DNA from: an uncultured Bradyrhizobium sp.
GTDB taxonomy: Bacteria > Pseudomonadota > Alphaproteobacteria > Rhizobiales > Xanthobacteraceae
Reading direction: 5' to 3'
Length of the DNA: 64,000 nt
Assembly: GCF_947648125.1 (NCBI RefSeq)
Contig: NZ_CANSMR010000004.1
Span: 1 to 64,000 of the forward strand
Positions 1 to 64,000 of this stretch are shown piece by piece (the first letter of the stretch is position 1; every line of letters starts with the position of its first letter). Made by a program: the position numbers and the translations under genes. The notes under the pieces are model-generated. The model was given only the letters and a program-made list of their open reading frames with translations. It did no database searches and was not told the origin of the DNA.

Positions 1-283
1 GGCCGCCCTCGAGAACTTCGGCAGCAATGTTGCCGCATCGGAGCCAGGCGGCGGTGCCTTCGCTGAGCTTCTGCCCCTTCTGGCAGACCACGACCACGGA
101 CTGACCGGTCAGGCGGTGAGCCCAGTCCTGAACGTCGAGATGGGAGTGCCTGATGGCGCCCGGGATCAAGCGCGGATCGGCGGCGAAATCCTCATCGAGG
201 CGGACGTCGACGAGCGTCGGCGCTTTGGCGGTGCCGATGAGACGAGACAGTTTTTCGGATGAGATCGATGTGTATGACGACAT
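1..283 (-). CDS. Rhodanese-domain protein (ChrB/sulfurtransferase-like), partial
   Basis: The gene starts at 283 on the minus strand and runs off the left edge, so only the first 94 residues are visible. They read as a rhodanese-like fold: an early VDVR motif, a GAIRHSHLD stretch, then VVVCQKGQKLSEGTA, in which the Cys of the CQKG loop matches the rhodanese active-site cysteine. In related alphaproteobacteria this N-terminal domain is often fused to a ChrB-type chromate-resistance domain. The missing C-terminus decides between a plain sulfurtransferase and that fusion. Confidence in the rhodanese domain is good; the exact product is not settled. Confidence 0.75.
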   Translation of the reverse strand, partial: MSSYTSISSEKLSRLIGTAKAPTLVDVRLDEDFAADPRLIPGAIRHSHLDVQDWAHRLTGQSVVVVCQKGQKLSEGTAAWLRCGNIAAEVLEGG

Positions 284-509
284 GGTGCGTCCTTGGTGAA
301 CAGGACGCGATTCTTGGGCATGTCGCCTCGCGGGGAGATCGCACATCCCCGTGCTCTGGAATTAAGACCTTGTGTTGATCGATGTCAACGGGCGTGCGCT
401 GCGGTCACAAGCGAAACGTCCAGGTCACTGTCACTAACAGTTCACCTGCGCGGTTTGGAACAATGTTCCGACCGCGACGCAAGACTCAGACGGTCGGGAT
501 CGCTGCGAT
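284..509. other. Intergenic region with a 13-bp palindrome
   Basis: No credible gene was found between the rhodanese start and the end of the small secreted protein. The region holds a perfect 13-bp palindrome, GGAACAATGTTCC at 457-469. It could be an operator, but it fits no motif I can name with confidence. Confidence 0.4.
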
Positions 510-866
510 CTAGAAGCCGCAATCCCTGAATTGTTTTGCGCCGAGGTGAAATCGCGAGCCTTGCTCAACGAAGTCGACGTCCAGGCACTGGTTGCCCCGA
601 CGAAATGCGCCGATGCCGTTGCAGCGGAGATATTCGAGGTTTATCCGCCAGCGCTTCTCACGCGGCGAATAGGTCGCGAAGTCGTGTTGCGCGCTGGCGG
701 GTCCTCTGCAAATCTCTGCGATGTATTGCCGGACTTCGGACGGCAAATTGTCGATGTGATCGGAATTCCAGGGGCCATCATTGTGCCCGATGCTGCTCTT
801 GGACATGGCCGGCAGCACGCTCGAAAGCAGGAACGGGAGAGCCAACATCAGGATGTGGACTTTCAC
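510..866 (-). CDS. Small secreted hypothetical protein
   Basis: A 118-residue protein read from a GTG at 866, preceded by a strong Shine-Dalgarno AAGGAGG six bases upstream, which decides the start. The N-terminus (KVHILMLALPFLLSSVLPA) is a clear signal peptide, so the mature protein is probably periplasmic or secreted. The rest is hydrophilic, with a WRINLEYLRCNGIG segment and four cysteines that could form disulfides. I recognise no domain. It is transcribed divergently from rcnR, about 150 bases away. The longer frame upstream of the GTG overlaps rcnR in antisense and is not credible. Confidence 0.7.
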   Translation of the reverse strand: MKVHILMLALPFLLSSVLPAMSKSSIGHNDGPWNSDHIDNLPSEVRQYIAEICRGPASAQHDFATYSPREKRWRINLEYLRCNGIGAFRRGNQCLDVDFVEQGSRFHLGAKQFRDCGF

Positions 867-1008
867 GCGGCGCCTCCTTGCTTGCCTCGTTAGCCTTGTT
901 GTTGGTTTGACCTGATTCAATGCCGTTCGCGCCGCAATGTAAAGCGCGGGCAACGCCACCAGCGTGGGTGCGGCTACGCCCGCGCCCCCCAGCCATGCCT
1001 CAAGCCGG

Positions 1009-1037
1009 TTGACTAATATAGGGTACCCCCCTATATT
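1009..1037 (+). promoter_or_regulatory. rcnR promoter with embedded G-tract palindromic operator
   Basis: TTGACT (1009-1014) and TATATT (1032-1037) are separated by exactly 17 bases and look like a strong sigma-70 promoter. The spacer and -10 are filled by a perfect 9-bp inverted repeat, AATATAGGG (1015-1023) and CCCTATATT (1029-1037), whose centre carries a run of C on the top strand (G-tract on the other). RcnR-family repressors are known to bind G-tract sites flanked by inverted repeats. RcnR binding here would block RNA polymerase directly. Transcription is predicted to begin about seven bases after the -10, at the ATG at 1044. Confidence 0.75.
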
Positions 1038-1043
1038 ATGGGT

Positions 1044-1322
1044 ATGTCGCACACGATCAAGCACAAGTCCAAGCTCGTTGGCCGGGTTCGCCGCATCAAG
1101 GGTCAGCTGGAGGCCGTTGAGCGGGCACTGGAGTCCGAGCTCGGCTGTGCCGACGTGCTGATGCTGGTGGCCTCGGTTCGCGGCGCCATCAATGGCCTCA
1201 CCGCGGAACTGCTCGAGGATCACATCCGCCATCACGTGGTGGATCCTGCCCGGGAAAAGGATCCCGAGAGAGCGCAGGGCGCCGCCGACCTGATCGACGT
1301 TGTTCGTACCTATTTGAAGTGA
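1044..1322 (+). CDS. rcnR: Ni/Co-responsive repressor RcnR (CsoR/DUF156 family)
   Basis: A 92-residue all-helical CsoR/RcnR-family repressor that should repress the downstream efflux gene until nickel or cobalt binds. Counting from the ATG at 1044, the residues known to bind metal in E. coli RcnR fall at identical positions: His3, Cys35, His60 and His64. This both identifies it as RcnR rather than the copper sensor CsoR and supports 1044 over the ATG at 1038. No Shine-Dalgarno precedes either ATG, because the operator/-10 abuts them, so a leaderless mRNA is likely. The stop overlaps a GTG at the head of rcnA, suggesting translational coupling. Confidence 0.9.
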   Translation: MSHTIKHKSKLVGRVRRIKGQLEAVERALESELGCADVLMLVASVRGAINGLTAELLEDHIRHHVVDPAREKDPERAQGAADLIDVVRTYLK

Positions 1323-1327
1323 AGCAC

Positions 1328-2401
1328 ATGACCGATCTGTCCCAGCTGCTCCAGCAGAGCAGCGCGCATGCATGGCTGTTCATCCCCAGTGCGATCCTGC
1401 TCGGCGCTCTGCATGGTCTCGAGCCTGGCCACTCCAAGACGATGATGGCGGCCTTCATCGTCGCGATCCGCGGTACGGTGCTGCAGGCGGTGCTGCTCGG
1501 CCTGTCGGCGACGATCTCGCACACGGCCATCGTCTGGATCATCGCGTTGGCGGGACTGCATTTCGGCCAGCAATGGTCCGGCGAACGCAGCGAAGCCTGG
1601 CTGCAACTGGTATCGGCGGCGATCATCATCACGATCGCGGCCTGGATGGCCTGGCGCACCTGGCGCGAGCAGAACTCCGAGCACGACCATGACCATGACC
1701 ACCATCATCACGACGAAACTCGACAATTGACCCTGGCCGGGCAATCGCTGTCGCTCGAAGTCTTCGAGGATGGTGTGCCGCCGCGCTGGCGGTTGCGCAG
1801 CGAGGCCGGGGCGCTTCCGGCAGCCGGCGAGGTCGATGTCGTGACGATCCGCGCTGACGGCAGCGAGCAGCAGTTCCGCTTCGCCGCGCGGGACGGCTAT
1901 CTGGAAAGCATCGATGAAATTCCGGAACCGCATGCCTTCAAGGCCCGCGTGTCGGTGCGCGCGGACATTGTGGAAGTCCTGTTCGAGGAGCATGACCATG
2001 CGCATATGGACCTCGGCGACGCGGATGATGCGCATGCCCGCGCGCACGCTGCCGACATCCGCAAGCGCTTTGCCGGGCGGACCGTCACGACGTGGCAGAT
2101 CATTCTGTTCGGCCTGACCGGCGGCCTCATTCCGTGTCCGGCGGCGATCACCGTGCTGCTGCTCTGCCTTCAGCTCAAGCAATTCAGCCTCGGCTTCGTG
2201 CTGGTGCTCTGCTTCGGCATAGGGCTTGCGATCACCATGGTCTCGGTCGGTGTCGCGGCGGCGCTCAGTCTCCGTCATGTCGAGCGTCATTGGGGTGGCT
2301 TCAGCCGCTTCGCCCAACGCGCGCCCTACGTGTCGGCCGCACTGATCGTGCTGGTCGGCCTCTACACGGGCTGGCTTGGGTTGCACGGGATCACGGCCTG
2401 A
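1328..2401 (+). CDS. rcnA: Nickel/cobalt efflux protein RcnA, with enlarged loop domain
   Basis: An inner-membrane Ni2+/Co2+ exporter of 357 residues. The N-terminus (MTDLSQLLQQ, then LLGALHGLEPGHSKTMM) matches the start and first membrane signature of RcnA, favouring ATG 1328 over the GTG at 1319 that overlaps the rcnR stop. About six membrane segments are visible, three before and three after a long hydrophilic region. That region contains two His-rich clusters (about residues 118-128, [10 protein letters not shown], and about 218-242, EEHDHAHMD) separated by about 90 residues that look like a small beta-rich domain. The second half carries GLIPCPAAITVLL. E. coli RcnA is about 80 residues shorter. 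It forms an operon with its repressor rcnR. Confidence 0.9.
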   Translation: MTDLSQLLQQSSAHAWLFIPSAILLGALHGLEPGHSKTMMAAFIVAIRGTVLQAVLLGLSATISHTAIVWIIALAGLHFGQQWSGERSEAWLQLVSAAIIITIAAWMAWRTWREQNSEHDHDHDHHHHDETRQLTLAGQSLSLEVFEDGVPPRWRLRSEAGALPAAGEVDVVTIRADGSEQQFRFAARDGYLESIDEIPEPHAFKARVSVRADIVEVLFEEHDHAHMDLGDADDAHARAHAADIRKRFAGRTVTTWQIILFGLTGGLIPCPAAITVLLLCLQLKQFSLGFVLVLCFGIGLAITMVSVGVAAALSLRHVERHWGGFSRFAQRAPYVSAALIVLVGLYTGWLGLHGITA

Positions 2402-2521
2402 TCCCACGTCCATCTTGAAAGCTGCGCGAAGTCGTCTAGACTTGTCCCTACGGGGGCAAGGCAGACTCCCCGTGAGACTTCGGTCCAAGCTCTGCGCGAC
2501 ACTCACGTCGTGGAGCTTGTT

Positions 2522-3613
2522 ATGGACACAGATCAGCACATTTCCCGTCGTTCCAGAATCGCCATCCTGTGGCGTGGCGATGCCGCGTCGCGGCAGGAGG
2601 CGACGGCGCAGAACAGCCGTTTCGTTCGCGTCTTCGAAGCGCTTGCCGCTTCCGGCATCGACGCTTTTCCCGTCGTCTATGACGAGGCCGTCGCCGATCT
2701 CGTCCGCGACCAATTGCTGACCATGGACGGCGTTCTCGTCTGGGTCGATCCGATCCATCAGGGCAAGACTCGCGCGACGCTCGATCCGCTGTTACGCGAG
2801 GTTGCGGCAAAAGGCCCAATGAAACGTTCATGGGTCAGCGCACATCCCGAAATCATCCTCAAGATGGGCGTCAAGGACGTGCTCTATCGGACACGTCATC
2901 TGGGCTGGGGCGCCGACACGCATCGATACGCCACCGCGGACGCCTTCCGCGCCGAATTCCCGCCGCGCCTTCGCGCGGCCGGGCCGCGCGTGCTCAAGCA
3001 GAACCGCGGCAATGGCGGGCAGGGGGTCTGGAAGGTGGAGGCTCTGCCGAATGCGGACGCCACTGTCCGCGTGCTCCACGCGCTGCGCGGCAGCCAGCCC
3101 GAGGAGATGCCGCTGGAGGCTTTCATGGCGCGCTGCGAGCCGTATTTCGGTTGGGGCGGCTGCATCATCGATCAGGCGTTCCAGCCGCGGCTGCCCGAGG
3201 GCATGATCCGTTGCTATGTGAGCGGAACGAAGGTCGCAGGCTTCGGACACCAGCTGATCAAGGCCTTGATCCCGCCGCCGCCGGAAGGCCCGGATTCACC
3301 GCAAGCTCAACCCGGACCGCGCATCATGCACGGTCCCGACGCCGCACAATTCCAGACGCTGCGGCGGCTGATGGAGGACGAATGGATTCCGCAGTTGATG
3401 GCGACGCTGGCGATCGATGAAGCGTCGTTGCCGGTGATCTGGGATGCCGACTTCCTCTATGGTCCGCGTGATGCCGATGGTGCGGACACCTATGTGCTCT
3501 GCGAGATCAACGCGAGCTCGTGCTTCGCGATCCCCGACGAGGCGCCGGCGGCGATCGCAAGGACGGTCAGCGATCGCATTGGCCGGAACATGGAGAGCGA
3601 CGCTGGACGATAG
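2522..3613 (+). CDS. Cj0069-family, ATP-grasp-like protein
   Basis: A 363-residue soluble protein resembling the Cj0069 family of unknown function. Sequence features suggest an ATP-grasp-like fold: a glycine-rich KQNRGNGGQGVWKV segment in the middle, and near the C-terminus a DADFLYG followed by CEINASSCF, the usual Asp/Glu-x-Asn magnesium site. The ATG at 2522 has GGAG six bases upstream, so I prefer it to the GTG at 2510. A small hairpin (ACGGGG/CCCCGT) lies in the leader. The substrate is unknown and the neighbours do not help. Family assignment is moderate; chemistry is inference. Confidence 0.7.
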   Translation: MDTDQHISRRSRIAILWRGDAASRQEATAQNSRFVRVFEALAASGIDAFPVVYDEAVADLVRDQLLTMDGVLVWVDPIHQGKTRATLDPLLREVAAKGPMKRSWVSAHPEIILKMGVKDVLYRTRHLGWGADTHRYATADAFRAEFPPRLRAAGPRVLKQNRGNGGQGVWKVEALPNADATVRVLHALRGSQPEEMPLEAFMARCEPYFGWGGCIIDQAFQPRLPEGMIRCYVSGTKVAGFGHQLIKALIPPPPEGPDSPQAQPGPRIMHGPDAAQFQTLRRLMEDEWIPQLMATLAIDEASLPVIWDADFLYGPRDADGADTYVLCEINASSCFAIPDEAPAAIARTVSDRIGRNMESDAGR

Positions 3614-3773
3614 CGCAAATATCGCGCAACTCTATCCATCGTCATTGCGGGGCGACGCCTGGAGGGCGCTGTGGCATCGCGACTCAAGCACTGGCACCTC
3701 TGGAATGCTGGATCACCCGCGTGCGCGTGATGACACCGCGTGGTGTGGCAACTTGAATCGCGATCCATCCTCA

Positions 3774-3900
3774 TCGTCGTCCTGGCGAAAGCCAGGACCC
3801 ATTACCCCAAATGGAAATTGCTGTGCGACGCTGGGGTCACGATCTCGTTCACAATCAAATTCGGTGGCTATGGGTCCTGGCTTTCGCCAGGATGACGATA
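3774..3900. repeat. Dispersed palindromic repeat, family A (copy 1)
   Basis: An inverted-repeat unit of about 127 bases. The left end reads CGTCGTCCTGGCGAAAGCC and is mirrored at the right end by GGCTTTCGCCAGGATGACG. The centre contains a GACGCTGGGGTC-like segment and CGGTGGCTATGGGTCC. A second copy with the same architecture is at 53013-53139 between ureF and ureG. Such units are common in Bradyrhizobium intergenic DNA. The rest of the 3614-3910 gap shows no gene. Confidence 0.8.
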
Positions 3901-3910
3901 CGGAGATTCC

Positions 3911-4576
3911 TTACGTTGCATTCGCCCGCGTCCCCTCCGGCGTATCCGGCTGCGCGGAGGGATGCGCGTTGGCGAACGCCGGCAGCGCCATCGCGGTGTC
4001 GTGGATGCGCTTCACGGTTGGCCAGGGCGACAGGCTGATCTGCTGGTTGATCGCCGCCGTGACATGGCCGACCAGGCAGATGTCGGCGAGGGTCGGCGCA
4101 TCGCCGTGACAGAACTGGCCGGTTGCCTTGTGGCCGGCGAGGAGGCCCTCGAGCGCCGCCAGCGTCTCGACCGTCCAGTGCCGCCGCCAGGCGTTCTGCT
4201 GGCTGTCGCGCAGATCGAGCTCGCGGTCGAGATAGCGGCGCACCCGCGGCGTCAGCAGCGGATGGCCCTCGCAGGCGACGATCAGTGCAAGCCCCCGCAC
4301 CCGGGCGCGGCCGAGCGCATCGGACGGTAGCAGCGGCGGGGTCGGGTAGGTCTCGTCGAGATAGTCGATGATCGCGAGCGACTGGAACAGCACCGTGCCG
4401 TCGTCGGTCACCAGCGCCGGCAGCGCCATCTGCGGATTGATCTTGCGATAGGCATCGGCGCGATGCGCGTCCGCGTCGATGTCGACGAACACGACCTCGG
4501 CCGGCACGCCCTTCAGATTGAGCGCGATCCGCACCCGAAAGCTCGCCAGCGATCGCCAGAAGGAGAAGAATTGCAT
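3911..4576 (-). CDS. maiA: Zeta-class glutathione transferase, probable maleylacetoacetate isomerase
   Basis: A 221-residue glutathione S-transferase. The N-terminus carries a SLASFRVRIALNLKG segment, close to the serine-containing glutathione-binding signature of zeta-class enzymes (maleylacetoacetate isomerase, tyrosine catabolism). A PALV...QSLAIIDYLDETYP stretch forms the second half of the thioredoxin-like domain, followed by a helical C-terminal domain with the conserved TLADICLV. Start at ATG 4576; no strong ribosome site. It lies downstream of metH in the same direction but is separated by a 142-base repeat, so co-transcription is uncertain. No other tyrosine-degradation gene is nearby, so the substrate is inferred from family alone. 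Confidence 0.75.
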   Translation of the reverse strand: MQFFSFWRSLASFRVRIALNLKGVPAEVVFVDIDADAHRADAYRKINPQMALPALVTDDGTVLFQSLAIIDYLDETYPTPPLLPSDALGRARVRGLALIVACEGHPLLTPRVRRYLDRELDLRDSQQNAWRRHWTVETLAALEGLLAGHKATGQFCHGDAPTLADICLVGHVTAAINQQISLSPWPTVKRIHDTAMALPAFANAHPSAQPDTPEGTRANAT

Positions 4577-4596
4577 GGTGTGGCCACTCCGCGAGT

Positions 4597-4738
4597 CTTC
4601 CCCTCTCCCCTTGTGGGAGAGGGTGGACGCGATGCAACGCATCGCGGACGGGTGAGGGGTCTGTCTCCGCGGATGGAGACCCCTCATCCGGCGTGGACTG
4701 CGTCCACGCCACCTTCTCCCACAAGGGGAGAAGGGAAG
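4597..4738. repeat. Dispersed palindromic repeat between metH and maiA, family B
   Basis: The termini are inverted copies: CTTCCCCTCTCCCCTTGTGG on the left and its complement CACAAGGGGAGAAGGGAAG on the right, with nested internal inverted repeats (GTGGACGC.../...GCGTCCAC and GGGTCTGTCTCC/GGAGACCC). Almost the whole metH-maiA gap is made of it. The folded RNA could act as a terminator or processing site. Confidence 0.8.
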
Positions 4739-4744
4739 AAAGGC

Positions 4745-8599
<3,855 letters not shown>

Positions 8600-8614
8600 C
8601 GATCGCTTTCTGGG

Positions 8615-9529
8615 TCAGGCAGCTTTTTGGGCACCGGTCGGCCGGATGCCGAGCAGGTGGCTGATCGCGAACACGAGGTCCGCGCGGTTCATGGTGTAGA
8701 AGTGGAAGGTGTCGACGCCGTGCTTGAACAGCTTCTGCACCTGGCCGGCGGCGACGGTGGCGGCGACCAGCTTGCGGGTCTCGGCGTCATTGTCGAGGCC
8801 CTCGAATTTCTCGGCGAGCCAGTCCGGCACGCTGGTGCCGGCGCGCGTCACGAAATTGCGGGCCTGCTTGAAATTGTGCATCGGCATGATGCCAGGCACG
8901 ATCGGAATCTCGATGCCGCGTGCGCGCACCCGGTCGACGTAGCGATGATAGAGGTCGTTGTCGAAGAATACCTGGGTGATCGCGCGCGTCGCGCCGGCAT
9001 CGACCTTGGCCTTCAGGGTGTCGATGTCGGTATCGAAATCCTTGGCTTCCGGATGCTTCTCAGGATAGGCGGACACCGAGATCTCGATGTCGGCGTGGCG
9101 CTTCTTGATGCCGGCGACGAGCTCGGCCGAGCTCTGGTAGCCGTCGGGATGGGTGAAGTAGGGCGTGCCGATGCCGCCGGGCGGATCGCCGCGCAGCGCC
9201 ACGATGTGGCGGACACCGACCTCATGATAGCGGTCGACGATCTCGTCGATCTCGCTGCGCGAGGCGCTGACGCAGGTCAGATGCGCGGCCGGCAGCAGAT
9301 CGGTCTCGCGAAGGATGCGACTGATGGTGGAATGGGTGCGCTCGCGGGTCGAGCCGCCGGCGCCGTAGGTGACCGAGACGAAGTTCGGCGTCAGGGGCGC
9401 CAGGCGCTTGATGGTCTCCCAGAGATTGCGCTCCATCTCCTCCGTCTTCGGCGGGAAGAACTCGAAGGAGATTTTCGGCGCTTTCGGCGCGCGCTGCCCG
9501 TTCGGCAGGGAGGAAATGGTCTCGGTCAT
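8615..9529 (-). CDS. metF: 5,10-methylenetetrahydrofolate reductase MetF
   Basis: A 304-residue FAD-dependent TIM-barrel reductase that converts 5,10-methylene-THF to 5-methyl-THF, the substrate of MetH. Visible signatures: SFEFFPPKT with the catalytic Glu near the N-terminus, VSVTYGAGGS, HIVALRGDPP (folate/FAD contacts), ITQVFFDN and PIVPGIMP. The ATG at 9529 gives the family length; an in-frame TTG further upstream would add 23 residues without family support. First gene of the metF-metH operon. A palindrome at 9720-9734 in the AT-rich upstream region may be its operator. Confidence 0.95.
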   Translation of the reverse strand: MTETISSLPNGQRAPKAPKISFEFFPPKTEEMERNLWETIKRLAPLTPNFVSVTYGAGGSTRERTHSTISRILRETDLLPAAHLTCVSASRSEIDEIVDRYHEVGVRHIVALRGDPPGGIGTPYFTHPDGYQSSAELVAGIKKRHADIEISVSAYPEKHPEAKDFDTDIDTLKAKVDAGATRAITQVFFDNDLYHRYVDRVRARGIEIPIVPGIMPMHNFKQARNFVTRAGTSVPDWLAEKFEGLDNDAETRKLVAATVAAGQVQKLFKHGVDTFHFYTMNRADLVFAISHLLGIRPTGAQKAA

Positions 9530-9922
9530 GATACGCAAGGGCTCCGCAACTGGAGGGCAGATGTCCGGCCTGGATATGGTGACCCTAAGATAGGCCAAAC
9601 CGGTGGGCCGAAACAGCCCATCGGATGTGGGAAATTGCCCATTGAAGACGTAGATTTGGTCAAAATGAGCGATCGAGAACGCGGGGTGGGCTGTGACGAC
9701 GGTTGACGAGTTTTAGGGTTATATCCTTGATATATAATAATAAAAATAGATATTTACGGCGCTGATTAGACGTCGGGATCAGCCGTGGGCAAGCCGGAAT
9801 GTCAATGAATCTTCGTATTTCGTCCCAAGAGCCGCAATGACCGGCGCCGACTTTCCGGTGCGGGACTGCTCTGCGCGGCCGGTGTCTTTGTCTCCTCGCG
9901 GTGCCACATTAGGTTGTCGGCC
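9530..9922. other. Divergent intergenic region metF / LLM oxidoreductase
   Basis: No gene seen. From about 9710 to 9760 the DNA is strikingly AT-rich for this genome (runs such as TATATAATAATAAAAATAG), which suits a promoter. It contains the palindrome listed separately. I looked for a SAM-II or SAH riboswitch in the metF leader and found no match. Confidence 0.5.
9720..9734. promoter_or_regulatory. Palindromic candidate operator upstream of metF
   Basis: TATATC-CTT-GATATA is a perfect 6-bp inverted repeat with a 3-base spacer inside the AT-rich island, about 190 bases upstream of the metF start. ArsR-family regulators of methionine-cycle genes (SahR type) are known in Proteobacteria and bind AT-rich palindromes. 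That this is such a site is inference; no regulator gene lies in the window. Confidence 0.4.
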
Positions 9923-10945
9923 ATGATCCCGCTCTCCGTCCTCGACCTGTCCGTCGTCACGTCTGGCACCAGGCCCGCCGCTGCGCTCCGTAACAGCATC
10001 GATCTGGCGCGCCATGTCGATGGTCTCGGCTACGTCAGATACTGGCTCGCCGAACACCACAACCTCGCCTCGGTCGCGAGCCCGGCGCCCGATTTGATGA
10101 TCGGGCAGATTGCGGCGGTGACGCAGCATATCCGGGTCGGCTCCGGCGGCGTGATGCTGCCCAACCACGCACCGCTCGTGGTCGCCGAGCGCTTCAAGAT
10201 GCTTGAGGCGCTGTTTCCCGGCCGCATCGATCTTGGCCTCGGTCGTGCGCCCGGCACCGATGGCGCCACGGCCTACGCGCTACGCAGCCGGCTCGATCGC
10301 CGTGAGGGCGACGACTTCCTCGAGCGGTTGCACGAGTTGACGCTTTGGGAGACGCGCGATTTCCCGGCCGGCCATCCCTACAACAATGTGGTGGCGATGC
10401 CGGATGATTCGCCGCTGCCGCCGATCTGGCTGCTCGGCTCGAGCGACTATTCGGCCGAACTCGCCGCCCAGGTCGGGATGGGGTTTGCGTTCGCGCATCA
10501 TTTTGCCACTCACGACGCAATTGCGGCGATGACGAATTATCGCGCGCATTTCAAGCCGTCGGGCTGGCGTACGACGCCGCAGTCGATCCTGGCGGTCGCC
10601 GTGGTCACGGCCGAGACCGACGCGGAAGCCGAGCGGCTTGCGATGTCGATGGACCTCAACCGGCTGCGCCGCGATCGCGGCCAGTATCTGCCGCTGCCGA
10701 GCGTCGAGGAGGCCGAGGCCTATCCCTACATCGACGCCGAGCGCGCCTCGATCGCGCGCAACCGCGCGCGGTTCTTCGTCGGCAGCCCCGCAACCGTGAT
10801 GACGAAGCTGGAGTCGCTGATCGCGGCGTGCCAGGCCGACGAGCTGATGGTGATCACCGCGGTTTATGACCACGAAGCGCGGAAGAAGTCGTACGGCCTG
10901 CTTGCCGAGGCGTTCGGGCTTGCGAAGAAGGAAGTCGCATTATGA
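9923..10945 (+). CDS. LLM-class flavin-dependent oxidoreductase
   Basis: A 340-residue luciferase-like monooxygenase (TIM barrel, reduced FMN or F420 supplied by a partner). Signs of the family: PLSVLDLS at the N-terminus, [27 protein letters not shown], and [12 protein letters not shown]-like text around residue 110. These resemble the MsnO8/YhbW group, whose substrates are mostly unknown. ATG 9923 is preceded by AGG nine bases upstream; a TTG at 9914 is possible. The gene stands alone, divergent from metF and convergent with pheA, with a 42-base palindrome touching its stop codon. Confidence 0.85.
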
Positions 10946-10987
10946 TCGTCCCGGCCTAGTGCGCAATTGCGCACTAGGCCGGGACGA
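10946..10987. repeat. Perfect 42-bp palindrome between convergent genes
   Basis: Every base of the left arm (TCGTCCCGGCCTAGTGCGCAA, 21 bases, ending at 10966) is matched by its complement in the right arm, with no spacer. It starts on the base after the LLM gene stop and lies 27 bases from the pheA stop. It could form a strong hairpin in both transcripts and act as a two-way terminator. Its TCGTCCC/GGGACGA ends resemble the ends of repeat family A. Confidence 0.85.
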
Positions 10988-11014
10988 CGTGTGGAAAGAT
11001 TGCGCTCGCCTGAC

Positions 11015-11875
11015 TTAGGCCTGCGTCTCGCTGAAGGTCGCGCGGAACGGGTGGCCGGGATAGACGCCGACGATGCGGAATTCGCGCGAGAAGAATTTCA
11101 ATTCCTCCAGCGCAAAGGCAAGTCCGCGGTCGTCGGGGTGGCCGTCGACATCGGCATAGAATTGCGTGGCAAAGAAATTGCCGTCGACCATGTAGCTTTC
11201 GAGCTTGGTCATATTGACGCCGTTGGTGGCGAAGCCGCCGAGTGCCTTGTAGAGCGCGGCGGGCAGATTGCGCACCCGGAAAACAAAACTGGTGACCAGC
11301 GGCCCCGAGCCCTGCGCGGCCCATTTGGCCTCGCGCGCCAGCACCACGAAGCGGGTGGTGTTGTGGGCCTCGTCCTCGATGTCCTCGGCGAGAATATCGA
11401 GGCCATAGATATCGGCGGCGAGGCGCGAGGCGATCGCCGCCACGCTCTTGTCGCCGCGCTCGGAGATGTCGCGGGCGCTGCCGGCGGTGTCGCCGGCGAC
11501 GATCGGCCGGATGCCGAGCTTGCGGATGATGCGCCGGCACTGGCCCAGCGCGTGGACGTGGCTCTCCACGCTCTTGATGTCGGCGAGCTTGGTGCCCTTC
11601 ACCGCCATCAGCTGGTGGCGGATCGGCAAGAACCATTCGCCAACGATGAACAGGCCCGAGGCGGGCAGCAGATGATGGATGTCGGCGACGCGGCCGGCGA
11701 CCGAATTCTCGATCGGGATCATGCCGAGATCGGCCTCGCCGGAGGAAATCACCGCCAGCGCGTCCTCGAAGGTCGGGCAGGGCATCGGCTCGGCGTCGGG
11801 ATACGCCTCGGCGATCGCGATGTGGGAATTGGCGCCAGGCTCGCCCTGGAACGCGATTTTCAGCTTCTTGGTCAT
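11015..11875 (-). CDS. pheA: Prephenate dehydratase
   Basis: A 286-residue monofunctional prephenate dehydratase (prephenate to phenylpyruvate, phenylalanine biosynthesis). The catalytic domain shows IAFQGEPGANSH at the start, MIPIENSVAGRV and the HNTTRFVV motif whose Thr-Arg are catalytic. A C-terminal ACT domain (about residues 195-275; ALGGFATNGVNMTKLES) is the expected phenylalanine-sensing site. No chorismate mutase domain is fused. It follows kdsB after 21 bases, so the two are probably co-transcribed. Confidence 0.95.
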   Translation of the reverse strand: MTKKLKIAFQGEPGANSHIAIAEAYPDAEPMPCPTFEDALAVISSGEADLGMIPIENSVAGRVADIHHLLPASGLFIVGEWFLPIRHQLMAVKGTKLADIKSVESHVHALGQCRRIIRKLGIRPIVAGDTAGSARDISERGDKSVAAIASRLAADIYGLDILAEDIEDEAHNTTRFVVLAREAKWAAQGSGPLVTSFVFRVRNLPAALYKALGGFATNGVNMTKLESYMVDGNFFATQFYADVDGHPDDRGLAFALEELKFFSREFRIVGVYPGHPFRATFSETQA

Positions 11876-11896
11876 GGCGGGCCTTTTAGCACCCGG

Positions 11897-12637
11897 TCAG
11901 GCTTTGGAAAGTATTCTGCGGGCGGTTTCAAGGTCGGCCGGGGTGTCCACGCCGCGGGGGACGGTGTCGACGATGGTGATGTCGATCCGCATCCCGGCCT
12001 CCAGTGCGCGCAGCTGCTCGAGCTTCTCCTGCTGCTCCAGCGGCGAGGGCGGCAGCCGCACGAACCGCTCCAGGGCGGCACGGCGGTAGGCGTAGAGGCC
12101 GATATGGTGGTAGCGCGGTCCATCGCCATAAGGCGCGGTGGCGCGGGTGAAATAGAGCGCGCGCAGCCGGTTCGCGCCAATCGGCGAGCCGACCGCCTTG
12201 ACGACGCTGGGGGCCTGATCCTCCTCCTCGGTATGGATGCGCGAGGCCAGGGTCGAAATGTCGACGGTGGGGTCGGCGAGCGGCGGCATCACGCTGCGGA
12301 TCGTTTCGGGCGTGATGGTCGGGAAGTCGCCCTGCAGATTGACCACGATCTCGGCAGCGCCGCCGGGGTCGAGGATCGTCATCGCTTCATGGATCCGGTC
12401 CGAGCCGGAGGGATGGTCCGGGCGGGTCATGACCACCTCGCCGCCGGCAGCCTTCACCGCGGCTGCGATCTCGGCCGTGTCGGTTGCGACCGCGACCCGG
12501 CCGATCCCGGCCGCCTCGGCGCGCCGCAGCACATGGACGATCATCGGCGCGCCCGCGATATCGAGCAGCGGTTTGCCGGGGAGGCGCGTGGCGGCCATGC
12601 GGGCCGGAATCAGCACCAAGGTACGGGGTTGGGTCAT
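11897..12637 (-). CDS. kdsB: 3-deoxy-manno-octulosonate cytidylyltransferase
   Basis: A 246-residue CMP-Kdo synthetase that activates Kdo with CTP for lipopolysaccharide core assembly in the cytosol. The N-terminus ([19 protein letters not shown]) is the nucleotide-binding loop of the family; GSDRIHEA and NLQGDFPTI are the following conserved motifs, and the length is standard. First gene of a kdsB-pheA pair transcribed away from cycM. Confidence 0.96.
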
Positions 12638-12836
12638 TCGTGTCGGGGCCCGTCCGGCCTGCGGAAATTGGCGGGGAGGAGGTTGAATTCGGCGCGTTTA
12701 TACGGGTTGCCAGAGCGCGGGCAAACCGATATCTCAACCCTGCTTGGGGCGGTGCGATAAGGCCGATTCCCAGGTCTTTCCTCGCGGCCGTATTCCCGGC
12801 CTGAAGTCGACATTCAAGGCCCGGAGCCTGACCGAA

Positions 12837-13385
12837 ATGGACTCCTTCGAACTCAACAAAATCCTCGGTGCGGTTCTCGGCACCTGCATCGTCGTCCTGG
12901 TGATGAGCTTTACCGCCGGATCGGTCTTTTCGGCCAAGATGCCGGAGAAGCCGGGTTTTGAGATCGCGGTGAAGGAAGAGTCCCATGGCGGTGGCGGCGA
13001 GGCCGCTGCGGCCGCCTCCGAGCCGATCGAGAAGCTGCTGCAGACCGCTTCCGCCGAGAAGGGCGCAGCTGCCGCCAAGAAGTGTCAGGCCTGCCATACC
13101 TTCGAAAAGGGCGGCCCCAACCGCGTCGGTCCGAACCTGTTCGGCATCGTCGGCGAGAAGAAGGGCGAGGGCCGTGGCTTCAATTTCTCGGCCGCGATGA
13201 AGGGCAAGGGCGGCGACTGGTCGTTCGACGACCTGAACAAGTTCCTGACCAACCCGAAGGCCTTCGTCCCGGGCACCGCGATGGGCTTCGCCGGCGTGCC
13301 GAAGGACAGCGAGCGCGCCGACATCATCGCCTATCTGAATTCGAACTCGGAGCACCCGGCTCCGCTCCCGACCGCTTCGAAGTAA
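12837..13385 (+). CDS. cycM: Membrane-anchored cytochrome c CycM
   Basis: A 182-residue cytochrome c with an uncleaved N-terminal anchor (about residues 9-31), an Ala/Gly-rich linker, and a class I haem domain. CQACH at residues 83-87 binds haem, and Met149 in GTAMGFAG is the expected sixth ligand. The N-terminus MDSFELNKILGAVLGT matches the CycM of Bradyrhizobium, which carries electrons between the bc1 complex and the aa3 oxidase. Start at ATG 12837. A clear terminator follows at 13414. Divergent from kdsB; single-gene unit. Confidence 0.93.
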   Translation: MDSFELNKILGAVLGTCIVVLVMSFTAGSVFSAKMPEKPGFEIAVKEESHGGGGEAAAAASEPIEKLLQTASAEKGAAAAKKCQACHTFEKGGPNRVGPNLFGIVGEKKGEGRGFNFSAAMKGKGGDWSFDDLNKFLTNPKAFVPGTAMGFAGVPKDSERADIIAYLNSNSEHPAPLPTASK

Positions 13386-13413
13386 CGAATTGCTTCGCGC
13401 AAGCATGCGGATG

Positions 13414-13444
13414 AAACGGCCAGGCAATGCCTGGCCGTTTTCGC
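13414..13444 (+). terminator. Rho-independent terminator of cycM
   Basis: A 12-bp stem, AAACGGCCAGGC, pairs with GCCTGGCCGTTT around a 3-base AAT loop and continues into a T-run, 29 bases after the cycM stop. The rest of the gap to 13601 holds no gene. Confidence 0.9.
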
Positions 13445-13601
13445 ATGGGGAATCCGTTGTCGCGGGGGTTGTTATCGGGACGTTTCGCCGCACCGATATT
13501 GTTCCCGGGCCAATATCATGAGGAAAAAGCAACGTAATTTGTCGAACCGTTGCCTTATATTGGGTCCCATGTAACCGGGGCCGCAAGCAGGAACACCGAA
13601 T

Positions 13602-15506
13602 TTGGCGATCACCCGACGACACCTCCTTCAAGGCAGCGCACTGGCGGCACTCGCTCCCGCGCTCGGACTGAACTCCAGCCTGTCGGCGATCACGCCGGCG
13701 CTCGCCGACGACGCCCCCAACGGGCTGAAATGGCGCCACGGCCTCTCCACCTACGGCGAGATCAAGTACCCGGCTGACTTCAAGCGCTACGACTACGTCA
13801 AGCCGGACGCGCCGAAGGGTGGCGTGGTGCGGCTGTTCCAGCCCGGCACCTACGATAGCTTCAACCTGGTCGTTGCGGGATTGAAGGGCACCGTCGCCGC
13901 GGCGGTCGCCCGCATCTACGACTCGCTGATGGAAGCTTCCCTCGACGAGCCCGACACCTATTACGGCGAGCTCGCCGAGGCTGCGGCCTTTCCCGACGAT
14001 TTCTCCTACGTGATCTACCGCCTCCGTCCCGGGTCGCGCTGGCACGACGGCAAGCCGGTCACGCCGGAGGACGTGATTTTCTCCTTCGAGGCGCTGAAGG
14101 CGAACAGCCCGATGTTCAGCGCCTACTACCGGCATATCGCAAAGGCCGAGAAGATCGGCGACCGCGACGTCAAGTTCACCTTCGACAGCCCGGGCAACCG
14201 CGAGCTGCCGATGATCACCGGCCAGCTCATCATCCTGCCCAAGCATTGGTGGGAGGGCACCGACGCGCAGGGCAAGAAGCGCGACATCACCGCGAGCACG
14301 CTGGAGCCGCCGCTTGGGTCGGGCCCCTACAAGATCAAGGAGTTCGTCGCCGGACGATCGGTCGTGCTCGAGCGCGTCAAGGATTACTGGGGCAAGGACA
14401 TCCCCGTTGCGATCGGGCAGAACAATTTCGACGAACTGCGCTACGAGTATTTCCGCGACGACACCGTCGCGCGCGAGGCGCTGAAGGCTGACGGGTTCGA
14501 TTGGTACAACGAGCGCAGCGCCAAGGAATGGGCGTCGGCCTACGACGTCCCCCCGGTGCGTGAGAACCGCCTGCTCAAGGAGCTCTTCACCGTCCGCAAT
14601 CAGGGCCGCATGCAGGGCTGGGTGTTCAACCTGAGGCGCCCGAAATTCGCGGACCCCAGGCTGCGCCGGGCCTTCAACTATGCGTTCGATTTCGAAGAGA
14701 TGAACCGCGTGCTCTCGACCGGCGAGTACCATCGCGATTCCAGCTATTTCGACGGCATCCCCGATCTGATGGCGACCGGCCTGCCGGAAGGCAAGGAGCT
14801 CGAGATCCTGGAGACGGTGCGCGACAAGGTGCCGCCGGACGTCTTCACCACGCCCTACGCGAACCCGGTCGGCGGCACGCCGGAAAACGTGCGCGCCAAT
14901 CTGCGCGAGGCGACGCGGCTGTTGAAGGAAGCCGGCTTCGAGATCCGCGATCGCAAGCTGGTCGACTCCTCGGGCCAGCCGTTTACGGTCGAGATCCTCG
15001 GCAACAGCGGCGATTCCGGCATGGAGCGGATCACGCTGTTCTACAAGCCGAGCCTGGAGCGCCTCGGCATCACCGTCAATCTGCGCGCCGTCGACACCGT
15101 GCAGTACCAGAACCGGGTGCGCGATTTCGATTTCGAGATGGTCACCCAGGTGTGGGGCCAGTCGATCTCGCCCGGCAACGAACAGCGCGACAATTTCGGT
15201 TCGCAGGCTGCCGACCGTCCGGGCTCGAACAATCTTCCCGGCATCAAGAATCCGGCCGTCGACGCCATCATCGAGCGCATCATCTTCGCCAACAGCCGCG
15301 CCGATCAGATCGCCGCCGCCAAGGCGCTGGATCGGGTTCTGCTCTGGAACTTCTATTGCGTTCCACACTTCAATTACGACAAGCAGCGCTATGTCTATTG
15401 GGATCGCTTCAGCCATCCCGATCCGCTGCCGAAATACGCGGTTTCAGGATTCCCAAATCTTTGGTGGTACGACGCCGACAAGGCAGCCAAGCTCAAGCGT
15501 TCATAA
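13602..15506 (+). CDS. yejA: ABC transporter substrate-binding protein (YejA-type), copy 1
   Basis: A 634-residue periplasmic binding protein of the oligopeptide/microcin C class (SBP family 5). It begins at a TTG with AGGA nine bases upstream; an in-frame stop at 13572 rules out a longer protein. The N-terminus has a twin-arginine signal (TRRHLLQ, then a hydrophobic stretch to about residue 35). Family traits: HGLSTYGEIKYPADF, DAPKGG, RWHDGKPVTPEDV, LGSGPYKIKEF and a tryptophan-rich end (FPNLWWYDADKA). First gene of the yej cluster. In E. coli YejABEF imports peptides including microcin C; the natural substrate here is unknown. Confidence 0.88.
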   Translation: MAITRRHLLQGSALAALAPALGLNSSLSAITPALADDAPNGLKWRHGLSTYGEIKYPADFKRYDYVKPDAPKGGVVRLFQPGTYDSFNLVVAGLKGTVAAAVARIYDSLMEASLDEPDTYYGELAEAAAFPDDFSYVIYRLRPGSRWHDGKPVTPEDVIFSFEALKANSPMFSAYYRHIAKAEKIGDRDVKFTFDSPGNRELPMITGQLIILPKHWWEGTDAQGKKRDITASTLEPPLGSGPYKIKEFVAGRSVVLERVKDYWGKDIPVAIGQNNFDELRYEYFRDDTVAREALKADGFDWYNERSAKEWASAYDVPPVRENRLLKELFTVRNQGRMQGWVFNLRRPKFADPRLRRAFNYAFDFEEMNRVLSTGEYHRDSSYFDGIPDLMATGLPEGKELEILETVRDKVPPDVFTTPYANPVGGTPENVRANLREATRLLKEAGFEIRDRKLVDSSGQPFTVEILGNSGDSGMERITLFYKPSLERLGITVNLRAVDTVQYQNRVRDFDFEMVTQVWGQSISPGNEQRDNFGSQAADRPGSNNLPGIKNPAVDAIIERIIFANSRADQIAAAKALDRVLLWNFYCVPHFNYDKQRYVYWDRFSHPDPLPKYAVSGFPNLWWYDADKAAKLKRS

Positions 15507-15522
15507 GCCCAAGGATCCGCGC

Positions 15523-17394
15523 ATGGCGCTATTCTCCCGTCGGCACGCACTCGGCCTCGGCATCGGTGCGTTGAGTGCTGCAGGCTTGCGAACTGCACCG
15601 GCAGTGGCCGACAACGGGGCCGACATGCACGGCATGTCGGTGTTCGGCGACCTGAAATATCCCGCGGATTTCCAAATCTTCGACTACGTCAATCCGAAAG
15701 CGCCGAAGGGCGGCGCGTTCTCGGTGATTCCGTGGGTGCGGGCCTACAACCAGTCCTACTACACCTTCAACTCGCTGAACGCCTATGTCCTGAAAGGCGA
15801 GGGCGCGCAGGGCATGGACATGACGTTCGCGGCGCTGATGTCGCGCGCCAATGACGAGCCCGACGCAATGTACGGCTTTGCCGCGAAGTCGGTGCAGATC
15901 TCGCCCGACAAGCTGACCTACCGCTTCGCCATGCGCCCCGAAGCGCGCTTCCATGACGGCTCGAAGCTGACCGCACAGGATGTCGCCTTCTCGCTCAATA
16001 CACTGAAGGAAAAGGGGCATCCGCTGATCCAGGTGCAGCTCCGCGATTTCGTCAAGGCTGAGGCGCCCGATGACGCGACCGTGGTGGTGACCTTCGCAGC
16101 GGGTCGCGCGCGCGACGTGCCGCTCTATGTCGCGAGCCTGCCGATCTTCTCCAAGGCCTACTACGCGACGCGCTCGTTCGAGGAATCGACGCTCGATGCG
16201 CCGCTCGGTTCGGGGCCGTACAGGGTCGGCCGGTTCGAGGTCAACCGCTACGTCGAATACGACCGCGTCAAGGACTGGTGGGGCGCCGATCTTCCGGTCA
16301 ATCGCGGCAGCTACAATTTCGACACCGTGCGCTACGAATTCTATCGCGACCGCGATGTGGCGTTCGAGGGCTTCACCTCGAAGAGCTATCTGTTCCGCGA
16401 GGAGTTCACCGCGCGGGTCTGGGCAACACGCTACGATTTCCCCGCGGTCAAGGACGGCCGGGTCAAGCGCGAGACGCTGCCCGACGACACGCCGTCCGGT
16501 GCGCAGGGCTGGTTCATCAACATGCGCCGCGACAAGTTCAAGGATCCACGCGTGCGCGAGGCGCTGATCTGCGCCTTCGACTTCGAGTGGACCAACAAGA
16601 CCATCATGTACGATGCCTATGCGCGCACCGTCTCACCGTTCCAGAACTCGGACATGGTGGCGGAAGGGCCTCCCTCACCGGAGGAGCTTGCGTTGCTCGA
16701 GCCGTTCCGCGGCCAGGTGCCCGACGAGGTGTTCGGCCTGCCGTTCGTGCCGCCGATGTCAGACGGCTCCGGTCAGGACCGTGCGCTGCTGCGCAAGGCG
16801 GTGCAACTGCTCAACGAGGCCGGCTGCGTGGTCAAGGACGGCAAGCGCGTGCTGCCGAACGGCACGCCCATTACCATCGAATTCCTCAACGACGAGCCCT
16901 CGCTGCAACCGCACCACGGGCCATACATCAAGAATCTCGGCACGCTCGGCATCGATGCGACGTTCCGCCTGGTCGATGCGGTGCAATACCGCGCCCGGGT
17001 GGAAGACTTCGATTTCGACATGACCATGCAGCGCTTCAGCTTCTCGGCGACGCCCGGCGACAGCATGCGGCCATTCTTCTCCTCCCAGGCAGCGAAGACC
17101 AAGGGCTCCTACAATCTCGCAGGCATCGCCAATCCTGCGATCGATGAGTTGATCGAGAAGATCATCGGCGCGAACAGCCGCCATGAGCTGACGGTCGCCT
17201 GCCGCGCCTTCGACCGCGTGTTTCGCGCCGGTCGCTACTGGGTGCCGCAATGGTACCGCAACACGCATCCGATCGCCTATTGGGATCAGTTCGGCCATAC
17301 CGAGAAGCTGGCAAAATACACCCAGGGCGTCGGCGCGCCGGAGAATTGGTGGTACGATGCGGCCAAGGCCGCGAAGCTCGAGCAGGCGAAGTAG
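15523..17394 (+). CDS. yejA: ABC transporter substrate-binding protein (YejA-type), copy 2
   Basis: A 623-residue paralogue of the preceding protein, starting 16 bases after it. It has its own twin-arginine signal (SRRHALGLGIGALSAAGL) and the same landmarks: FGDLKYPADF, APKGGAFSV, ARFHDGSKLTAQDV, LGSGPYRVGRFEV and ENWWYDAAKAAKL at the C-terminus. Identity to copy 1 is clearly partial, so this is an old duplication, probably with different ligand preference, sharing the single permease/ATPase set downstream. Start ATG 15523 because the Tat signal begins there. Confidence 0.88.
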   Translation: MALFSRRHALGLGIGALSAAGLRTAPAVADNGADMHGMSVFGDLKYPADFQIFDYVNPKAPKGGAFSVIPWVRAYNQSYYTFNSLNAYVLKGEGAQGMDMTFAALMSRANDEPDAMYGFAAKSVQISPDKLTYRFAMRPEARFHDGSKLTAQDVAFSLNTLKEKGHPLIQVQLRDFVKAEAPDDATVVVTFAAGRARDVPLYVASLPIFSKAYYATRSFEESTLDAPLGSGPYRVGRFEVNRYVEYDRVKDWWGADLPVNRGSYNFDTVRYEFYRDRDVAFEGFTSKSYLFREEFTARVWATRYDFPAVKDGRVKRETLPDDTPSGAQGWFINMRRDKFKDPRVREALICAFDFEWTNKTIMYDAYARTVSPFQNSDMVAEGPPSPEELALLEPFRGQVPDEVFGLPFVPPMSDGSGQDRALLRKAVQLLNEAGCVVKDGKRVLPNGTPITIEFLNDEPSLQPHHGPYIKNLGTLGIDATFRLVDAVQYRARVEDFDFDMTMQRFSFSATPGDSMRPFFSSQAAKTKGSYNLAGIANPAIDELIEKIIGANSRHELTVACRAFDRVFRAGRYWVPQWYRNTHPIAYWDQFGHTEKLAKYTQGVGAPENWWYDAAKAAKLEQAK

Positions 17395-17397
17395 CCG

Positions 17398-18507
17398 ATG
17401 AGCGCCTATATCGCCCGACGTATCTTCCTGATGCTGCCGACGCTGCTCGGCATCCTGTTCGTCTCCTTCGTGGTCGTGCAGTTTGCCCCCGGCGGTCCGG
17501 TCGAGCGCGTCATCGCGCAGATCAACGGCGCCGACACCGGCGGCACCTCGCGCGTCTCGGGTGGGGGTGGCGATTTCGGCGCGCAGCGCGGCCAGGGCGC
17601 CGGGGCGGCCGGCGCCATCAACTCGAAATATCGCGGCGCGCAGGGGCTCGATCCTGATTTCATCAAGAAACTCGAGGTGCAGTTCGGCTTCGACAAGCCG
17701 GCGCCCGAGCGGTTCGCGCTGATGGTCTGGAATTTCGCGCGGTTCGACTTCGGCAACAGCTATTTCCGCAGCGTCAGCGTGATCCAGCTGATCAAGGAGA
17801 AGCTGCCGGTCTCGATGTCGCTCGGCATCTGGATGACGCTGCTGACCTATCTGATCTCGATCCCGCTCGGCATCCGCAAGGCGGTGAAGGACGGCTCGCG
17901 GTTCGACACCTGGACCTCGGCCGTGATCATCATCGGCTTTGCGATCCCCGGCTTCCTGTTCGCGATCCTGTTGATCGTGCTGTTTGCCGGCGGCTCGTTC
18001 CTCAATATCTTCCCGCTGCGCGGCCTGACCTCGGACGGCTGGTCGCAATTCCCCTGGTACTGGAAGATCATCGATTATTTCTGGCACCTGACGCTGCCGC
18101 TAGTGTCGATGGCGCTCGGCGCCTTCGCCACCATGACGCTGCTCACGAAGAACTCGTTCCTCGACGAGATCCGCAAGCAATATGTGATGACCGCGCGCGC
18201 CAAGGGCTGCAGCGAGCGCCAGGTGCTGTACGGCCACATTTTCCGCAACGCGATGCTGATCGTGATCGCGGGCTTCCCGGGCGCGTTCATCCACGCGTTC
18301 TTCTCGGGCTCGCTGCTGATCGAGACGATCTTCTCGCTCGACGGGCTCGGCCTGCTCGGCTTTGAGAGCGTCCTGAACCGCGATTATCCAGTGGTGTTCG
18401 GAACGCTGTTCATCTTCTCGCTGGTCGGACTGGTGGTCAATCTGATCTCCGATCTTGCCTATATGTGGATCGATCCGCGGATCGATTTCGAGGCGCGGGA
18501 GGTCTGA
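17398..18507 (+). CDS. yejB: ABC transporter permease YejB
   Basis: A 369-residue inner-membrane permease of the peptide/nickel family. The first transmembrane helix (RIFLMLPTLLGILFVSFVVVQ) is typical of DppB/OppB-like subunits; five more helices follow. The cytoplasmic coupling loop carries the EAA-like segment VMTARAKGCSERQVLYGHIFRNAM. A Gly/Ala-rich periplasmic insert sits near residues 45-80, as in YejB. The stop overlaps the yejE start (ATGA). Confidence 0.93.
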   Translation: MSAYIARRIFLMLPTLLGILFVSFVVVQFAPGGPVERVIAQINGADTGGTSRVSGGGGDFGAQRGQGAGAAGAINSKYRGAQGLDPDFIKKLEVQFGFDKPAPERFALMVWNFARFDFGNSYFRSVSVIQLIKEKLPVSMSLGIWMTLLTYLISIPLGIRKAVKDGSRFDTWTSAVIIIGFAIPGFLFAILLIVLFAGGSFLNIFPLRGLTSDGWSQFPWYWKIIDYFWHLTLPLVSMALGAFATMTLLTKNSFLDEIRKQYVMTARAKGCSERQVLYGHIFRNAMLIVIAGFPGAFIHAFFSGSLLIETIFSLDGLGLLGFESVLNRDYPVVFGTLFIFSLVGLVVNLISDLAYMWIDPRIDFEAREV

Positions 18508-19691
18508 TGACGATGCTCGCGCCCCAGCCGGTCGAGACCACGACGCAATCGCCGATGGGCGAGGCGGTGCCCGCCACCCGCCACGCCTTCGCGCCGTCGC
18601 CGCTCAATCAGCGGCGCTGGCAGAACTTCAAGGCGAACCGTCGCGGCTACTGGTCGTTCTGGATATTCCTCGTGCTGTTCGTGCTGTCGCTGTTCGCCAA
18701 TTTCATTGCCAACGACAAGCCGCTGGTCGTCAAGTATGACGGCCGCCTCTACTGGCCGGTGGTGTTCACCTATGCCGAAACGACGTTCGGCGGCGACTTC
18801 GAGACCGCGGCCGACTATCGCGATCCCTATTTGCAGAAACAGATCGCCGCCAAGCGCGGCAGCATGATCTGGCCGCCGATCCGCTATTCCTACGACAGCC
18901 GCAACCTCGACCCGCCGACCGCGGTGCCGTCGAAGCCAACCTGGCTCCTGACCGAAAAGCAGTGCGCGGATGTGGTGAAGCGCAAGGGGCTGAGCGGCTG
19001 CCGCGACCTCGAATACAACTGGCTCGGCACCGACGATCAGGGCCGCGACGTCGTGGCGCGGCTGATCTACGGCTTCCGCATCTCGGTCTTGTTCGGCCTG
19101 ACGCTGACCATCCTGTCTTCGATCATCGGCATTGCCGCCGGCGGCGTGCAGGGCTATTTCGGCGGCTGGATCGATCTCGGCTTCCAGCGATTCATCGAGA
19201 TCTGGACCGCGATCCCCTCGCTCTATCTGCTGCTGATCATCTCGGCGGTGCTGCCGCCGGGTTTCTTCATCCTGCTCGGCATCTTGCTGCTGTTCTCGTG
19301 GGTCTCGCTGGTCGGCCTGGTCCGCGCCGAATTCCTGCGCGGCCGCAACTTCGAATACATCCAGGCGGCGCGCGCGCTCGGCGTCTCCAACCGCGTGATC
19401 ATGTTCCGCCACCTGCTGCCGAACGCGATGGTCGCGACCATGACGTTCCTGCCGTTCATCGTCTCGTCCTCGGTGATGACGCTGACGGCGCTGGATTTCC
19501 TCGGCTTCGGGTTGCCGCCCGGTTCGCCCTCGCTCGGTGAATTGCTGTCGCAGGGCAAGGCCAATGTGCAGGCGCCGTGGCTTGGCTTGACCGGTTTCTT
19601 CTCGGTCGCGATCATGCTGTCGCTCCTGATCTTCATCGGCGAAGCCGCGCGCGACGCCTTCGATCCGCGCAAGACGTTCTCGAAGGGCTGA
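18507..19691 (+). CDS. yejE: ABC transporter permease YejE
   Basis: A 394-residue partner permease (DppC/OppC class). After a cytoplasmic N-terminus with SPLNQRRWQNFKANRRGYWSF comes the first helix, then a roughly 140-residue periplasmic domain, as in YejE. HWLGTDDQGRD-type sequence (YNWLGTDDQGRDVVARLIYG) precedes the core helices. The EAA loop is EYIQAARALGVSNRVIMFRHLLPNA. Start ATG 18507 overlaps the yejB stop. Confidence 0.93.
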   Translation: MTMLAPQPVETTTQSPMGEAVPATRHAFAPSPLNQRRWQNFKANRRGYWSFWIFLVLFVLSLFANFIANDKPLVVKYDGRLYWPVVFTYAETTFGGDFETAADYRDPYLQKQIAAKRGSMIWPPIRYSYDSRNLDPPTAVPSKPTWLLTEKQCADVVKRKGLSGCRDLEYNWLGTDDQGRDVVARLIYGFRISVLFGLTLTILSSIIGIAAGGVQGYFGGWIDLGFQRFIEIWTAIPSLYLLLIISAVLPPGFFILLGILLLFSWVSLVGLVRAEFLRGRNFEYIQAARALGVSNRVIMFRHLLPNAMVATMTFLPFIVSSSVMTLTALDFLGFGLPPGSPSLGELLSQGKANVQAPWLGLTGFFSVAIMLSLLIFIGEAARDAFDPRKTFSKG

Positions 19692-19694
19692 CGC

Positions 19695-21320
<1,626 letters not shown>

Positions 21321-21328
21321 CTATTACG

Positions 21329-21433
21329 CGTCATTCCGGGGTGCGCGAAGCGCGAGCCCGGAATCCATCGGCCCGCACGTTCGGTGGATGAATGGATTCC
21401 GGGTTCGACGCTGCGCGTCGCCCCGTAATGACG
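21329..21433. repeat. Dispersed palindromic repeat between yejF and the NlpC/P60 gene
   Basis: The ends are inverted: CGTCATTCCGGGG on the left and CCCCGTAATGACG on the right. Inner arms GCCCGGAATCCAT and ATGGATTCCGGG also pair. It fills the gap between two convergent genes, where the transcript hairpin could terminate both. It differs from families A and B in sequence. Confidence 0.8.
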
Positions 21434-21436
21434 GGA

Positions 21437-22279
21437 TCAAAGCCGCTTGATCGCCAACACGTCGCTGCCGGCGGCCTTGATCCGCGCGATGGCGGCGTGT
21501 GTGTTCTCCGCCACCGTTGCCATGTGATGCGCGTTGGCATGCACGATCGTCGTCGCATCGCGCACGATGGCGACATGGCCCTTCCAGAAGATCAGGTCGC
21601 CGCGCTGCAGATGCTTCGATTCCGCTGTCGTCAATTCGCGGCCGAGCCCGTCCTGCTGCATGTCGCTGTCGCGCGGGCAGCCGGTGCCGGCGGCAGTCAG
21701 CGCGATCTGCACCAGGCCCGAGCAATCGATGCCGAGGCTCGACTTGCCGCCCCAGAGATAGGGCGTGCCGATGAACTGCTCGGCGATTGCGACGAAATCC
21801 GGCGCCATCGTGTCGAGAGTGGCGAGATGCTGGCGCGGCAGATGCGAGCCCTCGCGGGTCACCGCGAAGGGGCCGTCCTCGTGGGTGATTGCGAGCTTGG
21901 TCCCCATCGCCAGCGCCTCGACCGGCGGCAGCTTGATCGACGGTCCCGGAAACGCCAGCGTGCGCAGCGCCGTCACCTTGTGCGTCAGTGCGGCGCCGGG
22001 CGCCGTCAGCGCGGCCTCGGCAATCCAGCCGACATAGCCGTCATCGGCGAGCTGGCCCCAGGCCCAGCCTTCGCCGTTGCGGTCGTACACCGTGACGCGT
22101 TCACCCCTGAGGGCCTGCGTCATCTGTTCGGCATCGGCCGCCGGCGCCCGCCGCAGCGGCGCAATGGCGTCGCCGACCTCGAAGGTCTCGCCGTCGACGA
22201 AGCGCGCAGCCTTCACCTTGCCTTCGAGATATTTCGCGGCGAGGTCGGCGCGGGCCGGCGTCAAGCGGGGATCATGCAT
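21437..22279 (-). CDS. NlpC/P60 (C40) family peptidase with SH3-like domains
   Basis: A 280-residue cell-wall hydrolase. The C-terminal half is an NlpC/P60 cysteine peptidase: GIDCSGLVQ gives the nucleophile Cys186, and KGHVAIV around residue 234 gives the active-site His. The N-terminal half contains SH3b-like segments (GERVTVYDRNGEGWAWGQL, VGWI) used to bind peptidoglycan. Such enzymes cut gamma-D-Glu/diamino-acid bonds in muropeptides. No signal peptide is seen, so it may act on imported muropeptides in the cytosol. Its start overlaps the aminopeptidase stop by 8 bases, so the two are co-translated; with the peptide importer next door, peptide recycling is plausible (inference). Confidence 0.88.
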   Translation of the reverse strand: MHDPRLTPARADLAAKYLEGKVKAARFVDGETFEVGDAIAPLRRAPAADAEQMTQALRGERVTVYDRNGEGWAWGQLADDGYVGWIAEAALTAPGAALTHKVTALRTLAFPGPSIKLPPVEALAMGTKLAITHEDGPFAVTREGSHLPRQHLATLDTMAPDFVAIAEQFIGTPYLWGGKSSLGIDCSGLVQIALTAAGTGCPRDSDMQQDGLGRELTTAESKHLQRGDLIFWKGHVAIVRDATTIVHANAHHMATVAENTHAAIARIKAAGSDVLAIKRL

Positions 22280-23651
22280 AGCGCTGGCTCAGCAATTTGT
22301 AGATCGCGCGTGCGGCCTGGCACTCGCCGCCTTCGGGGCGGCCGGGCTTTGCCGACGGCGTCCAGCCATAGATGTCGACATGCAGCCAGCTCCTGGCGTG
22401 CTCGACGAAGCGCTGCAGGAACAGCGCGCAGGTGATCGAGCCCGCGAAACCGCCCGACGGCGCGTTGGTGATGTCGGCGGTCTTGGAGTCGAGCCAGGCA
22501 TCGTAGGCCGGCCATAGCGGCATCCGCCACAACGGGTCGTTCTCGCTGGTCGCATGAGCTGCAACGTCGCCGGCGAGCGCCTCGTCATTGGTGTAGAACG
22601 GCGGCAAATCCGGGCCCAGCGCCACGCGCGCTGCGCCGGTCAGGGTGCCGAGATCAACCAGCAGGTCCGGGGTCTCCTCGTCGGCCAGCGCCAGCGCGTC
22701 GGCGAGCACCAGCCGCCCCTCGGCGTCGGTGTTGCCGATCTCGACGGTGATGCCCTTGCGCGACTTGAAGATGTCGAGCGGGCGGAACGCGTTGCCGGCA
22801 ACCGCGTTCTCGACCGCCGGGATCAGCACGCGTAGCCGCACTTTCAGCTTCGCGTCCATCACCATCTGCGCCAGTGCCAGCACGTTGGCGGCGCCGCCCA
22901 TGTCCTTCTTCATGATCAGCATGCCGCTCGACGGCTTGAGGTCGAGCCCGCCGGTGTCAAAGCAGACGCCTTTGCCGACCAGCGTCACCTTCGGATGGGC
23001 CGGATCGCCCCAGCTCAGATCGATCAGCCGCGGCGCGCGGGTCGAGGCCATGCCGACGGCGTGGATCAGCGGGAAGTTCTGCGCGAGCTCGTCGCCATCG
23101 ATGCAGGTGAAGGCGGCGCCGAATCGCGTTGCGAGGTCGCGCGCCGCCTCGGCGAGCTCGGCCGGGCCCATGTCGTTGGACGGCGTGTTGATGAGGTCGC
23201 GCGCCAATGCCGCGGCATCCGCCATCCGCGCAATCTCCGCAGCGTCGACGCCATCGGGCGGCACCAGGCGAACCTCGGGGGTCTTGTTCTTGCGATAGCG
23301 GCCGAAGCGGTAGCAGCCGAGCGCGAAGGCGAGCGCGGCAAGTCGCGTGTCATGCGGCGCATTGCCAAAGCGGTAGACGCCCGGCGGCAGCAGGCCGGGC
23401 AGGGCGCCGGGCCGGAACGGGTCGCGCGCCTTGTGGTCTGCATCCTCGAGGCCGAACAGCACCTGCGCGATGCCGCCATCGGCTGCCGGCAGCGCGAGGG
23501 CCTTGCCGGGCTTGGCGGCAAAGTCATTGGCCTCCGCGAACTGGCGCGCCGGCGCCGGCAACTCGCTGCGGATCGCATCCCATGTCGCCTTGCTGACGAA
23601 GGTGATCGGCGTGACGGCGGTCGTGGGTGCGGTCTCGAACATGGATGGCAT
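22272..23651 (-). CDS. Leucyl aminopeptidase family (M17) protein
   Basis: A 459-residue dizinc aminopeptidase. The C-terminal catalytic domain shows GKGVCFDTGGLDLKP and the M17 signature NTDAEGRLVLADAL, plus DMGGAAN; the N-terminal domain is more divergent than in PepA. I chose ATG 23651 (MPSMFE); ATG 23642 is equally possible, and the longer frame to 23759 has no family support. It releases N-terminal residues from short peptides in the cytosol. It is the first gene of a two-gene unit with the NlpC/P60 peptidase. Confidence 0.9.
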   Translation of the reverse strand: MPSMFETAPTTAVTPITFVSKATWDAIRSELPAPARQFAEANDFAAKPGKALALPAADGGIAQVLFGLEDADHKARDPFRPGALPGLLPPGVYRFGNAPHDTRLAALAFALGCYRFGRYRKNKTPEVRLVPPDGVDAAEIARMADAAALARDLINTPSNDMGPAELAEAARDLATRFGAAFTCIDGDELAQNFPLIHAVGMASTRAPRLIDLSWGDPAHPKVTLVGKGVCFDTGGLDLKPSSGMLIMKKDMGGAANVLALAQMVMDAKLKVRLRVLIPAVENAVAGNAFRPLDIFKSRKGITVEIGNTDAEGRLVLADALALADEETPDLLVDLGTLTGAARVALGPDLPPFYTNDEALAGDVAAHATSENDPLWRMPLWPAYDAWLDSKTADITNAPSGGFAGSITCALFLQRFVEHARSWLHVDIYGWTPSAKPGRPEGGECQAARAIYKLLSQRYA

Positions 23652-23858
23652 GCGGCTCTCGGCTGTTCTGGCGTCGTTGCTGGTGACTAACACGCCTTTC
23701 GCCGTGGATGGTAGCGCGCCCGCGGTTGACGCGACCTTCGGCGATTGGAACCGGCGCACCGGTCGCCAGTGCCGCAGTTAACCAGACGTTAGGGTTAACA
23801 GTCTATTGCTGGCACGCTCGGCTCGATCCATTTGCCCGATTTCGTGAGTCACAGTGCC

Positions 23859-24656
23859 ATGCGTCGACAGTCCATTTTGACCCGGCATCTTACTTCCGCA
23901 GCCCTCGTGGCGGTCCTCGCCGCCGGACTTGGCGGTTGCCAGACCATGTCCGACGTCACCGGATCGATCGCGTCCAGGTCCGATCCGGCGCCGGACGATC
24001 CGCGCCGCAATCTCGAGGTTTATGGCGAGCGCTATCGCAAGAATCCCAAGGATGCCGACGCCGCGATCGCTTACGGCCAGGCATTGCGCATGAGCGGACA
24101 GCGTTCGCAGGCCTGCGCCGTGCTGGAGCAGGCCACCCTCGCCAGCCCCGGCAACAAGCCGCTGCTCGCCGCCTATGGCCGTGCGCTCGCCGACAACGGC
24201 AATTCGCAGGCCGCATTCGACGTGCTGAGCCGCGCGCACAGTCCGGACAATCCGGACTGGCGGATCCTGTCGGTGCAGGGAACCACGCTCGACAAGTTGA
24301 ACCGGCACGAGGAAGCGCGGCGCTACTACACCAGTGCGCTGCGACTGGCCCCTGACGAGCCGTCGGTGCTGTCCAATCTCGGCCTGTCCTACATGCTGAC
24401 CAAGGAATTGCCGAAGGCGGAAGAGACGCTGCGCAAGGCTTATGCCAGCGCCCGCGCCGACACCCGCATCCGGCAGAACCTTGCGCTGGTCGTCGGCCTG
24501 CAGGGCAGCTTCGCGGAAGCCGAGACCATCGTCAAGGCCGACCTGCCGGCGGATGAGGCGGCGGCCAATGTCGCCTATCTCCGCGACATGCTGAACCGCA
24601 AGGACGGCCCGCGGATTTCCTCGCGCGCCGCGCCGGTTGTCGCCAAGGACGATTAA
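23859..24656 (+). CDS. tadD: TPR lipoprotein TadD (Flp pilus assembly)
   Basis: A 265-residue outer-membrane lipoprotein. The signal peptide ends in a lipobox, LGGC (Cys27). Tetratricopeptide repeats cover about residues 55-235 (for example AAIAYGQALRMSGQ, PSVLSNLGLSYML). TadD-type TPR lipoproteins help assemble the CpaC/RcpA secretin. ATG 23859 is chosen because it gives a normal signal peptide; an upstream TTG at 23832 is possible. It converges with the tadC end of the cpa cluster. Confidence 0.88.
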   Translation: MRRQSILTRHLTSAALVAVLAAGLGGCQTMSDVTGSIASRSDPAPDDPRRNLEVYGERYRKNPKDADAAIAYGQALRMSGQRSQACAVLEQATLASPGNKPLLAAYGRALADNGNSQAAFDVLSRAHSPDNPDWRILSVQGTTLDKLNRHEEARRYYTSALRLAPDEPSVLSNLGLSYMLTKELPKAEETLRKAYASARADTRIRQNLALVVGLQGSFAEAETIVKADLPADEAAANVAYLRDMLNRKDGPRISSRAAPVVAKDD

Positions 24657-24822
24657 GCCAACACGGCAACTTCCACACCTCCCCTTGAAAAGGGGAGGTC
24701 GCTTTGCTCGTCAGAGCAAGCGGGTGGGGATCTGCTCTCTCCGCAGTGTCGTCCGCGCCCGCCCCATCCCGACCTTCGCCCTTCGGGGGGAAGGGGAAGG
24801 CAGCCGTCCGCGGCGGCGCCGC
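24657..24822. repeat. Gap between convergent tadD and tadC: hairpin plus repeat
   Basis: CCTCCCCTT at 24678-24686 pairs with AAGGGGAGG at 24690-24698 around a GAA loop, a likely terminator for tadD. The following bases (GCTTTGCTC...AGAGCAAGC, then C/G-rich arms to about 24800) look like a degraded dispersed repeat. No gene. Confidence 0.65.
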
Positions 24823-25797
24823 TCAATGCATCGTGGCGATCTTGATGTAGGACGGCCCGAGGATCACGATGAACAGGCAGGGCAGGAAGAACAGGATCAT
24901 CGGCACGGTCAGCTTGGGCGGCAGCGCCGCCGCCTTCTTCTCGGCCTCGTTCATGCGCATGTCGCGGTTTTCCTGCGCCATCACGCGCAGGCTCTGGCCG
25001 AGCGGCGTGCCGTAGCGTTCGGATTGCTGCAACGCCATGCACACCGACTTCACGCCTTCGAGCCCGGTGCGGCGCGCCAGGTTCTCGTAGGCGGACTTGC
25101 GGTCCTGCAAATACGACAGTTCGGCGGTCGTCAGCGCGAACTCCTCCGACAGCGCGATCGACTGTCCGGCGATCTCGTTGGCCACCTTGCGGAACGCGAC
25201 CTCGACCGACATGCCCGACTCGATGCAGATCAGCAGCAGGTCCAGCGAATCAGGGAAGGCGCGCTTGATCTGGAGCTGGCGCTTTGAGATCGCGTTCTTC
25301 AGGAACAACATCGGCGCCTGCAGGCCGGCATAGGCCGCACCGACGCAAATGCCGATCTTGAGCGTGAGCGACCAAGTCGCGCCCGCGATGAAGAACGTAT
25401 AGACGATGGCGCCGAGCAGCAGCACGATCGGCGCCACGGCGCGGGCGAACAAGAAGGTGACGTAGGGGGCGTGGCCGCGATAGCCCGCCATCACGAGCTT
25501 CTCGAGCGCCGCTTCCTGGGCGAGCCATTTCGTGAGGTTGAGATCGTCCACCACCCGGGAGACGACCTGCTTCGGGGTCTGCCGCAGCGCCACCTTCTCC
25601 GTCTTGGCGAGACGATCGCGCTCACGCTGCCGGAGACGCTCGCGCTCGCTGGCGACGGCCTTCATACGCTTGTTGAGGTCGCCGCCGGCGAGCAGCGGCA
25701 TTACCAACGTGTAGACCGTCGCGCTTGTCGCGATGAAGGCAAGCAGCATGGTCATGAACCTGACGTCGTGGAGCTTGGCGACCAGAATATCAATCAT
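24823..25797 (-). CDS. tadC: Type II/IVc secretion inner-membrane protein TadC
   Basis: A 324-residue GspF-like platform protein. A first membrane helix lies at about residues 15-37, the soluble GspF-type domain around FPDSLDLLLICIESGMSVEVAF, and two further helices near 120-165 and 295-318. TadB and TadC together form the inner-membrane platform on which the ATPase CpaF acts to extend Flp pili. Starts 9 bases after tadB. Last gene of the cpa/tad cluster. Confidence 0.93.
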   Translation of the reverse strand: MIDILVAKLHDVRFMTMLLAFIATSATVYTLVMPLLAGGDLNKRMKAVASERERLRQRERDRLAKTEKVALRQTPKQVVSRVVDDLNLTKWLAQEAALEKLVMAGYRGHAPYVTFLFARAVAPIVLLLGAIVYTFFIAGATWSLTLKIGICVGAAYAGLQAPMLFLKNAISKRQLQIKRAFPDSLDLLLICIESGMSVEVAFRKVANEIAGQSIALSEEFALTTAELSYLQDRKSAYENLARRTGLEGVKSVCMALQQSERYGTPLGQSLRVMAQENRDMRMNEAEKKAAALPPKLTVPMILFFLPCLFIVILGPSYIKIATMH

Positions 25798-25806
25798 GCT
25801 GCACCG

Positions 25807-26784
25807 TCAGAAATCGAAGTTGATCATCTTCTTCATCACCAGCACGCCCATCGACATCCAGACGGCGCAGGCAACCAGCATGAGCTGGCCCATCGAGTTC
25901 GTCCACAGCAGGGCGATGTAGTCCGGCGTCGTGAGGAACACGAGGATCATCACGATCGGCGGCAGCGAGCCGATGATGGCGGCGGAAGCTTTCGCTTCCA
26001 TCGACATCGCCTGGATCTTCTCGGCCATCTTCTTGCGGTCGCGCAGCACCCGTGACAGGTTGCCGAGCGCTTCCGACAGATTGCCGCCGGACTTCTGCTG
26101 GATCGCGATCACGATGCCGAAGAAGTTCGCTTCCGGCAGCGGCATGCGTTCGTAGAGCCGGGCGCAGGCCTCGCCGAGCGGCATGCCGATCGCCTGGGTC
26201 TCGATGATGGCAAGGAACTCGCTGCGCAACGGCTCAGATGCGTCGTTGACGACCGCCTTGAGCGATTCGAACAGCGGCAGGCCGGCCTTGATGCCGCGCA
26301 CGATGACGTCGACGGCGTCGGGCAGCGCCTTCAGAAAGGCCTTTTCCCGCCGCTTCTTCAGGAAGCCGAGCAGCCAGCGCGGCAGGCCGAGACCCATGGC
26401 AAAGCCGATGCCGGCGGCGCCGAGCAGGCCTCCGCCGACCATGAATGCCGCGCCGAACCCGAACAGGCCGAGGGCGCCGGAGATCATCCAGAATTTCTGC
26501 TCGGACCACTCCAGTCCGGCCTGCGAGATGCGCATGCCGAGCGGGACTTTCTTGTCCTTCTGCCGACGCGCTTCGAGCTCCTTCAGCGATCCTTCGACTT
26601 GCTCGCGGCGGGAGCGCTGCGTGCGGTCGGTGCTTCGCGTCGTCGACGGTTCGCTGCGCGCCACCGATGCGCGGCGCGACTCGGCTTTCTTTTCCCCCGA
26701 AAGGTAGGGATAGAGGAAGACCCAGGCGATGCCGCCCACGGTGGTGGCGGCGAGGAAGGCCAGGGCAAGGGTTTGCGTCTGCAT
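25807..26784 (-). CDS. tadB: Type II/IVc secretion inner-membrane protein TadB
   Basis: A 325-residue GspF-domain protein, partner of TadC. One helix at the N-terminus, a charged Ser/Arg-rich cytoplasmic linker (about 30-75), helices near 95-140, the T2SSF domain with LPDAVDVIVRGIKAGLPLFESL, then QKSGGNLSEALGNLSRVLRDR and two final helices. Lies between cpaF and tadC with short gaps, so it is part of one operon. Confidence 0.93.
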   Translation of the reverse strand: MQTQTLALAFLAATTVGGIAWVFLYPYLSGEKKAESRRASVARSEPSTTRSTDRTQRSRREQVEGSLKELEARRQKDKKVPLGMRISQAGLEWSEQKFWMISGALGLFGFGAAFMVGGGLLGAAGIGFAMGLGLPRWLLGFLKKRREKAFLKALPDAVDVIVRGIKAGLPLFESLKAVVNDASEPLRSEFLAIIETQAIGMPLGEACARLYERMPLPEANFFGIVIAIQQKSGGNLSEALGNLSRVLRDRKKMAEKIQAMSMEAKASAAIIGSLPPIVMILVFLTTPDYIALLWTNSMGQLMLVACAVWMSMGVLVMKKMINFDF

Positions 26785-26795
26785 CCTGCGTTCCC

Positions 26796-28259
26796 CTAGA
26801 CCGGCGCCGGCGAGTCGGAGGCATCCAGCGCCGCCGCAAGCCGCTTCTCTTCATTGTAGTAGCGCGCACGCTCCCAGAAGCGCGGCCGGCCGATGCCGGT
26901 CGAGCGGTGCTTGCCGATGATCTTGCCGTTGGCATCTTCCCCGACCACGTCGTAGAGGAAGATATCCTGGGTGATGATGGTGTCGCCTTCCATGCCCATC
27001 ACCTCGGTGATGTGGGTGATGCGGCGCGAACCATCGCGCAGGCGCGCGGCCTGCACGATGATGTCGACCGAGGCGCAGATCATCTCGCGAATGGTGCGCG
27101 AGGGAAGCGAGAAGCCGCCCATGGTGATCATGGATTCGCAGCGCGACAGTGCTTCCCGAGGATTGTTGGCGTGCAGCGTGCCCATCGAGCCGTCGTGGCC
27201 GGTGTTCATCGCCTGCAACAGGTCGAATGCCTCGGGTCCGCGGACTTCGCCGACGATGATGCGCTCGGGGCGCATACGCAGGCAGTTGCGGACCAGTTCG
27301 CGCATCGTGACCTGGCCCTCGCCCTCGATGTTCGGCGGCCGGGTTTCCAGCCGCACCACATGCGGCTGCTGCAGCTGAAGTTCTGCGGCGTCTTCGCAAG
27401 TGATGATGCGTTCGTCGTGCTCGATATAGTTGGTCAGGCAGTTCAGCAGCGTTGTCTTGCCCGAACCTGTACCGCCCGAGATGATCACGTTGCAGCGGAC
27501 ACGGCCGATGATCTGCAGGATGGTCGCCCCGTCCGGCGTGATCGCGCCGAACTTGACGAGCTGCTCCAGCGTCAGCTTGTCCTTCTTGAATTTGCGGATG
27601 GTGAGCGCGGGCCCGTCGATCGCCAGCGGCGGCACGATGGCGTTGACGCGCGAGCCGTCGGCGAGGCGGGCGTCGCAGATCGGCGAGGATTCGTCGACGC
27701 GCCGACCGACCTGGCTGACGATGCGCTGGCAGATGTTGAGCAGCTGCTGGTTGTCGCGAAAGCGGATGCCGGTGCGCTGGATCTTGCCGGCGACTTCGAT
27801 GAACACGGTGCCCGCGCCATTGACCATGATGTCGGCGATGTCGTCGCGCGACAATAGCGGCTCCAGCGGTCCGTAGCCGAGCACGTCGTTGCAGATGTCG
27901 TCGAGCAGCTCTTCCTGCTCGGCGATCGACATCACGATGTTCTTGATCGCGATGATCTCGTTGACGATGTCGCGGATTTCCTCGCGCGCCGACTCGCTGT
28001 CCAGCTTGGCGAGCTGGGCCAGGTCGATCGCCTCGATCAGGGCGCCGAAGATCGTCGCCTTGACCTGGTAGTAGTTGTCCGAGCGGCGGGCTTCGACGGC
28101 GGGAGCAGGCGGTGGCTTGGCAGGGGCCAGCGGTGGCGCCGATATTGTCGGGGCGGCGGACTCGCGCGCCATCGGCGACGAGCCGGTGGGCTCCGGCGTC
28201 TGAAAAGCGGGCTTGGGTGCCCGCATATCCGCATCGTTTCCGCTACGCTTACCAAACAC
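26796..28259 (-). CDS. cpaF: Pilus assembly ATPase CpaF (TadA)
   Basis: A 487-residue secretion ATPase of the GspE/VirB11 superfamily that powers Flp pilus assembly. Walker [13 protein letters not shown] is near residue 262, followed by an [11 protein letters not shown] Asp box, the [13 protein letters not shown] Walker B region and the conserved [11 protein letters not shown] histidine box. A Pro/Ala-rich disordered segment occupies about residues 10-55. Start is GTG 28259 (VFGKRSGN). It follows cpaE by 24 bases. Confidence 0.95.
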
Positions 28260-28283
28260 GACGTCTTGACTCCACGCGGACCA

Positions 28284-29552
28284 CTATTTGGACCGCAGCT
28301 TTTCGAGCAGGGGCGACAGGAAGGACCCCCTCGGCTTCTTGGTTTCGCCGCGGCCTGTCAGCCGCTGCGCCATCTGCAGAAACATCTCGACCGCGCGGTG
28401 ATTGGCGGAGATTTCCGCGATCATCTGGCCGTTGTTGGCGGCCGAACCGAATATCTGCGGATCGAACGGGATGGCGGCGATCGGCTGGCTTTCGATAGCC
28501 TTGGCGAATTCGCTCGCCGCGATCTCCGGCCGCTTCGGCACGCCGACCTGGTTCAGGCAGTACAACGGCGCGCGGTCGTTGGGCCGCGACGCCTTCAGCA
28601 GGTCGAACATGTTCTTGGCGTTGCGCAGATTGGCGAGGTCGGGCGCCGCCACGATCAGGATGTCGTCGGCCGCGATCAGCGCGCGCTTGGTCCAGCCGGA
28701 CCATTGATGCGGCACGTCCAGCACGATGCAGGGCATCGTCGTGCGCAGCGTGTCGAAGATCGCATCGAACGCCTCGGCGCCGAAATCGTAGACCTTGTCG
28801 AGCGTGGCCGGCGCCGCCAGCAGGCTCAGATGGTCGGTGCATTTCGACAGCAGGCGGTCGACGAAGGCGGTATCGACGCGGTCCGGCGAGAACACGGCAT
28901 CCGCGATGCCTTGCGCCGGATCCTGGTTGTAGTTGAGGCCGGCGGTGCCGAATGCGAGGTCGAGATCGGCGACGACGGAATCGAGCGCCAGATCGCGGGC
29001 GATCGCCCAGGCGACATTGTGGGCGATCGTCGAGGCGCCGACGCCGCCCTTCGCGCCGACGACGGCGACGACGCGGCCGACCGCCTTGGCTTCCGGCGCC
29101 GAGAACAGGTTGCATACCGCGCGCACCACGTCGATCGCATGGGCCGGCGCGATCACGTAGTCGCTGACGCCGCGGCGCACCAGCTCGCGATACAGCGTGA
29201 CGTCGTTGACCCGGCCGATCACGACCACCCGGGTGCCGGCGTCGCACACCGTGGCGAGCTGGTCGAGCCCGGCCAGAATGTCGCTGCGGCCCTCGGTCTC
29301 GAGGATGATGACATTGGGCGTCGGCGCCGAGCGATAGGCCTCGATGGCAGCCGCCATGCCGCCCATCTGGATCTTGAGGTGAGCCTTGGCCAGCCGGCGA
29401 TCCTCGCCCGCCGACTGTACGGCGGCAGCGGTCTCGACCGTCTCGCAGAACGCCTGGACCGAAACCCGCGGCGCCGGAGCAATATGGTCGTCCACGGCCT
29501 GCGGCGGAGCGTCCGTCTGCTCTTCGGAGTTTTGCTGCGCGTAGGTGATCAT
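28284..29552 (-). CDS. cpaE: Pilus assembly protein CpaE (TadZ)
   Basis: A 422-residue ParA/MinD-like localisation protein of the Flp pilus machine. The N-terminal half resembles an atypical receiver domain, and the C-terminal half is a deviant Walker ATPase with VVGAKGGVGAST near residue 169. In Caulobacter CpaE places the pilus apparatus at the pole. The start overlaps the cpaD stop by 4 bases (ATGA). Confidence 0.93.
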   Translation of the reverse strand: MITYAQQNSEEQTDAPPQAVDDHIAPAPRVSVQAFCETVETAAAVQSAGEDRRLAKAHLKIQMGGMAAAIEAYRSAPTPNVIILETEGRSDILAGLDQLATVCDAGTRVVVIGRVNDVTLYRELVRRGVSDYVIAPAHAIDVVRAVCNLFSAPEAKAVGRVVAVVGAKGGVGASTIAHNVAWAIARDLALDSVVADLDLAFGTAGLNYNQDPAQGIADAVFSPDRVDTAFVDRLLSKCTDHLSLLAAPATLDKVYDFGAEAFDAIFDTLRTTMPCIVLDVPHQWSGWTKRALIAADDILIVAAPDLANLRNAKNMFDLLKASRPNDRAPLYCLNQVGVPKRPEIAASEFAKAIESQPIAAIPFDPQIFGSAANNGQMIAEISANHRAVEMFLQMAQRLTGRGETKKPRGSFLSPLLEKLRSK

Positions 29553-30301
29553 TTTCCTGTGTCGCTTAGCTTGGCCCTGTCGGACTCGGGATACGTCGTG
29601 GCGGTGGTGGTGCCCTTGCGATACTTTTCGAAGGCGATATTGCGGCGCGACGTGTAGGCAGGGGTCTCCGCGCGCGGCTGCACGAGGTCAGTCGGGTCTT
29701 CGACCATGGCTGCGAGGTTGCGCTGATTGGCGCAGCCGAAATTGTAGTATTGCTTGTTCTGGATGTAGGATCCGTTGTCCATCGACGGGCCGAGATCTTC
29801 CGGCCACAGGCCGCACGGCCCGGCCTCCGCTTTCATCTTTGGATAGTTCACGCGGATCGCGGGCATCAGGCGCGGATTCTCGGGATGGTATTTGCGCACG
29901 AGGATCCCGCGCGGCGGCACGCCGGCGGCGGCGAAGGTCGCCTGGATCTCGCGCAACGACTCCTGGGCGGGCCGTGCGTTCGGCGTGTCGGCGGGAACGT
30001 CGATGGTGACGGCGCCGGTGCCGTCGCGCATCCAGTCCTGCGCCATTCCCATCACCTCGGCGCGCTGCTCCGCGGTCAGGCCGCCGCGGCTGCGGCCGAC
30101 GAAGACCACGATCGAGCGATCGGCCTCGGTCACCGCGATCGGGTGACGCTGGCGATAGTCGGCCGGCGAGTCCGCCATCGCGAAACTGTTGTCGGCGGCG
30201 TGCTGGCAGGCGCCGAGCGTCATGGCAAGGCCGACGAGCACTCCGGCGAGACCGGTGGTGCGCTTGTAATCGGCGGATGTTCTGGGTGTGGTCTGTGTCA
30301 T
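29549..30301 (-). CDS. cpaD: Pilus assembly lipoprotein CpaD
   Basis: A 250-residue envelope protein of the CpaD family. Its signal sequence ends in TLGACQ, where Cys32 could be a lipobox cysteine. The mature part carries the family hallmarks NFGCANQRNLAAMVEDPTDL and, near the C-terminus, RRNIAFEKYRKGT. It is thought to help position the secretin CpaC. Lies between cpaC and cpaE, with overlap to the latter. Confidence 0.92.
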   Translation of the reverse strand: MTQTTPRTSADYKRTTGLAGVLVGLAMTLGACQHAADNSFAMADSPADYRQRHPIAVTEADRSIVVFVGRSRGGLTAEQRAEVMGMAQDWMRDGTGAVTIDVPADTPNARPAQESLREIQATFAAAGVPPRGILVRKYHPENPRLMPAIRVNYPKMKAEAGPCGLWPEDLGPSMDNGSYIQNKQYYNFGCANQRNLAAMVEDPTDLVQPRAETPAYTSRRNIAFEKYRKGTTTATTYPESDRAKLSDTGK

Positions 30302-30309
30302 CGTCCGCC

Positions 30310-31788
30310 TCAGTCGGTAATGAAGCCGTAGGTGCCGCGGTAATTCCGCGCCGGCTCGGTGCGGCCAGGCACGCCGTAGACGCGGTTGATGCTGCCGAGC
30401 AGGTCGGCCTGCGGATCGGACGCGTTGGCGAAGCCGTCATCCGGACGCGACAGGTCCTTCTGCGCCACGGCGCGAACGACATAGGGCGTCACCAGAACCA
30501 TCAGTTCGGTCTGGTTGTTGACGAAGTCGCGGCTGCGGAACAGCGTGCCGAGCACGGGCAGGGACGCCAGCCCGGGAAGGCCGTTGATCGCCTGCTTGGT
30601 CTGGTCCTGGATCAGGCCGGCCATGGCCATCGAGCCGCCCGAGGGAATTTCCAGCGTGGTCTCGGCGCGGCGGGTCTTAATCGAAGGGATCGTCGTTCCA
30701 CCCGCGCCGCCGGTCAGCGCGTTCTCGGTCGAGACTTCCGACACTTCCGTCATCACGCGCAAGCTGATGCGTCCTTCGGTCAGCACCACCGGCGTGAAGT
30801 TGAGCGAAATGCCGAATTTCTTGAAGCTGACGGTCTGGACGCAATTCCCGATCGCGCCCGTCGACGAGGTCTGACAGGTTACGCCGGTCGGAATTGGAAA
30901 CTCACCGCCCGAGATGAAGGTCGCCGATTCGCCTGATATCGCGGTCAAGTTCGGTTCGGCGAGCGTTCGCACGACACCGGCGCTTTCCATGGCGCGGATC
31001 GTCGCCGACACCGACGATCCGAACGACGTAGTGAGATTGTTGCCGGACACCAGCGGTGAGCTGTTCGCGGTGAACGGGTTGTTGTTGGCGAATTTTACCA
31101 CGGTCGTGCCGTAGTTGAGGTTCGCGGTGAGGTCGATGCCGAGCTGCTTGATCAGGCTACGCGAGACTTCGGCAACCGTGACCTTCAGCATCACCTGGTC
31201 GCGGCCGCGAACCGCGATGGAGTTCACGACCTTCTCGGGGCCGCCGACCAGCCGCGCGGCGATCTCGCCGGCCTGCTGCGCCTCGACCGGGGTCGCCGCA
31301 CTGCCGGTCAGCACGACGCCGTCACCGACGCCCTCGATCTGTATATCGGAATTCGGCATCGCCGCGCGCAGCGCGGCCCGCACGCCGTTGAGGTCGCGCT
31401 TGACGGCGATGTCATAGGCCGCGATCTGCTGGCCGGCGGCGTCGAAGAACACGATGTTGGTCTGGCCGACCGTCGCGCCGATGATATAGGCGCGTTGCGC
31501 CGAGCGAACCACGGCGTTGGCGATCTTGGGATCGGCGACCAGCACGTCCTTGATGTCCCGGGGTAGATCGATCACCACCGACTTGCCGACGCCGAGTGCG
31601 AGAAAACGAGCGTTCATCTGGCCATCGGCCGAGGTGGGGGCCGGCGCGGCACGGTAGTCGCTCGCCACCACCGGCGTCAGCGCCGGATTGAGCGTGAGCG
31701 CCGCGACGGCCGAGAACGACAATGCGCGGACCATGAAGGCCCGCATCGTCCGTTGAGTTGCCCCGCCCTTCATCACGTGTGTCCTCAT
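30310..31788 (-). CDS. cpaC: Flp pilus secretin CpaC (RcpA)
   Basis: A 492-residue outer-membrane secretin. After a signal peptide comes the pilus N-terminal domain (about residues 55-125, KSVVIDLPRDIKDVLVADPKIANAVV), a BON-like segment, then the secretin core with VRTLAEPNLTAISGESATFISGGEFPIP and the C-terminal GLPGLASLPVLGTLFRSRDF. ATG 31788 is chosen; a GTG at 31794 overlapping the cpaB stop is the alternative. A second protein carrying only the N-terminal domain lies at 36380-36886. Confidence 0.94.
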   Translation of the reverse strand: MRTHVMKGGATQRTMRAFMVRALSFSAVAALTLNPALTPVVASDYRAAPAPTSADGQMNARFLALGVGKSVVIDLPRDIKDVLVADPKIANAVVRSAQRAYIIGATVGQTNIVFFDAAGQQIAAYDIAVKRDLNGVRAALRAAMPNSDIQIEGVGDGVVLTGSAATPVEAQQAGEIAARLVGGPEKVVNSIAVRGRDQVMLKVTVAEVSRSLIKQLGIDLTANLNYGTTVVKFANNNPFTANSSPLVSGNNLTTSFGSSVSATIRAMESAGVVRTLAEPNLTAISGESATFISGGEFPIPTGVTCQTSSTGAIGNCVQTVSFKKFGISLNFTPVVLTEGRISLRVMTEVSEVSTENALTGGAGGTTIPSIKTRRAETTLEIPSGGSMAMAGLIQDQTKQAINGLPGLASLPVLGTLFRSRDFVNNQTELMVLVTPYVVRAVAQKDLSRPDDGFANASDPQADLLGSINRVYGVPGRTEPARNYRGTYGFITD

Positions 31789-31790
31789 GG

Positions 31791-32585
31791 TCACTTCTGC
31801 ATCGTCGCCTGGTTGGCAACGCCAAAGCGGATGACGTTGATCGTGTCACCGCGCCTCTGCCGGTTGTCGTCGATCTTGGTTTCGGGCGAGTTGTTGTCGG
31901 CGATGCTGCGCAGCGCCAGCGACAGGACGCCGCTCTGGCGCGCGCGCGCCAGCGTCTCGGTCTGTTCGGGCTTCAGCTCCAGCGTCACCGTCTTGCCGAT
32001 CAGTGCGTTGGTGCCGTCCTTTTCCTTCGGTGCCTGGTCGATCGCGAGCACGCGGACGTTGGTCAGGATCACTTCGGAGTTGACGATGTCGGCGCCGTTG
32101 CGATCCGGATTCTTGTCCCGCTTCGACAGCAGGACGTCGACCCGGTCATTCGGCAGGATGAAGCCGCCGGCACCGGTCTCGGGGGAGATTTCGGTCGATA
32201 CCGCCCGCATGCCGGTCGGCAGGATCGCGGCCATGAAGCCGCTGCCGTCGGCCTTGACGAGCTTCTGCTCGCGAATCGGTTCGCCCTGGATGAAAGGGGC
32301 CCGCGCGATCGAGCCGGTCACGTCCTTGATCGCTTCGGCGTTGCTGTCCCTGCGCATGAAGCTGGCGCTGGCGGTTGCCGCCGGCCAGGTCTGCCATTGC
32401 AGATCTTCGGGCTTCACGGCCTGGCCGAGGCCGATGTCGGTTTTCGCGACCAGGATGTCGACGGTGGGCAGCTGCGCGACCGGCGGAGGCGCCGCCGGCT
32501 TGTCGTCGCTTCCGCTCGCCAAATAGAGCGCCGCAAGGCCGGCGCAGCCTGCGATTGCGAGGACCAGAATGCGGGCCTTATCCAT
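31791..32585 (-). CDS. cpaB: Flp pilus assembly protein CpaB (RcpC)
   Basis: A 264-residue periplasmic protein with an N-terminal helix (ARILVLAIAGCAGLAALYLA) acting as anchor or signal. An SAF domain follows: VDILVAKTDIGLGQAVKPEDLQWQTWP, then the AISTEI-like text and GGFILPNDRVDVLLS. RcpC/CpaB proteins work with the secretin. The next gene, cpaC, starts at the stop codon. A 127-base gap separates it from cpaA. Confidence 0.93.
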   Translation of the reverse strand: MDKARILVLAIAGCAGLAALYLASGSDDKPAAPPPVAQLPTVDILVAKTDIGLGQAVKPEDLQWQTWPAATASASFMRRDSNAEAIKDVTGSIARAPFIQGEPIREQKLVKADGSGFMAAILPTGMRAVSTEISPETGAGGFILPNDRVDVLLSKRDKNPDRNGADIVNSEVILTNVRVLAIDQAPKEKDGTNALIGKTVTLELKPEQTETLARARQSGVLSLALRSIADNNSPETKIDDNRQRRGDTINVIRFGVANQATMQK

Positions 32586-32712
32586 TACGCTTCACTTTCC
32601 ACATGACGCCGCGACGCTGCCGCCGCCGTGATGGGAGTTGACCAGCTATTCGTCAAAGCATGGTTAATGAGGCGTATCTAAATCGCCTTAACGCGCGGTT
32701 ACCGCTGGTTTC

Positions 32713-33237
32713 TCAGCGCATCGCGAAGTGCGCGAGGTTGATCGTCTTGATCCAGTCCGTCTCGGGATAGATCAGCAGGGCGCCGAGGGCGAGTGCGATG
32801 CCGTAGGGAATTCCGGTCTGCTTGTCGTGCAGGCGGCTGAGCCAGGCCTGGTTCGCGAGCGGATAGGGCAGCGGCCATTGCCGGAGCTGCAGCAGCAGCA
32901 CCGTCAGCGCGCCGCCGAACAGCGACGCGAAGACCAGATAGGGGAGCAGATGCTCGAACCCGAACCACAGGCCGGCCGCAGCGGCGACCTTGGCGTCTCC
33001 GCCGCCGACCCAGCCCATCGCAAACATGCCGAATGCCACCACCAGAACCAGCGCGCCCGCGCCGGCATGGCTGAGGATTTCGTGCACGCCCATCCCGGTC
33101 AGCGGCGCCAGCACGAAGAAGCCGGCCGCCAGCGCCAGCGAGATCCGGTTCGGGATCGTCATGGTCAAGAGATCGCTCGCCGCCGCAAAAGCCATCAGGG
33201 CCGGAAACAGCATCAAGCGTGCGATGTCGAGGATCAT
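32713..33237 (-). CDS. cpaA: Prepilin peptidase CpaA (A24 family)
   Basis: A 174-residue polytopic membrane aspartyl protease that removes the leader peptide of Flp pilin and TadE/TadG pseudopilins. The two catalytic aspartates are visible in AASDLLTMTIPN (near residue 22) and GGGDAKVAAAAG (near residue 79). It lacks the N-terminal methylase domain of large type IV peptidases, as expected for Tad systems. Confidence 0.93.
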   Translation of the reverse strand: MILDIARLMLFPALMAFAAASDLLTMTIPNRISLALAAGFFVLAPLTGMGVHEILSHAGAGALVLVVAFGMFAMGWVGGGDAKVAAAAGLWFGFEHLLPYLVFASLFGGALTVLLLQLRQWPLPYPLANQAWLSRLHDKQTGIPYGIALALGALLIYPETDWIKTINLAHFAMR

Positions 33238-33357
33238 GGATTCATGCCGTCAAGCTGGAGCTGCGGTCGAGACCCGACGCTAGCGGCCAATGGTGAACAA
33301 TCGGGAAAGGTCGCCGTGGTCGCCATCAAGGCGCCGACGGCCGGTCCGCCAAATAGC

Positions 33358-33384
33358 AAAGGTCCCGGGGGGGCCGGGACCTTT
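33358..33384 (-). terminator. Terminator downstream of flp
   Basis: An 11-bp stem (AAAGGTCCCGG with CCGGGACCTTT) around five G/C bases lies 24 bases past the flp stop and ends in TTT on both strands. It would let the abundant pilin mRNA end before cpaA. Confidence 0.85.
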
Positions 33385-33407
33385 GATGCAAGTTCGTTGG
33401 ATCCGGC

Positions 33408-33572
33408 TTACTTCAGCGAGCTGGCGACCGTGTTGAAGGTGCCCGAGAGGTTCTTGCCGACGCCGTTGACCGCAGCGATGATCGCGATGGCGATACCGGT
33501 GGCGATCAGGCCGTATTCGATGGCGGTCGCGCCCGATTCGTCCTTCACGAAGCGCGAGACGAGATTCTTCAT
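33408..33572 (-). CDS. Flp-type major pilin
   Basis: A 54-residue Flp prepilin. The short basic leader (MKNLVSRFVKDESG) is cut by CpaA after the Gly, in front of ATAIEYG, the Flp-family motif with the essential Glu at +5 and Tyr at +6. The remaining hydrophobic helix (GLIATGIAIAIIAAVNGVG) builds the pilus core. An AGGAGC ribosome site six bases upstream fixes the start at 33572. It has its own terminator, so it can be expressed far above the assembly genes. Confidence 0.95.
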   Translation of the reverse strand: MKNLVSRFVKDESGATAIEYGLIATGIAIAIIAAVNGVGKNLSGTFNTVASSLK

Positions 33573-33850
33573 AAGTAGCTCCTGTGTACACGTGGCTGGT
33601 CGAACTAGATTTGGTCTCGCCGGCGTTCTCAGCACCGTGACCATTCCGGCACCCTACGGTTCGACAATTTCGGCGCGGTTAATTTGATCGTATAAACACA
33701 GCGGGAACCCGCAGTTGTTGCGCACAGTAAATTTGGAATTAAACGGCCCGCTAAGATTGCAGATTGTTGCCGGGGCCCGCTATCGGCACCTATTCACGGC
33801 TCCTTAAGCGCACATCTATACCCATGGGGCTTCCGTTAAATGAGGCCGTC
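33573..33850. other. Divergent promoter region flp / sterol-desaturase gene
   Basis: About 280 bases without a gene. The part near 33660-33760 is AT-rich relative to its surroundings (TTAATTTGATCGTATAAACA, AAATTTGGAATTAAACG) and should hold the flp promoter, but I cannot name specific boxes. Confidence 0.4.
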
Positions 33851-34681
33851 ATGCCCAGCCTTCCCTTTGAAGTCATCGAGATGATCGGCCAGACGATGAT
33901 GAAGGTGGTGCCGATCACGATCGCGCTGGCGCTGTTCTTCACGGTGCTCACTCATTTCTGGGCCTGCAATCCCGGCAAGCCGTGGTGGCAGAAGCGTGAG
34001 CTGGTCACCGACATCTGCTACTGGTTCTTCGTGCCGGTGTTCGCCCGCGTGCTGCGGATCGGGCTCCTGGTGCTGGGCGCAGCCGTGGTGTTCAACGTTC
34101 ACGACGCCGACGATCTGATCGCGTTCTACGAGAACGGACATGGCCCTCTGGCGCAGCTTCCGCTCTGGCTGCAGTCCATTATCTTTCTCGTCGCCTCCGA
34201 TTTCATGCTGTACTGGCTGCACCGGATGTTCCATGGCGGCGCCTTCTGGAAGTACCACGCCATTCATCACTCCTCCGAGGATCTTGAATGGATCTCGGCG
34301 GCACGCTTCCATCCCGTCAATCTTCTGATCGGCACGATCACGGTCGATGTGATCCTGCTGATGGCGGGCATCTCGCCGAACATCATGCTGTGGGTGGGGC
34401 CGTTCACCACATTCCACTCGGCATTCGTGCACGCCAACCTGAACTGGACGCTCGGCTCGTTCAAATACGTGATCGCGACGCCGGTGTTTCACCGCTGGCA
34501 TCACACCGGGCTCGAGGAAGGCGGCGACACCAATTTCGCGGGCACGTTTCCGCTCTGGGATATTCTGTTCGGCACGTTCCGGATGCCCGAAGGCAAGCTT
34601 CCGGAAGATTACGGTGTCGATGCCGAGCAGGGCGTGCCGTCCGAGATTGGCGGACAGTTGGCCTATCCGTTCCGGCAATGA
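33851..34681 (+). CDS. Sterol desaturase / fatty acid hydroxylase family protein
   Basis: A 276-residue membrane di-iron enzyme. The histidine motifs are present: HRMFH (residues 124-128), HAIHH (136-140), then HANLNW and HRWHHTGLEEGGDTNFA toward the C-terminus. Membrane helices flank them. The family hydroxylates or desaturates lipids; the substrate (for example hopanoid, fatty acid or carotenoid) cannot be told from sequence. GAGG five bases upstream supports ATG 33851 over the in-frame ATG at 33824. Confidence 0.88.
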   Translation: MPSLPFEVIEMIGQTMMKVVPITIALALFFTVLTHFWACNPGKPWWQKRELVTDICYWFFVPVFARVLRIGLLVLGAAVVFNVHDADDLIAFYENGHGPLAQLPLWLQSIIFLVASDFMLYWLHRMFHGGAFWKYHAIHHSSEDLEWISAARFHPVNLLIGTITVDVILLMAGISPNIMLWVGPFTTFHSAFVHANLNWTLGSFKYVIATPVFHRWHHTGLEEGGDTNFAGTFPLWDILFGTFRMPEGKLPEDYGVDAEQGVPSEIGGQLAYPFRQ

Positions 34682-34705
34682 CGCCGCCAGCCGGCCGGTG
34701 CCATC

Positions 34706-36151
34706 ATGAGCGCTGAGACCGCGACCTTCTCGCGCGCGAAAGCCTCCGCGTTCACCGAGGTCCCGGCCTGGTTCTGGATAGCGTGCGGCGTCTATGCGCT
34801 GCTGCTGTTGGTCGGCGACAGGCTGCTCGCCGATTCCGACACCTACTGGCAGATTGCCGTCGGCCGCTGGATTCTCGACCACCGCACGCTGCCGTCTGTC
34901 GACATCTATTCGTTCACCAAGGCCGGTGAGCCGTGGGTGTCGTCGTCCTGGCTGGCGCAGGTACTGTTCGCGAAGGCCTACGACCTCGCCGGCTGGACCG
35001 GCCCAGTGGCGCTGGCCGCCGCCTGCGCCGCTGCCAGCTTCGCGCTGCTCACCGCCATCCTCAACCGCGTGCTGCCGACGATCTACGCGAGCCTGATCGC
35101 CCTTGCGGCGCTGGTTCTGACCTGCGGGCACCTGCTGGCCCGTCCGCATGTGCTGGCGATGCCCATCATGATCGTCTGGGCGAACGGCCTGATGACCGCC
35201 AGCGAACGCCGCAAGGCGCCCTCGTTCTGGCTGCTGCCGCTGATCGCGCTGTGGGCCAATCTGCACGGCGGCTTTCTATTCGGTTTGGTCCTGGCCGGCG
35301 CATTTGCGCTCGATGCGATGTGGAATGCCTTGCCGGCTCAAAGGCTGGCGCTGGCGCTGCGCTGGGGGGCGTTCGGCATCGGCGCACTGGCTGCGTGCTG
35401 CGCGACCCCCTATGGCTGGGGCTCGATCCTCGCCTCGCTCAGGATTCTCGGCCTCGGTGAATTGCTGCATCTCATCACGGAATGGAGGCCGTCGACGTTC
35501 GGCGAGATCGACCCGTTTGGACTATCGATCCTCGGCCTGCTCGGTGCTGCGCTCTATTGCGGGGCGAGGTTGCCGCTGCCGCGAATCATCCTGGTGCTGG
35601 GCTTGCTGCACATGGCGCTGTCCCATGTCAGAAATCTCGAGCTGTTCGCCCTGCTGCTGCCGCTGGCCGTGCTGACGCCGGTTGCCAGCCAGTTCGGGCT
35701 GCGTGCCGCCAGCGCCGTCCGCCCGAGAGTTGCCCCGGCGGCAATCCTTATCGTCGGGCTTTGCGCGTGGACCTCAGTCGTTGCCGCGCGCCAGGTCATA
35801 TCGCCACCGCCGATCTATTCGCCGGCTGCCGCCGTTGACGCGATGAAGGCGCACAACGTCAAGCGCGTGCTCAACGATCTGCAGTTCGGCGGCTACCTGA
35901 TCTGGCGTCAGATGCCGGTGTACATCGACGGGCGTGCCGAACTCTACGGCGAGGCGTTCGGCATGAGCTTGGTCCGTGCGGTTCAGCTCAAGGACGTCAA
36001 CGGCTTCCTCAATCTGCTCGCGACCCATGACATCGATGCGGTGATGCTCGATCCGACCACGCCGGCGTCCAAATTGCTGGATCACATCGCAGGATGGCAG
36101 CGCCTCTACGCCGATGACCGCGTGGTCGTCCACGTCCGCGCCGCTACTTGA
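34706..36151 (+). CDS. Polytopic membrane protein, possible GT-C-like protein
   Basis: A 481-residue protein with about ten predicted membrane helices and a soluble C-terminal tail. An early loop contains LADSDTYWQIAVGRWILDH, recalling the acidic first loop of GT-C-fold lipid-linked glycosyltransferases. The tail contains FGGYLIWRQMPVYIDGRAELYG, a motif seen in uncharacterised membrane proteins across bacteria. It starts 24 bases after the desaturase-like gene and is probably co-transcribed. I do not recognise a defined function. Confidence 0.7.
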   Translation: MSAETATFSRAKASAFTEVPAWFWIACGVYALLLLVGDRLLADSDTYWQIAVGRWILDHRTLPSVDIYSFTKAGEPWVSSSWLAQVLFAKAYDLAGWTGPVALAAACAAASFALLTAILNRVLPTIYASLIALAALVLTCGHLLARPHVLAMPIMIVWANGLMTASERRKAPSFWLLPLIALWANLHGGFLFGLVLAGAFALDAMWNALPAQRLALALRWGAFGIGALAACCATPYGWGSILASLRILGLGELLHLITEWRPSTFGEIDPFGLSILGLLGAALYCGARLPLPRIILVLGLLHMALSHVRNLELFALLLPLAVLTPVASQFGLRAASAVRPRVAPAAILIVGLCAWTSVVAARQVISPPPIYSPAAAVDAMKAHNVKRVLNDLQFGGYLIWRQMPVYIDGRAELYGEAFGMSLVRAVQLKDVNGFLNLLATHDIDAVMLDPTTPASKLLDHIAGWQRLYADDRVVVHVRAAT

Positions 36152-36379
36152 GGCCACTGCCGGCCGTCCCGCCCAATGGCAGGACGACGGGATCGGCGGC
36201 CGGATAACCTGCGCGAAGTACCGGACGGTTGGCCGATCGGCTCGGGAAGTCGTGACATCCGCGCAATTCGGCGGTCGATCTTTGCTCTTCCTAAATGAAT
36301 TGCCGTCAGATTTGCCAGCGTCGGGCGCCGGTCCGCAGCGTATCGCCTTTGCCGGCCTGTTAACGTCCCGGGGTAGAGT
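36152..36379. other. Intergenic, no gene seen
   Basis: 228 bases between the membrane protein and the pilus N-terminal-domain gene. No repeat or hairpin of note; it presumably holds the promoter of the tadE/tadG group. Confidence 0.35.
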
Positions 36380-36886
36380 ATGTCGTTTCAGTCCCAGCGT
36401 ATTCGCGCGCTCACGCGCATTGGTTTCATCTCGATGGCCGCAGCCTTGCTGCTGGGGCCCGCACTCGCAACGGCTGCGCCGGATCCCGACCGGATCGCGG
36501 TCAGTGTCGATCAGGCCAAGCTCGTCAGGCTGCCGGGCGGCATTGCCACGATCGTGGTCGGCAATCCCTTGATCGCCGACGTTACCTTGCAGAATGGCGG
36601 GGTCGTCGTGGTGACCGGCAAGGGCTATGGCGCGACCAATTTCATCGCACTCGACCGCTCCGGTCAGGTGCTGGTGGATCGCCAGATCCAGGTCGAAGGT
36701 CCGTCCGACCAGCTGGTCACCGTCTATCGTGGCGTCGATCGCGAGACCTACAGCTGCATGCCGGTCTGTCAGCGCCGCATCACCCTCGGTGACGGCGAGA
36801 CCTATTTCAAGTCGACCATGGACCAGGCCGGTACGCTCAGCAGCCAGGCCTCCGGCTCGGGTGGGGCCGGGAAGCCGCAGAACTGA
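36380..36886 (+). CDS. Stand-alone CpaC N-terminal-domain protein
   Basis: A 168-residue secreted protein: signal peptide to about residue 33 (ending ATAAP), then the pilus N-terminal domain found at the front of CpaC/RcpA secretins (AVSVDQAKLVRLPGGIATIVVGNPLIADV, GKGYGATNFIALD). No secretin core follows. The C-terminal part has a CMPVCQRR cysteine pair and a Ser/Gly-rich tail. It lies just before tadE and tadG, so it probably belongs to the pilus machine as an accessory of the secretin. Start ATG 36380. Confidence 0.8.
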   Translation: MSFQSQRIRALTRIGFISMAAALLLGPALATAAPDPDRIAVSVDQAKLVRLPGGIATIVVGNPLIADVTLQNGGVVVVTGKGYGATNFIALDRSGQVLVDRQIQVEGPSDQLVTVYRGVDRETYSCMPVCQRRITLGDGETYFKSTMDQAGTLSSQASGSGGAGKPQN

Positions 36887-37057
36887 CACATGTCCGCTCC
36901 GGCGCTGCACACGCCGGGGCCGCTGCCGATCGCGGGCGCTTCCCCCGACATGCTTAGTGAAGGCCTAACGGATCGGGTCGCTCTGTCTCGATCCGGCGAA
37001 ATGCTTCGACAATGACTCTTGGATAGTTGTTGCCGCCATGTTGATCCGGGGTCGTTG

Positions 37058-37606
37058 ATGCCGCTGCCCGCTCATTCTTTTGCACGCCTCCTCCGCCGCT
37101 TTCGCCGAAACCGCCGCGGCGCAACCGCGGTGGAATTCGCGATGGTCGCGCCGCTGTTTTTCGGGCTGCTTTTTGCGATCATCGAAGTGGCAATGATCTT
37201 CTTTGCCAGCCAGGTGCTCGAGACGGTGACGCAGGATTCATCCCGCTTCATCATGACCGGCCAGGCGCAGGGCGCAAATTATACCCAGGCGCAATTCAAG
37301 CAATTCGTCTGCGGGCGAGTCAACGCGTTGTTCGATTGCACCAACGGCGTCTACGTTGACGTGCGCAGCTATCCCGCGACGAGTTTTTCTACCGTCAAGC
37401 TCACGCCTATCACCGATCCCACCCAGGTGAAATGGTGCCCCGGCAAGGACGGTGACGTCGTGGTGGTCCGCCTGTTCTATCAGTGGCCGCTATTTGTCAC
37501 CAAAGTTTTCAGCTCCACCTACCTCACCAACGGCAAGCGGCTCCTGATCGCGACCGCGACGTTCAAGAACGAGCCCTCCGGAACCGCCGGCACAACATGC
37601 TCATGA
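37058..37606 (+). CDS. tadE: TadE-family pseudopilin
   Basis: A 182-residue minor pilin-like protein. The leader RRNRRG is followed by ATAVEFAMVAPLFF, the TadE motif with cleavage after Gly and a Glu at +5, then one membrane helix. The periplasmic part contains several cysteines (CGRVNALFDC, WCPGKDG). It is processed by CpaA and needed for Flp pilus production. Start ATG 37058. Confidence 0.88.
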   Translation: MPLPAHSFARLLRRFRRNRRGATAVEFAMVAPLFFGLLFAIIEVAMIFFASQVLETVTQDSSRFIMTGQAQGANYTQAQFKQFVCGRVNALFDCTNGVYVDVRSYPATSFSTVKLTPITDPTQVKWCPGKDGDVVVVRLFYQWPLFVTKVFSSTYLTNGKRLLIATATFKNEPSGTAGTTCS

Positions 37607-38244
37607 GCAAAGTCATGAAAACCCTGCCCGCGGCCTTGCTGCGCTTTGTCGTCGCTCTCGGGCATGACCGCCGGGGCCTCGCCGCCGTCGAGTTCGCTTT
37701 CATCATGCCGCTGATGCTGGTGATGTTCTTCGGCACCGTCGAGTTTTCATCCGGTGTCGCGGTCGACCGCAAGGTAACGCTGATGGCGCGCGCCGCGTCG
37801 GATCTGACCTCGCAGGCGACGCAGGTGGTGGATGCCGACCTGCAGAATTTCTTCAGCGCCAGCGTCGGCATCATGACGCCCTACGATCCGTCGCCGACCA
37901 AGGTCACGTTGTCGGAAATCTACGTCGATAACTCCAACATCGCGCGGATACAGTGGAGCAAGGCGGGGACGATCGCCTCGGGCGCCACGCAGGCGACGCT
38001 GACGGCCTCGACTCGCAGCCAAGGTGACATCGTGACAAGCGTCGTTCCGTCGGCGCTGCTGGTTGCGGGCACCTATCTGATCTTCAGCGAAGTGAGCTAC
38101 AAATACGTTCCGACGATCGGCTATGTGATGGCCAAGGCCGGCATCAATCTCAGCGACGTCGCCTATACACGGCCGCGGCAATCGGTTTGCGTGTTCTATG
38201 CCCCGACCTCCGCCACCATGCCGACGACCTGCTCGACCTACTAG
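37603..38244 (+). CDS. TadE/TadG-like pilus assembly protein
   Basis: A 213-residue protein with the same architecture as the preceding one: basic leader, RRGLAAVEFAFIMPLMLVMFF (TadE-like helix) and a periplasmic domain. It lacks the large von Willebrand domain of classical TadG, so it may be a second TadE rather than TadG. I chose ATG 37603, which overlaps the tadE stop (ATGA); ATG 37597 is the alternative. The stop codon TAG lies within the first arm of a dispersed repeat. Confidence 0.82.
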   Translation: MSKVMKTLPAALLRFVVALGHDRRGLAAVEFAFIMPLMLVMFFGTVEFSSGVAVDRKVTLMARAASDLTSQATQVVDADLQNFFSASVGIMTPYDPSPTKVTLSEIYVDNSNIARIQWSKAGTIASGATQATLTASTRSQGDIVTSVVPSALLVAGTYLIFSEVSYKYVPTIGYVMAKAGINLSDVAYTRPRQSVCVFYAPTSATMPTTCSTY

Positions 38245-38345
38245 AGCATTTTCGGTTCTGATTGAGTCAGAACCGAAGCTCTAGATTCTTGTTTTGACGC
38301 GTTTTCTTCACGCGAACCGGTGTCCACTTCGCTCGAAAACGCTCT
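38241..38345. repeat. Dispersed repeat, family C (copy 1), overlapping the tadG-like stop codon
   Basis: The left part is a hairpin: CTAGAGC (38241-38247) pairs with GCTCTAG (38278-38284), and TTCGGTTCTGA with TCAGAACCGAA inside it. The right part, 38291-38343, is 53 bases long and matches 47407-47459 inside ureD on the opposite strand at 50 of 53 positions. The TAG stop of the upstream gene is formed by the repeat edge. Confidence 0.9.
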
Positions 38346-38371
38346 GGGTCACAGAGCGCGATCCAGACAAA

Positions 38372-38399
38372 AAGGGCCGCACCCGAAGGTGCGGCCCTT
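38372..38399 (-). terminator. Terminator of the cold-shock gene
   Basis: A 12-bp perfect stem (AAGGGCCGCACC with GGTGCGGCCCTT) closed by a 4-base loop; on the minus strand it is followed by TTTTT. It sits 50 bases downstream of the csp stop. Confidence 0.92.
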
Positions 38400-38448
38400 G
38401 ATGCTTTGACGACAATTTCCTGGAGCTTCGCGCTCCCGGGAAATCGGC

Positions 38449-38661
38449 TTATCCAGCGGCGCGCAGATTGTCGGCCGAGGATTTGCCGGAACGGCGGTCA
38501 GCAACGATCTCGTAGGAGATCTTCTGGCCTTCACGCAGAGTGCCAAGGCCGGCGCGCTCGACTGCACTGATGTGCACGAACACGTCGTTCCCGCCTTCAT
38601 CCGGCTGGATGAAGCCGTAGCCCTTGGTCGCGTTAAACCACTTCACGGTTCCCATGCTCAC
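38449..38661 (-). CDS. cspA: Cold-shock domain protein (CspA family)
   Basis: A 70-residue single-stranded nucleic-acid binding protein. RNP1 (KGYGFIQPD) and RNP2 (DVFVHISAV) of the cold-shock domain are intact. It probably acts as an RNA chaperone or antiterminator. AAGGGA eight bases upstream favours the GTG at 38661 (MSMGTVKWF); ATG 38655 is the alternative. It has its own terminator and lies beside an IF-1 and a DEAD-box helicase on the same strand. Confidence 0.93.
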
Positions 38662-38928
38662 GTGGGTAGTCCCTTCTCAGATATACAAGTTCAAGACCCG
38701 CTGGTCGGCGGGGTGGTGAGATCGAATTTTTGGAAGGGTCGTCAGCGTCTGAACCGGCTGTACCGGTATTGGCTAATGTCGTCCGGCCGAAAATCGATGG
38801 GTAGGATATTATTCGATAGAAGGCCTCAAAACAATCCTGACGTGCGCGATTTTTTGGCCGGCGCAGCCGCCGGCCAATTGTTGCGCAGGACATCAGGACG
38901 TCATGCGCGCAACAGTTGCAATGTCAGC
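38662..38928. other. Leader region of csp
   Basis: 267 bases between infA and csp. It probably contains the csp promoter and a long 5' leader, as is usual for cold-shock genes. CAATTGTTGCGCAGG...GCGCAACAGTTGCAATG near 38876-38920 is an imperfect inverted repeat, possibly the infA terminator. No gene. Confidence 0.4.
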
Positions 38929-39222
38929 CTATCGGCGGCGGAACTGGCCGCCGCGCTGTGCGCCGCCCCGCGGCGGACCGCCGGGTGCGCCACTCGGACG
39001 TTCGTCCTTGTGCCGGAAAATCAGGCGGCCCTTTTCGAGATCGTAGGGCGACATTTCGATCGTGACGCGGTCGCCGGCCAGCGTCTTGATGCGGTTTTTC
39101 TTCATCTTGCCGGCGGTGTAGGCGACGATCTCGTGTCCGGCATCGAGTTGCACCCGGTAACGAGCGTCGGGGAGGATTTCGGTCACCAGTCCTTCGAACT
39201 GGATCAGCTCTTCCTTAGCCAT
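38929..39222 (-). CDS. infA: Translation initiation factor IF-1 with basic C-terminal tail
   Basis: A 97-residue S1/OB-fold protein. The first about 72 residues follow the IF-1 pattern ([56 protein letters not shown]). IF-1 normally ends there; this one continues for about 25 residues of Gly/Pro/Arg-rich sequence ending [12 protein letters not shown], an RGG-like RNA-binding tail. IF-1 binds the ribosomal A site during initiation. It lies 24 bases after a DEAD-box helicase gene, so the two are probably one operon. It may be a second, specialised IF-1, but other copies would be outside the window. Confidence 0.9.
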
Positions 39223-39246
39223 ATGTTTCTCCAGATCGAGCGACGG

Positions 39247-40665
39247 CTAGTGCTTCGGTCGGTTGTTGCGGTTGGGTTGCGGATTCGGCCGGCTCTCGCG
39301 ATGCAAGAAGGCGACGCCCTGAATGCCTTCGCTGTTGCCGGCCTGCGACGGACGCGGCGACTCGCCCCGGCTCGTCTGCGGCGCGCCATTATTACCACCC
39401 CGACGGCGGCGGCGGCGAGGGCCTTTTGCACCTGGAGCGGCCTCATTCCCACGGACATTATGCGCGCGCGGCGCAGAGCGGCCACCCCGATGCGGTTGGG
39501 GGGCCTGCGCCGGCGCGGCGGCCTCGCGGCTCCCCTGTGTGCGGCGGTCTTCCCGCGGCACGGTAATCCGGATCAGCCGCTCGATATCGCGCAGATAGCC
39601 CATCTCCTCGGCGCCGGCGATCAGCGAGATCGCGACCCCGTCGGCGCCGGCACGCGCGGTGCGGCCGATGCGGTGCACGTAGGTTTCCGGGATGTTGGGC
39701 AGGTCGAAGTTCACCACGTGGCTGACGCCGTCGACGTCGATGCCGCGGGCGGCGATATCGGTCGCCACCAGCGTGCGGATCTCGCCGGAACGGAATGCCG
39801 CCAGCGTGCGCTCGCGGTGGTTCTGCGACTTGTTGCCGTGGATCGCATTGGCCTCGATGCCGGCCTTGGCAAGGCTCTTCACCACCTTGTCGGCGCCGTG
39901 CTTGGTGCGGGTAAACACCAGGGCACGATTGACCGGCTCCTGCTTCAGAAGCTGGGCGAGAACCGTCGGCTTGGCCGCGAAATCGACCTGGATCGCGCGC
40001 TGGGCAATGCGATCGACCGTCGAGGCCACCGGCGTCACCGCCACGCGGGCCGGGTCGCGCAGCATCGCCTCGGCGAGCTCGGCGATGTCCTTGGGCATGG
40101 TGGCCGAGAAGAACAGCGTCTGCCGCCGGATCGGCAGTTTGGCGACGATTTTGCGGATGTCGTTGATGAAGCCCATGTCGAGCATGCGGTCGGCTTCATC
40201 GAGCACCAGGAACTCGACCTGGTTGAGCTTCAGCCCGTTGCTCTGCACGAGATCGAGCAGGCGGCCGGGCGTGGCGACCAGCACCTCGACGCCCTGCATC
40301 AGGGAGCGGACCTGGCGGCCCATCGGCACGCCGCCAATGGCGAGCGTCGAGGACAGCCGGATGTGACGGCCATAGGTGTTGAAGCTGTCGAGGATCTGCC
40401 CGGACAGTTCGCGGGTGGGCGAGAGCACCAGCACGCGGCAGCTCTTGGGCTGCGGGCGGATGCGGTTCTCGAGCAGCCGGTGCAGGATCGGCAGCGCGAA
40501 GGACGCGGTCTTGCCGGTTCCGGTCTGGGCGATGCCGACGACGTCGCGGCCGGCAAGTGCGAGCGGGATGGTCTGGGCCTGGATGGGGGTCGGCGTGAGA
40601 TAATTTTCTTCTCGAAGCGCGCGGGCGATGGGATCGGCGAGGCCGAAATCCTGAAAGGAGGTCAA
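39247..40665 (-). CDS. DEAD-box ATP-dependent RNA helicase (RhlE/CsdA-like)
   Basis: A 472-residue RNA helicase. Motifs in order: Q motif ([24 protein letters not shown]), [11 protein letters not shown] (I), PTRELSGQI (Ia), TPGRLLD (Ib), DEADRMLD (II), FSATMP (III), [16 protein letters not shown] (V) and [10 protein letters not shown] (VI). The last about 90 residues are disordered and rich in Arg/Gly/Pro ([13 protein letters not shown]), which anchors such helicases to RNA. By context it is probably involved in ribosome or mRNA remodelling at low temperature. First gene of a helicase-infA pair. Confidence 0.94.
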
Positions 40666-41109
40666 AAGGTGGTTCTTTCCATAAAAGCAGTCATCGTCCC
40701 GGCCAGTATCGGCCGGAATCGCATGAAGGCATTCGGGGACACCCGCGTGTCTGGGGCGTCAAGCTGGGTTAGCTGAAAGGCGAGCCAGAAGCCGCTTGGG
40801 GCAGCTTGAACACGCAGCTCGCGAAGGCACCGCGATGTCGCGGGCATGGCCAGCATATGGACCAGGAACTGGGCGGTTTCAAGATGATATCGCCGGGATT
40901 GGTGCGCCGAATGCGCCGAACCATCGCGCAAACTGTCACAAATCGGTGCCGGAAATTTAGCCAGGACGGCAATTTTGCCTAGATAATAACCTGATTGCTC
41001 TTTCGGCAGTCAAGTTGACGGCTCAATGATTGGGCAGCCGCATTCCGTATTTGCCCGGAACTCACGAAATTATCCAGTTGGTTCATCGGCTTACGGTGCC
41101 TACGCACCG
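40666..41109. other. Intergenic region between the helicase gene and the urea operon
   Basis: About 440 bases with no credible gene. The part next to the helicase should be its promoter and leader; CCGGCCAGTATCGGCCGG near 40697-40714 can form a small hairpin. ACGGTGC (41093-41099) and GCACCGT (41104-41110) form a 7-bp inverted repeat that just touches the sigma-54 promoter; its orientation does not fit the usual NtrC site. Confidence 0.5.
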
Positions 41110-41124
41110 TGGCACAGTTCTTGC
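41110..41124 (+). promoter_or_regulatory. Sigma-54 (RpoN) promoter of the urea operon
   Basis: TGGCACAGTTCTTGC matches the sigma-54 consensus TGGCAC(A/G)-N4-TTGC at every conserved position; the -24 GG (41111-41112) and -12 GC (41123-41124) have the required 10-base spacing. Transcription would start near 41135, about 60 bases before urtA. Urea uptake genes are commonly under NtrC/RpoN control, so this fits nitrogen-limited expression. I could not find a clear NtrC site upstream. Confidence 0.85.
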
Positions 41125-41196
41125 GATTCCCTTAACCGCAGGCGGCCAAGCGGCCGTTCGCAGCGTTCAACGCCTGCGTCAGGGAGACGACATTTC

Positions 41197-42525
41197 ATGC
41201 TTACTCAGCTTACTCACAAAATAACGACGATGACTCGCCGCCGCGCGCTCGCGGCGACGGCCGGCCTGGTTTTGGGTCTGGCTGCGTCCTCGCCGTTCGC
41301 GCCCGCCCAAGCGGCCGACGACACCATCAAGATTGGCATTCTTCACTCGCTGTCGGGCACCATGGCCATCAGCGAAACCACGCTGAAGGACACGATCCTT
41401 TTCCTGATCGACGAGCAGAACAAGAAGGGCGGCGTACTCGGCAAGAAGCTCGAGGCCGTCGTGGTCGACCCCGCATCGAACTGGCCGCTGTTCGCCGAAA
41501 AGGCCCGCGAGCTGATCACCAAGGACAAGGTTGCGGTCGTGTTCGGCTGCTGGACCTCGGTGTCGCGCAAGTCCGTGCTGCCGGTGTTCAAGGAGCTGAA
41601 CAACATCCTGTTCTATCCGGTGCAGTATGAAGGCGAGGAGTCCGAGCGCAACGTGTTCTACACGGGCGCGGCGCCGAACCAGCAGGCGATCCCCGCCGTC
41701 GACTATCTGATGAAGGAAGAGAAGGTGAAGCGCTGGGTGCTGGCCGGCACCGACTACGTTTATCCGCGCACCACCAACAAGATCCTCGAAGCCTATCTGA
41801 AGTCGAAGGGCGTCGCCCAGGACGACATCATGATCAACTACACGCCGTTCGGTCACTCCGACTGGCAGACGATCGTGGCCGACATCAAGAAGTTCGGCTC
41901 GGCCGGCAAGAAGACCGCCGTGGTCTCCACCATCAACGGCGACGCCAACGTTCCGTTCTACAAGGAGCTCGGCAACCAGGGCATCAAGGCGACCGACATT
42001 CCGGTGGTCGCGTTCTCGGTCGGCGAAGAAGAGCTCGCCGGCATCGACACCAAGCCGCTGCTCGGCCATCTCGCCGCCTGGAACTACTTCGAGTCGATCA
42101 AGACCCCGGCGAACGAGAAGTTCATCAAGGAGTGGCAGGCCTACACCAAGAATCCGAAGCGCGTGACCAACGATCCGATGGAAGCGCACTACATCGGCTT
42201 CAACATGTGGGTGAAGGCGGTCGAGAAGGTGAAGTCGACCGATCCGGACAAGGTGATCGACGCGCTTCCCGGCACCGAGGCGCCGAACCTGACCGGCGGC
42301 GTGTCGAAGATGCTGCCGAACCACCACATCACCAAGCCGGTGTTCATCGGCGAGATCAAGGGCAACGGCCAGTTCGACGTGGTCTGGAAGACCCCGGGCC
42401 TGGTGGCCGGCGACGCCTGGTCGAAGGAGCTCGAGGGCTCCAAGGACCTGATCGGCGATTGGGTCGGCAAGAAGTGCGGCAACTACAACACCAAGACCAA
42501 CAAGTGCGGCGGCCAGGGCTCGTAA
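41197..42525 (+). CDS. urtA: Urea ABC transporter substrate-binding protein UrtA
   Basis: A 442-residue periplasmic urea-binding protein. A basic signal region with TRRRALAATAG (Tat-like) ends near AQAAD. The mature part begins IKIGILHSLSGTMAISETTLKD, the UrtA/AmiC-type fold, followed by VVVDPASNWPLFAEKA, FGCWTSVSRKSVLPVF and FYPVQYEGEESE, which are diagnostic of UrtA rather than branched-chain amino acid binders. ATG 41197 has AGGGAGA nine bases upstream. First gene of the operon, behind a sigma-54 promoter. Confidence 0.96.
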   Translation: MLTQLTHKITTMTRRRALAATAGLVLGLAASSPFAPAQAADDTIKIGILHSLSGTMAISETTLKDTILFLIDEQNKKGGVLGKKLEAVVVDPASNWPLFAEKARELITKDKVAVVFGCWTSVSRKSVLPVFKELNNILFYPVQYEGEESERNVFYTGAAPNQQAIPAVDYLMKEEKVKRWVLAGTDYVYPRTTNKILEAYLKSKGVAQDDIMINYTPFGHSDWQTIVADIKKFGSAGKKTAVVSTINGDANVPFYKELGNQGIKATDIPVVAFSVGEEELAGIDTKPLLGHLAAWNYFESIKTPANEKFIKEWQAYTKNPKRVTNDPMEAHYIGFNMWVKAVEKVKSTDPDKVIDALPGTEAPNLTGGVSKMLPNHHITKPVFIGEIKGNGQFDVVWKTPGLVAGDAWSKELEGSKDLIGDWVGKKCGNYNTKTNKCGGQGS

Positions 42526-42571
42526 TCGGGCACTCCTGATCTAACGACACAACACAACCATCCAAGAACCT

Positions 42572-42602
42572 GGAGAAGGCGGCATTGCTCGCCGCCTTCT
42601 CC
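42572..42602 (+). promoter_or_regulatory. Stable hairpin between urtA and urtB
   Basis: GGAGAAGGCGGC (42572-42583) pairs perfectly over 12 bp with GCCGCCTTCTCC (42591-42602) around a 7-base loop. No T-run follows, so it is more likely an mRNA-stabilising or partial-termination hairpin that raises the level of the binding-protein message relative to the rest of the operon. Confidence 0.7.
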
Positions 42603-42626
42603 TCACACTCCTGCCGGGGTACTGAC

Positions 42627-44237
42627 GTGTTTGCTATTTGTATTGATCGCTTTCGCACTCTGTTTCTCTCGATCGTGCTGCTGAGCTGCCTTGCTGTGCC
42701 GGCGCTGGCCGGCCCGTTCGAGGATTCGGTCGCCAAATTCGCCAATGACGAGTTCTCCGACACCGAGGCTGCGATCGGCGAAGTTGCCGCATCGGGCAAT
42801 GCGCTGGCCTCGCCCATCATCGGCGCGCTGCAGGATGGCCGGTTGTCGGCCGATCCCGACAGCAAGAAGGTCTTCATCACGCAGGCCGACGGCAAGATCG
42901 TCGACGCCGCGACTGGTGCTGCCGTCGACAAGCTGCCCGACAACGCCGCTGCGGTTCGGCTCAACAACCGCCTGCGCCGCACCGTGGAGGCCGCGCTCGG
43001 CGGCCTGACGCTATTGTCGGCGGATCCGGCCAAGCGGCTCGCGGCGGCGCAATCGGTGTTCAAGAGCCACGAGGAGAACCTGCTGCCGACGGTGGAGGGT
43101 GCGCTCGCCAAGGAGAGCGTCAAATCGATCAAGCAGGCGTTCGCCGAGGCGCGCGCCGCCATCATCCTGTTCAAGCCGGATGCATCGGACAGCGACAAGC
43201 TCGACGCCGTCGCCGTGGTCAAGGCCCGCGGCGACCAGGAGGCGCTGGCGCTGCTCACCGGGCTGGGCGACCAGCCGCCGCTGGTCGCCCAGGCGGCGGC
43301 AACCGCGGTCTCATCGATCCAGAGCAATCTTGCGATGTGGTCGATGGTGCAGAACGCCTGGTACGGCCTGTCGCTCGGCTCGGTGCTGCTGCTCGCCGCG
43401 ATCGGGCTTGCCATCACCTTCGGCGTGATGGGCGTCATCAACATGGCGCATGGCGAGATGGTGATGCTCGGGGCGTACACCACTTTCGTGGTGCAGGAGG
43501 TGATCCGCACCCGCTATCCCGCGCTGTTCGACTATTCGCTGCTGATCGCGGTGCCGCTCGCCTTCCTGGTCGCCGGCTTCATCGGCGTCGTGATCGAGCG
43601 CACCATCATCCGCTTCCTCTACGGCCGTCCGCTGGAGACGCTGCTCGCGACCTGGGGCCTGTCGCTGGTGCTGCAGCAGGCGGTGCGCACCGCATTCGGC
43701 CCGACCAACCGCGAGGTCGGCAATCCGTCCTGGATGAGCGGCGCCTTCGAACTCGGCCAGATCACCATCACCTATAACCGGCTCTGGATCCTCTGCTTCA
43801 CGCTCGCGGTGTTCGCCATCCTGCTGGCGATGCTGCGCTACACCGCGCTCGGCCTCGAGATGCGCGCGGTGACGCAGAACCGCCGCATGGCGGCCTCGAT
43901 GGGGATCGCCACTTCGCGCGTCGACGCGCTGACCTTCGGCCTCGGCTCGGGGATCGCCGGCATTGCCGGCGTGGCATTGTCGCAGATCGACAATGTCAGC
44001 CCGAATCTCGGCCAGAGCTACATCATCGACTCATTCATGGTCGTCGTGTTCGGCGGCGTCGGCAATCTCTGGGGCACGCTGGTCGGCGCCTTCACGCTCG
44101 GCATCGCCAACAAGTTCCTGGAGCCGGTGGCGGGCGCGGTGCTCGGCAAGATCGCGATCCTGGTGCTGATCATCCTGTTCATCCAGAAGCGGCCGCGCGG
44201 CCTGTTCGCGCTCAAGGGTCGGGCGGTGGAAGCATGA
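42627..44237 (+). CDS. urtB: Urea ABC transporter permease UrtB
   Basis: A 536-residue LivH-type permease with the long N-terminal extension seen in UrtB. A signal-like helix (FRTLFLSIVLLSCLAVPALA) is followed by about 210 mostly helical soluble residues, then the membrane domain from about residue 245: GLSLGSVLLLAAIGLAITFGVMGVINMAHGEMVMLGAY, GRPLETLLATWGLSLVLQQ and DSFMVVVFGGVGNLWGTLVG. I chose GTG 42627, which begins the signal segment. A TTG at 42585 has a good ribosome site, but that site lies inside the 12-bp hairpin stem. Confidence 0.93.
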   Translation: MFAICIDRFRTLFLSIVLLSCLAVPALAGPFEDSVAKFANDEFSDTEAAIGEVAASGNALASPIIGALQDGRLSADPDSKKVFITQADGKIVDAATGAAVDKLPDNAAAVRLNNRLRRTVEAALGGLTLLSADPAKRLAAAQSVFKSHEENLLPTVEGALAKESVKSIKQAFAEARAAIILFKPDASDSDKLDAVAVVKARGDQEALALLTGLGDQPPLVAQAAATAVSSIQSNLAMWSMVQNAWYGLSLGSVLLLAAIGLAITFGVMGVINMAHGEMVMLGAYTTFVVQEVIRTRYPALFDYSLLIAVPLAFLVAGFIGVVIERTIIRFLYGRPLETLLATWGLSLVLQQAVRTAFGPTNREVGNPSWMSGAFELGQITITYNRLWILCFTLAVFAILLAMLRYTALGLEMRAVTQNRRMAASMGIATSRVDALTFGLGSGIAGIAGVALSQIDNVSPNLGQSYIIDSFMVVVFGGVGNLWGTLVGAFTLGIANKFLEPVAGAVLGKIAILVLIILFIQKRPRGLFALKGRAVEA

Positions 44238-44280
44238 CCTGCTTTGAGCCGCCAATGACTGCCCCGAAGTGCGCTGCGAC

Positions 44281-44413
44281 TCCCTCTCCCGCTTGCGGGG
44301 GAGGGTTGGGGTGGGGGTCTCTCCACACGGTACACTCCCGATGTGGAGAGACCCCCACCCGCCGCGCGCTGATGCGCGCGTCGGCCTCCCCCGCAAGCGG
44401 GAGAGGCAAGGGA
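44281..44413. repeat. Dispersed palindromic repeat between urtB and urtC
   Basis: Termini are inverted: TCCCTCTCCCGCTTGCGGG on the left and CCCGCAAGCGGGAGAGGCAAGGGA on the right (one internal bulge), with inner arms GTGGGGGTCTCTCCAC and GTGGAGAGACCCCCAC. It makes up most of the 184-base urtB-urtC gap. Its last bases overlap the urtC ribosome-binding site. Confidence 0.85.
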
Positions 44414-44421
44414 GTTCGCCA

Positions 44422-45591
44422 ATGACGCCGCATATCCTGACCCGTTCGCTCGACCGCGCCGCGACCGCGTTCGTCCTGCTCGTCGCCGCGGTCGGCGTGC
44501 TGATCCCGCTGTCGAACCTGCTGCTGCCGCAGGGCTCGATGTTCCAGGTGCCGACCTATCTGGTGGCGCTGTGGGGCAAATATGTCTGCTACGCCATCCT
44601 CGCGCTCTCGATCGATCTGATCTGGGGCTATTGCGGCATCCTTTCGCTCGGCCACGGCGCGTTCTTCGCACTCGGCGGCTACGCGATGGGCATGTACCTG
44701 ATGCGGCAGATCGGCAGCCGCGGCGTCTATGGCAACCCGATCCTGCCCGACTTCATGGTGTTCCTGAACTGGGACAAGCTGCCTTGGTACTGGTACGGCT
44801 TCGACAAGTTCGCCTTTGCCGCGTTGATGGTGCTGCTGGTGCCGGGGCTGCTCGCCTTCTGCTTCGGCTGGCTCGCATTCCGCTCGCGCGTCACCGGCGT
44901 CTATCTGTCGATCATCACGCAGGCGATGACCTATGCGCTGCTGCTGGCGTTCTTCCGCAATGATTTCGGCTTCGGCGGCAACAACGGCCTGACCGACTTC
45001 AAGGATATCCTCGGCTTCAACGTGCAGGCCGAAGGCACCCGTGCCGCGCTGTTCCTGCTGAGCTGCCTGGCGCTGATCATCGCTTTCCTGATCTGCCGCG
45101 CGATCGTGACCTCGAAGCTCGGTAAGGTCCTGATCGCGGTGCGCGATGCTGAAAGCCGCACCCGCTTCCTCGGCTATCGCGTCGAATCCTACAAGCTGTT
45201 CGTGTTCACGCTGTCGGCCTGCATGGCCGGTGTCGCCGGCGCGCTCTATGTGCCGCAGGTCGGCATCATCAATCCGAGCGAGTTCGCGCCGGGCAATTCG
45301 ATCGAGGCGGTGATCTGGGTCGCGGTCGGCGGTCGCGGCACCCTGATCGGCGCAGCGCTCGGCGCTGTCGTGGTCAATTACGCCAAGACGTTCTTCACGT
45401 CCGGACCGCTGGCGCCGTACTGGCTGTTCATGCTGGGCGCGCTGTTCATCCTGGTCACGCTGCTGTTGCCCAAGGGCATCGTCGGCACCTTCCACAGCTG
45501 GTGGGAGCCGATCAGGGCAAGGCGCAACTCTCCCGACGCGGAGAGTGCCGCGCGCGAAGACGGCGTCGGCGCACCGAACCTGGCGGAGTAG
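44422..45591 (+). CDS. urtC: Urea ABC transporter permease UrtC
   Basis: A 389-residue LivM-type permease, partner of UrtB. The signature IDLIWGYCGILSLGHGAFFALGGYAMGMYLMR identifies UrtC; later conserved parts are FRNDFGFGGNNGLTDFKDILG, RDAESRTRFLGYRVESYKLFVF and WVAVGGRGTLIGAALGA. ATG 44422 has AGGGAG seven bases upstream; the longer open frame reaching back to 44269 would translate the repeat and has no family support. Confidence 0.95.
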   Translation: MTPHILTRSLDRAATAFVLLVAAVGVLIPLSNLLLPQGSMFQVPTYLVALWGKYVCYAILALSIDLIWGYCGILSLGHGAFFALGGYAMGMYLMRQIGSRGVYGNPILPDFMVFLNWDKLPWYWYGFDKFAFAALMVLLVPGLLAFCFGWLAFRSRVTGVYLSIITQAMTYALLLAFFRNDFGFGGNNGLTDFKDILGFNVQAEGTRAALFLLSCLALIIAFLICRAIVTSKLGKVLIAVRDAESRTRFLGYRVESYKLFVFTLSACMAGVAGALYVPQVGIINPSEFAPGNSIEAVIWVAVGGRGTLIGAALGAVVVNYAKTFFTSGPLAPYWLFMLGALFILVTLLLPKGIVGTFHSWWEPIRARRNSPDAESAAREDGVGAPNLAE

Positions 45592-45595
45592 GCAG

Positions 45596-46357
45596 ATGAA
45601 CGTCATGGATACCCGCGCCACTTCGGCCATGCTCTATCTCGACGGCGTGCACGTCTCGTTCGACGGCTTCCACGCCATCAACAATCTGTCGCTGACGCTC
45701 GCGCCCGGCGAGATGCGCGCGATCATCGGCCCGAACGGCGCCGGCAAGACCACGATGATGGACATCATCACCGGCAAGACCAAACCGGACGAGGGCACCG
45801 TGCTGTTCGACGGCACCGTCGACCTGACCCGGCTGGACGAGACCCGCATCGCCGAGCTCGGCATCGGCCGCAAGTTCCAGAAGCCGACGGTGTTCGAGAG
45901 CCAGACCGTGCAGGACAACCTCTTGCTCGCGCTCAATGTCGATCACTCCGTGCGCGGCACGCTGTTCTGGCGCGGCAGCAAGGCGGAGTCCGAGCGCATC
46001 GACAAGGTGCTGGAGACCATCCGCCTGACCGATGCGCGCAACCGCCTCGCCGGCAGCCTGTCGCACGGCCAGAAGCAGTGGCTTGAGATCGGCATGCTGC
46101 TGGCGCAGGACCCCAAGGTGCTGCTGGTCGACGAGCCGGTTGCCGGCATGACCGATGTCGAGACCCATCTGACCGCGGAGCTTCTGAAAGAGATCAACAA
46201 AAACCACACCATCATGGTGGTCGAGCACGACATGACCTTCGTGCGCGAGCTCGGCGTCAAGGTGACCTGCCTGCATGAAGGCACGGTGCTCGCCGAAGGT
46301 TCGATCGACCAGGTGTCGTCGAACGAGCGGGTGGTCGAAGTGTATCTGGGGCGCTAG
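45596..46357 (+). CDS. urtD: Urea ABC transporter ATPase UrtD
   Basis: A 253-residue LivG-type ATPase. Walker A is GPNGAGKT, the signature is LSHGQKQW (with His in place of the usual Gly, as is normal for UrtD), Walker B is VLLVDEPVAGM, and the H-loop is VVEHDM. The FQKPTVFESQTVQDNL segment is typical of UrtD. A GGAG site seven bases upstream fixes ATG 45596. It pairs with UrtE to drive UrtB/UrtC. Confidence 0.96.
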   Translation: MNVMDTRATSAMLYLDGVHVSFDGFHAINNLSLTLAPGEMRAIIGPNGAGKTTMMDIITGKTKPDEGTVLFDGTVDLTRLDETRIAELGIGRKFQKPTVFESQTVQDNLLLALNVDHSVRGTLFWRGSKAESERIDKVLETIRLTDARNRLAGSLSHGQKQWLEIGMLLAQDPKVLLVDEPVAGMTDVETHLTAELLKEINKNHTIMVVEHDMTFVRELGVKVTCLHEGTVLAEGSIDQVSSNERVVEVYLGR

Positions 46358-46360
46358 GCG

Positions 46361-47056
46361 ATGCTGAAGATCGACAACATCAATCTCTATTACGGCGCGG
46401 CGCAGGCGCTGCGCGGCGTGTCGCTGACCGCCGAGCCGGGCAAGGTCACCTGCGTGCTCGGCCGCAACGGCGTCGGCAAGACCTCGCTGCTGCGCGCCAT
46501 GGTCGGCCAGTATCCGATCGCCTCCGGCGCGATCAATTTCGACGGCAAGGACATCACCGCGCTGAAGCCCTATGAGCGGGCGCGGCGCGGCATCGGCTTC
46601 GTGCCGCAAGGCCGCGAGATCTTCCCGTTGCTGACGGTGGAGGAAAACCTCAAGACCGGGTTCGGGCCGCTGAAGCGCGAGGACCGCAACATCCCCGATG
46701 ACGTGTTCTCGCTGTTTCCGGTGCTGCAGACCATGCTGGGCCGCCGCGGCGGCGATCTCTCCGGCGGCCAGCAGCAGCAGCTTGCGATCGGCCGCGCGCT
46801 GGTGATGCGGCCGAAGCTCCTGCTGCTCGACGAGCCCACCGAGGGCATCCAGCCCTCGATCATCAAGGACATTGGCCGCGCGATTTCCTATCTGCGCAAC
46901 CTCGGCAACATCGCAATCGTGCTGGTCGAACAATATCTCGACTTTGCCTGCGAACTCGGCGACAGTTTTGCCGTGATGGACCGGGGTGCGGTGAAATATG
47001 CCTGCGATCGCGCAAGCCTCGATCCCGCCGAGATCAGCCGCCAGATGGCGCTGTGA
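46361..47056 (+). CDS. urtE: Urea ABC transporter ATPase UrtE
   Basis: A 231-residue LivF-type ATPase. Walker A GRNGVGKT, signature LSGGQQQ, Walker B LLLLDEPTEGIQPSI and the H-loop glutamine/His region VLVEQYLDF. It starts three bases after urtD. Completes the five-gene urea importer; ureD follows after 51 bases. Confidence 0.96.
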   Translation: MLKIDNINLYYGAAQALRGVSLTAEPGKVTCVLGRNGVGKTSLLRAMVGQYPIASGAINFDGKDITALKPYERARRGIGFVPQGREIFPLLTVEENLKTGFGPLKREDRNIPDDVFSLFPVLQTMLGRRGGDLSGGQQQQLAIGRALVMRPKLLLLDEPTEGIQPSIIKDIGRAISYLRNLGNIAIVLVEQYLDFACELGDSFAVMDRGAVKYACDRASLDPAEISRQMAL

Positions 47057-47107
47057 ACAAGCTGTGACGCCGCCTCGCGCGGCGTGGGTCAAGGGAGCGT
47101 CGGGGGA

Positions 47108-48040
<933 letters not shown>

Positions 48041-48067
48041 TCCTCTAAACGCTTTCAGAGTGTTCGC

Positions 48068-48370
48068 ATGAATTTGTCTCCCCGCGAAAAGGACAAGCTC
48101 CTGGTTTCGATGGCCGCCATGGTGGCGCGCCGCCGGCTCGAGCGTGGCGTCAAGCTGAACCATCCCGAAGCCGTGGCACTGATCACCGATTACATCGTCG
48201 AGGGCGCGCGCGACGGCCGCACCGTCGCCGAATTGATGCAGGCGGGCGCCAAGGTCCTGACCCGCGCGCAAGTGATGGATGGCATCCCGGAGATGATCCA
48301 CGACATCCAGGTCGAGGCGACATTCCCCGACGGCACCAAGCTTGTCACCGTGCACGAGCCGATCCGATAG
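48068..48370 (+). CDS. ureA: Urease gamma subunit
   Basis: A 100-residue UreA, the small structural subunit of urease. It begins [27 protein letters not shown] and contains [21 protein letters not shown] and [21 protein letters not shown], all family hallmarks; length is standard. Separate from ureB (not fused as in some bacteria). Confidence 0.97.
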
Positions 48371-48379
48371 GAGCCTGAC

Positions 48380-48685
48380 ATGATCCCCGGCGAACTCTTC
48401 ATCAAGGACGGCGAGATCGAACTCAATGCAGGCCGCAAGACCGTGACGCTGTCGGTTGCCAACAGCGGCGACCGCCCGATCCAGGTCGGGTCGCACTACC
48501 ACTTCTTCGAGACCAACCCGGCGCTGAAATTCGACCGCAAGAAAGCCCGCGGCATGCGCCTCGACATCGCCGCCGGCACCGCCGTCCGCTTCGAACCCGG
48601 CCAGACCCGCGACGTCCAGCTCGTCGCGCTCGCCGGCAAGCGCGTAATCTACGGCTTCCGCGCCGAGGTGAAAGGGAAGCTCTAG
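48380..48685 (+). CDS. ureB: Urease beta subunit
   Basis: A 101-residue Ure[40 protein letters not shown] and [30 protein letters not shown] sits six bases before the ATG. It assembles with UreA and UreC into the urease trimer. Nine bases after ureA; the HD-hydrolase gene follows after five. Confidence 0.97.
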
Positions 48686-48690
48686 GCCCG

Positions 48691-49245
48691 ATGCTGCCCG
48701 CGCTCCGCATGGTCTCCGAAGCTGCCGAGCTTGCGGCGCGCCGTCACAACGGCATGGCGCGCAAGGGGCGGGGGAACGAGCCTTACATCAACCATCTCGC
48801 CGAGGTTGCGAACCTGCTGGCGCAGGTGACTGACGGTGCCGATGCTGAGCTGGTGGCGGCCGGTTGGCTGCACGACACTATCGAAGACACCGAAACCACG
48901 CGCGAGGAGCTCGCGCAAAGATTCAGCGAACGCGTTGCCGCGCTGGTGGTCGAATGCACCGACGACATGAGCCTGTCCAAGGCCGTGCGCCGGCAAAAGC
49001 AGGTCGAGGACGCTCCGCACAAATCGCCCGGTGCAAAGCTGATCAAGACCGCCGACAAGATCAGCAATATCGGCGCCCGCATAGTGCCGCATCCAGGCAA
49101 GGACGAACGCGACGATCTCGCCGATTATGCGACCTGGGCCGACAAGGTCGTTGCCGGTTGCCGGGGGATCAATCCGCGGCTCGACCGCATTTTCGATGAC
49201 ACCATCGCGCGCGCCAAGGCCGCGCTGGCTGAAACTGGGGGCTGA
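48691..49245 (+). CDS. MESH1-like HD hydrolase, putative (p)ppGpp hydrolase, inside the urease operon
   Basis: A 184-residue single-domain HD hydrolase. It resembles the SpoT hydrolase domain and its stand-alone relative MESH1: [10 protein letters not shown] (His35), WLHDTIEDT (His61, Asp62, Glu65, Asp66), [23 protein letters not shown] (Asp122, Asn126). These are the manganese and catalytic positions known for MESH1, at the same residue numbers. No synthetase, TGS or ACT domain is attached, so it should remove the pyrophosphate of (p)ppGpp; MESH1 also acts on NADPH. It sits 5 bases after ureB and 1 base before ureC, so it is made with urease. The role in urea use is inference. Confidence 0.85.
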
Positions 49246-49246
49246 T

Positions 49247-50962
<1,716 letters not shown>

Positions 50963-51011
50963 AACCGGTCCCGGTATCCAAAGCCAGAACAGAAAACCGG
51001 GAGGAATTTCC

Positions 51012-51311
51012 GTGATTTACGTCGTAGCCACGCTGACCATCAAGCCCGAGACCCGCGCCGAATTCATCGCGGCGGCGACGGCCTGCATCAAGGAAACCCG
51101 CAAGGAGCCCGGCAACATCGCCTACGATTTGCATGAGAGCGTCACCGACCACAGCAAGATGGTGTTCGTCGAGCAGTGGGAGAACGCCGAGGCACTGGTG
51201 CCGCATCGCACCGCCGAGCACATGAAGACGTTCGGCCGCGTCGCCGTGAAGTGCATGGCCGCGCCGCCGAAGATCGAGGTGATCACGCCCGAGAAGGTCG
51301 ACGTTCGCTAA
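51012..51311 (+). CDS. ABM-domain putative quinol monooxygenase, copy 1
   Basis: A 99-residue dimeric alpha-beta barrel (ABM) protein: IYVVATLTIKPETRAEFIAAATACIKETRKEPGNIAYDLHES. Such small cofactor-free oxygenases (YgiN type) oxidise quinols or aromatic compounds; here the substrate is unknown. GTG 51012 is preceded by GGAGG seven bases upstream. It lies between ureC and ureE and is paired with a second copy. No link to urease chemistry is known to me. Confidence 0.85.
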   Translation: MIYVVATLTIKPETRAEFIAAATACIKETRKEPGNIAYDLHESVTDHSKMVFVEQWENAEALVPHRTAEHMKTFGRVAVKCMAAPPKIEVITPEKVDVR

Positions 51312-51335
51312 CAAGAACAAGAACGGGAGAAACAC

Positions 51336-51635
51336 ATGATCTATGTCATCGCCACCACGCCGATGAAGCCGGAGAACAAGGACGACTTCATTCGGGGACA
51401 CCAGGCGTGCATCGCCGAGACCCACAAGGAGAAAGGCTGCCTCTCATACGAGGGTCATGTCAGCGTCAATGATCCCAATCTGTACGTGGTGGTCGAGCGC
51501 TGGGAAACCCGCGACGACCTGACCGCGCACAGCAAGGCGCCGCACATGAAGGTGTGGCGCGAATATTCCGCCGAGATGAAGACGGGCCCGACGGTGATCG
51601 AGATCATCAGCGACGCCAAGGTCCAGAAGCTCTGA
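51336..51635 (+). CDS. ABM-domain putative quinol monooxygenase, copy 2
   Basis: A second 99-residue ABM protein ([42 protein letters not shown]), clearly related to the preceding gene but diverged along its length. The typical [21 protein letters not shown] segment is present. It begins 24 bases after copy 1 and ends 8 bases before ureE, so both belong to the urease transcript. The pair may form a heterodimer (inference). Confidence 0.85.
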
Positions 51636-51643
51636 GGCAATCG

Positions 51644-52276
51644 ATGATCCGCGCAACCAAAGTCCTGGGACAGCATCGCTGGAAGGAAGCGGCAGCCGAC
51701 ACCGTCGTGCTCGATTTCGACGACCGGCACCGGCGGCGGATGGCGATGACCGGGACGCGCGGGCTCGAATTCCTGCTTGATCTCGAAAACGCCGTCGCGC
51801 TGCGCGGCGGCGATGCACTGGTCTTGGAGGACGGCCGCCTCATCGAGGTGGTCGCTGCTCCAGAGCCGCTCGCGGAAATCCGCGGCAGCGATCCGCATCA
51901 TCTGATCCGGGTCGCCTGGCATCTCGGCAATCGCCATCTGCCGACGCAGATCATGCCGAAAGGCCTGCGCATTCGCAGGGATCACGTGATCGAGGCGATG
52001 GTGAAGGGGCTGGGGGCCCGTGTCATCGAGATCGAAGCGCCGTTCGATCCCGAGGGCGGCGCCTATGCCGAGCATGCGCATGCCGACGAGCACGCGCATG
52101 CTCACACCGGGCACGATCATGCCCATGGCGAAGCGCACGATCACGGTCACGACCATGGTGATGGTCACCATCACCATCACGATCATGCGCATGACCACGA
52201 CCACCATCATCATGATGAGCATTGCGACCATGCCCATCATCACCACGACCACTCCCATGCTCATGACCGCAAATGA
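51644..52276 (+). CDS. ureE: Urease nickel chaperone UreE with long His tail
   Basis: A 210-residue UreE. The N-terminal peptide-binding domain (about 1-70) and the metal-binding domain ([34 protein letters not shown]-like) are standard. The C-terminal 67 residues (144-210) contain 33 histidines interspersed with Asp/Ala/Gly, a nickel-storing tail much longer than the His-rich end of Klebsiella UreE. GAGG six bases upstream supports ATG 51644. The last 14 bases overlap the ureF start. Confidence 0.95.
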
Positions 52277-52994
52277 GCCTGATCCCGCTGCGGTGCGCGG
52301 CGGGATGGCGGAGGACGAGGCGGCCGCGCTGTATCGGTTGATGACGTGGCTGTCGCCGTCCTTTCCGGTGGGGGCGTTCGCCTATTCCAGCGGCATCGAA
52401 TGGGCGGTCGAGGCCGGCGACATCACCGATGCCGCGTCGCTGCGCGGCTGGCTCGCGGCGATGCTCACCGACGGCAGCGGCTTTTGCGATGCCGTGTTTC
52501 TCGCGCAGAGCCATCGCGCGGCGTCGGAACCCGGCCACGCCGGACTGAAGGAGATCGCCGAGCTTGCTGCTGCCTTTGTGCCGTCGCGCGAGCGGCAGCT
52601 GGAGACCACGACGCAGGGGCGCGCCTTCATCGAGATCGCCCGCGCGGCCTGGAATTCGTCCGGCCTCGATGCGATGATTGCGGCCTGCGACGGCCCGATC
52701 GTCTACCCGGTCGCGGTCGGCGTCGCCAGCGCTGCGCATCGCATCCGGCTTTCGCCGTCGCTGCATGCCTTCCTGCATGCCGTGCTCTCGAACTGGATTT
52801 CCGCGGGCAGCCGGCTGATCCCGCTCGGGCAGACCGACAGCCAGCGCGTGCTGGCCGATCTCGAGCCGGTCGTTGCGGCGACTGCGGCGCGGGCCAATGC
52901 AGCTTCGCTCGACGATCTCGGCAGCGCGACCTTCCGGGCCGACCTCGCAAGCCTGCGCCACGAAGCGCAATACACGAGGCTGTTTCGGTCATGA
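52263..52994 (+). CDS. ureF: Urease accessory protein UreF
   Basis: A 243-residue all-helical UreF, which bridges UreG to the UreD-apo-urease complex. Motifs: [39 protein letters not shown]-like [14 protein letters not shown], and [12 protein letters not shown] chose ATG 52263, whose codons overlap the end of the ureE His tail in another frame; a later in-frame ATG ([11 protein letters not shown]) at 52305 could also serve. Confidence 0.93.
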
Positions 52995-53012
52995 TGGGCC
53001 ACACCATCCACG

Positions 53013-53139
53013 CGTCGTCCCCGCGAAAGCGGGGACCCATAACCTCCGGCTTTGGTGGTTGCGCGAGGCTGGGGCCCCAGACGGTTGCAGCAACTGAACT
53101 CGGTGGTTATGGGTCCCTGCTTGCGCAGGGACGACGATA
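53013..53139. repeat. Dispersed palindromic repeat, family A (copy 2), between ureF and ureG
   Basis: CGTCGTCCCCGCGAAAGCG at the left is mirrored by TGCGCAGGGACGACG at the right; the interior has the same CGGTGGTTATGGGTCC and GAGGCTGGGGCC segments as the copy at 3774-3900. It separates ureF from ureG by 162 bases. Its hairpin could lower ureG expression. Confidence 0.85.
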
Positions 53140-53156
53140 GCGGAGGCACTCTTCTC

Positions 53157-53804
53157 ATGCCCACTTCTCATGGCCCGTTGCGCGTCGGCGTCGGCGGTCC
53201 GGTCGGCTCCGGCAAGACCGCGCTGATGGATCTGCTCTGCAAGTCGATGCGCGAGCGTTACGACATCGCGGCGATCACCAACGACATCTACACCAAATGG
53301 GACGCCGAGTTTCTGGTGCGCTCCGGCTCGCTGACGCCGGACCGCATTGCCGGCGTCGAGACCGGCGGCTGTCCGCACACCGCGATCCGCGAGGACGCAT
53401 CGATGAACCTTGCCGCGGTCGCCGACATGCGGGCGAAATTCCCCGATCTCGACCTGGTGCTGATCGAGTCCGGCGGCGACAATCTGGCGGCGACCTTCTC
53501 GCCGGAATTGGCTGATCTCACGATTTACGTCATCGACGTCGCCGCCGGCGACAAGATCCCTTCCAAGGGCGGTCCCGGCATCACGCGATCCGACCTTCTG
53601 GTGATCAACAAGATCGACCTCGCGCCCCATGTCGGTGCGTCGCTTGAGAAGATGGACACCGACGCCAGGCGGATGCGCGGCGAGCGGCCCTTCGTGATGA
53701 CCAATCTGAAGAAGAGCGACGGCCTCGACCGCATCATCAGCTTCATCGAGACCAAGGGCGGCCTTCGGTCGCAGGGCGCAGGCAAGGCGGCCAAGACGGG
53801 TTAG
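53157..53804 (+). CDS. ureG: Urease accessory GTPase UreG
   Basis: A 215-residue SIMIBI-class GTPase that delivers nickel to urease on GTP hydrolysis. P-loop [11 protein letters not shown], the conserved metal-binding motif [12 protein letters not shown] (Cys-Pro-His), the [15 protein letters not shown] switch, and the [11 protein letters not shown] guanine-specificity motif are all intact. GGAGG ten bases upstream supports ATG 53157. Last gene of the operon. Confidence 0.97.
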
Positions 53805-53832
53805 GCGTTAATCATTGTGGCAGTGGCCAGTC

Positions 53833-53877
53833 CCGTCACCCCCGCGCAAAGGCGAAGCCTTTGCGCGGGGGTGACGG
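53833..53877 (+). terminator. Long hairpin after ureG, likely end of the urea operon
   Basis: A perfect 21-bp stem (half-site CCGTCACCCCCGCGCAAAGG plus one base) around a GAA loop, 28 bases past the ureG stop. No T-run follows, so it may be a repeat-type hairpin that blocks 3' exonucleases rather than a classic terminator. Confidence 0.75.
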
Positions 53878-54147
53878 TGAACGGGAGGGGTGCGTACTCC
53901 GCCGCAAAAAAGCTGCGCAATCGCCGGAACAATTGCCAACTTTGACGATTAGCAACCTTTGGCGCCGCCAAAGACCGCCGGGTGGCGTCGTCGTTAATGT
54001 TGCCGACCGGCTCCTGTTGCGTACCGATGATCGCTATTCCATATTCCTTTGCGGCTGGCGTTCATCGCACCCTGATTTGTCGCCGCCCCCGCAGAAGCCA
54101 GATGCCTACCGTCCCCTTTCGCCACCCCCTGATTGCCGAGTAAGCGT
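53878..54147. other. Intergenic region before the sensor kinase
   Basis: About 270 bases, no gene seen. GGAACAATTGCCAACTTTGACG near 53926 loosely recalls an EcfG promoter, but its spacer is too short. Presumably contains the kinase promoter. Confidence 0.35.
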
Positions 54148-55809
54148 GTGGTTCGACTGGGCTTCATCGTTGCATTGATTGCGCTGATCGGAGTTCTCCT
54201 CTCCGGTCTTGCCGCCTATCGGGTGCACGATCAGGAGCTTGCAATCGACGGCATCGCGCTGGCGCGGGCGATCGACGTCCATGCCAGCCTGGTGCAGGAC
54301 CGCTTGACCGAGCGCGAGCTGCTGGCGCGGGTGGCCTCGGGGCTGTTCCGGACGCCGTCGATGGTGAAGGCCAACATGCTGCAGCCGCTGCGCTCGGCGA
54401 TCTACGCCTTCAAGACCGATTTCGTCGTCGCCGCATGGATCGCGCGGCTCAAGCCGAACGAGCTGACGGCAGCCGAGGCGGAGCTGAAGGCTGCCGGCTT
54501 CACCAATCCCTCGATCCGCGATTTCGACGACCAGGCGCTCGACATCAAGGCGCTCGACAAGCCGATCAACGTGCTGATGGACGTCGAGCCGCGCAATCCG
54601 GAAACCTTGAGCATCCCGGGCCGCGCCTTCGACCGCCACTCGGTGGTCGGTCCGATGCTGGCGCGGGCAATGGAGGACGCCAAGCCCGTGGCCTCGGATC
54701 CTGTGCCGCTGCTGCGGCAGAACGGCCCGGTCGGGGTCGTGCTCGCCGCGCCGGTGTTCCAGGAGGGCGGGTCCGAGCCGGCCGGCTTCATCACCTTTTC
54801 CTATGAGCTGTCGTCGCTGATGCTGACCAACGACGATTCCTCGCTGTTCGCGGTGGCGTTGAAGGACCCGCGTGATTCCAACGACGAGTTCACCGCCAAC
54901 GAGCAGGGCATCGTCACCTCGCGCGCGGTGCGCCAGGACGGCCCGTCGCCGTCGATGGTCCGCACGGTGACGTTCGGCGGCCGGGACTGGTCGCTCGACT
55001 ATTACGCCAAGAGCAACGCCACGGTGCGTGCGCAGCAGACCGCGACGATCGTCGCGGCGATTGGCCTCGCGCTGACCGGCATCGTGTGCGGCCTGTTCGG
55101 CTATGTCGCCTACAACAATTTGCGCCTCAGCCGCGAGATCGAGGTCCGGATCGGCTTCGAGCGCCGGCTGACTGCGGTCATCGACGAGCTCAACCATCGG
55201 GTCAAGAACATCCTCGCGGTGATCCAGTCGATCGTGACCCGCACGTTGCGGCACGGCGCCGACATCGACGGCGCGCGCGAACTCCTGATCGGGCGCATTC
55301 ACGCGATGTCGAATGTCGTCACGCTGCTCAGCGAGAGCCAGTGGCAGGGCGTCAAGCTGAAGGGCCTGTTCGAATCGCGCGCGATTCCGCATGCCGACCG
55401 GATCGCGGTGAACGGTCCCGACATCACCGTCAGCGCCCGCGCCGCGCAATCGCTGTCGCTGCTGTTCTTCGAGCTCGCCTCGCACTCCGACGAAGGGCTG
55501 TCGCTGGTCGGCAAGCATCCGCACATCGTCGCGAACTGGGAAGTCGCCGGCGAGGATGCGGACGCGGTCTTCCATTTCCGCTGGGAGGAGTTCAACACCA
55601 GCCAGGCGACGCGGCGGGCCGACAGCGATTTCGGCCTGATCCTGCTCGACCGCGTCGCGCCCGAGGCGCTGGGCGGCACCGCGAAGCGCTACTTCACCGA
55701 CGTCTCCTATGTCTACGAGCTCACCGCGCCGATGGACACCGTGGTCGACATGACCGAGCGCGACCGCACCGAGCAGTTCTCGGCGCCGGTCCGTCCGGCG
55801 AAGAAGTAG
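54148..55809 (+). CDS. Membrane sensor histidine kinase, HWE/HisKA_2 type, with altered ATP site
   Basis: A 553-residue sensor. A helix at about residues 3-23 and another near 290-315 flank a periplasmic sensor region resembling a CHASE domain (DQELAIDGIALARAIDVHASLVQDRLTE). The H-box is ELNHRVKNILAVIQSI with the phospho-acceptor His350, typical of HWE/HisKA_2 kinases. The N-box normally reads HELATNAxKYG, but here it is FELASHSDEG (441-450), lacking the Mg-ATP-binding Asn. A DFGLILLDRV segment replaces the usual GFGxRLIE. ATP binding may therefore be weak or lost. GTG 54148 is chosen; a TTG at 54133 is possible. No response regulator is adjacent. Confidence 0.8.
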   Translation: MVRLGFIVALIALIGVLLSGLAAYRVHDQELAIDGIALARAIDVHASLVQDRLTERELLARVASGLFRTPSMVKANMLQPLRSAIYAFKTDFVVAAWIARLKPNELTAAEAELKAAGFTNPSIRDFDDQALDIKALDKPINVLMDVEPRNPETLSIPGRAFDRHSVVGPMLARAMEDAKPVASDPVPLLRQNGPVGVVLAAPVFQEGGSEPAGFITFSYELSSLMLTNDDSSLFAVALKDPRDSNDEFTANEQGIVTSRAVRQDGPSPSMVRTVTFGGRDWSLDYYAKSNATVRAQQTATIVAAIGLALTGIVCGLFGYVAYNNLRLSREIEVRIGFERRLTAVIDELNHRVKNILAVIQSIVTRTLRHGADIDGARELLIGRIHAMSNVVTLLSESQWQGVKLKGLFESRAIPHADRIAVNGPDITVSARAAQSLSLLFFELASHSDEGLSLVGKHPHIVANWEVAGEDADAVFHFRWEEFNTSQATRRADSDFGLILLDRVAPEALGGTAKRYFTDVSYVYELTAPMDTVVDMTERDRTEQFSAPVRPAKK

Positions 55810-55855
55810 AGCGGCCGCAGCCGCCTCAGGTTGTGCCGTTATGCCGTTGCGCGGA

Positions 55856-55869
55856 TTGATCGAAATCAG
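55856..55869 (+). promoter_or_regulatory. FNR/FixK-like box upstream of the dihaem peroxidase
   Basis: TTGAT-CGAA-ATCAG matches the FNR/FixK consensus TTGAT-N4-ATCAA at nine of ten positions. It lies 128 bases before the peroxidase start; activation from -41.5 would place transcription near 55904. Rhizobial cytochrome c peroxidases are often controlled by oxygen limitation, so the position is sensible. Confidence 0.6.
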
Positions 55870-55996
55870 GCGCGCCGGACGACGCTCACGTCATCTGTGA
55901 CGAAATCCGGCATCCGTAATAGCCCGCAACCGAGCGTTAAAACTTCGTTGAACATGCTTGGGCATATACCGAGCAGGATACCGTCTGAGGACCCCG

Positions 55997-57025
55997 ATGA
56001 GGCTTTGGGTCAGCCTGACCTTGCTCGCGGCAGTTTTGCCGGTAGGGCTGTCGCTTGCCTTGACCCCGGCGACGGCGCCCCGTGACCCTGCGGCAATCCG
56101 TGCCAGCTATCGCCGGCCCGACATTGTTCCCTTCCCGAGCAGCAATCCCTATTCGGAGGCGAAATCCGCGCTTGGGCAGATGCTGTTCTTCGATCCGCTG
56201 CTGTCGCGGTCCAAGACGCATGCCTGCGCGAGCTGCCACAAGCCAAGCCTGTCATGGGCCGACGGCCTTCCGCGCGCCATCGGTGAGGATCCGAAAGGCC
56301 TGCCGATCCGCTCGCCGACGCTGATCGACGTGGCGTTCTTCGAGCCGCTGGGATGGGACGGCAAGTTTAGGGATCTCGAATCCGTTGCGTTCGGGCCGAT
56401 CCTGAGCCCGATGAACCTGAACATGACCGAGCCGGAATTGATCGCGCGTCTCGCGGCGATCCCCGGCTATGTCGATGCATTCGCCCACGCGTTCGGAGAC
56501 GGCGCGATCACGCGGCCGAGGATCGAGCAGTCGCTGGCGACCTTCGAGCGCTCCATCGTTGCAGGCGAGGCCCCGTTCGACCGCTGGATCAAGGGCGACG
56601 AGAGCGCGATCAGCGCAACGGCCCAGCGCGGCTTTGAGCTTTTCAACGGCAAGGGACGCTGTTCGTCGTGCCACAGCGGCCCGTCCTTCTCCGACGGTTC
56701 CTTCCAGGATATCGGCACCGCCAAGGGCCACGACATCGGGCGCGGACGTTACTTTCCGACCTCGGCGAAGCTGAAATATGCGTTCAAGACCCCGACATTG
56801 CGCGATGTCGCGCGGCGTGCGCCCTACATGCACGACGGTTCGGTCGCAACGCTGGAAGATGTCATCGAGCTCTACAACAAGGGCGGGATCGAGCGGCCGA
56901 GCCGGTCGCCCGACATCAAGCCTTTGTCTCTGACGGCGGGCGAGAAGAAGGACCTCATCGCCTTCCTGCAAACCCTGACCGCCACGGCACCGCCGGTGGC
57001 GGGGATCCCCAAACTGCCGCGCTGA
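55997..57025 (+). CDS. Dihaem cytochrome c peroxidase (CcpA/MauG family)
   Basis: A 342-residue periplasmic dihaem protein. The signal peptide (RLWVSLTLLAAVLPVGLSLAL) is followed by haem site CASCH (77-81) and a second CSSCH (222-226). The end carries FKTPTLRDVARRAPYMHDGS, with the conserved Tyr-Met-His-Asp-Gly of bacterial cytochrome c peroxidases. It should reduce hydrogen peroxide in the periplasm with electrons from small cytochromes or cupredoxins. A MauG-like biosynthetic role is possible. GAGG six bases upstream supports ATG 55997. An FNR/FixK-like box lies upstream. Confidence 0.88.
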   Translation: MRLWVSLTLLAAVLPVGLSLALTPATAPRDPAAIRASYRRPDIVPFPSSNPYSEAKSALGQMLFFDPLLSRSKTHACASCHKPSLSWADGLPRAIGEDPKGLPIRSPTLIDVAFFEPLGWDGKFRDLESVAFGPILSPMNLNMTEPELIARLAAIPGYVDAFAHAFGDGAITRPRIEQSLATFERSIVAGEAPFDRWIKGDESAISATAQRGFELFNGKGRCSSCHSGPSFSDGSFQDIGTAKGHDIGRGRYFPTSAKLKYAFKTPTLRDVARRAPYMHDGSVATLEDVIELYNKGGIERPSRSPDIKPLSLTAGEKKDLIAFLQTLTATAPPVAGIPKLPR

Positions 57026-57055
57026 GCGCAGCAGAGGATCCAGGACCGGGGCTCG

Positions 57056-57217
57056 TCAGGCGAGGTGCGGCAGTGCGGCCCCGAGCAGGCCGAGCCCGAC
57101 GACCAGGAACGCGCCGGCGCAGGTCTCGAGGGCGGCCGTGCGCGACGGGGATGATTTTGTCACATAGGCGAGGGCTGACCCCACCCCGATACTCACGACG
57201 CTCAACACTCCGAACAT
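57056..57217 (-). CDS. Small 53-residue membrane protein
   Basis: A short gene convergent with the peroxidase. GGAGG eight bases before ATG 57217 is a strong ribosome site. The product MFGVLSVVSIGVGSALAYVT then KSSPSRTAALETCAG and FLVVGLGLLGAALPHLA has two hydrophobic helices joined by a short polar turn, a hairpin membrane protein. I recognise no family. Coding quality rests on the ribosome site, third-position GC and the helix pattern. Confidence 0.6.
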   Translation of the reverse strand: MFGVLSVVSIGVGSALAYVTKSSPSRTAALETCAGAFLVVGLGLLGAALPHLA

Positions 57218-57461
57218 TTAACCGGCCTCCCGATCCGATTTGTCCGGGTTTCACTACGACAGTTGAATTGAGCCCCCGTGCCGGAATTAGCTAAAATTCG
57301 ATGGAACCGGCCGGAAAGGGTGCACTGAAGGACGGGTTGGGGCCTGCCTGCCGCAATTAACCACAATGCAACCAGCGGATGTCGGAGGCAGGCGCAAAGC
57401 GTAAAATTTGATATAAGTTAAACAAGTCCTTAAAGCGTATCTGTGTGTGGGCGGTTGGTTC
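57218..57461. other. Intergenic region, no gene seen
   Basis: Holds divergent promoters for the small membrane protein and the DoxX-like gene. An AT-rich patch near 57400-57435 (AAAATTTGATATAAGTTAAA) probably belongs to the latter's promoter. Confidence 0.4.
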
Positions 57462-58517
57462 ATGTTTAGTGGGCGGGAGCGAGATGCCGGCTCGGCTGTG
57501 CGCTCCTTTTTTGCCACGTGCCTTGCAGCGGTTTTGTTTTGCGTCACAGCCGCGCGCAGTGCCGAGGCACATGTCAAATGGTTTTGCGCTTACGATGTCG
57601 CCGGGCAGCCCCGCGGACTCGAGAATGTCCTCTGCCTCGACTTTGAACTGCTGCTCGGCGTCGCCGTGTTCTGGCTGTTTGCGGGCTGCCTGATCGAGCC
57701 GACATCGCTGGGCGATGCGACCATTCGCGTGCTGGACCGAATTACCGAGAGACTGCGGCTGCACACCGAACTGATGATGCGTGCAGTCTGCGCGTTCTTC
57801 TTCATTTCGATCTGGGCCGTCGGCGGGATATTGCTGACGCCCGAGTTGAAGACGTCGTCACCGCTCGTGGGCGCGCTGCAGCTCGCCATCGCCGCCGGCA
57901 TGCTGTCGCGGCGTACGCTGCCGCTGTCGGCCGTGGGGATGGCGATCCTGTTCGGCATCGGCGTTCGCGACTACGGTGTCTTCCATCTTGCCGACTACCC
58001 GATTTTTCTAGGTGTTGCCGCCTATTTTGCGCTGATCGGGCTGAACAAGGACCTGTTCGGGATCCGGCCGATCGACGTGATGCGGTACGCCGCGGCGGTG
58101 ACGCTGATGTGGGCCTCGATCGAAAAATGGGCCTATCCGGAATGGAGCTTTCCGCTCCTGATTGAGCATGCCGGGATGAGCCTCGGCTTCGATAATGAAT
58201 TCTACATGCGCGCCGCCGGCATGGTGGAGTTCACGCTCGCCTTTGCCCTGATCTGGACGCCGCTGATCCGGCGCTGCGCCGCCGCCGTGCTGACGGGGAT
58301 GTTCATCAGCGCGTGCTTCGAGTTCGGCAAGATCGACACCATCGGACACTCGGCGATCATCGCCGTGCTGTTTGCGATTCTCGCCGACAACAAGGTGCTG
58401 CCGCGCGACCGTCGCGCGCCATGGCTTGCCCCGGTCGCGCTCTGTGCCGCGCTGTCGCTGACGCTGTTCGTCTACTATTTCGGCCACGCCGCGATCTTCA
58501 AGACCTCGGTCCTGTAG
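57462..58517 (+). CDS. DoxX-like polytopic membrane protein
   Basis: A 351-residue membrane protein with a cleavable-looking N-terminal segment (FFATCLAAVLFCVTAARSAEA) and about eight helices. HVKWFCAYDV follows the signal, and MWASIEKWAYPEWSFPLL and FYMRAAGMVEFTLAFAL resemble the DoxX superfamily, whose members sit near quinone-linked redox proteins. GTG 57447 is an alternative start. It is convergent with a cupredoxin gene and downstream of a peroxidase, hinting at a redox role (inference). Confidence 0.7.
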   Translation: MFSGRERDAGSAVRSFFATCLAAVLFCVTAARSAEAHVKWFCAYDVAGQPRGLENVLCLDFELLLGVAVFWLFAGCLIEPTSLGDATIRVLDRITERLRLHTELMMRAVCAFFFISIWAVGGILLTPELKTSSPLVGALQLAIAAGMLSRRTLPLSAVGMAILFGIGVRDYGVFHLADYPIFLGVAAYFALIGLNKDLFGIRPIDVMRYAAAVTLMWASIEKWAYPEWSFPLLIEHAGMSLGFDNEFYMRAAGMVEFTLAFALIWTPLIRRCAAAVLTGMFISACFEFGKIDTIGHSAIIAVLFAILADNKVLPRDRRAPWLAPVALCAALSLTLFVYYFGHAAIFKTSVL

Positions 58518-58538
58518 ATCGTTGATGCCTGTGGGGGA

Positions 58539-58904
58539 CTATTTGGCGACGTGGACGGCAAGCTTCATCTTCGGATGAATGCCGCACAACACGGTGTAGT
58601 CGCCGGGCACCGAAAAGGTGACGTCGAACTTGCTGCCCGGCTGCTGGTCGCCTGAGTCGAAACTGAACGTATCGGTGCTCAAATAAGCGTGATGAAGCAG
58701 CTCGCCATCATCGTTAATGAATCGTAAAACCTCGCCGCGCTTGATCGAGATATCTGCGGGCTTGAATTCACGATCCTTCTGCGAGATCACGAAGGGAGCC
58801 GCACCCAGAGCGGCGCCGGCTAGCGCTCCCGTGACAATCGCGGCCACTAAAGGCACGCGGACGGACTGGCCGAGGCGCAGGATGCGCAACAAGCCTGACT
58901 GCAT
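58539..58904 (-). CDS. Membrane-anchored cupredoxin (plastocyanin/amicyanin-like)
   Basis: A 121-residue blue-copper protein. An N-terminal helix (VPLVAAIVTGALAGAALGAA) anchors or exports it. The type 1 copper ligands are visible: a His of the pair His71/His72 (LLHHAY), Cys107, His110 and Met113 (CGIHPKM). It probably shuttles electrons in the periplasm. A GAGGG site five bases upstream supports ATG 58904 over the longer frame. It is convergent with the DoxX-like gene. Confidence 0.88.
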   Translation of the reverse strand: MQSGLLRILRLGQSVRVPLVAAIVTGALAGAALGAAPFVISQKDREFKPADISIKRGEVLRFINDDGELLHHAYLSTDTFSFDSGDQQPGSKFDVTFSVPGDYTVLCGIHPKMKLAVHVAK

Positions 58905-59119
58905 GAGACCCTCGCTTGGAATTCCAATACCGGCTACTCGAGCGTGCAAATGATGTGTCCCGGATTACCTGTAAGAGTGATTATCGCCAGCTGATCTTAA
59001 CGATTTCAGCATGAGTTGCAGTCACTACTAAAGCAATTTTGAGCAGACAGTCATTTTTCCGCAAAGCGCTGCGCGTTTCCGCGTAGCTTGAACATCGAGC
59101 ACTACGGCGAAACGCGGGT

Positions 59120-62029
59120 ATGGATAGCCTATTAGGCAACCTCAAGGTAAAGAGCGGTGCAGCCTTTCGGTTCGCGACCGGCGGCCTGTCGCGTCTTGCC
59201 CTGACCACGGGTTCGATCCGCACCCAGATCCTGATTTTCTGCCTCGCGATGAGCGCCGTTGCCGTCGCGCTCGGCGGATACTCCATTCTTGGCATCCGCC
59301 ATGCCGGCGATCTGGTGGCCAAGACGTTCGACGAATCCCTGATGTCGATCAATTACGCCCGCGCGGCCGGTGCGGACTTCGCCTCGATGCGGGTCGCGTC
59401 GTCGCAGCGTCTGCTGACCACGGATCCGGAAATCCGGGCCAGCCTCGACAGCCAGATTGAAAAGCTCGCCAAGACGCTCGCGGAAGACCTGACGATCGCC
59501 GCCGACCGGTCGCAGTCCTCGCGCGCCGCGCAAGCCGCAGCCAAGGTTCAGGAGGCTGCCGACGCCTGGATGGCGCTGCATCGCCGTGCGATCGGATCGT
59601 CGGTCGAGGGAAATTCGGCTGCTGATCCGCAGCTATCGGGGACGACGGTCGGCGATGTCGATCGCTACTCCAAGATTGTCAGCCAGCAGGTCGAGCTCTT
59701 GGTCAACTATACGGCCGGCGACGGCTTTCTGTTCCGGCAAAAGGCGCTCTCGACGATCAAGCGGGATCTGCAGCTCAACGTCGCCGGTCTGACCGTCGCG
59801 CTGTTCCTGTCGGCGCTGTTCTCGTGGTTGTTGGCGCGCCGGATCATCGGGCCTGTCGCCATTGCATCGCGGGCCGCGCGGAGCATCGCCGGCGGTGACC
59901 TCGACGCGACCGTCCCCAAGGGTGGCACCGACGAACTCGGCACGCTGCTGACCGCCATGGAAACCATGCGCGACAACATCAGGCGGATGGTCGATCAAGA
60001 GGTATCGCAACGCCGGTCCGCGCAGGCGCGGCTTTCCGATGCGCTCGAAACGTCGCACGAAGGCGTCGTGCTGCTCGATGCGGATGGTCAGATCGCGCTG
60101 GCCAACTCGCGCGCCAGCGAATTCATCCGTCTCTCGCCGCAGCTTCTGCAGTCGGATCGGCTCGATGCGCCCAGCCTGGCGCCGGCCGACAGTGACTTCG
60201 ATGGCTTCGCGAGCGAGGCGCAGCTTGCCGACGGACGCTGGCTGCGTGTCAGCCGCAGCGAGACGCAAGAGGGCGGCGTCGTCCTCGTCTACAGCGACAT
60301 CTCCGCGTTGAAGCAGCAGAAGGCCGAGCTGCATGAAACCAATCTGCGGCTCGATGCGGCGCTTACGCACATGTCGCAGGGGCTGTGCCTTTACAACAGC
60401 GAGGCGCGACTGCAGGTCGCCAACCGCCGGTTCTGCGAGATATTCGATATTTCGCCGGAGCTCGTCGTTCCCGGAATGACCATGGAGGACGTGCTCGGCC
60501 TCAGCGTCGCCGCCGGCAATCACGGTGAGCGGACCGTCGCCGACCTGCTGGCGGAACGCGAGCGATCGATGGCCCAGCACGAGGGCAACTATCTGCAGCA
60601 TCTCAGCGATGGACGGATCATTGCCATCGCGCAGCGGCCGACGTCGGACGGCGGCTGGCTCGTCACCTGCGAGGATGTCACCGAACAGCAGCGGGCCGAG
60701 TCGCAGATCGCGTTCATGGCCCGGCACGATGCCCTGACCAGGCTGCCGAACCGCACGTTGCTGGCGGAACGGATCGAGCTCGCGGTCGCTCAGGTCGGCC
60801 GCGGATCCGGCTTCGCGGTGTTCTGCCTCGATCTCGACAATTTCAAGCAGGTCAACGATACGCTCGGACATCCGGTCGGCGACGAATTGCTGTGTGCGGT
60901 CGCCGACCGCCTCAACGCCTGCGTCCGCGAGATCGATACCGTCGCGCGTCTGGGCGGCGACGAGTTCGCGGTTATCCAGTGTGGCGTCCAAGGCGGCGAG
61001 GAGGCCGAGCGCCTCGCTCGCCGCATCGTGGAATGCGTCGGCGCTCCCTATGAGCTGAACGGGCATCGCGTCGTGGTCGGATGCAGCGTCGGCATCTCGA
61101 TGTCGCCGGGCGACGGCACCACCGGCGAGAAGCTCCTGAAGAACGCCGACGTCGCTCTGTATCGCGCCAAGATGGAAGGCCGGGGCACCTGGCGCTTCTT
61201 CGAGCCTGCGATGGACGCCAGCCTGCAGCGGCGCCGGGCGATCGAACTCGATCTCCGCGAGGCGATGGTCAAGGACGAGTTCTCGCTGTACTACCAGCCG
61301 CTTTACGATCTCCATCTCGACCGCATCTGCGGCTTCGAGGCGCTGCTGCGCTGGCATCACCCGAAGCGTGGGCTGGTGGCGCCGGACCAGTTCATCCCGA
61401 TCGCCGAAGAGATCGGACTGATCGGCCCTTTGGGAGAATGGGTGCTCAATCGCGCCTGCGAGCAAGCCGTCACCTGGCCCAGCGAGATGAAGCTCGCGGT
61501 CAACGTCTCCGCGGTCCAGTTCCGTGATCCCGATTTCATCGACGTCGCCGTCGACGCGCTGGCGGCGTCAAAATTGTCGCCGCGCCGGCTGGAGCTCGAA
61601 ATCACCGAGTCCGTCTTCCTGGCAAACAGTAGCGAGACGCTTGCGACGCTGCACAAGCTGAAGGCGCTGGGGCTGCGCATCGCGCTGGACGATTTCGGCA
61701 CCGGCTATTCGTCGCTGAGCTATCTGCGCAGTTTCCCGTTCGACAAGCTCAAGATCGACAAATCCTTCGTGCGCGACGCGACCGCGACGCATGGATCGAA
61801 GTCGATCGTGCGCGCCGTCATCAGCCTTGGCAGAAGCCTCGGCATGACCACGATCGCCGAGGGCATCGAGACCGTCGAGCAGCTGGACCACATGCGGGCC
61901 GAGGGCTGCAACGAGGCCCAAGGCTTCCTGTTCAGTCATCCGGTCCCGGTGACCGAGATCGCGGGCAAGATCCTCGAATTGAGAAACGGCTTCAAGCCGG
62001 CTGCCGTCCAGCAGGCGATGGCGGGCTGA
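59120..62029 (+). CDS. GGDEF-EAL cyclic-di-GMP enzyme with HAMP and PAS domains
   Basis: A 969-residue inner-membrane signalling protein. Helices at about 37-58 and 222-242 flank a periplasmic four-helix sensor; then HAMP (about 240-295), two PAS domains (about 310-400 and 408-530), GGDEF (about 540-700) and EAL (about 710-955). The cyclase site RLGGDEF (near 612) is intact and preceded by the RxxD inhibitory site REID. The EAL motifs are also intact: FEALLRW (near 740), NVSAVQF, LEITESVF, LDDFGTGYSSLSYL, KIDKSFV. It could therefore both make and break c-di-GMP; which dominates cannot be told. Confidence 0.95.
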   Translation: MDSLLGNLKVKSGAAFRFATGGLSRLALTTGSIRTQILIFCLAMSAVAVALGGYSILGIRHAGDLVAKTFDESLMSINYARAAGADFASMRVASSQRLLTTDPEIRASLDSQIEKLAKTLAEDLTIAADRSQSSRAAQAAAKVQEAADAWMALHRRAIGSSVEGNSAADPQLSGTTVGDVDRYSKIVSQQVELLVNYTAGDGFLFRQKALSTIKRDLQLNVAGLTVALFLSALFSWLLARRIIGPVAIASRAARSIAGGDLDATVPKGGTDELGTLLTAMETMRDNIRRMVDQEVSQRRSAQARLSDALETSHEGVVLLDADGQIALANSRASEFIRLSPQLLQSDRLDAPSLAPADSDFDGFASEAQLADGRWLRVSRSETQEGGVVLVYSDISALKQQKAELHETNLRLDAALTHMSQGLCLYNSEARLQVANRRFCEIFDISPELVVPGMTMEDVLGLSVAAGNHGERTVADLLAERERSMAQHEGNYLQHLSDGRIIAIAQRPTSDGGWLVTCEDVTEQQRAESQIAFMARHDALTRLPNRTLLAERIELAVAQVGRGSGFAVFCLDLDNFKQVNDTLGHPVGDELLCAVADRLNACVREIDTVARLGGDEFAVIQCGVQGGEEAERLARRIVECVGAPYELNGHRVVVGCSVGISMSPGDGTTGEKLLKNADVALYRAKMEGRGTWRFFEPAMDASLQRRRAIELDLREAMVKDEFSLYYQPLYDLHLDRICGFEALLRWHHPKRGLVAPDQFIPIAEEIGLIGPLGEWVLNRACEQAVTWPSEMKLAVNVSAVQFRDPDFIDVAVDALAASKLSPRRLELEITESVFLANSSETLATLHKLKALGLRIALDDFGTGYSSLSYLRSFPFDKLKIDKSFVRDATATHGSKSIVRAVISLGRSLGMTTIAEGIETVEQLDHMRAEGCNEAQGFLFSHPVPVTEIAGKILELRNGFKPAAVQQAMAG

Positions 62030-62057
62030 TGGTGCGACCGTCGCGCAACGCGGCGGT

Positions 62058-62186
62058 CTAGCCGTTCAGCGTGACGCGAGCCGGAGCGCGAATCTTCCCG
62101 AAAACAACCTTCGGATCGAACGTCACCGGTATGAAGCAGGCGCTCCTCTCCAGGACGATGGTGGCTTCAAACGTCTTCCTGGTCAT
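62058..62186 (-). pseudogene. Truncated DUF1905-domain gene
   Basis: On the minus strand, ATG 62186 opens a 42-codon frame reading FEATIVLERSACFIPVTFDP then KVVFGKIRAPARVTLNG, followed by TAG. This is the first part of a DUF1905 domain, normally about 100 residues long and continuing with a YRGS-type strand. After the stop none of the three frames continues the domain; the GGDEF-EAL gene ends 28 bases further on. It looks like a remnant cut off by deletion. It lies after the ecfG terminator. Confidence 0.55.
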
Positions 62187-62225
62187 GCTGCGCGATACCG
62201 TGATCGACGATCGCCGAATGAAAAA

Positions 62226-62244
62226 GGCGGCCCAGCGGGCCGCC
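62226..62244 (-). terminator. Terminator of nepR-ecfG
   Basis: An 8-bp stem (GGCGGCCC with GGGCCGCC) with a 3-base loop, followed on the minus strand by TTTTT, 24 bases past the ecfG stop. Confidence 0.85.
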
Positions 62245-62268
62245 CTTCCATTCTAGCATCGCGCCTGT

Positions 62269-62817
62269 CTATCCACCATTGCCGCCAATGACGGCGCGCA
62301 CGGTGTTGTCGGGGCCGAAATCCTCGGCGCTGTCGACATAGAGCAGTGCGGAGAGCTTCGATCGCGCGCGGTTGACGCGGCTCTTGATGGTGCCGACCGC
62401 GCAGCCGCAGATCGCCGCGGCATCCTCGTAGGAGAAGCCGGAGGCACCAACCAGGATCAACGCTTCGCGCTGGTCCTGCGGCAGCTTTTCGAGCGCCGCG
62501 CGGAATTCCTCGAACTCCAGATGCGCTGCCTGCGACGGCTGGCTCTTCAGCGTCTTGGCATAATTGCCTTCGGCGTCTTCCACCTCGCGCCGCCGCTTCC
62601 GGTAGTCGGAGCGAAACAGGTTGCGCAGGATGGTGAACAACCACGCGGGCAGGTTCGAGCCGGGCTGGAATGAGTCGATATTGGCGATCGCGCGCAGCAG
62701 GGTCTCCTGCACCAGATCGTCGGCGCGATCACCATTACCGGACAGCGAGATCGCGAACGCGCGCAGGCTCGGGACCGACGCCAGGATGTCGTCGCGAAGT
62801 TCATTCGTGAGAGGCAT
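62269..62817 (-). CDS. ecfG: General stress sigma factor EcfG
   Basis: A 182-residue ECF sigma factor of the alphaproteobacterial EcfG group. Region 2 shows ADDLVQETLLRAIANIDSFQPGSNLPAWLFTILRN; region 4 shows LEKLPQDQREALILVGASGFSYEDAAAICGCAVGTIKSRVNRAR. It directs RNA polymerase to GGAAC-type promoters when freed from NepR. Its ATG overlaps the nepR stop (TAATG), and a GGAGGGG site precedes it. Followed by a terminator. Confidence 0.95.
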   Translation of the reverse strand: MPLTNELRDDILASVPSLRAFAISLSGNGDRADDLVQETLLRAIANIDSFQPGSNLPAWLFTILRNLFRSDYRKRRREVEDAEGNYAKTLKSQPSQAAHLEFEEFRAALEKLPQDQREALILVGASGFSYEDAAAICGCAVGTIKSRVNRARSKLSALLYVDSAEDFGPDNTVRAVIGGNGG

Positions 62818-63032
62818 TAGTCCCCTCCATTGTTCTTGTCAGTATCGCCCCCGGCGACGGCCGCCGCGGCAGCCTCGGGTCCGTCGAGTTTGCGGATCAG
62901 CTCCGCAAAGCGGTCGGGCACCCCCTGCCGCACCACGTCGTCGTACATGGCGCGAAGCTGGTGGCCGATTCTCGATTGAATCTCGGCGTTGAGACCGCCC
63001 TGCTTCTTTACTTCCTTCATGATCTGATCCAC
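62817..63032 (-). CDS. nepR: Anti-sigma factor NepR
   Basis: A 71-residue NepR. The core AEIQSRIGHQLRAMYDDVVRQGVPDRFAELIRKLD forms the two helices that clasp EcfG, and alternatively phospho-PhyR. The C-terminus is Ala/Asp-rich and disordered. GTG 63032 is used here; ATG 63020 (MKEVKKQGG) is equally plausible and gives 67 residues. Co-transcribed and translationally coupled with ecfG, divergent from phyR. Confidence 0.93.
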   Translation of the reverse strand: MDQIMKEVKKQGGLNAEIQSRIGHQLRAMYDDVVRQGVPDRFAELIRKLDGPEAAAAAVAGGDTDKNNGGD

Positions 63033-63116
63033 GCTTCCCCGGGAGTTAAGTCTCTGATTCTCAAGTCGATTCCTCGAAAAAAGAGGCTGGCCGCGTTGCC
63101 TCGTCGGTCAGGAGCT

Positions 63117-63141
63117 AATGCAAAGTTGCGCAGAAAGTTCC
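63117..63141 (-). promoter_or_regulatory. Candidate EcfG promoter for nepR-ecfG
   Basis: On the minus strand GGAAC (63141-63137), 16 bases, CATT (63120-63117), close to the EcfG consensus GGAAC-N16/17-CGTT. It lies 85 bases before nepR. Autoregulation of the locus by EcfG is known in this group. Confidence 0.6.
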
Positions 63142-63162
63142 GGAACGCTGGAACTATTTCGT

Positions 63163-63187
63163 GGAACTTTTCCGGCGCTCGCGCGTA
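63163..63187 (+). promoter_or_regulatory. Candidate EcfG promoter for phyR
   Basis: GGAAC (63163-63167), 16 bases, CGTA (63184-63187): one mismatch from GGAAC-N16-CGTT. It is about 100 bases before phyR and back to back with the nepR promoter candidate. Additional GGAAC boxes at 63152 and 63142 lack a partner. Confidence 0.65.
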
Positions 63188-63286
63188 GTCGGGCATGCAG
63201 GGGAACCGGGGTTGCCCCAAAAAATGGTACGCCGCCCCAGAGTACGGGTTTCAGGCCGGTTGGCCTAAGAACAGGATGGAGTGGGA

Positions 63287-64000
63287 ATGTCCCGATCGCA
63301 GATCGTTGCCGAACACCTTCCGCTGCTGCGCCGTTATGCGCGCGCACTGACCGGAAACCAGGCGTCCGGGGACGCCTATGTCGGGGCCATGCTCGAGGCC
63401 CTGTTGCAGGACGGATCGTTGCTGGACCAGACGCACGGCCCGCGCGCCGGCCTGTTTCGGCTGTTCACCCAGATCTGGAATTCGGTATCGGTGAACAACA
63501 ACGACAATGCCGACGTGGCGACGCTCTCGCTGCCGCCGGAGCGCCGGCTCTCCAACATCACGCCGCTGCCTCGGCAGGCTTTCCTGCTGCTGTCGTTGGA
63601 AGGCTTCTCGGAGGAGGAGGTCGGCTACATTCTCGGCACCGACATTGCCGAGACGCGCAAGCTGACCGATGCCGCCGGTCGCGAGATGGCCGCCGAGATC
63701 GCCACCGATGTCCTGATCATCGAGGACGAGACCTTCATCGCCATGGACCTCGAGAGCTTGGTGAAGAATCTCGGCCACAACGTCATCGGCGTTGCGCGCA
63801 CGCATTCCGATGCGGTGGCGCTCGCCAAGAACAAGAAGCCCGGCCTGATCCTCGCCGACATCCAGCTCGCCGACGGCTCGTCCGGCCTCGATGCGGTGAA
63901 TGAGCTGCTGCGCACCTTCGAGGTGCCGGTGGTGTTCATCACGGCCTATCCCGAGCGCTTCCTGACCGGCGAGCGGCCGGAGCCGGCGTTCCTGATCTCG
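63287..64000 (+). CDS. phyR: General stress response regulator PhyR, partial at right edge
   Basis: 238 residues are visible and the frame is open at the window end. The N-terminal half is a sigma-factor-like domain that mimics EcfG (region-2-like LPLLRRYARALTGNQASGDAYV, region-4-like LPRQAFLLLSLEGFSEEEVGYILG). The C-terminal half is a receiver domain with VLIIEDETF, phospho-acceptor Asp191 (LILADIQL) and the VVFITAYPER switch. When phosphorylated it sequesters NepR and frees EcfG. GGAG five bases upstream supports ATG 63287. Confidence 0.96.
   Translation, partial: MSRSQIVAEHLPLLRRYARALTGNQASGDAYVGAMLEALLQDGSLLDQTHGPRAGLFRLFTQIWNSVSVNNNDNADVATLSLPPERRLSNITPLPRQAFLLLSLEGFSEEEVGYILGTDIAETRKLTDAAGREMAAEIATDVLIIEDETFIAMDLESLVKNLGHNVIGVARTHSDAVALAKNKKPGLILADIQLADGSSGLDAVNELLRTFEVPVVFITAYPERFLTGERPEPAFLIS

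Follow-up and report, generated by a model that had tools for sequence, protein, structure and literature searches.

The window analysed here is a 64,000-nucleotide stretch of DNA from an uncultured Bradyrhizobium sp., a genus to which root-nodule symbionts of agricultural importance belong. It carries a cluster for the uptake and splitting of urea with the order urtABCDE-ureDAB-sah-ureC-ABM-ABM-ureEFG (names by NCBIfam and Pfam), in which sah denotes the gene of a predicted small alarmone hydrolase (SAH) placed between two urease structural genes:

41110..41124, plus strand: sigma-54 type -24/-12 promoter-like site TGGCACAGTTCTTGC, upstream of urtA (ATG 41197); consensus match, conserved in relatives
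41197..47056, plus strand: urtABCDE, urea ABC transporter genes; NCBIfam TIGR03407, 03409, 03408, 03411 and 03410, each above cut-off
47084..48040, plus strand: ureD, urease accessory protein; PF01774, E 7.5e-54
48068..48370, plus strand: ureA, urease gamma subunit; PF00547, E 6.1e-48
48380..48685, plus strand: ureB, urease beta subunit; PF00699, E 3.9e-48
48691..49245, plus strand: sah, predicted urease-linked SAH (HD protein, MESH1-type), 184 aa; reading frame, Pfam HD_4, PDB and Foldseek matches to MESH1
49078..49080, plus strand: codon of a new R130, one codon ahead of the 131-146 segment
49081..49128, plus strand: loop and helix start, residues 131-146, with W138 and R142 lost and D/E142; comparison of rows, helix from the model
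49247..50962, plus strand: ureC, urease alpha subunit; PF00449 and PF01979
51012..51635, plus strand: two ABM-domain genes (51012-51311 and 51336-51635); PF03992
51554..53804, plus strand: ureE, ureF and ureG (bounds of the listed reading frames, starts may differ); PF02814/PF05194, PF01730, and PF02492 with TIGR00101

The sah reading frame comprises 184 codons, with an ATG start and a TGA stop. Five bases separate the ureB stop (last base 48685) from its start, and one base lies between its end and the ureC ATG (49247). The initial annotation had described a 184-residue HD protein at exactly these distances from ureB and ureC, and the reading frame and the Pfam match bear this out to the base. 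Further downstream, two ABM-domain genes stand in tandem between ureC and ureE (51012-51635), and most other Bradyrhizobium loci show one match only.

Pfam recognizes HD_4 and HD as the only domains of the 184-residue protein, with no synthetase domain; HD_4 is matched at E 2.3e-16 (60.4 bits against a cut-off of 27.2). Two NCBIfam RelA/SpoT models give partial matches far under their cut-offs, as expected for a protein of the hydrolase-only type. In a phmmer search of the PDB, human MESH1 is the best match (E 3e-33) and Drosophila Mesh1 reaches 1e-25, both ahead of any long RSH. An AlphaFold2 model built on 54 sequences (pLDDT 95.7, pTM 0.92) has the all-helical MESH1 fold, and in Foldseek human MESH1 chains come out on top (TM 0.85-0.89). 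The likeness to MESH1/Mesh1 (3nr1, 5vxa, 3nqw) covers the single-domain HD architecture, approximately the same length and fold, and the same metal and catalytic residues. Specifically, R24, K25, K97 and Y146 align (residue numbers are those of the window protein throughout), and human MESH1 is 38% identical over the fold alignment. The model also shares its fold with the P. aeruginosa SAH (6yvc) and C. glutamicum RelH (7qod). The hydrolase domain of long Rsh/Rel/SpoT proteins is a homologous HD domain, that of the genome's own Rsh being 37-38% identical over about 115 residues, whereas sah lacks the synthetase domain and is a separate gene in a urea operon.

The six metal and catalytic residues named in the initial annotation, His35, His61, Asp62, Glu65, Asp122 and Asn126, all occur at those positions, and the 15-letter block that it regarded as common to MESH1 aligns with the human protein, with LIK here against LVK there. 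Conservation was counted over 133 rows, 88 urease-linked and 45 not, the latter including the HD domain of the own-genome Rsh. Identical proteins were dropped beforehand, as were L108 (G025) and L109 (G106), unlinked SAH-like Bradyrhizobium ORFs that are short (144 and 142 aa, below 150 aa) and perhaps decayed. H35, H61, D62, E65 and D122 are invariant in 88 of 88 linked and 45 of 45 unlinked rows, N126 is kept in 87 of the 88 linked rows, and R24 and K25, whose equivalents are reported to line the adenine site in MESH1 (PMC12934728), are present in all 88. By family, predicted fold and catalytic residues, the product of 48691-49245 is a small alarmone hydrolase.

The position of the gene among the urease structural genes is conserved. 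A scan of genome contigs covered the best 80 of 575 relatives, and 60 of these best 80 sit at urease genes. The 59 closest loci among them (57 labelled Bradyrhizobium and two MAGs labelled Alphaproteobacteria only) include 57 with ureB upstream and ureC downstream, one (L060) with ureB only and one (L022, B. cajani 1010) with ureC only. In L022 the operon is rearranged, the 8 kb ahead of sah and ureC giving no match to urtE, ureD, ureA or ureB. A Xanthobacteraceae MAG (L063), likewise within the best 80 of 575, has its SAH between ureA and ureB. For the remaining 20 of the best 80 (44-52% identity; Pseudomonadota, Acidobacteriota and Chloroflexota), the urease proteins of the window find no match in the DNA examined.

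A genus sample of 117 Bradyrhizobium genomes includes 113 with this urease, and an SAH lies at the urease in 79 of the 113, with both flanks on one contig in 75 and split by contig ends in 4. The urea uptake and splitting operon thus includes a gene of the starvation-nucleotide-hydrolase type in most sampled Bradyrhizobium, and the ureB-ureC placement noted at the outset for the window alone holds across the genus and in some relatives. Median dN/dS of the SAH is 0.175 over 60 Bradyrhizobium-type loci, against 0.060 for ureA, 0.087 for ureB and 0.056 for ureC. This value and the conserved synteny argue that neither the reading frame nor its placement is due to chance. The other 34 of the 113 genomes show no SAH there, ureB and ureC being on separate contigs in two, and the regions of 20 of these 34 contain no SAH remnant at E 1e-5; the SAH is therefore dispensable.

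This patchy occurrence bears on one alternative, namely that the SAH is a passenger, an intact gene at a permissive site within the operon with a task of its own unrelated to urea, for example the removal of (p)ppApp that rivals deliver. Besides the 34 genomes that do without the gene, the ureB-ureC gap houses DUF559-type, patatin-type and unknown ORFs in many loci (one representative each of the DUF559 and patatin types was named by Pfam). In three loci (L031, L038 and L042) the SAH is 74-77% identical to that of the window while urtE, ureA, ureB and ureC are 95-99% identical, so that replacement of the SAH independently of the surrounding genes is possible; the gene is also kept in two genomes, described below, in which no ureC is detected. 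However, SAHs turn up in this operon repeatedly, at two different positions and in members of two families, the SAH match ends at most 70 bases from ureC in 71 of 75 loci, linked rows cluster on the tree, and no SAH match of the genus sample lies near the secondary ureases listed (alpha subunits 73, 58, 56 and 48% identical). Such a passenger role is rated improbable.

The ureB-to-SAH gap varies from 6 to 1180 bases across the 75 loci. The space between ureB and sah or ureC appears as an insertion hotspot (e.g., L006, L025, L047 and L085; patatin-like genes in L027, L039, L063, L087 and L091). One genome, G109 (L104, 2780-4210), has two different SAHs in one operon, in the order ureA-SAH-ureB-SAH-ureC, the first being 47% identical to the window protein.

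Beyond the genus, the survey covered the family, the order and the class. At the level of the family, an SAH is found in 47 of 248 genomes and a close ureC in 194 of 248. Thirty family loci were examined, the window included: 26 have the SAH between urease structural genes, 2 beside ureE only and 2 elsewhere. The arrangement ureB-sah-ureC is found in genera g28 and g18, and ureA-sah-ureB in g11, g30 and g38; within g28, 10 of 13 sampled genomes with ureC have an SAH match and 3 do not. Of 19 family matches beyond these thirty loci, two (G207 and G159) were also examined and show no urease in 12 kb. SAHs occur in 39 of 347 genomes of the order, where the loci examined outside the genus number 20, with 9 more matches beyond them; two of the 20 (L140 and L159, both family f42) have ureB-sah-ureC and the other 18 show no urease gene within about 1.5 kb. 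In the class, 15 of 337 genomes carry an SAH, and all 14 new loci lack urease genes within about 1.5 kb. The initial annotation had held that unrelated loci in most relatives would speak against a link to urease, and the outcome is mixed: the genus is predominantly linked (79 of 113), while the order (18 of 20 unlinked), the class (14 of 14) and two ureC-less genomes that keep the gene point the other way.

The first tree was built from the 133 rows with the variable loop excluded. All 88 linked rows fall in a group of 91 with an SH-aLRT of 83, the other three being long-branch unlinked rows (L143, L147 and L158), for which unlinked means no urease gene within about 1.5 kb (2.2 kb for L147; for L143 a 12 kb region, L169, was also examined). 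A second tree comprised 75 rows, 33 drawn from the 88 linked ones (including 20 of the 70 from Bradyrhizobium ureB-ureC loci) and 42 from the 45 unlinked ones. Its urease group has a bootstrap of 89 and an SH-aLRT of 80, and the Bradyrhizobium ureB-ureC rows form a firm clade (99/99). An AU test leaves the linked rows as one clade unrejected (p 0.223), which is no proof of one clade.

Two genomes of genus g28, both estimated to be 100% complete, keep the SAH without a detectable urease. The SAH is INDEPENDENCE from urease in G202 (L161, 4194-7477) and G301 (L162), which have no ureC match at E 1e-5; an empty result of this kind says little by itself, although the same query found ureC in 13 other g28 genomes. 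In both, the SAH is intact and lies with a ureE-like gene immediately behind a DEAD-box helicase gene. This helicase shares 71% identity with the one upstream of urtA in the window, and the region looks like a urt-ure operon collapsed around the SAH. Between the two SAHs, dN is 0.018 and dS 0.190, giving a dN/dS of 0.094 for this single pair. An intact gene in genomes without detectable ureC indicates that the SAH is not merely a part of urease. Its function is thus probably independent of urease, in keeping with a small molecule as substrate. For this reason, a factor for urease assembly or activity that has lost its action on nucleotides, as the place between ureB and ureC and the remodelled surface segment might suggest, is rated very improbable. 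The metal and catalytic site is, moreover, kept in all linked rows apart from one N126, and many genomes carry this urease with no SAH.

The remodelled segment lies beside the active site. In the AlphaFold2 model a helix spans residues 137-155, and it is around the start of this helix that the Bradyrhizobium clade differs. Unlinked SAHs in the comparison keep a W...R..Y segment, unlike the Bradyrhizobium clade: W138 is present in 44 of 45 unlinked rows (the exception is the own-genome Rsh domain) and R142 in 41 of 45, and both are kept in all 18 linked rows outside that clade. Human MESH1 likewise has Trp and Arg where it aligns with 138 and 142 (via the relative L126). R142 is thus kept in 59 of the 63 rows outside the Bradyrhizobium ureB-ureC clade and absent from all 70 within it, where residue 142 is Asp (61 rows) or Glu (9) and W138 is gone from every row. 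All 70 of these rows also carry Arg at position 130, which none of the 63 others does. The window protein itself has D138, D142 and R130. Compared with MESH1, it is therefore a bacterial protein inside a urease operon with Asp138 and Asp142 for Trp and Arg and a new Arg130. The proposal of a MESH1-type hydrolase stands for the fold and the catalytic site; it does not extend to a MESH1 pocket in the narrow sense, since the Trp/Arg pair on the Y146 helix is lost from the Bradyrhizobium clade and from the window protein.

Residues 138, 142 and 146 are one helical turn apart and adjoin the nearly invariant Y146, and by this spacing the 138/142/146 face probably touches the substrate. The fixation of both an acidic residue at 142 and the new Arg130 speaks against simple decay, even though evolution is faster in the loop than in the core (0.267 versus 0.124). 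Because the Trp/Arg pair is replaced, MESH1-like specificity for ppGpp or NADPH cannot be assumed, and the Bradyrhizobium SAH may differ from MESH1 in substrate preference.

Known members of the family already differ in this respect. The alphaproteobacterial SAHMex is reported to hydrolyse (p)ppApp and hardly (p)ppGpp (PMC7644958), and XccSAH is described as promiscuous, acting on (p)ppGpp and (p)ppApp and weakly on NADPH (PMC9765508). The main rival to an alarmone substrate is an active enzyme that acts on some other nucleotide carrying a 2'- or 3'-phosphate (such as NADPH, CoA or PAPS), which would tune cofactor or sulfur pools, and not the stringent response, during assimilation of the ammonia released from urea. 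Reported activities of MESH1 include dephosphorylation of NADPH (PMC9965611) and of CoA (PMC13221220), a MESH1 structure has been solved with PAPS (9chy), and Bradyrhizobium has a rebuilt helix next to the active site. On the other hand, SAHMex is reported not to hydrolyse NADPH, with Mesh1 and MESH1 only slow in the same study (PMC7644958), and the NADPH activity of XccSAH is given as about 40 times weaker than that of Mesh1 (PMC9765508). Loss of R142 would, if anything, weaken the binding of a phosphate-rich ligand. Such a substrate is regarded as rather unlikely.

The operon also contains a candidate promoter. The sequence TGGCACAGTTCTTGC at 41110-41124 fits the sigma-54 consensus, and the same site with at most one mismatch is present in all 42 relatives whose upstream DNA was available (16 perfect, 26 with one mismatch; 14 further relatives are outside this count), starting 73-95 bases ahead of urtA. 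As background, that score is reached by 19 of 840 randomly drawn 300-base stretches of these loci, some of which may include the site itself. One of the 42 relatives (L173) has the site before a urease operon with no SAH, so the site is a feature of the operon and not of the SAH. A scan for NtrC-like palindromes gave four matches, no more than chance and none near urtA. In 46300-54000, no sigma-70 promoter was found, and of eight terminator-like sites one lies on the plus strand (47626, inside ureD) and is taken as chance. The spacing and order of the genes suggest that the SAH and urease are made from one transcript. A conserved sigma-54-type promoter makes nitrogen control plausible, which lends substance to the nitrogen side of the growth control specific to nitrogen proposed in the initial annotation, and NtrC is probably the activator of the operon.

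The preferred reading is that an active, metal-dependent and nitrogen-induced SAH of the urease-linked clade would lower (p)ppGpp or (p)ppApp during urea use and let growth resume, a proposal whose chances are about evenly balanced. When nitrogen is short, Rsh would raise (p)ppGpp, and one sigma-54 promoter, probably activated by NtrC, would direct synthesis of the SAH together with the urea transporter and urease. As urea is imported and split, the co-made hydrolase would strip the 3'-(pyro)phosphate from the alarmone, (p)ppGpp or (p)ppApp, and its removal would allow growth on urea nitrogen. For this scheme we infer the catalytic activity, co-transcription, NtrC control, substrate and physiology. 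In Caulobacter, glutamine deprivation is reported to raise (p)ppGpp through PTS-Ntr acting on SpoT (PMC4848567), a route that gives a nitrogen signal to damp. The window's genome has one long Rsh; if the Bradyrhizobium Rsh acts as in Caulobacter, a separate hydrolase would bypass that block during urea scavenging. In X. campestris, a sah mutant is described as accumulating more (pp)pGpp and NADPH on starvation (PMC9765508). A more specific version, put forward tentatively as one possibility, is that the fixed change of R142 to Asp/Glu and the new Arg130 gave the urease-operon hydrolase a new substrate preference, through which urea use, under sigma-54 control, would switch off a particular alarmone or drain a nucleotide cofactor.

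SAHs of the Mesh1 groups in alphaproteobacteria are already known (Atkinson 2011, PMC3153485), the available part of that main text mentioning neither Bradyrhizobium nor urease. None of the bacterial SAHs compared (6yvc, 7qod, XccSAH and SAHMex) is described beside urease in the portions of their sources available. Within the terms and the collection searched, no publication was found on a link between urease and an alarmone hydrolase or ppGpp, on the urease-linked SAH clade or on its rebuilt segment. The SAH family is thus known, and for the urease-linked, remodelled variant no publication was found in the literature searched. The roles of bacterial SAHs beyond that of antitoxin are described as poorly characterised (PMC9765508), and with an SAH embedded in an operon for urea scavenging, a defined condition is at hand, namely urea as the source of nitrogen, together with a candidate promoter. 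Genomes with and without the SAH, one two-copy genome and SAH-keepers without detectable urease provide natural comparisons, and exit from the alarmone state of nitrogen starvation would become directly testable through the urease-linked SAH. In Bradyrhizobium with sah in the operon, urea use may be tied directly to a growth-control signal; if this is true, the remodelled SAH would be a case in which an operon itself carries growth control by a single nitrogen source.

A role as the antitoxin of a toxic alarmone synthetase was considered and rejected, the three RelA_SpoT-domain matches of the genome (the long Rsh and two others) lying on other contigs. In having no synthetase gene beside it, sah resembles XccSAH, which is described as an orphan hydrolase that lacks a toxic synthetase (PMC9765508). 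As for the two further RelA_SpoT-domain genes, L189 (G000 C50) and L190 (G000 C13), one matches the defence candidate family PDC-S33 and one lies beside a GmrSD-type gene.
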